A stretch of DNA of 25,666 nt from positions 1-25,666 of IMG/VR virus record IMGVR_UViG_3300012960_000003; one strand, 5' to 3'. Below are positions 1-25,666 of this stretch, piece by piece. Below the pieces are notes generated by a model that saw only the letters and a program-made list of their open reading frames with translations, was not told the origin of the DNA and made no database searches. Both the position numbers and the translations under genes were made by a program. This stretch comes from a virus. Position 1 is the first letter of the stretch. Each line of letters starts with the position of its first letter.

Positions 1-2
1 AT

Positions 3-962
3 GACAAGAAAGTTCATGTCGAATCCCGAAACATGGTGATTTGGGTCGACACAATCGACAATGCAGATAATCTACCAGAAGGCACTGTCGATAGAACTCT
101 TGGCGACCTGTCGGAAGATGAGCAGAAGATTCGTGCTCATGGTGCTTATGTGCCGCGGGGTGGCAAAGTTTACCCTGAATTTCAGGCCAGCATTCATGCC
201 ACCGTGTCGAAAGAGTGGATGCCACCTGAAACTTGGACAATTTGGGTAGCTATGGATTCAGGCTGGACTAACCCGACAGCCATTATCTACACTGCCGTGT
301 CGCCTAATCAAGAATCGGTCATTACGTTTCAAGAATTTGTCGACAAGGGTCTGCGTGTCGATGAGTGGGTTGAGATCATGAAGGAGTTTGAGAGCAAGAA
401 TAATATTAAAGTTTATAACCGTGTTGGTGATCCTGCTATGAACCAGACCCGGGAAATTACTGGAACTTCAGTGGTCACTGAGTACGCCAAGCTTGGAATA
501 TTCATCGCCACGGAAGGAATTCCGAAGGGTGAAGTAGGAGTTAAGATTGGTGTCGAAAAAGTAAAGCAGTATCTTCGACCTAATCCTCGGCGCGGTAACA
601 GGCCATTTTGGGAAATTTCCCTAAATCGCTGTCCCGTCTTGTGTGACCAAATGAAGAAGCTTCAGTGGGATTACATTCAGTCTGAGAAGTTGCGTTCACA
701 GACTAACCCACCGGAGCGGATTAAAAAGCTGCATGACCACGCCCCGGATGCAATTCGATACATGTTTACACAATATCCAGATTTGACAGATTCACAGCTT
801 ACGGCTGAAAAACTCGAGATTTTCGATGAACACGATTACCTACAGACACTGGTAAATATGGCGAATTCACCGCCAAATGCGTACGCGCCAGTGAAAATTA
901 AGCGGCCGAAGCCGTTTGGTGAAGATTCTTGGGAGGAAGAAAATTATGACTACGATTCCTAG
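3..962 (+). CDS. terL: Terminase large subunit, C-terminal part (5' end outside window)
   Basis: This is the C-terminal half of the DNA-packaging motor, covering the RNase H-like nuclease domain that cuts concatemeric DNA at the procapsid portal. The frame is open from base 3, so the ATPase domain lies upstream of the window and the ATG at 33 is internal. Visible nuclease features are a YPEF-x-H stretch, the first acidic motif AMDSGWTNPTAII (beta strand plus Asp), a VGDPAMNQ motif in the middle, and the last acidic motif HDHAPDAIRYM typical of TerL C-termini. The gene ends with TAG and overlaps the next start by 17 bases. Position upstream of portal, scaffold and capsid is the standard late order. 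The family call is firm; the packaging type (headful or cos) cannot be read from this fragment. Confidence 0.93.
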   Translation, partial: DKKVHVESRNMVIWVDTIDNADNLPEGTVDRTLGDLSEDEQKIRAHGAYVPRGGKVYPEFQASIHATVSKEWMPPETWTIWVAMDSGWTNPTAIIYTAVSPNQESVITFQEFVDKGLRVDEWVEIMKEFESKNNIKVYNRVGDPAMNQTREITGTSVVTEYAKLGIFIATEGIPKGEVGVKIGVEKVKQYLRPNPRRGNRPFWEISLNRCPVLCDQMKKLQWDYIQSEKLRSQTNPPERIKKLHDHAPDAIRYMFTQYPDLTDSQLTAEKLEIFDEHDYLQTLVNMANSPPNAYAPVKIKRPKPFGEDSWEEENYDYDS

Positions 963-1326
963 GGAGCCCGGCCGGTTTATGGTGGTGGAAGGCAACAATT
1001 TGCCATCACCTGGAAAATGCTGGTGCTGTGGAGCAATGGATCGTGATTGCATTCATTGGGGTTATGACGAAGATTTTGTCGGAGTAGTTATGCTCTGCGA
1101 GAATTGTGTGCTGGAAGCTGCTTCTCATTTTCGTGTCGATGAACAAGCTGCGAAGATTGAGGCTCTCGAAAATCACATTAAGGCGCTAGTTCAAACTTTG
1201 GAGGAGACTCGTGTCTGCCTGGTTGCTAATGTGGATGGGCTTGTGGCTGCTGTTGGCAATTCTGCCAAGTTTAGTGATTTGGTTGTTGGTCAGGGGGCAA
1301 TTGCGGGCGGAGCGAGAAAGGGCTGA
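946..1326 (+). CDS. Small Cys-rich (zinc-binding-like) coiled-coil protein
   Basis: A 126-aa protein I do not recognise by family. The start at 946 is chosen because GGGAGGAAG lies just upstream; the frame extends further up inside the terminase gene but without a better site. The N-terminal half holds clustered cysteines (KCWCCG near residues 25-28, a Cys near 35 and LCENC near 52-56), a pattern that suggests a bound metal. Residues from about 65 to 90 (EQAAKIEALENHIKALVQTL) look like a short coiled coil. The last 38 residues are low in features and overlap by 116 bases the next gene, which reads in another frame and clearly encodes a membrane segment there. The natural C-terminus is therefore uncertain. 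Function unknown. Confidence 0.65.
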   Translation: MTTIPREPGRFMVVEGNNLPSPGKCWCCGAMDRDCIHWGYDEDFVGVVMLCENCVLEAASHFRVDEQAAKIEALENHIKALVQTLEETRVCLVANVDGLVAAVGNSAKFSDLVVGQGAIAGGARKG

Positions 1327-1621
1327 TAAGTTCCTAGAACTTTTCGAGAGTAAGGTACACTCGAACCAAGAGGACTCGTTTGCAGTCAGACAATTGTTGG
1401 ATAAGACGATCGGATTGTTGGGTACAAAAGACCCACTAGCTTACCAACAAGTGCAGGCTATGCAAACCGTAACTAGCACTGTCGAGCCCGACTATGATCC
1501 CTCCGATAACGGAGAGTTTTTGCGTGAAGTTATGAGAGGCCAATATGACGTCAGCGGTGAACAAGCTCTTGGGCAAGACGAAATTGAACAAGCCCTCCGC
1601 GACGCAGGACTCGAAGTCTGA
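1211..1621 (+). CDS. Small membrane protein with coiled-coil tail
   Basis: A 136-aa protein starting at GTG, supported by GGAGG at about 1200-1204. Residues 3-28 (AWLLMWMGLWLLLAILPSLV and following) form one strongly hydrophobic segment, followed by a basic and acidic helix (RGQLRAERERADKFLELFES) and a polar, acidic C-terminus. It overlaps the preceding gene by 116 bases and the portal start by 77 bases, both long for this compact late operon. Its build, one N-terminal membrane helix then a charged helix, resembles the gene at 6301. Location between terminase and portal does not reveal a role; a holin-like or membrane accessory function is possible but not shown. Confidence 0.7.
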   Translation: MSAWLLMWMGLWLLLAILPSLVIWLLVRGQLRAERERADKFLELFESKVHSNQEDSFAVRQLLDKTIGLLGTKDPLAYQQVQAMQTVTSTVEPDYDPSDNGEFLREVMRGQYDVSGEQALGQDEIEQALRDAGLEV

Positions 1622-3107
1622 CCCTACTAGTCCAACCGACAAGCAATCAAAAGGCACTGTTTCCGACGATGGACTTGTGCAATGGGTTAAGTCGGAGTAT
1701 GACAAGTGTCGAAATCAGAGGGCTCAGTACCAAAAGACTTGGGAGCTTCATCTTCTCCATTACGGTGGGGAGCAGTGGGTAAATCTCATTACGGGTGGCC
1801 GCATTGTTACCCCAAATCTCCCAAGCTACAACCAAAAACTGGTGACGAATCTGCTGCGACCCCTGGTTCGACAGCAGATTTCGCGGATGACGAGCGAAAA
1901 GCCGACAGCTAGTGTTATTCCCGTGTCGGCTAGTGACGATGACTTGCTTGCAGCGCAAGGCGGACAGGCAGTTTGGGATTCACTGTACGATACTCAGAAG
2001 ATTCAGCAGAAATTGATTCGCTGTGCATTCTGGACAGTGATGACCGGCAATGGATTCTTTAAGACTTTTTGGGACAGTAATAAGGTTGATTACAACTTTC
2101 TAGCCGTAAATCCAATTATCACCCAGCCGCAGCCACAGCCTGGTGATTTATGCTTTGCAACCGTAACTCCGTTCAATTTGTTTGTGCCTGACCTTTTGGA
2201 AGAAGAGATTGAGTCACAAACTTATGTTATGGAAGTCTACACCAAGCCTGTGCTGTGGGTTAATACCTTTTGGAAGGACTATCTACAGCATCCTGTCGAA
2301 CCTGATTGCATCGGCAGCCAGGAGATTTTTGAATCTTCTTATTGGAGGATCAAGAACGATAATTCGGCTAAGCCGGATGCTGTCCGTGTTATTGAAATGT
2401 ACCTGAAGCCAGGAGCCCATAGAGATTTCCCACAGGGTGCACTTCTTACAATTGTCGGAGACCAACTTGTCCAGAAGCTTGGGCGACTTCCTTATTCTCA
2501 TGGTGAATATCCTCATGCGCACTGGGGAGATATTCTGACTGGAAAGTTTTACCGGGACTCGCCTCTTGTCGATGCAATTCCTCTTCAGAGGCACTATAAC
2601 CGTACGCGCAACCAGATGATTATTTCTATGTTGCGCACCGGCAAGACGCAACTTGCCTACACTGAAGGATCAATTGATCCTAACCGTGTAACTTCTCGGC
2701 CTGGTGAATTGATTCCTGTTAAGCCTGGATTTCAGCCACCGACACCTATTTTGGCTCAGCCAATTCCGGCGTTTGTCAGTGATGAACTTAATGTCGTTCG
2801 CCGAGACTTGGAGGATATTTCGGCACAACACAGCGTGTCGAAAGGGCAATCTCCGGGATCGGGTGTCGTAGCGGCGACAGCAATTAACTTCCTGCTGGAA
2901 CAAGATAACACTGTCTTTTGGGCAACAATTGCTAGCGGTGAAGCTCTCGTTCAAAAGGTAGCAAAGCAGGCCCTGTCGATTGTTGCCGACATGTGGGACC
3001 TGCCTAGAATTATTCGTACCATCGGTATGGATGCAGCCTTCGATGCTGTTGAATTGAAGGGTGCGCAGATTTCTCGGGGGCTGGCTATCCGCATTGAGCA
3101 CGGATAA
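1545..3107 (+). CDS. Portal protein, N-terminal 520 residues (frame interrupted by TAA)
   Basis: Portal subunits form the dodecameric ring through which DNA is packaged and ejected and to which the tail attaches. The sequence has the P22-type portal layout: a Lys/Arg-rich N-terminal helix region, a motif of the type FYRDSPLVDAIPLQRHYNRTRNQMI in the middle (about residues 335-360), and the long crown/wing helices after it. The start at ATG 1545 has GAGAGG upstream. The frame stops at TAA 3105-3107 directly after AIRIEHG, but the next codon is ATG and the same frame continues for 216 codons with what reads as the rest of a portal (MIPESKTAKQ and so on). Together the two parts give 737 codons, close to the 725 residues of P22 gp1. 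See the TAA entry for the alternatives. Confidence 0.9.
   Translation: MTSAVNKLLGKTKLNKPSATQDSKSDPTSPTDKQSKGTVSDDGLVQWVKSEYDKCRNQRAQYQKTWELHLLHYGGEQWVNLITGGRIVTPNLPSYNQKLVTNLLRPLVRQQISRMTSEKPTASVIPVSASDDDLLAAQGGQAVWDSLYDTQKIQQKLIRCAFWTVMTGNGFFKTFWDSNKVDYNFLAVNPIITQPQPQPGDLCFATVTPFNLFVPDLLEEEIESQTYVMEVYTKPVLWVNTFWKDYLQHPVEPDCIGSQEIFESSYWRIKNDNSAKPDAVRVIEMYLKPGAHRDFPQGALLTIVGDQLVQKLGRLPYSHGEYPHAHWGDILTGKFYRDSPLVDAIPLQRHYNRTRNQMIISMLRTGKTQLAYTEGSIDPNRVTSRPGELIPVKPGFQPPTPILAQPIPAFVSDELNVVRRDLEDISAQHSVSKGQSPGSGVVAATAINFLLEQDNTVFWATIASGEALVQKVAKQALSIVADMWDLPRIIRTIGMDAAFDAVELKGAQISRGLAIRIEHG
3105..3107 (+). other. In-frame TAA inside the portal frame
   Basis: The TAA is followed at once by ATG in the same frame, and sequence on both sides reads as one portal chain. 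In portals of this kind I would expect a small residue such as Ser here (HG-S-MIPESK); TCA to TAA is one C-to-A change. No Shine-Dalgarno sequence lies close to the ATG at 3108, so separate translation of the downstream part would need termination-reinitiation. TAAATG junctions also occur at 8209-8214 and 10679-10684 between genes that look truly separate, so a natural split is possible. Confidence 0.75.
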
Positions 3108-3758
3108 ATGATTCCTGAGAGCAAGACCGCTAAGCAAGCTCTCTTGATGGATATGGCCAAGATGGGCTTTATCACTCCTGAGAACTTGCTTGATCTGTTG
3201 CCGATGGGCGGCGTCAAGCGTATTACTGAAATCATCAAGGTTGATTACGCTCAAGCACAGCGTGAAAATCTCAAGATGAAGAAGCTCGATCCAAATGAGC
3301 TTCTCATGGGCGATCAGGAATATCAGCAGAAACTTTTGCCGGATGCCAACGGTTATGTCGATCCGTCGACATTTGATCCTGGTACTGGGATGTCGTTGCA
3401 GAAGCCACTTGTGGTTCCTGTTAATGATTACGACAACCACAAAGTTCACATCGAGGTCCATAACAGATTCCGTAAGACTCAAGAATTTGAGACTCTCGGT
3501 GATCGAGTTAAGAAGGAATTTGCAGATCACATTCTTCATCATCAGGTTCAAATGATGATGGGCGCACAACGTGATATGATGGCACAGAGTGGAGGGCCCA
3601 TTCCAGGAATGGCCGGGCCTGACGTAGCAAATCCGGCTACTGAACAACAATTTGCTGGGCAGCAGCAAGACCAAGCGGCACAAATGATGCCACCGGAAGG
3701 GGGTGGACCACAAAATGGCGACCAACGAAACGGGCAACAGCCTCTCGGTGGTGGATAA
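3108..3758 (+). CDS. Portal protein, C-terminal part, or separate gene reinitiated at TAAATG
   Basis: This 216-residue frame follows the TAA of the portal without any gap and in the same frame. The opening stretch, MIPESKTAKQALLMDMAKMGFITPENLLDLL, matches the late part of podophage-type portals, where a Pro-x-Ser-Lys motif is followed by helices leading to the barrel. The middle carries acidic and amide-rich helices. The last 70 residues are rich in Gln, Met, Gly and Pro (GPNGDQRNGQQP-like), typical of a disordered portal tail. The end overlaps the following gene by 44 bases. I read it as the C-terminal third of the portal; as a stand-alone protein it has no family that I recognise. Confidence 0.8.
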   Translation: MIPESKTAKQALLMDMAKMGFITPENLLDLLPMGGVKRITEIIKVDYAQAQRENLKMKKLDPNELLMGDQEYQQKLLPDANGYVDPSTFDPGTGMSLQKPLVVPVNDYDNHKVHIEVHNRFRKTQEFETLGDRVKKEFADHILHHQVQMMMGAQRDMMAQSGGPIPGMAGPDVANPATEQQFAGQQQDQAAQMMPPEGGGPQNGDQRNGQQPLGGG

Positions 3759-3951
3759 GCGTTTTAATTATGCAAGCAACGCTTCTCCTATTTCGGCTAC
3801 CACGCACAATGCCGTGAAGGACCAGGCTGCGATTGATGCGCAGCTTACGACCCTTAATGGCTCGTACTACACAACGGCAATGCTTCAGTCCATGAGTCTC
3901 AACGACAAGATTTTTGCACTCCGTGTCGGTTATGACGCGGCGGGAATCTAA
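3715..3951 (+). CDS. Small hypothetical protein between portal and scaffold
   Basis: A 78-aa protein with start at ATG 3715, behind the purine-rich GGAAGGGGGTGG. It begins inside the Gln/Gly-rich end of the portal frame. Residues are mostly polar with many Ala, Asn, Thr and Ser (for example NYASNASPISATTHNAV), and the chain ends in a short hydrophobic helix (MLQSMSLNDKIFALRVGYDA). There is no signal peptide, membrane segment or cysteine. The position between portal and scaffold, where small head-completion or decoration proteins are often found, suggests a virion role, but that is inference from context only. Confidence 0.7.
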   Translation: MATNETGNSLSVVDKRFNYASNASPISATTHNAVKDQAAIDAQLTTLNGSYYTTAMLQSMSLNDKIFALRVGYDAAGI

Positions 3952-3960
3952 GGAAAATTA

Positions 3961-4959
3961 ATGTCCATGCCAGGTGAAGTTACGCAGGAGCAGCTTACCG
4001 CTCTTGCCGGGGGCGATTCGTCGGCCTCAGTCGGCGGTGAAGTTACTCCCGACAACAACGCAAACATCCCGAATGAAAACGTACCGCAGGAACCCGCTGC
4101 CCCATCAACCTCAAATGATGATTTCCTGTCGGCAGATTCAGTTTATGCAGACCTCCCGACCGCTTTCCGTGAAGGAAAGATGCTGGATAAGGTCATTGCA
4201 GATGTAAATGCCCGGCACCAAAAGGCGCTGTCGGAAGTCTCCGATAAGTGGGCACCCTATGAGCCATTCCTGAAGGCTCAGCCGGAAGAGTTGGGTTACG
4301 CATACCAAGTCTTCCAGATGATGGATACGCCCGAGGGTGCACAGAAGGTTTTCAATGCGCTGGTAAATACGTACGGTTTCACTACTGGCCAGGCTGCGCA
4401 AGCTGTCGGAGAACTTCAGCAGCAGGGTCAGCAAGATCAGCAGCAAACTCCGGAAGTTCCTGATGAAGATTTGACTCCTGAGCAGCTTGAAATTAAGCAG
4501 CTTAAGCAGCAGATGTCGGAGCTTACACAATTTCGACAGAGTCAGGAGCAAATGGTTCAGCAGCAAGTTATGGCTGAACAGGAACGCATTTTTGGAAACG
4601 ATCTTGATGCAGCAATGCGCAAGGTTTACGAGGCCGATCCCAGCCTTGCAAATGATGAAATCAGGAACGACCAGCTTCTCACGTCGATCATGTTTGAAGT
4701 TGACAAGAGTCTGAAGGCTGGCGGTAATAAGTCTATCGACAAAATCGTGTTGGAGGCACACGCGGCTCAGCGAGCCTATAACCAACATTTGTATGATACT
4801 CTAAGGAATCAGCAGGGCCAAGGACCCACTAATCAGCCGTTGATTATGAATCCTACCGGGAGTAATCCCGGAGGTAATCGCACTTTTGATCCCAAAGATG
4901 AAAAGGCGCGAGACCAGGAAATGATCCGGCGACTAGAGGAACTTAAGCACCTGTCCTAG
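3961..4959 (+). CDS. Capsid scaffolding protein
   Basis: A 332-aa protein of the kind that fills the procapsid, directs assembly of the coat shell and then leaves or is degraded. AAGGA lies upstream of ATG 3961. The N-terminal 60 residues are disordered and acidic. The centre and C-terminal half are Gln- and Glu-rich helices with a clear coiled-coil section near residues 170-205 (LEIKQLKQQMSELTQFRQSQ and on), followed by more helix and a basic/acidic end (EMIRRLEELKHLS). Size, composition and position directly before the capsid gene (17 bases from its stop to the GTG start) fit the scaffold role. The call rests on composition and gene order rather than on a signature motif. Confidence 0.85.
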   Translation: MSMPGEVTQEQLTALAGGDSSASVGGEVTPDNNANIPNENVPQEPAAPSTSNDDFLSADSVYADLPTAFREGKMLDKVIADVNARHQKALSEVSDKWAPYEPFLKAQPEELGYAYQVFQMMDTPEGAQKVFNALVNTYGFTTGQAAQAVGELQQQGQQDQQQTPEVPDEDLTPEQLEIKQLKQQMSELTQFRQSQEQMVQQQVMAEQERIFGNDLDAAMRKVYEADPSLANDEIRNDQLLTSIMFEVDKSLKAGGNKSIDKIVLEAHAAQRAYNQHLYDTLRNQQGQGPTNQPLIMNPTGSNPGGNRTFDPKDEKARDQEMIRRLEELKHLS

Positions 4960-4975
4960 TCAAAAGGAGACACCA

Positions 4976-6211
4976 GTGCCCGCAACACTTTCCACCATTT
5001 CCGCTCTTGCGAAGGAAATGTACGAGGACCCGCTGCGTATGCAGCTTAATGACGACACCCTGATTCTTCGCCGGATTGTTAAGCCGACTGGTGGAGAAGC
5101 TGACGTTGTGACGGACATGGTCGGTGCAAAGTAACGTACTTTTCGCGTTCACTATCTTCGCGACTCAGGTCTCGGTGCTCGGCGTGAAAATGAAAACTTG
5201 CCGACGGCAGGTCAGCAGGGTTCTGCGGCGGCTCGTATTCCGCTGAAGTACCTTTACGCAAAGCTTGGTCTTACTGGCCAGGTTTTGAAGCTGGCCAATT
5301 CTAAGCCACAGGTTTTCGTTTCTGCGCTTAAGCATGAAATGGAGCGGCTCCGTGTTGACTGCGCTGTCGATCTGAACCGTCAGATTTATGGCACGGGTTC
5401 TGGTGCTCTTGCAGTTACTTCTTCGACCACGTCGTTGAACACTGCTGTCATTACTTCTGGTATTGATAACCTTCAGATCAACGAGGTTATTGATATCTAC
5501 ACCGCTGCGAACTTGGCGGCGGACTCTACGGCGAAGGCCACGGCCCGAAATGTTACTGCCATCGTGAACAACGATGACGGTACTGGTTCGGTGACTTTCG
5601 ACGGTGCGGCTGTGTCGTTTACCAACCTGGACGTTTTTGTCCGAACTGGTAACGCAAACCGTGAGTGGGCTGGCCTCGGAATTAAGGTCAACAACACTGG
5701 CGGTGTCGCTTACGAGAATATTGACCCGAACAACGTTCCCGTGTGGAAGTCCTATGTGAATGCCAACGGTGGTACTCCTCGTGCGATTTCTGAGACGATG
5801 ATTTCCAAGCAGGTCGACCTTACTTATCGCCAGTGCGGTAAGAACGTGTCGGTCATGGTTACTTCGCTCGGTGTCCGTCGTTCTTATGCGAACCTGCTCA
5901 CTCAGCAGCGGCGTTATGTGAACCAGAAGGAATTTACCGGTGGTTTCGCTGGTATTGCATTTACCACGGACCGTGGTGATATTCCGCTGATTGCGGATAA
6001 GGATTGCCCCTTCAACACTCTCTACGGTCTGCGCGAGGATGCAATCAAGCTTTACCGCGAATCCGACTGGTCCTTCATGGATGAAGATGGTTCGATGTGG
6101 CTTCGGGACCCGAGTAAGGATGCTTACTCCGCAACTTTGTTCCAGTACTCGGAACTTGCCACTGATCGTCGCAATGCTCACTTTGTGATTAAGGACATCA
6201 CGGAGAGCTAA
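4976..6211 (+). CDS. Major capsid protein, frame interrupted by in-frame TAA at codon 53
   Basis: This is the coat protein forming the icosahedral shell (HK97-fold type by order and pattern). The start is GTG 4976 with AAGGAGA five bases upstream. The first 52 codons (PATLSTISALAKEMYEDPLR and on) end at TAA 5132-5134, after which the same frame continues without a break to TAA 6209-6211. The sequence straight after the stop (RTFRVHYLRDSGLGARRENE, then PTAGQQGSAAARIPLKYLYA) belongs to the same N-arm and E-loop region, so the full chain would be 411 residues. No credible start with a ribosome site exists just downstream of the TAA: the next in-frame candidates are a TTG at 5198 and an ATG at about 5338. 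Without readthrough, suppression or a sequencing error the phage would make no intact coat. A 338-codon frame on the other strand is only a shadow. Confidence 0.9.
5132..5134 (+). other. In-frame TAA at codon 53 of the major capsid gene
   Basis: The context is GGT GCA AAG TAA CGT ACT TTT, with capsid-like sequence on both sides in one frame. Related coat proteins usually have an aromatic residue in this place (G-K-Y-x-T-F type); TAC to TAA is one C-to-A change. The base after the stop is C, a context that is often less efficient for termination. TAA is also used as an ordinary stop elsewhere in the window (6209-6211, 8209-8211, 10425-10427), so it is not reassigned throughout. Confidence 0.85.
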
Positions 6212-6227
6212 TGTAATAAGCTGTGCC

Positions 6228-6269
6228 GAAAAGGGCCTTGGTCTGAAAAGGCCATGGCCCTTTTCTTTT
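6228..6269 (+). terminator. Intrinsic terminator after the major capsid gene
   Basis: The arms GAAAAGGGCC (6228-6237) and GGCCCTTTTC (6256-6265) are perfectly complementary over ten pairs. After one T-T mismatch an inner stem of six pairs (TGGTCT with AGGCCA, one G-U) closes a GAAA tetraloop. The hairpin is followed by TTTT. It lies 17 bases after the capsid stop and before the next ribosome site, so it would lower transcription of the tail and ejection genes relative to the capsid, or separate two transcripts. The A-run before the left arm makes it usable from the other side too. Confidence 0.88.
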
Positions 6270-6300
6270 AGCCTTTGTTGTGTTGAGGTATGGGGAGAGA

Positions 6301-6651
6301 ATGTTCACAACATTGGTGGAGTGGGGGCCTGAATCTCTTCTAGCAGTGGTTGTTTTTCTTCTGCTGATGGGTTGGCTAGTTCCGAAGAAAATCTCCGATA
6401 GAGAAGTTAGGCGCCTAGAGGAATACTATCTAGCGCGCATAGCTGAAATTGAGGAGCATCATCGTGAAGTTCTGCACACATTGCGTGAAGCACAGGACCT
6501 CTTCCAAGAAGCTCTCTCCCGAAGCATCAAAAATAATCAAAGGCTGGTTGATCTTAACAATGAGTATGCGGAACTCGCGCGTGTGTCGACACCTGCACTC
6601 ATTGCGAGGCAGGAAGTATTGGAGGGCCAACACGACTCAGCCGATTCCTGA
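6301..6651 (+). CDS. Membrane-anchored coiled-coil protein (0-frame product)
   Basis: A 116-aa protein starting at ATG 6301, behind GAGG and GGGGAG. Residues 9-30 (GPESLLAVVVFLLLMGWLVP) form one membrane helix. The rest is a long, highly charged helix with heptad character (REVRRLEEYYLARIAEIEEH and on) that reaches to about residue 95. The frame stops at TGA 6649-6651, directly after TCC. The alternative frame starting right there carries an acidic and helical continuation, so a 180-residue +1 frameshift product is plausible (see the next entry). It is the first gene after the terminator. It is similar in plan to the gene at 1211. The family is unknown; a role at the inner membrane or in the virion cannot be decided. 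Confidence 0.75.
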   Translation: MFTTLVEWGPESLLAVVVFLLLMGWLVPKKISDREVRRLEEYYLARIAEIEEHHREVLHTLREAQDLFQEALSRSIKNNQRLVDLNNEYAELARVSTPALIARQEVLEGQHDSADS

Positions 6652-6844
6652 AGAAGAGGAAGAAGATAAGCAACGTTTAGCAAGTGCTAAATTGTCGGTC
6701 TCTTTCGAGCAGGATATCGAGCAAACCATTAATGTGCAGGAAGTCGAAGCGAAAATAACTTTGGGACCTATTAGAGCTAGGAAGGTCCATAATCACTACC
6801 TTGAGGAAGCTATAGAACTATTGGAACGGCGACGGAGAAAGTAA
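6560..6844 (+). CDS. Charged C-terminal frame, probably joined to the 6301 gene by +1 frameshift
   Basis: The frame is open from an ATG at 6560, but neither that ATG nor the alternatives (ATG 6566, GTG 6581, TTG 6602) has a convincing ribosome site. The translation before about 6635 (RVCRHLHSLRGRKYW) looks like non-coding shadow. From 6650 it changes to sensible protein: EEEEEDKQRLASAKLSVSFE, then mixed beta and helix ending in HYLEEAIELLERRRRK. The change falls exactly at the TGA that ends the preceding gene, in the sequence TCC-TGA-A. Skipping the T gives S-E-E-E-E-E-D. I favour expression as a C-terminal extension of 64 residues. An indel error or poor independent initiation at 6560 are the alternatives. 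The stop overlaps the next ATG by one base (TAATG). Confidence 0.55.
   Translation: MSMRNSRVCRHLHSLRGRKYWRANTTQPIPEEEEEDKQRLASAKLSVSFEQDIEQTINVQEVEAKITLGPIRARKVHNHYLEEAIELLERRRRK
6646..6652 (+). promoter_or_regulatory. Candidate +1 programmed frameshift site TCC-TGA
   Basis: In the 6301 frame the codons are GAT TCC TGA. A slow TGA in the A site with Pro/Ser-type CC-U slippage is the known arrangement for +1 shifts: antizyme uses UCC-UGA and Listeria phage PSA uses a CCC-UGA type site. The downstream +1 frame is open for 64 codons and has coding character only from this point. No clear Shine-Dalgarno-like stimulator lies at prfB spacing; GGAGGG at 6621-6626 is about 20 bases upstream. Confidence 0.5.
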
Positions 6845-7152
6845 TGGATGCCGGTACATATGCATTTTGGGCAATGGCGCTTAGTGCTTTTATTGCTTTT
6901 TTGACTGTTGTTCTGAAGTTGAAGTGGTGGAAGTATTCACTAGGAAAATGGTTAGTGATTTTTACCGGTCTTTTTACCAGTCTTTGTGTTTTTATCTTCC
7001 TGCTCCAACTTGGGATGTTTACAGGTTTTGTTCGAGACCAAGCTAGAGCCCTGATGTATGGCTCGTTCACTTTGGTAATTGTGTTTCTTATTGCCGATAT
7101 CTGGCGTAAGAACTGGACTCATTGGGCTTGGAGTAAAGATGACGAGTGGTGA
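6844..7152 (+). CDS. Small multi-pass membrane protein, holin-like candidate
   Basis: A 102-aa protein with three hydrophobic segments: residues 6-24 (YAFWAMALSAFIAFLTVVL), about 34-59 (LGKWLVIFTGLFTSLCVFIF and on) and about 67-86 (ALMYGSFTLVIVFLIADIW). They are separated by short basic or polar turns (KLKWWK, RDQAR), and the end is polar and Trp-rich (RKNWTHWAWSKDDEW). It starts at ATG 6844, overlapping the preceding stop. It ends 14 bases inside the next gene. Size and topology fit a holin or a small phage membrane protein, but it lies in the structural block, well away from the lysins. The functional call is therefore open. Confidence 0.75.
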   Translation: MDAGTYAFWAMALSAFIAFLTVVLKLKWWKYSLGKWLVIFTGLFTSLCVFIFLLQLGMFTGFVRDQARALMYGSFTLVIVFLIADIWRKNWTHWAWSKDDEW

Positions 7153-7765
7153 ATTCAACTATATGCAGTCAATAGGCTACAATGGTAGCCTTGCGGATAA
7201 AAGGGTTGCGTATTACAACGACCTAATTGCTGGTGCTCAGCCAGGTTTTGCCGGCTCTGCAATTCCTGCGGATATTGGATTCAAAGGCTGGTCTGGCGAC
7301 CCGGCCGATTGGCGTGACGGTATTCAACCTGTCGCTGGAACTTGCTGGGTTGTGAAGATTAATCTGCGCTCTCCGCAGACAATCAGCAATCTCCATGTCG
7401 AAGTTTCGACAGCTGGCGCAACTTTGACAGCGTCACAGTGTTTGATTGGTCTCTATAGTGCAGCGAAGGCACTTTTGGCCACTGCACCGGATCAGTCTGT
7501 CGCTTGGACTTCTCTTGGAGTAAAAACTGCGGCCATCACACCACAAGTTGTCCCGACAGGGAACTGCTATGTAGTTCTGTTTGGAAACGGAACCACGATG
7601 CCGTTCTTCAGGGCCGGAAATGCTGTCCAGGGTGGTGCTCAAAACGGTATTTTGTCGGCGGCAAATGCTAGGTTTGCGACTGCCGATACTGGCAGAACGA
7701 CAACCCTTCCAGCAACTCTTGGTGCTTTCACTGCACAGGGTTCTATTTGGGCAGGCGTTTCATGA
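7139..7765 (+). CDS. Beta-rich virion protein, possible fibre or receptor-binding component
   Basis: A 208-aa protein; ATG 7139 is preferred over the upstream in-frame TTG/ATG at 7079 because TTGGAG precedes it and only a short overlap with the membrane-protein gene results. The chain is rich in Gly, Ala, Thr and Ser with alternating hydrophobic strands (CWVVKINLRSPQTISNLHVEV, GNCYVVLFGNGTTMPFFRAG), the composition of a beta-sandwich surface protein. There is no signal peptide or membrane helix. It sits in the head-tail joining region, ahead of the adaptor and nozzle genes. A head fibre, decoration or receptor-binding role is inferred from composition and location; I do not recognise a named family. 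Confidence 0.75.
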   Translation: MTSGEFNYMQSIGYNGSLADKRVAYYNDLIAGAQPGFAGSAIPADIGFKGWSGDPADWRDGIQPVAGTCWVVKINLRSPQTISNLHVEVSTAGATLTASQCLIGLYSAAKALLATAPDQSVAWTSLGVKTAAITPQVVPTGNCYVVLFGNGTTMPFFRAGNAVQGGAQNGILSAANARFATADTGRTTTLPATLGAFTAQGSIWAGVS

Positions 7766-8211
7766 GTCAGAATCCACTGTTTAAAGATGAAATGTTTGGG
7801 AATAGTTTCATCACTCCGGATGGTGTGTTTTCCCAGGAGCAGCTTCTTGTAGCTCAGATTTTGAGCGATTATGACCCAACTCTTTCTCTTGTAAGGGTAG
7901 AGAATCCGGATAAAGAACATGGCCAACTCGACTGTGCTGTTCTCTGTGCCCCGCATGTGGGCGATCCTTATGTGGTATTTTATATTAATCAAGCTGATAT
8001 CAATTACAATGTCATTGCTCGGATTTATTCACTGGACATGCAAAGGCTTGGCCGCCCTCTGGAAGATCAGCTGAAAGCTAATGAAATGGCCCGAGAACTT
8101 TTCGAGGCTGCTAGGCGTGAGGAAATTGAAGCTGAGGCTGCTGATTTTGCGGTGTCGGTTCTGAAGTCCCCGCTGCATACTTACAAGCACAATGGAAAGG
8201 TCTATAGGTAA
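7762..8211 (+). CDS. Hypothetical virion-operon protein
   Basis: A 149-aa protein, start ATG 7762 overlapping the previous TGA (ATGA). The N-terminal half is a mixed alpha/beta domain with hydrophobic strands (LDCAVLCAPHVGDPYVVFYI, NYNVIARIYSLDM). The second half is an amphipathic acidic helix (LKANEMARELFEAARREEIE and on), followed by a basic tail (HTYKHNGKVYR). It ends with TAA directly in front of the ATG of the adaptor gene, in the same frame. The adaptor has a natural N-terminus, so I treat this junction as a true gene boundary. Function unknown; tight coupling suggests a head-tail joining or tail accessory role. Confidence 0.78.
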   Translation: MSQNPLFKDEMFGNSFITPDGVFSQEQLLVAQILSDYDPTLSLVRVENPDKEHGQLDCAVLCAPHVGDPYVVFYINQADINYNVIARIYSLDMQRLGRPLEDQLKANEMARELFEAARREEIEAEAADFAVSVLKSPLHTYKHNGKVYR

Positions 8212-8856
8212 ATGCCTCAGCCGCTCGGTACTAAGACTGTCGGTGATGTGATTACCTGGGTCACCGAGCAGTTTGGCGACGTCGCAAACGTCCAAATTGA
8301 TACCCCGAAGATTATTCGGTACATCAACATGGCAGTGCTTGAAATTACGACCCGTGACCCAAAGGCTTACCAGGGACGCTATACACAGAACTCAGTAATT
8401 GGGCAGAATGAGTACAGCTATCCGACAGGGTTGTTGTACGTTACTGGCGTCAAGTACGATACGTCCCTCCTGAAAACAATTTCCTTTGAAGAAATCCAAC
8501 GACAAACTGGTGATTCCTTTACCACTGAAAAGGGAACTCCACAGTACTGGTCTCAACAGGCCGATTATTTTCAACTTTGGCCTGTCCCGGATGCAGTAAA
8601 GACTGTCACTGTGTATGGTTCTGCGAAACCGGCGAATGTCACCGTGTCGGGAGACTTGCTTCCCCTGTCGGATAGATTCTTCCCGCGAATTTGCGAGTAT
8701 GTCGAAGCCAAAGCTAATGAACTTGATGAGGATTACGAGACTGCCGCAGCCAAGATGACCCGATTTGAGGACATGCTTAAGGTTGGGCAGAACGCAGAAG
8801 ATTCAATGCAGGGTACTTATCCTCTTTTCCGTGATCCAGAAGAGGAATGTATATGA
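8212..8856 (+). CDS. Head-tail adaptor protein (podophage gp4 / tail tubular A-like)
   Basis: A 214-aa protein that probably forms the ring connecting portal and tail nozzle. The beginning, LGTKTVGDVITWVTEQFGDV followed by IDTPKIIRYINMAVLEITTRDP, has the helix pair of adaptor proteins of the P22 gp4 / T7 gp11 / DUF6682-like type. A central beta section (NEYSYPTGLLYVTGVKYD) is followed by a second helical pair near the end (RICEYVEAKANELDEDYETA and on). Start ATG 8212 follows the previous TAA directly. The end overlaps the next ATG (ATGA). Neighbouring nozzle gene and size support the call, which is by pattern rather than by a diagnostic residue. Confidence 0.8.
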   Translation: MPQPLGTKTVGDVITWVTEQFGDVANVQIDTPKIIRYINMAVLEITTRDPKAYQGRYTQNSVIGQNEYSYPTGLLYVTGVKYDTSLLKTISFEEIQRQTGDSFTTEKGTPQYWSQQADYFQLWPVPDAVKTVTVYGSAKPANVTVSGDLLPLSDRFFPRICEYVEAKANELDEDYETAAAKMTRFEDMLKVGQNAEDSMQGTYPLFRDPEEECI

Positions 8857-10427
8857 CAACTAAGTTCACACCGGTGAAAATGGGACCTTTCATCGGTGGA
8901 ATGCGAAATTCTTCAGGGTTGGGTGAGAACATTGCTGATAATGAAGTATATGACCTTACTAATCTTGAGGTTGATCTTGATGGTTCCCTGGTAAATCGCC
9001 CGGCTATCGGCGATCTTACGATTAACTGGACGACCGGTGGTTCTGTCGCGCCTAGCCCTATTACAAACTTGCGAGTCATTGGAAGATATATTCCAAACGA
9101 TGGCCGTACGTTTATCGTGCTGTCGGTTTCAAATACCATCAGACTAATCAATGCTTCGTCTGGTATTGCAGAGGCTATTACTGGATCAGTTCAGGCTGTC
9201 TGCTGTATCCAGTACAACAATAAGCTCTGGATAATTCCTAAACCTGGCGCGTCGGGTTCTGGTGGTTACTTCGATGCCACTAACCCGACAATTACCTTTA
9301 CGACAGTAGCGGCTATTCCACAAGGGGAAGCAGCGGTTCTCTATAAGGATCGTATTTTTGTTGGTTGCGGTATTACCGCGACATCAAATACTGCTCGCGT
9401 ACGTTTCTGCGCTGTCGGTGATCCGACAACTTGGAACGGTTCGGATAACTTTGACGTGAATCCCGGAGATGGCGAGAAAGTTGTCGACCTTGTAATTGCC
9501 GGTAACGATATCATTATCTTCAAAGAGCATTCTACTTACAGATTTACTTATTCAAAGCTTCCAAGTGCAGCTGATTTGACTATTATCGACAGCAAAATTG
9601 GTGTGCCTGCAATTAACTGCGCTGTCGTATATAATTCCAACACGGTCTACACGCTACATGACAATGCTGTATACGAACTTGTGAACTCAATTTACAAGAG
9701 AATTTCTTCTCCTGTTGCGCTAACTCAGGTTCTCGATGCAACACTAAATTCCTACGACACTTTTGGTTTGACTTTATTCCGAGACAGACTTTTTGTTCGT
9801 TACTACACAAATATGCTCGTGTATGCATTGCGTGTGCAGCGGTGGTCTCGGTGGACCATGGCAAGGAAATTCAGTAAGATTGTCGTTATTCCGACCGCCA
9901 ACATTGGTCTCGATACTGCGTACATGCACAGCGCCACATCTGCCGATCCGAATAAGATTTACTTCTTCCGGGATGATCGAGTTACAGGTGTCGGAAGTAC
10001 AGAGTCGTTTAACTGGAGTGTTCAGACCAAGATCACTAACTTTGACATCCCACAGGGATTCAAAGTTATTTCACATGGTCATGTGCAGATTGCGACTTCT
10101 GGCAACTTTACAACGACAATCAGAATCCCTAACTCACAACAGAATCCGACATGGGATTATGAAGCTGCGCATTTTATTTGGTCTGATCCGGGAAACTGGG
10201 ATGACTTTGATTTGACGGCATACAGTTCGACTGTTTCACCTGCTGCCGGCGAATATAATGTAAAAGATGTCAAGAGTATCAAGCAGAAGTTCAGATTCAG
10301 AACTATGTATATCTTATTGTCGGGTGCGGCTGTTGCCAACACAAACGGTGCTGATTCCAGTGTGAAGATCATTGGGATGGTAGTATTCCTTAGAGAAGCC
10401 CAGTTGGTGGCTAAGGAGACGAACTAA
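8853..10427 (+). CDS. Tail nozzle / stabilisation-type protein (beta-propeller-like)
   Basis: A 524-aa, almost entirely beta protein. ATG 8853 is preferred to the in-frame ATG 8847 because it gives better spacing to AGAGGA and overlaps the previous stop as ATGA. The N-terminus (GPFIGGMRNSSGLGENIADN, then VYDLTNLEVDLDGSLVNRPA) is the typical opening of podophage nozzle proteins, which describe a ring of propeller blades. Repeated blades follow, with motifs such as LWIIPKPG, RIFVGCG, NDIIIFKEHSTYRF, AVYELVNS, RLFVRYY and YFFRDD. The C-terminal 130 residues form a beta-sandwich-like domain. The presence of this gene straight after the adaptor is the main argument for a short-tailed particle. Confidence 0.83.
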   Translation: MTTKFTPVKMGPFIGGMRNSSGLGENIADNEVYDLTNLEVDLDGSLVNRPAIGDLTINWTTGGSVAPSPITNLRVIGRYIPNDGRTFIVLSVSNTIRLINASSGIAEAITGSVQAVCCIQYNNKLWIIPKPGASGSGGYFDATNPTITFTTVAAIPQGEAAVLYKDRIFVGCGITATSNTARVRFCAVGDPTTWNGSDNFDVNPGDGEKVVDLVIAGNDIIIFKEHSTYRFTYSKLPSAADLTIIDSKIGVPAINCAVVYNSNTVYTLHDNAVYELVNSIYKRISSPVALTQVLDATLNSYDTFGLTLFRDRLFVRYYTNMLVYALRVQRWSRWTMARKFSKIVVIPTANIGLDTAYMHSATSADPNKIYFFRDDRVTGVGSTESFNWSVQTKITNFDIPQGFKVISHGHVQIATSGNFTTTIRIPNSQQNPTWDYEAAHFIWSDPGNWDDFDLTAYSSTVSPAAGEYNVKDVKSIKQKFRFRTMYILLSGAAVANTNGADSSVKIIGMVVFLREAQLVAKETN

Positions 10428-10681
10428 TGTCTATGGATTATGGCCTGAGTTATGCCGGCTTCAGTAAGCCTGATGCCTACACTCCATATGCTGCCGGTGC
10501 GAAAATGTATGGGTTTGGCCGGCCGAATCCGACATCAGGACCAGTTTCTCCTGATGCTCAGGAAGGTTACCAGCAGCGAGATATGATGGCTCAGGCAAGA
10601 AAGCGTGCCATTTTGGCAAGAATGAGCGCTGGTCAGAGACAGCGATTCATGGACCCGGATTATTTGAGGGGGCTTCAGTAA
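10427..10681 (+). CDS. Small hypothetical virion-operon protein
   Basis: An 84-aa protein; its ATG shares one base with the preceding TAA. The first 55 residues are rich in Gly, Pro, Tyr and Ala (DYGLSYAGFSKPDAYTPYAA and on) and look unstructured. The last 30 form a basic, Met- and Gln-rich helix (RDMMAQARKRAILARMSAGQ). It ends with TAA immediately before the next ATG. Together with the three following genes it belongs to a group of low-complexity proteins downstream of the nozzle, where podophages carry internal (ejection) proteins and tail needle components. The specific role is unknown. Confidence 0.72.
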   Translation: MSMDYGLSYAGFSKPDAYTPYAAGAKMYGFGRPNPTSGPVSPDAQEGYQQRDMMAQARKRAILARMSAGQRQRFMDPDYLRGLQ

Positions 10682-11602
10682 ATGACCACCGTCGCTGATA
10701 TTCTTCGTGCCGCTGCCGCGGCGCGGGCATATACTACGGCAGTTCAAAATTCTCAGAAAGCACAAGTTGCAGCCCGTGCAGTTCAGGGTGTGCAAACTGC
10801 AACCAAGGCAATTAAGAATGCCCCGGTTTATAAGGCTCCGGCACCTGCCCCGGCACCTGCAAAGAAAGCCACTCCATCTTATTCCGCCCCGGCACCTGCT
10901 CGTTCAGGGGGAAGTTCGGGTGGAAGTTATTCTGGTGGAAGTTCTGGTGGAAGTTCAGGAGGCGGTGGAGACTACACCGGAGGAAGTTCTGGCGGATTCT
11001 CTGGTGGATTTGGTGGCGGGGGTGATGCGCCTCCTGCTCCGGTAATGCAGGATATTACAATTCCTGATCCGCTTGCCAGTGAACCTTATAAGCGAGCCAA
11101 GGCAGAAATGCAGCGTGCCCGCTCAGATTTTGACGCCCAGCAGGCTCTTGCTCGTGGTCAGTACGACACGACTTTCGACAATGCTCAGCGACAATTGGGC
11201 TGGCGTTCGGCAGTTCCTCGTACTGGAATGAGAGCTTTGCAGCTTGGTGCAGGAAATGACGAGGCTGGATTCGACCCCAATGCTCAGGGTTCAGCTTATG
11301 GTGACGCTTACCAGGCAAATCAGGGTGATTTCGCAGGACGAGGATTGTTTAATTCTGGTTTGTATGCGCAAGCACTGTCGAATATGAATAGCCAGTTTAA
11401 CGATCGGCGAAATTCTGCGTTGACGGATCAAAAGAGTTGGCGCGACACTCAAGACTTGAATAAGCGTAGTTTCTACGGCCAGCAAGATGCCGCAGACGCC
11501 GCTGCCCAGGAAGATGCCATCAGTTCGATTATGGCTCAGCTTGGTGTTTCTCGGGATCAGGTTACTCCTGGCCGACAGAATGTGATTCAAAGGGCGGCAT
11601 AA
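10682..11602 (+). CDS. Internal virion-type protein with Pro/Ala and Gly/Ser linker
   Basis: A 306-aa protein in three parts. The first 55 residues form an Ala-rich helix (DILRAAAAARAYTTAVQNSQ). Next comes a long low-complexity linker, first Pro-Ala repeats (APAPAPAPAKK) and then Gly/Ser repeats (about residues 76-118). The last 185 residues are Gln/Ala-rich with repeated QALARGQYD, QNQGDFAGRGLFNSGLYAQ and NMNSQFNDRRNSALTDQKSW-like helices. The 'FAGRGLFNSGLYAQAL' section followed by Asp/Arg/Gln helices is a pattern I associate with internal proteins of short-tailed actinophages. Likely an ejection protein; the pattern does not prove it. Confidence 0.75.
   Translation: MTTVADILRAAAAARAYTTAVQNSQKAQVAARAVQGVQTATKAIKNAPVYKAPAPAPAPAKKATPSYSAPAPARSGGSSGGSYSGGSSGGSSGGGGDYTGGSSGGFSGGFGGGGDAPPAPVMQDITIPDPLASEPYKRAKAEMQRARSDFDAQQALARGQYDTTFDNAQRQLGWRSAVPRTGMRALQLGAGNDEAGFDPNAQGSAYGDAYQANQGDFAGRGLFNSGLYAQALSNMNSQFNDRRNSALTDQKSWRDTQDLNKRSFYGQQDAADAAAQEDAISSIMAQLGVSRDQVTPGRQNVIQRAA
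10905..11030 (+). repeat. Degenerate Gly/Ser coding repeat
   Basis: Short units related to GGTGGAAGTTCT recur in tandem with changes (GGGGGAAGTTCGGGTGGAAG, TCTGGTGGAAGTTCTGGTGG and so on). They encode G-G-S-S and G-G-G units, a flexible linker in the protein at 10682. Such repeats are prone to length change by slippage. Confidence 0.8.
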
Positions 11603-11606
11603 TTAA

Positions 11607-13310
11607 ATGGCTCCTACCCAGGCTCAAATTCAGACGCTTGTCGCCAAGGGCTACAGTACTCCGCAGATTCAAGCTCTGCTGAAAAATCCGACAGCCCTTC
11701 GGGCGGCTTTGTCGACCCAGCGAAATCCTGTCCCACAGCGGGGACTTGATCCGTTGTCGGGTGGTGGCGCACGCGATCCTTTTACCGGCCAAGTTGGGAC
11801 GACTCGTGATCCTTTTAATGGCGGTAATTTGCCTCAGTCGGCACCACAAGCTGCTCGCAATACAGGTGGTCCGACAACACTTGGAAACATTGGCAGGACG
11901 ATTGCTCAGCAAGCATTGGGAAACTTCAACCTCGGAGCCTTGGGAAATGTGGCTCGCCGTGTAGCTGATATTGCTACTACTGGCGGAAAAGCTATTGGTG
12001 CCGGTCTAAAGACAGATTTGGGCGGCCCTGCTGTCGGTGGAAAACGTGGTGCCAATAACCCTGCTCCCGGTGGATTTGATGGAAGTTCCGACGGGGGTAT
12101 TGGCTATAACCCGGAACCTTTTCAGGCTCCAAGTTTCGAGTACCGGGATTTCACAGACCAGGCTAGAAACCAGGTAGCGGGAATTTACGACCCTCGGTAC
12201 AGGGCAATCGATGCGGCGGCCGCACAGGCAGAAGGGCAATATAACCGCAACGATCAGATCACAGCAGGATTGTACCAAAATCTTGCCGACAATATCTCTA
12301 AGATTGCGGCTAGTTCTGCGGCTCGTTATAAGGATGCTTCTCAGCAGCAAACTAATGCTACGAATCAACTTGTCCAGGACACTGCACAGAACTATTCGAG
12401 CACTCAGAATCAGGAAGCCGCACTTCTGAAGCAGCTTGGGCAAGAAGAATCTGCCAAGGATGTGCTTGGTAACAATTCTGCTGACCAGGCTTACCAGCAA
12501 TCTCAGGCGCAGCGTGAAGGTGCAAACCAGAATGCTGCAATTGTTCAGCAGGGCCAAGGCCAGGCTGATTACCTAAGTAATATTTCTCAGGCTGACGATA
12601 CAGCAGGTGTTGCAGCCCGACAGCAGCTTATTGCTCGTCTCGGAGATACTCTTCAAGGATATCAGCAGAATAAGTTCCAGCTTCAGGGTGACCAAGCTCA
12701 AGCTGCATTGTCACTTGCTCAGCAATTGTCGGATAGAGATTTCCAGCTTCAGCAGGCTAATTATGGTGCCTACAAAGATACGTACGGTGCTAACACTCAG
12801 AACCAACAGTTTGCCGCAAATCTTGGCTTGCAGGAGCAGCAACTTGGTCAGCAACGACAGCAGGCCCAGTTGAGTCAGTTGTTCGATCAACAGAAAGCTC
12901 AACAGAATCAGGCTAATGTCGATCGACAGTATCAGTTGGATCAGGCAAAGTACGGTACTGATTTGGCTACCGCTCTTGCAAATCAGCGTTTGAGGCAACA
13001 GGAAATTGATAATCAGAGCCAGCAGCATAGTGGTACGTCACTGAACGACCAGGACCCCGTGTCGAGGACTATCAGTCAAATTTCTTCTGCAACAGGTGGA
13101 AACCAATCTGCTGCTAAAGATTACTATGACTTTGTTACACAGGCAGTTTCTGCTGCGGCTGCAAGTGGCGAGGACCCGGCCGCTATTGCAGGTAATATGT
13201 ACCAGTTCGTAGATTATGTTAAAAGGGCAGCACAGCAAAAAGGTCTCGATCCACTAGTTGCACAAGCTGCCGCTTCTTCGTTCTGGCAGAATTTTTACAA
13301 TAAGAAGTAG
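11607..13310 (+). CDS. Gln/Ala-rich internal virion (ejection) protein
   Basis: A 567-aa protein with an N-terminal Pro/Gly/Arg/Asn-rich region (about residues 1-170, including LDPLSGGGARDPFTGQVG and TRDPFNGGNLPQ repeats), then about 300 residues of Gln-, Ala- and Asn-rich helices (for example NLGLQEQQLGQQRQQAQLSQ and LDQAKYGTDLATALANQRLR). The C-terminus is an independent helical domain (about 490-567). Long amide-rich helices next to a giant partner are typical of podophage ejection proteins that leave the capsid to form a conduit across the host envelope. The start follows TAATTAA with weak ribosome site. The call is by composition and context. Confidence 0.78.
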   Translation: MAPTQAQIQTLVAKGYSTPQIQALLKNPTALRAALSTQRNPVPQRGLDPLSGGGARDPFTGQVGTTRDPFNGGNLPQSAPQAARNTGGPTTLGNIGRTIAQQALGNFNLGALGNVARRVADIATTGGKAIGAGLKTDLGGPAVGGKRGANNPAPGGFDGSSDGGIGYNPEPFQAPSFEYRDFTDQARNQVAGIYDPRYRAIDAAAAQAEGQYNRNDQITAGLYQNLADNISKIAASSAARYKDASQQQTNATNQLVQDTAQNYSSTQNQEAALLKQLGQEESAKDVLGNNSADQAYQQSQAQREGANQNAAIVQQGQGQADYLSNISQADDTAGVAARQQLIARLGDTLQGYQQNKFQLQGDQAQAALSLAQQLSDRDFQLQQANYGAYKDTYGANTQNQQFAANLGLQEQQLGQQRQQAQLSQLFDQQKAQQNQANVDRQYQLDQAKYGTDLATALANQRLRQQEIDNQSQQHSGTSLNDQDPVSRTISQISSATGGNQSAAKDYYDFVTQAVSAAAASGEDPAAIAGNMYQFVDYVKRAAQQKGLDPLVAQAAASSFWQNFYNKK

Positions 13311-13315
13311 GGATT

Positions 13316-16300
13316 ATGGCTAACACCAACAACAGTGTTACAGCCCTAGCTAATCAGTATATTAAAAGTTTGCAGCAAGTAGGGGCAGGGCGGCCCCAAA
13401 CAAAGTCAACCCAAATGGCGCTCAATTTGTCGGGATATCATCCGAAGAATTGGGGTGGATTTGACGATGTCATTCAGCAAAATGTTGATCCTGGTGTCGG
13501 AACAAGAATTCTCGACATCCTTTCCCGTCCGCTTTACTCCGTTGCAGGAATTGCTAAAGCCACAGCACAAAATATCAATTCTTTGCAGGGTGATGCCGGT
13601 GCAGAGGTACGTAATCCATTTGGTGCCGCTTGGGAAGGCTTTACTGGACGGGAAAAGACTACTTTTTCCGATGCCATTCGTGAAAGTCTTCGTGGAGACA
13701 ACCTCGACAAAACTTTCTTGTTTGGGGGAACTCCTGAGAATCATATCGGTGGGTCAGCAGAAGATGTCCTGGCGGGTGCTGGCGGGCTCGCTTTGGACAT
13801 TGCCCTTGATCCTTCTAATCTTGTCGCTGGCGGAGCTACGGCGGCTATTCGTGCTGGTGCAAAAGCTGCTCGTGGAGCAACTGATGTCGCAAAGGCTGCC
13901 GAAACTGCAAAAGCTGCTGCCACGCCAGTAAAAGAAGTTACGGCCGTTGCACCTGTTCGACAGTACTGGAAGGAAATTACTGATCCGGCTGAGATTGCTA
14001 AGTACAAGATTCCTACTGAAGTAGCTCCTGCGGCACCGGCTCATGTTATTCCAGATGAGATTGTTAAGGAAGCGATCACCGCCGAACCGCCAGTTCTTGA
14101 CCACATTAAGCGCAGTACTGAGCAGCCGACAACTCTTGACAGTCTTGCAATGGGTCAGCATATTAATGTGTTGACCACTAAGGCTGCCAATAATATTTTC
14201 CAAGCTGAGAAGTCTATGCCAAAGGCTCCCGGATTTATTAAGGAGATAAACCCGGAAGAGTACATGCGGTCGGCACAATATGCTGTCGACAGTATGCATG
14301 TTTCGCCTCGACAGCTGTCGCAAGATTTGGGAATCGACTACAAAACTGCTCAGCGCCACATGGCACTTATGGAGAAAGACGGAATTGTCGGTACTGCGCA
14401 GGAAGCGGCCAGAGGCCGTGGACTAGAAGCTGGCCGAAACTTGTCGCACCTGTCGAGGGATGTCAAGGTTAACGAAATTCCTGCTGATCTGATGATTAAC
14501 AGGACGCCTCCGACAGATGTGACCCGTGCAGAGGCTATGTACAACGAAGTAGTTCCAGCCGCCCGGCAGAAATTCGATGAACTGGCAAGTCAAGGCGTCA
14601 AACCGAAGATTACTTCCACTGATGGCAAGTCCTACACCATGTCGACAGCCGATATTTTCGAGGCTTTGCCTAGAAATATCGTCGAAGATTACAACTTTGG
14701 TGCGGCTTCTAAGAAGGGTGCGGGTAACCTGTACCCTTCCCAGTGGCACGCCGGGGCCGCTGAAGCGCTCAGGATGAGCGAGCTAGGCGTCGAACCTACA
14801 CTAGCTGCTCCGGCAATTGCCAAGGCTATGCGAGAAGCTTTGCGTGGAAATGCATCCCGTGCAAAAAGTATTGAAGCAGCTGGGTCGGTAGATATTGTTG
14901 CTCGATCCATGGCCATGAATCAGGCTGCCCTCGCTGCAAAGCTTGTCGAGACCAGTAAGAAGTTTGGGACCAAGGACCTTGTCGATGGAGAGACTCTCGC
15001 TAAGACCAAAGCTGATGATGTTCAGAATTCTATGGCGAAAGGCTCCCTGTCGGAAGCAATTGATTCCGTAGCAAATGTCGGAAACGACATCAGTAAGTCT
15101 GCCAAAGAAATCGGAGCCTCTAATGATGCTGCTGTCTCAGCAGTTCATCAAGTTGGCCCGATGGTTGCTAAAGTTGTGCCGGAAGCTGACCTTGCAGCCG
15201 CGAGGAACGCTAAGTTTGCCGAGAATGTAAGAGTTCGAGAAGGGTTTACCCCCCAAGCTGACAAGAAGATTATGCTCCGACAGGGGAAGCTATATCTTCT
15301 TGTCGAGCGTAATGCTGACCAAATTGCCAAAGAAGCTGGGATTCCGTTCTTGACTCTTGGCGAAAAGACTGACATTACGCTTAACAGTTTTCTCGATAAG
15401 CTTATGCATCCGCTCAAGAATGCTTTCCAATTCGGATACCATACTGGTGGACAAGCACACGAGTGGCGTGCACTAGAATCTCGCGCTGACAGAGAAGGCT
15501 TGATGTTTAGAGCTTCTCTGAGCAAAATTGCAAAGACTCACGGTGACAGTGTTGATCCAGCCTGGACAGCATTTCGTAGAGGGCAGATTCCAGAGGACCC
15601 TGCCGTACTTGCCGCATACAACGATTTGAAAGGAGTTATTGACCATACGATCGGTAACGGTTTACGTGGAAGGTTGTGGCGTAATGGTGCATCCATTGAC
15701 GCAATAAACCAAGCTCTGGAAGAAGCGGGAAGTAAGTTCCGTTTCAAGAAGCCGGCAAAGCCGGAGGATCGCGCACTTGTTCCGGAACAGGTGCGAGATT
15801 GGGACATAAAAGATCCGCTGCCAGAGCTTGAGAAAATTAACAAGGCTGCCTTGCTAATCGAGACGCGCCAAACGGTTGGGGTTTCCGCGTCGCGCTTCGG
15901 CAGTAACGTACCTAAGCCGGGTTACGTTAAACTGCGAGCCGGAGAACTCTCGAAGCTTGGGAATTACGTCGACACAGGTCTTTTTTATCCCAGGGATGCC
16001 GGTGAGTATATTCAGCAGTTGGATAGACTCATCGGCTCCCAAACTTCTTTCCGGGGTCAAAAGGGAGGGATTGCATGGTTTGCGAATCATATCATTGATC
16101 CGATCATGCAAATCTGGAAGCCTTTTATGACTATTGCTCGGCCAGGGCATGTCGTTAGAAACTTGTGGTCAGATATTATGATTGCAGCGTTCAATGGCGT
16201 CATGTCGGTTCGACCGTACCGAATTGCAGCTAAGACAATGCAGGCTGCCGGTGAGTTTACTAAGACCGGAGTCAAGGGTCTTGAAAAGCTGCGTGATGAA

Positions 16301-17236
16301 GTAGTCTCCGGGTCTGATGTGGCATTCAAATACAAGGGCCAGGACATTACTTACCAGGGTCTGTATAAGATGGCCCATAATGAAGGCATCTTGCAAAACT
16401 GGCACTCCACAGAAGATATCATGGAGAATACCAGCAAGATTGCCGACAAGATGATGGCCAATCGCTACATGCAGACCATGGGCAAAGTTAATGAGGCGGA
16501 AGGTCAGTTCTCAAGACTTGCCCACTTCCAGCACCTTCTGGAAAAAGGCAAGAGTGTTTCAGCGGCTGGACTTATTGTTCGTCGACACCACCCTGACGTC
16601 AGGGGACTGACGCCATTTGAGCAGAAGTACATGCGTAGAATTTTCCCGTTCTACAACTGGTTCCGACAGGCAATGCCAGTAGTGTTCAGCACTATGTTGT
16701 CGAAGCCGGGCCGAGTTACGGGATTGTTCAAGGCCGAGTACAATGTTGCTCAGATGATGGGAGTAAATCCCGATACTCTTGTCGATCCGTTCCCGAATAA
16801 TAAACTGTACCCTCAGTTTATTCTCGATAACTTGACCGGACCGATTGCAGGAAATTACTCTGTTGCGCTGGGTATGCCACAGGAAGCTTTGCTTAACGAC
16901 ACTCTAAATGGGAGTCCTGCACGAAACATTGCGGGAATGCTGAATCCTGTCTTTAAGGTGCCTTACGAAGTTACGTCCCGGACAAGGGTCGACACTGGCG
17001 CTAATATCAGCGACATGTCGGATTATGTCGATAGCAACATTCCTATTGTAAATCAAGTTGCTAATATCTCTGGAACCAGTATCACCGGACTTGGTGCTGA
17101 CCAACGCGCTGTCGAAATTGGGGAGAAAAACAGGGTCTTTAATACTCAGTTGGTAAACTTCTTGACAGGTCTCGGCCTGCTGGATACAAGCAAGCCCTCC
17201 TACAAGAATATTGCAACTAAGGAGCGCGCACAGTGA
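13316..17236 (+). CDS. Giant internal virion/ejection protein with FtsK-gamma-like winged helix
   Basis: A 1306-aa protein, the largest in the window. Residues 1-150 include the conserved-looking VDPGVGTRILDILSRPLYSV stretch and an Ala-rich amphipathic section (about 150-205) that may interact with membranes. Residues about 316-372 resemble the FtsK gamma DNA-binding winged helix: VSPRQLSQDLGIDYKTAQRH then MEKDGIVGTA. Residues 380-720 are helical. The C-terminal part carries the signature FEQKYMRRIFPFYNWFRQAMP (about 1099-1120), found in large phage internal proteins, preceded by hydrophobic helices (KPFMTIARPGHVVRNLWSDI). It ends by overlapping the GTG of the next gene. I infer entry into the host with the DNA; an enzymatic role is not seen. 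Confidence 0.8.
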   Translation: MANTNNSVTALANQYIKSLQQVGAGRPQTKSTQMALNLSGYHPKNWGGFDDVIQQNVDPGVGTRILDILSRPLYSVAGIAKATAQNINSLQGDAGAEVRNPFGAAWEGFTGREKTTFSDAIRESLRGDNLDKTFLFGGTPENHIGGSAEDVLAGAGGLALDIALDPSNLVAGGATAAIRAGAKAARGATDVAKAAETAKAAATPVKEVTAVAPVRQYWKEITDPAEIAKYKIPTEVAPAAPAHVIPDEIVKEAITAEPPVLDHIKRSTEQPTTLDSLAMGQHINVLTTKAANNIFQAEKSMPKAPGFIKEINPEEYMRSAQYAVDSMHVSPRQLSQDLGIDYKTAQRHMALMEKDGIVGTAQEAARGRGLEAGRNLSHLSRDVKVNEIPADLMINRTPPTDVTRAEAMYNEVVPAARQKFDELASQGVKPKITSTDGKSYTMSTADIFEALPRNIVEDYNFGAASKKGAGNLYPSQWHAGAAEALRMSELGVEPTLAAPAIAKAMREALRGNASRAKSIEAAGSVDIVARSMAMNQAALAAKLVETSKKFGTKDLVDGETLAKTKADDVQNSMAKGSLSEAIDSVANVGNDISKSAKEIGASNDAAVSAVHQVGPMVAKVVPEADLAAARNAKFAENVRVREGFTPQADKKIMLRQGKLYLLVERNADQIAKEAGIPFLTLGEKTDITLNSFLDKLMHPLKNAFQFGYHTGGQAHEWRALESRADREGLMFRASLSKIAKTHGDSVDPAWTAFRRGQIPEDPAVLAAYNDLKGVIDHTIGNGLRGRLWRNGASIDAINQALEEAGSKFRFKKPAKPEDRALVPEQVRDWDIKDPLPELEKINKAALLIETRQTVGVSASRFGSNVPKPGYVKLRAGELSKLGNYVDTGLFYPRDAGEYIQQLDRLIGSQTSFRGQKGGIAWFANHIIDPIMQIWKPFMTIARPGHVVRNLWSDIMIAAFNGVMSVRPYRIAAKTMQAAGEFTKTGVKGLEKLRDEVVSGSDVAFKYKGQDITYQGLYKMAHNEGILQNWHSTEDIMENTSKIADKMMANRYMQTMGKVNEAEGQFSRLAHFQHLLEKGKSVSAAGLIVRRHHPDVRGLTPFEQKYMRRIFPFYNWFRQAMPVVFSTMLSKPGRVTGLFKAEYNVAQMMGVNPDTLVDPFPNNKLYPQFILDNLTGPIAGNYSVALGMPQEALLNDTLNGSPARNIAGMLNPVFKVPYEVTSRTRVDTGANISDMSDYVDSNIPIVNQVANISGTSITGLGADQRAVEIGEKNRVFNTQLVNFLTGLGLLDTSKPSYKNIATKERAQ

Positions 17237-18507
17237 CTTCGGCCCTTGTCGACAACTCAATATATGACGTATTGAGTGGTCGCCGGCCGAGTGAATTGCA
17301 GGCTCAGGACCCTGACACAAATCCTGTCCAGCAAGAAGGTTCGCTGGACGAGTACGATTATCGTCCGTACTGGCAGAAGAAAGCGGCTGTCACTCAGCAA
17401 CGACAAGCTTCTCAGCATGAGCAAGATAATATCAGCCCCATCGCTGATACTCTTGGCCTGGATCAATTTGCGGCGAGGCTTCAGCCAATTCGAGACATTG
17501 GCCAGAAAGCTCTTGTCGGAGAACAACTCTCGGCACAAATGCAGCAGGAGCGGCAGCGACAAGCTCTAGCTGCTCAGGCAGAAGCTCAGCGTCAAAAAGC
17601 ATGGCAAGATGCCATGAATTCCTTGTATTCGGCTGGTAATCTTGGTCAGCTGAATATGATGCAGTACCAGCAAGCTGGACAGAATTCTAGTGCTGGTTGG
17701 GGTGCTGGCGGTGCTCAGGGTGTAGCAAATGTCATCAGGGCAGCAGGTTTTCCGGAATCTGCCGTTCCGACAATGATGGCTATTGCCATGGCGGAATCGT
17801 CGTGGAATCCTGGTGCAGTAAACACTGCGAACCGCAATGGTTCTGTCGATCGTGGTTTGTTTCAAATTAACTCGGTTCACCAAGGCAATTCCTGGTATCC
17901 AAGCAATCCATTTGATCCGTACCAAAGTGCTGTCGCAGCTTTCAATATTTGGAAGGGTGCTGGCGGAACTTTCCGTGACTGGTCTGTCTATAACAGTGGT
18001 GCCTACCGGAAATATTTGCCTAGTTCTGTACCGCCTATTCAAAAGACTGCGGCTTGGGCAAATCCGACAGTAATGATGGGCAATACAACTGTTGCCGGAG
18101 CTACCGGACAGTTACGTATGACTGCGGTTCAGAAGGGTATGAACTACATTGCCTCTGGTGTCGGGTATGTTTGGGGTGGTAACTCTCTTCAGACCGGTGT
18201 CGACTGTTCCGGACTCGTCCAGCAGATTTATCGACAGCTTGGAATTAATCTTCCCCGAACTGCCCAACAACAAGCTTTCACCGGTACGAAGGCTCCTATT
18301 TCTCAACTTAGACCAGGTGACCTTGTCGCGTGGAACAATGGTGGTTCTCGCGGCATTCAGGTTGGCCACATTGCTATTTATGCTGGGAATAATGAGATCA
18401 TTGAATCTTATGATGAGGGTAGACCTGCAAGACGCAGAAAGCTGTCTGCCAGCGAAGTAAATTCGGGCTACGCTTGGGGCGTTAAGATTCGCTTCCCGGG
18501 GGAATGA
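17233..18507 (+). CDS. Virion-associated lysin: lytic transglycosylase-like plus NlpC/P60 domains
   Basis: A 424-aa protein starting at GTG 17233, overlapping the previous stop. The first 145 residues are Gln/Ala-rich and probably anchor it in the virion. Residues about 155-265 form a lysozyme-like/SLT domain with MAIAMAESSWNPGAV (catalytic Glu188), GLFQIN and later AFNIWKGAGG. Residues about 295-424 are an NlpC/P60 endopeptidase with the Cys of VDCSGLVQ (Cys325) and the His of VGHIAIY (His379). The protein would open glycan strands and peptide cross-links locally during DNA entry. It follows the ejection genes rather than lying with the lysis genes on the other strand, which supports a role in infection rather than release. 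Confidence 0.9.
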   Translation: MTSALVDNSIYDVLSGRRPSELQAQDPDTNPVQQEGSLDEYDYRPYWQKKAAVTQQRQASQHEQDNISPIADTLGLDQFAARLQPIRDIGQKALVGEQLSAQMQQERQRQALAAQAEAQRQKAWQDAMNSLYSAGNLGQLNMMQYQQAGQNSSAGWGAGGAQGVANVIRAAGFPESAVPTMMAIAMAESSWNPGAVNTANRNGSVDRGLFQINSVHQGNSWYPSNPFDPYQSAVAAFNIWKGAGGTFRDWSVYNSGAYRKYLPSSVPPIQKTAAWANPTVMMGNTTVAGATGQLRMTAVQKGMNYIASGVGYVWGGNSLQTGVDCSGLVQQIYRQLGINLPRTAQQQAFTGTKAPISQLRPGDLVAWNNGGSRGIQVGHIAIYAGNNEIIESYDEGRPARRRKLSASEVNSGYAWGVKIRFPGE

Positions 18508-18508
18508 T

Positions 18509-18958
18509 ATGAGTGGAGAAACTGGCCAGGTTGAGTCTGGTTGGACTGTCGATACTCTGCATTTGTATTTGCAGCGTCAAATTGACGACTTACGTGCTCT
18601 TTTGGATGAGAGAGCAGTTTCATCTGAAAAAGCCACAACTACTGCCATGGCAGCTGCTGAAAGAGCGGTGGCCAAAGCTGAGACAGCAGCCGAGAAACGG
18701 CTTGAAGGTGTTAATGAATTTAGAGCTCAATTGACTGACCAGGCTGCTACTTTTGTCACACATACTGAAATTGATACCAAAATTGCTGCAATGGCTGAAA
18801 GAGTTGCAGAATTACGAGCGCGAGTTGATAAGAACGAGGGAACCTCTACCGGTACAGCAAAAGCAACCGACAACACTCGGCAGGTGGTTGCCATTGTGCT
18901 GTCGGTTGCTTTGTCAGCGACTGCAATTATTGTTGCAATTATCCTGGCACTACTTTAG
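18509..18958 (+). CDS. Coiled-coil protein with C-terminal membrane anchor, possible holin
   Basis: A 149-aa protein, start ATG 18509 one base after the previous stop, with GGGGGA ahead of it. Residues 15-40 are an amphipathic helix (VDTLHLYLQRQIDDLRALLD). Residues 45-115 are a long Ala/Glu/Lys/Arg coiled coil (AAAERAVAKAETAAEKRLEG). Residues 126-149 (VVAIVLSVALSATAIIVAII) are one membrane helix at the very end, with no cytoplasmic tail. Such tail-anchored proteins occur in actinophage lysis and late clusters and are sometimes annotated as holins. It is the last rightward gene of the block, and its final four bases overlap the stop of the leftward 28-codon gene. Confidence 0.75.
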   Translation: MSGETGQVESGWTVDTLHLYLQRQIDDLRALLDERAVSSEKATTTAMAAAERAVAKAETAAEKRLEGVNEFRAQLTDQAATFVTHTEIDTKIAAMAERVAELRARVDKNEGTSTGTAKATDNTRQVVAIVLSVALSATAIIVAIILALL

Positions 18959-19041
18959 CGGCGAACGAATCCGACCACTGACGCAATTACCAGGATGATC
19001 ACCAAGATCAGAATGATATACATGATTGTATCGGTTGTCAT
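18955..19041 (-). CDS. 28-residue single-pass membrane peptide next to the lysins
   Basis: The leftward frame from ATG 19041 encodes 28 residues: a short polar start (MTTDTIM), about 17 hydrophobic residues rich in Ile, Leu and Val, and a basic end (GFVRR). AGAAGGGG at 19049-19056 is a good ribosome site at eight bases. The gene lies 38 bases downstream of the lysozyme-like lysin and would be on the same transcript. The size is that of the smallest holin-type or lysis-control peptides. No frame of this kind is expected to keep both a strong ribosome site and a clean membrane helix by chance, but the short length limits certainty. Confidence 0.6.
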   Translation of the reverse strand: MTTDTIMYIILILVIILVIASVVGFVRR

Positions 19042-19079
19042 ATCACAACCCCTTCTCTTCAGCAGAAAGATTTTCAGCT

Positions 19080-20051
19080 TCAGCTAGGAGGCTTCGGAAG
19101 AAGCTGATTAACTGATGCTTGCAAAGCATCAACCTTAAGCGTAAGATCAGTCAGAGTTTGCATGATCTTACCAAGTCCATTGACCGGGCTGAAAATCTGC
19201 TGGTTACTGGCATTGATGGATGAAATGATATTGTCGGTGTTCTTCTGGTCATCCGGGATGCCGTCCTGGTTTCCAAAAGCGAACCGGTAGGCCAGAAGCG
19301 CGTTGACAGAATCGTTGCAGACCTGTCGAATTTCTGGGATCAGTGCACCAATGACAGCGTCCTTGGAGACGTTAATCCAGTTCGGAACAAACTGATAAAT
19401 TCCACGGTTAGTTCCTGCAAGGCTTCCGATGACAGATTCGGTTCCCGGCATCCCACCCATCGGGACCTTACTGGGATCGTTGAAATACGAATCCGGGTCT
19501 GTGTAGGTCATTGGGTACCAACCTTTCCAGAAGTTATCTTCTGTCGGAGTACTGCCGGAGTCAAGCACGATTTGAGCATATTGGATGTTGCGTTTGTAGT
19601 TGTCGCCTGCCGAGAACTCTGAACCTTGAACTTTCTGACAGGCTTCGTGGATCGGCATATTCTGCCAATCGTATTTATTCAGTCCTGCCGCACTACTACC
19701 GTTAGGGAACTTGAATCCGACCAAGAACCCTGTGGCAGCCTTGTAAGGGTCCATGACATCAGGTCCCCAAAACTGCGGCTGTTGCTGAAAAAGTCCACCA
19801 CTTCGCTGAGTAGACCAAGATTTACTAGGGGGATCGCCGTCATTAGGATGGTAGTTGTAAAAGGAGGGTTCCCTAGGGTTAGTGTAATTGAGCCAGCCAA
19901 AAGGTCTACCGTCACAAGTTTCAGTGATAATTGTAGTGTAGACAATGAGTCTGACTTTGTCATTCCACATCCTACAATCTCTGATTGCTTTGTCTACCTG
20001 TTGTTTGTAGAAGTCATAGTGAGGTGATTTTACTAGGCTGCCGGAAACCAT
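19080..20051 (-). CDS. Endolysin, lysozyme/transglycosylase-like glycosidase
   Basis: A 323-aa protein from ATG 20051 (GGTGGA upstream); an in-frame TTG at 20063 and GTG at 20060 would add a few residues. The start overlaps the end of the amidase gene by 19 bases. The first 175 residues are a lysozyme-like domain of actinophage lysin A type: VYTTIITETCDGRPFGW (catalytic Glu candidate near 44), then GGLFQQQPQFWG and DPYKAATGFL. The middle is Asp/Pro/Gly-rich, and the last 35 residues form a short coiled coil (LGKIMQTLTDLTLKVDALQA) ending in KPPS. It would cut the glycan strands at the end of infection. No signal peptide is visible, so export needs a holin. Confidence 0.8.
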   Translation of the reverse strand: MVSGSLVKSPHYDFYKQQVDKAIRDCRMWNDKVRLIVYTTIITETCDGRPFGWLNYTNPREPSFYNYHPNDGDPPSKSWSTQRSGGLFQQQPQFWGPDVMDPYKAATGFLVGFKFPNGSSAAGLNKYDWQNMPIHEACQKVQGSEFSAGDNYKRNIQYAQIVLDSGSTPTEDNFWKGWYPMTYTDPDSYFNDPSKVPMGGMPGTESVIGSLAGTNRGIYQFVPNWINVSKDAVIGALIPEIRQVCNDSVNALLAYRFAFGNQDGIPDDQKNTDNIISSINASNQQIFSPVNGLGKIMQTLTDLTLKVDALQASVNQLLPKPPS

Positions 20052-20647
20052 TGGTTCCACCAATTTGCAGGTTTGCCGCTGTCGATGAGACCTTGAATAA
20101 TTGCTACCTGTTCATTCCATTCCCTCTGCCAGACAGCAGGATCGTAAGATGAACCAGTTTCTCCAAAATCAGGATCAGGCTTTCTTCCGACAGGGCGAGC
20201 GATCATCTTGTGGAATCGCATTCGCGAAGCCGGCCAGCCTTCATGTCGAAAGATAGAGGCATAGCCTCGTTGCACGCTGTCGATCAAAGCAGGTGAAGGT
20301 TGTTCCCCTGTCGTCTGATCTGTTTCTGTGCCAGCCGAATTATAGCTTGTGACGATATTATCGGTGACACCGGCGTGCCATGCAAGACCGCTTCCGACAA
20401 AATGCCAAGTTCCATCATAGCCGATAATGATTTGTGCTGACGGCTGCTCAGCATTGTATGCGTTAATCAGCCAATCAACATCACCCGGAGTAGGTCCGGG
20501 CGGAGAACCATCATGGTGCCAGACAAGATAGTCCAGGCTATGAAGCGGACCCATTGGTTGATTGTTTCGCCAGTTGTTGTGTTCTGCTACTTTGTATGGA
20601 AAGATTGGACTAGCTCGAAGAACGTCGGCCCAGTCACGGATTCCCAT
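20033..20647 (-). CDS. Endolysin, N-acetylmuramoyl-L-alanine amidase (Amidase_2/PGRP)
   Basis: A 204-aa, single-domain amidase that would release the stem peptide from muramic acid. The zinc-binding pattern of the PGRP/Amidase_2 family is visible: LVWHHDGS (His44 or 45), WHAG (His91 region), and FHKMIARPVGRKPDPD (His146, Lys156, Asp158). The start at ATG 20647 has GAGGAG at 20656-20661. In many actinophages this domain and the glycosidase are fused in one lysin A; here they are two overlapping genes, both complete, in different frames. There is no membrane segment or cell-wall-binding repeat. It is the first gene of the leftward lysis transcript. Confidence 0.9.
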   Translation of the reverse strand: MGIRDWADVLRASPIFPYKVAEHNNWRNNQPMGPLHSLDYLVWHHDGSPPGPTPGDVDWLINAYNAEQPSAQIIIGYDGTWHFVGSGLAWHAGVTDNIVTSYNSAGTETDQTTGEQPSPALIDSVQRGYASIFRHEGWPASRMRFHKMIARPVGRKPDPDFGETGSSYDPAVWQREWNEQVAIIQGLIDSGKPANWWNQWFPAA

Positions 20648-20691
20648 GTGTTATACTCCTCACACTCTCGGTGTCTCCTTCGCATGATACC
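20648..20691. promoter_or_regulatory. Divergent intergenic region between amidase and WhiB-like genes
   Basis: A 44-53 base region separates the leftward lysis genes from the rightward whiB-like gene and must hold, or lie next to, divergent start signals. It contains the amidase ribosome site (complement of CTCCTC, 20656-20661) and a rightward TATACT (20652-20657) that could be a -10 element; no matching -35 element was found at usual spacing. ACAC-TCTCG-GTGT is a short inverted repeat within it. Confidence 0.4.
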
Positions 20692-20702
20692 ATGTGTGGT
20701 AT
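20687..20702. promoter_or_regulatory. Inverted repeat over the WhiB start, possible operator
   Basis: ATACCA-TGTG-TGGTAT is a perfect six-base inverted repeat with a four-base centre. It includes the ATG at 20701. A dimeric repressor or the WhiB-like product itself could bind here, or the hairpin could affect initiation. No second copy was noticed in the window. Confidence 0.35.
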
Positions 20703-21000
20703 GACAAACGCCTATACGCCGTGGGAACGCGAGTGGTCCGGCGCTAAGTGTGTCGGAATGGATACAGACGCATTCTTCCTCCCTGACGAGAAGATATCGC
20801 GTATGGAAAAGGCCAAGAGAATTCAGGCGGCAAAGAAGATTTGCTCAGGCTGTTGTCTTATAAACAAATGCTTAAACTATGCCATAACCCATAATGTAGT
20901 TGGGGTATGGGGCGGTAAATCAGAAGAAGAGAGAGCAGGACTGCAACGTGTAGCTAGGCAATTCCTATCCTCTAAAAATCGCAGTAAGCTGTTCTTGTAG
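20701..21000 (+). CDS. whiB: WhiB-like Fe-S transcription regulator
   Basis: A 99-aa Wbl protein (from ATG 20701; ATG 20692 or GTG 20671 are possible in-frame starts, none with a clear ribosome site). Cys17, Cys48, Cys51 and Cys57 have the canonical C-x30-C-x2-C-x5-C spacing that binds a [4Fe-4S] cluster; there is an extra Cys at 52. GVWGGKSEEERAG gives the conserved G-[VI]-W-G-G turn and the following helix. The C-terminus is basic (RQFLSSKNRSKLFL) but lacks a long AT-hook. Wbl proteins act with the principal sigma factor; phage copies can act as dominant regulators of host genes. It is the only rightward gene in the right-hand half, convergent with the gene at 20965, with 36 bases of overlap. 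Confidence 0.93.
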   Translation: MTNAYTPWEREWSGAKCVGMDTDAFFLPDEKISRMEKAKRIQAAKKICSGCCLINKCLNYAITHNVVGVWGGKSEEERAGLQRVARQFLSSKNRSKLFL

Positions 21001-21621
21001 CTCGTGTGGTGTTATTTTTCCTTCTTTGCAAAGCCTTCTAAGCTCAGAAGGGTTTTGTCTACTTGCATTGGTAACGTTCTCCACTTCATAATCCGCTGGT
21101 AGTCTTTGTCTAGGAGTTGTGCCAGTCCCTCCAATCTCGGAACTGGTTTGAGCCGCATCTTCTTCCGGAGAGTCGAGTTGTAGGATTGCCCTGGCAAACG
21201 CCTCAAGCCTCTTGAGAGTTGCTGGGCTGATAATGGATGGTGGCACTTTCCAAAACTCCCACCGCTCATTCTCCGTACGTTCCGGCTTCCAGACAAAGCC
21301 ATATTTCTTTTGAAAATAAGCTGCCCGACAAGTGTCGGAGCAGAGTGCGATATGCTTGTAGCTCGCCAGGAAATCTTCTCCGCATTGCTTGCACTGCTTC
21401 CTGACCATGGGTACATTTACGTTCTCCAAATGTTCAAGTAGGAAGCGGCCCTCCCGCATCGCTGAATCAGCAGTGTCGATATTCTCTGGAACCGGTTTCT
21501 TTCCTGGTGGCCGGCCCTTTGGTTTAGAGGCAAACTTTTCTAGAGCCTCGTCTAGATCAAAGTTCTTGTAGACTTCCCAGAGTTGCTTGATTTCCTTTTG
21601 CTTAGTGTTTAGTTCGCCCAT
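20965..21621 (-). CDS. Zinc-finger protein with GRPPG basic motif, probable DNA-binding
   Basis: A 218-aa protein. Residues 1-30 are helical. Residues about 32-42 hold KPKGRPPGKKP, resembling an AT-hook core. Residues about 76-98 hold a zinc-finger pattern, QCKQCGEDFLASYKHIALCS with C-x2-C and C-x3-C pairs. A helical section (RLEAFARAILQL) and a disordered stretch follow, and the last 40 residues form a short helical domain (NPSELRRLCKEGKITPHELQ). ATG 21621 overlaps the stop of the previous gene in the leftward operon. The features suggest nucleic-acid binding; whether it regulates, packages or supports replication is unknown. It is the last gene of that operon and overlaps the WhiB-like gene tail to tail. 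Confidence 0.75.
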   Translation of the reverse strand: MGELNTKQKEIKQLWEVYKNFDLDEALEKFASKPKGRPPGKKPVPENIDTADSAMREGRFLLEHLENVNVPMVRKQCKQCGEDFLASYKHIALCSDTCRAAYFQKKYGFVWKPERTENERWEFWKVPPSIISPATLKRLEAFARAILQLDSPEEDAAQTSSEIGGTGTTPRQRLPADYEVENVTNASRQNPSELRRLCKEGKITPHELQEQLTAIFRG

Positions 21622-21917
21622 CGGTCATCAACCTCTAACCTGTCGTTAGGCTTGGCTACTGCGTCAATAGCGTAGGCAACAACTAGAAACAAAGCGATGG
21701 CATACATAATAAATTGCTCTACTGGCCAACCAAAAGCAATGACTACAGTAGTAGCAGCGGAAAAGAAAAGCGCATCTTCTCGGCTACCTTCGTAGCTCTG
21801 GATAGCGATGACACTGACTGTAAAACAAATCGCAAACCAGATAATAACGCCGATCCAGTAGTGTGTCAGAGTCTGTGGCCAAATAATATCCATAATCATT
21901 ATTGTCCACCAATCCAT
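21609..21917 (-). CDS. Small membrane protein
   Basis: A 102-aa protein with three hydrophobic segments: about residues 20-39 (YWIGVIIWFAICFTVSVIAI), 49-63 (LFFSAATTVVIAFGW) and 67-86 (QFIMYAIALFLVVAYAIDAV), then a polar end (KPNDRLEVDDRWAN). The N-terminus (MDWWTIMIMDIIW) is also hydrophobic. It starts inside the end of the MazG-like gene and its stop overlaps the next start, so it is translated as part of the leftward operon. No family is recognised. In this early block a role in superinfection exclusion or in modifying the host membrane is conceivable, but there is no direct sign. Confidence 0.75.
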   Translation of the reverse strand: MDWWTIMIMDIIWPQTLTHYWIGVIIWFAICFTVSVIAIQSYEGSREDALFFSAATTVVIAFGWPVEQFIMYAIALFLVVAYAIDAVAKPNDRLEVDDRWAN

Positions 21918-22438
21918 TTCGTATCATCCATCATCATTTTATTTAGTTCTGCATACGGAATGGCATTGGGATCATAGTCTATACCAGGGTCAATATCGGC
22001 AGCTTCCGACACTAGGGCAAAAACAATAACAGAGTACACAGCCAGGTCGAGGTAAGTATCCAGTACGGATTCGTTGGATGGGTCCTCCATTCTCCCGTTG
22101 AGCCGTAGAGAACGAAGTCGCGCAATCTTTGTGAGTAGTAGGACCAGGGCCGATTCAGGCGGGCCAAATCCTGACAAAGCGAGATTGCCAGCCACATCCC
22201 TAAAGTTACTTGCCCAATCAGAATCAGCTGCATAGTCAGCCCTCTTCTTTCGATTCATGGCTACAAGCTTGGCCACTGCACTGTCGAAGGGATCGTTAAG
22301 GTCGAGCTCCATGATTTTCTTTCCCTTTTTGTTGTTGTAAGAGTGATTGTCCGCTAGATACACCTGACAGTTATGGCAACCAGGTTCGGACCCAGCTTCA
22401 TGGTCATCCGGATCGGCGCACCACTCAATCTCAGGCAT
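21899..22438 (-). CDS. MazG/DUF1599-like protein with Cys-containing N-terminal extension
   Basis: A 179-aa protein from ATG 22438 (GGGGTGA upstream); an ATG at 22312 behind AAGGGA would give only the 137-residue main domain. That domain matches the all-helical nucleotide-pyrophosphohydrolase/DUF1599 pattern: RKKRADYAADSDWASNFRDV, a later LLTKIARLRSL helix, then NESVLDTYLDLAVYSVI with its conserved Glu/Asp residues. Such phage proteins hydrolyse nucleoside triphosphates or take part in nucleotide modification. The first 42 residues have a small Cys cluster (WCADPDDHEAGSEPGCHNCQ) and look like a separate metal-binding piece. Both forms may be made. The neighbours are nuclease and polymerase genes. 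Confidence 0.7.
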   Translation of the reverse strand: MPEIEWCADPDDHEAGSEPGCHNCQVYLADNHSYNNKKGKKIMELDLNDPFDSAVAKLVAMNRKKRADYAADSDWASNFRDVAGNLALSGFGPPESALVLLLTKIARLRSLRLNGRMEDPSNESVLDTYLDLAVYSVIVFALVSEAADIDPGIDYDPNAIPYAELNKMMMDDTKWIGGQ

Positions 22439-22445
22439 AACATAG

Positions 22446-22892
22446 TCACCCCGATTTCGACACATGCTTTTCTCTTTCTAGTACGGTAGTGAACTTACCC
22501 TGTCGGCGCATGTAGAAAATGCCATGTAGTCGTGCTGATTGTATGTCAGGCATGTGTCCCTTTGGAACTTTTTCTCCTGCCCATTTGGCGCCGGTTAGCC
22601 GGTTCTCTGGCCGCTGCTTAGTGATCGGTATGCGTAGCCTATTGGCAGCCATTTTGAGAATACCAATGGTCTGCATTGCTTCACCTTTGGAACCGTGATT
22701 CTTCCCTGGCGCAATGATGAAGTCCTCGTAGACAATTGCCGACAGGCCACTCTCGACAGTGTTTAGCCAGGTGATAAGTTCGTCAACACTCATCACCATG
22801 TTAACAACAAGTTCTCCATCAAGCTCGTCCCGGAAGAGTGCTATACCATTTCTCTTGCCTGGATCGACAGCTAGGATAAGCTTGTTCACCAC
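22446..22892 (-). CDS. RuvC-like Holliday-junction resolvase family nuclease
   Basis: A 148-aa RNase H-fold protein. The first acidic motif is LAVDPGKRNGIALF (Asp10), the second IVYEDFI (Glu56), and the third HMPDIQSARL (Asp116), where Ser119 stands in the place of the usual second Asp. GSKGEAMQTIGILK and KWAGEKVPKGHMPD have the arrangement of RuvC-like phage resolvases. The predicted role is cutting branched DNA from replication or recombination before packaging. The missing second Asp may lower or alter activity, or another residue may replace it. The start overlaps the end of the exonuclease gene by seven bases and the last 20 bases overlap the alternative upstream start of the next gene. 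Confidence 0.8.
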   Translation of the reverse strand: MVNKLILAVDPGKRNGIALFRDELDGELVVNMVMSVDELITWLNTVESGLSAIVYEDFIIAPGKNHGSKGEAMQTIGILKMAANRLRIPITKQRPENRLTGAKWAGEKVPKGHMPDIQSARLHGIFYMRRQGKFTTVLEREKHVSKSG

Positions 22893-23431
22893 ATGAGCCC
22901 TTGAATTTCATTGACAAAGTAGTGAAGTTCTTGCTTGGAATCGTGACAGTCAGCTAGTCCTCGATGGGCGGCTGGGTTTTCTTTAGCAGGCGGCCAAGCC
23001 CAACCGAACTTCGCAAAAAGTTGTCGAACTGTTGACACGTCAAAATTGCGGTAATGGAAGGTGCTCTCTAGCCTAGGCATTTGAGCGTGCAGAAAGCTCC
23101 TATCAAAGTTAATTGTGTTACCGGCGAGAGGCTGCTTATCCCAGCCGCCATCCTTTAGGAACTTAATGGCTTCCTCTTCTACCTTTAGGAAATTCAGTTC
23201 TGACTTACCACATTCTTCCCAAAGACCATTCTTGGTGTGCATTTCCAGCACAACTTCATCAATGCTGTTCTTGTTCAGTTCAAGATCAAAATAACAGACC
23301 TGGCTGAACTCCACAATTGTCTGGAATTCCTTGTCGGTTACGAGAATTCCGACTTCTAGGATGCTGTCCAGAACTGGATCAAGTCCAGTAGTTTCCAGAT
23401 CAAGAAACACAAATCCGTCAAACTCGCTCAT
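22886..23431 (-). CDS. DEDDh 3'-5' exonuclease (oligoribonuclease/DnaQ-like)
   Basis: A 181-aa nuclease starting at ATG 23431, with GGAG eight bases upstream; an in-frame ATG at 23455 is less likely. The DEDDh residues are all present: FLDLETTGL (Asp11, Glu13), NTINFDRSFL (Asp110) and AHRGLADCHD (His156, Asp161, giving H-x4-D). Size and motif spacing, including a Trp/Pro-rich segment ahead of the last motif (FGWAWPPAKENPAAHRG), match oligoribonuclease closely. It would degrade short RNA to mononucleotides, or trim DNA ends. It lies between the polymerase-proximal small gene and the RuvC-like gene on the leftward replication transcript. Confidence 0.88.
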   Translation of the reverse strand: MSEFDGFVFLDLETTGLDPVLDSILEVGILVTDKEFQTIVEFSQVCYFDLELNKNSIDEVVLEMHTKNGLWEECGKSELNFLKVEEEAIKFLKDGGWDKQPLAGNTINFDRSFLHAQMPRLESTFHYRNFDVSTVRQLFAKFGWAWPPAKENPAAHRGLADCHDSKQELHYFVNEIQGLMW

Positions 23432-23624
23432 TATTAATCTCCGTTGCTTTGTCATTGCAAGTTCTACATATGTCAGAAAATGCTAACATATGTCGTGGGT
23501 AGTTAAATATTCCCCCATTAGCCCAGTCAAAAGGACCACAAAATGCAATGCTGTGATCTTGTGCGGTACCTACATTAGCGTGCCACATATAATCTCTATC
23601 TTGTGTCCACAGAATCTTAGTCAT
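23418..23624 (-). CDS. Small Cys-containing protein
   Basis: A 68-aa protein from ATG 23624, which overlaps the polymerase stop as ATGA with GGGGCGA upstream. An earlier in-frame ATG at 23633 is inside the polymerase gene. The sequence has SIAFCGPFDW in the centre and FSDICRTCNDKATE near the end: one single and one paired cysteine, a pattern seen in small zinc-binding proteins of actinophages. Tryptophan and tyrosine content is high (ILWTQDRDYMWHANVG). The end overlaps the exonuclease start by 14 bases. The function is unknown. Confidence 0.72.
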   Translation of the reverse strand: MTKILWTQDRDYMWHANVGTAQDHSIAFCGPFDWANGGIFNYPRHMLAFSDICRTCNDKATEINNERV

Positions 23625-25405
23625 TCGCCCCATCGCTTAGGTTCGGCTTTGAAAACAACTCCAAAATCTGGCACCACGTTAGACATGATGGATTGTATTT
23701 CCACTTTTGCGTCAGCAACATCTTCGGAACGGACCTCAAACACAACACTGTCGTGCACTTGGAGGAGCATTCGGGATCGTTTGCCATCGTTCAATCCTGC
23801 CTTTGCGCAAGCCACCATTCGATCTTCTACAATATCTGCCGCGCCTCCTTGGGCATAAGAGTTAAAAGCTTTGTGTGATTCAGATTGTGGAAATTGAAAG
23901 TGACGGTAACGTCCGGACGGAAGTTGAACTTTGCCTCGACGCTCCACTTCGCGCTGCGCAATCCGGGACGCTTTTCTGAGATTTGGGTAAAGTTCATAGA
24001 AGTTGTCAATATGTTTTCTTGCCTGTTCCTTAGAACAACCGAAAACAAAGGCGATTCTTTCAGCCCCAGCGCCGTAGCTTGTAGAGTAAACGAACGTTTT
24101 CGCGAGTTGCCTCTCCCAGCCCAGGTTTTTAGCAAGCTCACCAAAAACATCTCGTCTTGGGTCTGCAAAAATTTCCAGAAGAGATTGCTCACGGGCTGTG
24201 GCAGCTTGAAGCCGAAACTCAAGTTGGGAGTAGTCACACTCAATGAGTTCATAACCAGGCTCCGGGATAAAGCATTTCTTCATTTCTCCATTCCACGATT
24301 TCTCACCGCGTCGCGGAATCTGTTGAAGGTTTGGCTCTCGGCAAGACAATCGGCCGGTCTTGGTTCCGTGCACCAAAAAGTTAGGGCGGAGCCTTCCATC
24401 TGATGACAAGTGCGACAGGTAAGACTGATAGTTGGACGAGACTGATTTGTTCCATCCCCGGTACTCAAGAATTTCCTCCGCTAGAGGGTTCTTAATGAGC
24501 TTAAGAACTTCTTCGTACTGTTCCATGGCAGACTTGTCGAAGGTCATTTTGCCAGTTTTAGGGTGATAGAGCTTTGGCAGCTTAAGTTGGTCAATCAGAA
24601 GGAACTCTAGGTCCTTCCGTGACATTGGATTAAGATCTTTGCCGAATCGGGCCTTCCATACCGCTCTGATTTCAGTTTGCCGAATTTCGCCTTCTTCCGC
24701 CATTGCGTCACAGAAATCCTGATCGACAAGTACCCCATTCCTCTCCATGTCAATGAGCACTCGAATGAAGTCTGCTTTTCGAGTCCATACATCGTGGAGG
24801 TTTTCCGCCGCCAACTGAGGCTGTAGTGCCTCAAAAAGCTCAAGCGTAGAGTATGTGTCATAGGCTGCGTATTCACCATGAACCTCCGGAGGCATTCCTG
24901 CCCATCCAGTTATCTTTTCAAACTTCTTGAAGGCTTCAGATTTCTGCTTACCGGGCCGACCTAGGAACTTCTTACACACCAAGTCAAGAGAGTAATCGAA
25001 CAGGTTCTCGTTGACCAGATGGGCCAATTTCATTGTACAGAGAAACTCTGACCGTTCCATATCAAGGCCCAGTGTTCGCAAGGAAACCAGATCAAATTTG
25101 GCATTATGGTAAATACATGTTCGACGTGAAATGATTTCTTGCAGCGGCCGCATAAAACGTGAGTACTCGTAGTTTCCGACTGATCCTGGGTTGTTGTGAC
25201 GGAATGGCATATAGAAAGAGACCAGCCCGTTCGGCGATCTATAAGCCACGGAAACGCCATAAGCGTACCCTCGTCCATCACGTACATCCTCTCCGTTTGT
25301 CTCTGTGTCGATAGCTATTCTTGGCGTTCCGCACTCTAGAGCGTTAGTAAGAAGTCCGTAAGCTACATCTTCATTAAGAACTTGATCCGCGATCAGATTT
25401 GGCAT
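23621..25405 (-). CDS. Family A DNA polymerase (PolI/T7-type) with 3'-5' exonuclease domain
   Basis: A 594-aa replicative polymerase without a 5' nuclease domain. Residues about 28-200 are a DEDDy-type 3'-5' exonuclease (AIDTETNGED with Asp33 and Glu35; IYHNAKFDLVSL; EYAAYDTYSTLEL). The polymerase part follows: TGRLSCREPNLQQIPRR, motif A DYSQLEFR (Asp391), O-helix R432-x3-K436-x3-Y440-x3-Y444-G445, and motif C VHDS (His551, Asp552). Tyr440 stands where PolI has Phe762 and T7 polymerase has Tyr526, the form with weak discrimination against dideoxynucleotides. ATG 25405 overlaps the upstream gene by 32 bases. The length is normal for phage enzymes of this class. Confidence 0.95.
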   Translation of the reverse strand: MPNLIADQVLNEDVAYGLLTNALECGTPRIAIDTETNGEDVRDGRGYAYGVSVAYRSPNGLVSFYMPFRHNNPGSVGNYEYSRFMRPLQEIISRRTCIYHNAKFDLVSLRTLGLDMERSEFLCTMKLAHLVNENLFDYSLDLVCKKFLGRPGKQKSEAFKKFEKITGWAGMPPEVHGEYAAYDTYSTLELFEALQPQLAAENLHDVWTRKADFIRVLIDMERNGVLVDQDFCDAMAEEGEIRQTEIRAVWKARFGKDLNPMSRKDLEFLLIDQLKLPKLYHPKTGKMTFDKSAMEQYEEVLKLIKNPLAEEILEYRGWNKSVSSNYQSYLSHLSSDGRLRPNFLVHGTKTGRLSCREPNLQQIPRRGEKSWNGEMKKCFIPEPGYELIECDYSQLEFRLQAATAREQSLLEIFADPRRDVFGELAKNLGWERQLAKTFVYSTSYGAGAERIAFVFGCSKEQARKHIDNFYELYPNLRKASRIAQREVERRGKVQLPSGRYRHFQFPQSESHKAFNSYAQGGAADIVEDRMVACAKAGLNDGKRSRMLLQVHDSVVFEVRSEDVADAKVEIQSIMSNVVPDFGVVFKAEPKRWGE

Positions 25406-25666
25406 TGAGGAAGCTTTCTAGGAGTCCAAAACTTTCGACACCATCTTCATCGTCGTGGACTTTATCCACTTTGAAAGTAAGATCAGGCTGTCGAAGTATA
25501 GTGAGATCGGGGTGCTCTTCGGCATAACGATTCTTGGCGTTACGGACATAAACATATCCTTTTCGCTTAGGAATTTTATAGCAAGCTAGTATGAAATCCA
25601 AATCTCCGGTCAGATACCGACTTCCGAACAAATCATCCTGAGCATTACCCTGGTCATGTTTTTTTG
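25374..25666 (-). CDS. C-terminal part of a probable RecA/DnaB-type helicase (cut by window edge)
   Basis: The leftward frame is open to the right edge, so this is the C-terminal piece of a larger gene; the TTG at 25631 is not a convincing start. About 96 residues are visible. DQGNAQDDLFGSRYLTGDLD followed by FILACYKIPKRKGYVYVRNA and KNRYAEEHPD resembles the end of the RecA core of replicative helicases: a small-residue/Gly loop, a hydrophobic strand, and a K-N-R motif next to a strand. The end is acidic and Ser-rich (VHDDEDGVESFGLLES). Location directly upstream of the polymerase supports a replication role. The call is a pattern match on a fragment. Confidence 0.5.
   Translation of the reverse strand, partial: KKHDQGNAQDDLFGSRYLTGDLDFILACYKIPKRKGYVYVRNAKNRYAEEHPDLTILRQPDLTFKVDKVHDDEDGVESFGLLESFLNAKSDRGSSS

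Follow-up and report, generated by a model that had tools for sequence, protein, structure and literature searches.

We propose that a giant internal protein of one actinobacterial podovirus lineage carries an FtsK-gamma-like winged helix, added to its N-terminal third, and that this predicted domain serves as a lineage-specific grip on double-stranded DNA, a reading to which we assign a probability of about one half. The protein is encoded in a 25,666-base IMG/VR virus record (IMGVR_UViG_3300012960_000003), which was analyzed over its whole length (hereafter, the window); all coordinates are positions in this window. The features on which the argument rests are listed below.

1545..3107, + strand: P22-type portal protein (Pfam/PHROGs)
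5198..6211, + strand: SU10-type major capsid protein (E 4.5e-8)
8212..8856, + strand: SU10-type head-tail adaptor (E 4.3e-23)
8847..10427, + strand: structural protein, 526 aa (phrog_33544; phrog_3287, virion structural protein)
10682..11602, + strand: glycine-rich 306-aa protein, candidate partner internal protein from gene order
11607..13310, + strand: 567-aa protein directly upstream of the giant ORF, candidate partner internal protein from gene order
13316..17236, + strand: giant ORF, 1306 aa, Jasminevirus-type (phrog_36598) internal/ejection-type protein (PHROGs, profile search)
14234..14524, + strand: putative accessory module, residues about 307-403 of the giant ORF, without counterpart in the relative L012
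14261..14431, + strand: predicted winged helix-turn-helix, residues 316-372, with FtsK_gamma as best Pfam match (residues 316-364)
14330..14386, + strand: turn and recognition helix, residues 339-357 (GIDYKTAQRHMALMEKDGI)
15782..17233, + strand: conserved C-terminal region, residues 823-1306, confidently predicted to be all-helical
17233..18507, + strand: SLT transglycosylase and NlpC/P60 wall lysin, next gene after the giant ORF
20033..20647, - strand: Amidase_2 gene, a separate wall-degrading gene

The carrier protein and its gene neighbourhood

The giant gene follows the neck and tail genes and lies together with a wall-degrading function, as in podoviruses. It shares 4 bases with the gene of the SLT and NlpC/P60 lysin, which is probably virion-borne, while the Amidase_2 gene stands on the opposite strand, as do genes for an RNase_T-type exonuclease and a family A DNA polymerase whose closest relatives are in the same phages as those of the giant protein. 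Pfam and PHROGs gave no meaningful family match for the 567-aa protein upstream. A tblastn search with the giant protein returned 12 phage records at a coverage of at most 39%, from phages of Arthrobacter (8), Microbacterium phage Shocker (2), Cellulosimicrobium phage DS1, and an uncultured podovirus. The closest isolated relative, Arthrobacter phage Jasmine, was reported to be a podovirus, with terminal repeats of 1,330 bp (PMC5513430). The giant proteins of these relatives are longer than that of the window (Jasmine gp28, 1803 aa; Shocker gp37, 1743 aa; DS1, 1783 aa). A Streptomyces griseosporeus assembly yielded a further relative: its contig NZ_BNBR01000011.1 (46,429 bases) carries phage genes as well and looks like a whole phage genome inside a bacterial assembly.

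Proteins that share the C-terminal 484 aa form a large family. A profile of this region found 136 IMG/VR relatives, 80 of which were kept, and in 71 non-duplicate relatives the giant protein ranged from 891 aa (cut by a contig end) to 2093 aa. In 58 of the 66 relatives with sequence there, the stop of the giant gene is adjoined by the start of an ORF of 100 aa or more; when these 58 downstream proteins and that of the window (59 proteins) were scanned with Pfam, wall-degrading families were the commonest, with overlapping counts (NLPC_P60 19, SLT 14, SLT_3 9, CHAP 5, and Peptidase_M23 4). A structure prediction from 64 sequences gave an all-helical C-terminal region at pLDDT 87. Against the PDB, solved ejection proteins included, this model scored no better than E 0.67 and Z 3.4, a result that speaks against no particular family. 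Near the other end of the protein, the motif G-x-x-G-x-x-x-D-x-x-x-D-P (residues 154-166, window 13775-13813) is nearly invariant among the giant proteins.

Position, size, the lysin neighbour, and the separate amidase gene make it likely that the giant protein is of the ejection type. The gene context thus fits the original prediction, which spoke of a giant ejection-type protein, and it is from this context that we infer the ejection role itself. The winged helix was the sole functional domain that Pfam and PHROGs detected in the 1306-aa protein, which therefore lacks the several unrelated domains by which polyvalent proteins are recognized; in Pfam it had neither an FtsK/SpoIIIE motor domain nor an enzymatic or other effector domain.

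A predicted winged helix that resembles FtsK gamma

It had been claimed from the sequence that residues about 316-372 follow the FtsK gamma pattern, and every quoted motif was found there, within 14240-14450: Y316-x3-A320-x3-V324, VSPRQLSQDLGIDYKTAQRH, MEKDGIVGTA, and ARGRGLE. The same prediction described a basic end; the ARGRGLE motif is real, but the net charge of residues 316-372 is 0.

When an 81-aa segment (window 14213-14455) was searched against Pfam with hmmscan, FtsK_gamma (PF09397) came first (E 1.5e-5, 25.0 bits; profile positions 7-55 of 63), followed by HTH_29 (2.9e-4), HTH_24 (1.8e-3), HTH_11 (0.019), and MarR_2 (0.055). FtsK_gamma remained the top Pfam match when the whole protein was used (E 8.4e-4, 19.4 bits), and a search of the window DNA with its profile gave 24.5 bits (E 5.4e-7). 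Both protein scores lie below the curated cut-off of the family, 30.6 bits, as do those of the relative L010, identical to L002 (18.5 and 13.7 bits). At the equivalent site of this relative (67% identical), HTH_24 (4e-4) ranked before FtsK_gamma (1.7e-3), HTH_29 (2.4e-3), and MarR_2 (5.8e-3). The profile check envisaged beforehand therefore supports the prediction in the ranking of families and falls short of it in the score. Judged by these profiles, residues 316-372 match a winged helix beyond chance, yet under the curated FtsK_gamma threshold. Sequence searches of solved structures had ArsR/MarR-type entries at best E values of 0.25-0.88, and FtsK gamma was absent from these lists; the search with a two-sequence profile returned only entries of this type, the best at E 0.25.

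FtsK gamma did appear in the structure-based match lists. The AlphaFold2 model of residues 290-412, built from a two-row alignment, had a mean pLDDT of 70.8, with core blocks at 81-92; it shows helices at model positions 24-36, 42-49, and 53-65, an extra wing helix at 72-79, and a strand at 92-94. VIA-align superposed this predicted winged helix-turn-helix on FtsK gamma (2ve8_A) with Z 8.9 and an rmsd of 2.2 over 66 of 67 residues at 26% identity, and on KOPS-bound FtsK gamma (2ve9) with Z 8.6 over 63 of 63 residues. Hop1 (9myp, Z 9.1), a ribosomal protein (9e71, Z 8.9), and a MarR protein (2qww, Z 8.3) scored much the same, and these values are ties between FtsK gamma and other winged helices. 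Foldseek gave no match below E 0.001 and placed FtsK gamma (2ve8_B) at rank 11 with E 0.19. The two outcomes named in advance as speaking against the prediction, the lack of a match to the gamma fold and a structure without a winged helix, did not occur.

An accessory module with a conserved recognition helix

The winged helix appears to be an accessory part of the giant protein. The N-terminal parts of the window protein and 71 relatives were scanned with Pfam in two sets of 36; winged-helix families turned up in 2 proteins of one set, those of the window and L010, and in none of the other set. In the remaining 70 of these 72 proteins a winged helix went undetected by Pfam HMMs, which a more diverged copy could escape. 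As far as the sequences tell, two lineages carry the module and their relatives are without it. L002 and L004 belong to the same contig family, and a scan with the module alone found no viral relatives beyond the same three contigs. No cellular relatives were found in genome contigs with the two-sequence profile, although 134 stretches matched a pattern. In Shocker gp37, a weak Sigma70_r4_2 HTH match (E 0.05) was seen at another place, residues 783-807, which may have arisen by chance or represent another, independent HTH.

A comparison with L012 (59% identical in the C-terminal region), which lacks residues about 307-403, brackets the module. The upstream flank aligns (window 257-306 with L012 341-390; score 60 against a best of 48 in 500 shuffles), and so does the downstream flank (RAQAMYDEV in the window, RAEAMYNEV in L012). 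A simple clean insertion was nevertheless dropped as an explanation, given that 198 versus 196 residues lie between the anchors; L012 carries about as many unrelated residues further upstream, and the region has therefore been remodelled.

The ORFs of the window and L010 share 71% identity over 1288 aligned residues, distributed as 119/255 in residues 1-255, 25/54 in 256-309, 39/63 in 310-372, 330/427 in 403-829, and 377/477 in 830-1306. Within the module, the recognition helix (residues 339-357) is identical at 18 of 19 positions, compared with about 46% in its flanks, which indicates that it is under selection, and K343, R347, and H348 are retained in both carrier lineages. It is the sole 19-aa window with 18 identities among 203 in residues 181-402; across the giant family, 153 of 1288 such windows equal it in conservation, and the helix is exceptional only in comparison with the fast-evolving N-terminal region around it. 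Synonymous sites in the module are saturated (pS 0.83) while pN in the recognition stretch is 0.02. Taken with the identities, this pattern suggests a contact helix that is kept while its surroundings drift.

Proposed function and alternatives

We suggest that the head contains the giant protein, which would exit together with the DNA or ahead of it, and that the module of this protein would hold double-stranded DNA of the phage, whether within the capsid, on the way through the exit channel, or immediately after entry into the cell. By analogy, the holding could be much like that by T7 gp16-C and gp15 but through a dedicated domain. The basic machine evidently works without a winged helix, as 70 of the 72 family members have no detectable one. 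The zero net charge of residues 316-372 means that DNA binding is not obvious, and it counts against simple non-specific binding.

The same zero charge counts in favour of a winged helix that is a protein-protein or packing module, which would bind no DNA and would contact a partner ejection protein or the portal, or else a host protein. This is the main rival to the DNA grip, and we consider it possible although doubtful: ribosomal and eukaryotic winged-helix proteins score equally in the fold comparison, but the conserved positions cluster in the turn and recognition helix and include the three residues kept in both lineages. Alternatively, the protein might be an injected regulator of the polyvalent-protein type, which would bind a phage or host promoter and steer the first transcription or block a host factor. 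Polyvalent proteins are reported to contain, in rare cases, the FtsK wHTH and other HTH domains (PMC5512222), and the Foldseek match at rank 10 among viral models (E 0.14, rmsd 2.5) was an uncultured-phage protein annotated as "large polyvalent protein-associated domain"; we nevertheless regard such a role as unlikely, with no effector domain found by Pfam and a remainder that looks structural. A sequence-reading winged helix, re-targeted from the FtsK gamma type, which would mark one packaged genome end and link this end with the ejection apparatus for release of a chosen end first, seems to us quite improbable. The preferred reading remains a lineage-specific grip on double-stranded DNA.

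Relationship to FtsK gamma

The alternative that survives least well is a true, host-derived FtsK gamma that reads host KOPS-like words or contacts XerD near dif. Beyond the best Pfam match, it draws on a search of 60 genomes from one actinobacterial class, 59 of which had an FtsK_gamma match, nearly always once per genome. A profile of the window and L010 sequences matched 55 of the 60 genomes at E 1 or better; FtsK gamma was among the matches in 47 of these 55 and the best match in 36, so that a single domain came first despite competing families that numbered 7-100 MarR_2-type and 5-70 HTH_24-type matches per genome (16 genomes). The 36 results are not independent, because the FtsK domains of the 60 genomes are one family. 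With the window sequence alone FtsK gamma was best in 22 of 55 genomes, and with L010 alone in 0 of the 32 genomes that had a match; the strength of the search thus comes from the window sequence and not from its relative, and we rejected it as proof of descent. An hhalign comparison was rejected for the same purpose, as it did not separate the two candidates: the MarR_2 set reached 87.0%, FtsK gamma 79.4%, and the HTH_24 (Lrp-type) set 61.1%, with an FtsK alignment that was shallow (Neff 1.4 versus 4.0).

The residues that would read KOPS have mostly changed. In E. coli FtsK the contacts are N1296, R1300, and E1303 (PMC2533119), and an alignment through actinobacterial FtsK places K343, R347, and A350 at these positions, with the same K, R, and A in L010. 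One of the three is kept, the arginine R347, and K343 and A350 differ also from actinobacterial FtsK, which has A, R, and D. Neither word is enriched in the window: the E. coli KOPS GGGNAGGG was seen 2 times against 2.39 expected, and the B. subtilis SRS GAGAAGGG 2 times against 0.88 expected, a count that 20 of 100 shuffles reach. With the contacts altered and the words at background, we rejected a KOPS/SRS reader of the host type, and the reading of such words by the module is not supported; if the module has a DNA word, it is unlikely to be KOPS. Altered contacts, a score below the Pfam cut-off, and the failure of L010 to find FtsK gamma leave a host-derived domain with these host contacts very unlikely, and from the sequence comparisons we concluded that "FtsK-gamma-like winged helix" describes the module better than family member.

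Comparison with known systems

The gamma domain of FtsK/SpoIIIE (PF09397; 2j5o, 2j5p, 2ve8, 2ve9) has the same winged-helix size and order of elements as the module, and the actinobacterial FtsK pattern RLMDLMESRGIVG resembles RHMALMEKDGIVG of the module. In contrast to FtsK gamma, the module is not mounted on a DNA-pump motor, scores under the Pfam cut-off, and has K and A in place of N1296 and E1303; its wing, for which one more helix is predicted, is longer.

Giant injected proteins that carry an FtsK-type winged helix have been published before: Iyer et al. (2017) list the FtsK wHTH as an infrequent domain of polyvalent proteins, for which they propose entry into the cell along with the DNA (PMC5512222). 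These are likewise large proteins with a rare winged helix of this type (for example, Cupriavidus WP_029307715), but the carrier described here belongs to a podovirus internal-protein family rather than to the metallopeptidase or methylase type that they report, and no second functional domain was detected in it. In Bacillus phages Sam46 and Sam112, FtsK_gamma is reported as fused to the small terminase with E about 2e-27 and with DNA-contact residues said to be conserved (PMC8190038). There too a gamma-type domain is joined to a phage virion-assembly protein, whereas our match is weak and its giant protein is encoded downstream of the capsid genes. No description of an FtsK-type winged helix in a podovirus internal protein was found in the openly licensed literature searched.

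Jasmine gp28, Shocker gp37, and the DS1 protein are homologous in their C-terminal third (28-32% identity) and share the gene order, with a lysin directly downstream, but a winged helix of the module's kind was undetected in them by Pfam. It is poorly understood how the internal proteins of short-tailed phages keep hold of DNA and pass it on, and most poorly so for actinobacterial podoviruses. With a DNA-binding fold that is discrete and removable, and a close relative without the module, the question would become testable with one small recombinant domain. The nearest working parallel is T7, whose ejection proteins gp15 and gp16-C are reported to bind DNA, gp16-C independently of sequence in the cytoplasm (PMC8954989). 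These too are large podovirus DNA-binding proteins encoded with a wall-cutting activity; the likeness rests on no sequence or fold relationship, and here the transglycosylase has a gene of its own and a discrete winged helix would bind the DNA. In addition to polyvalent proteins and small terminases, the giant protein may represent a second route for FtsK-type winged helices into phage proteins.
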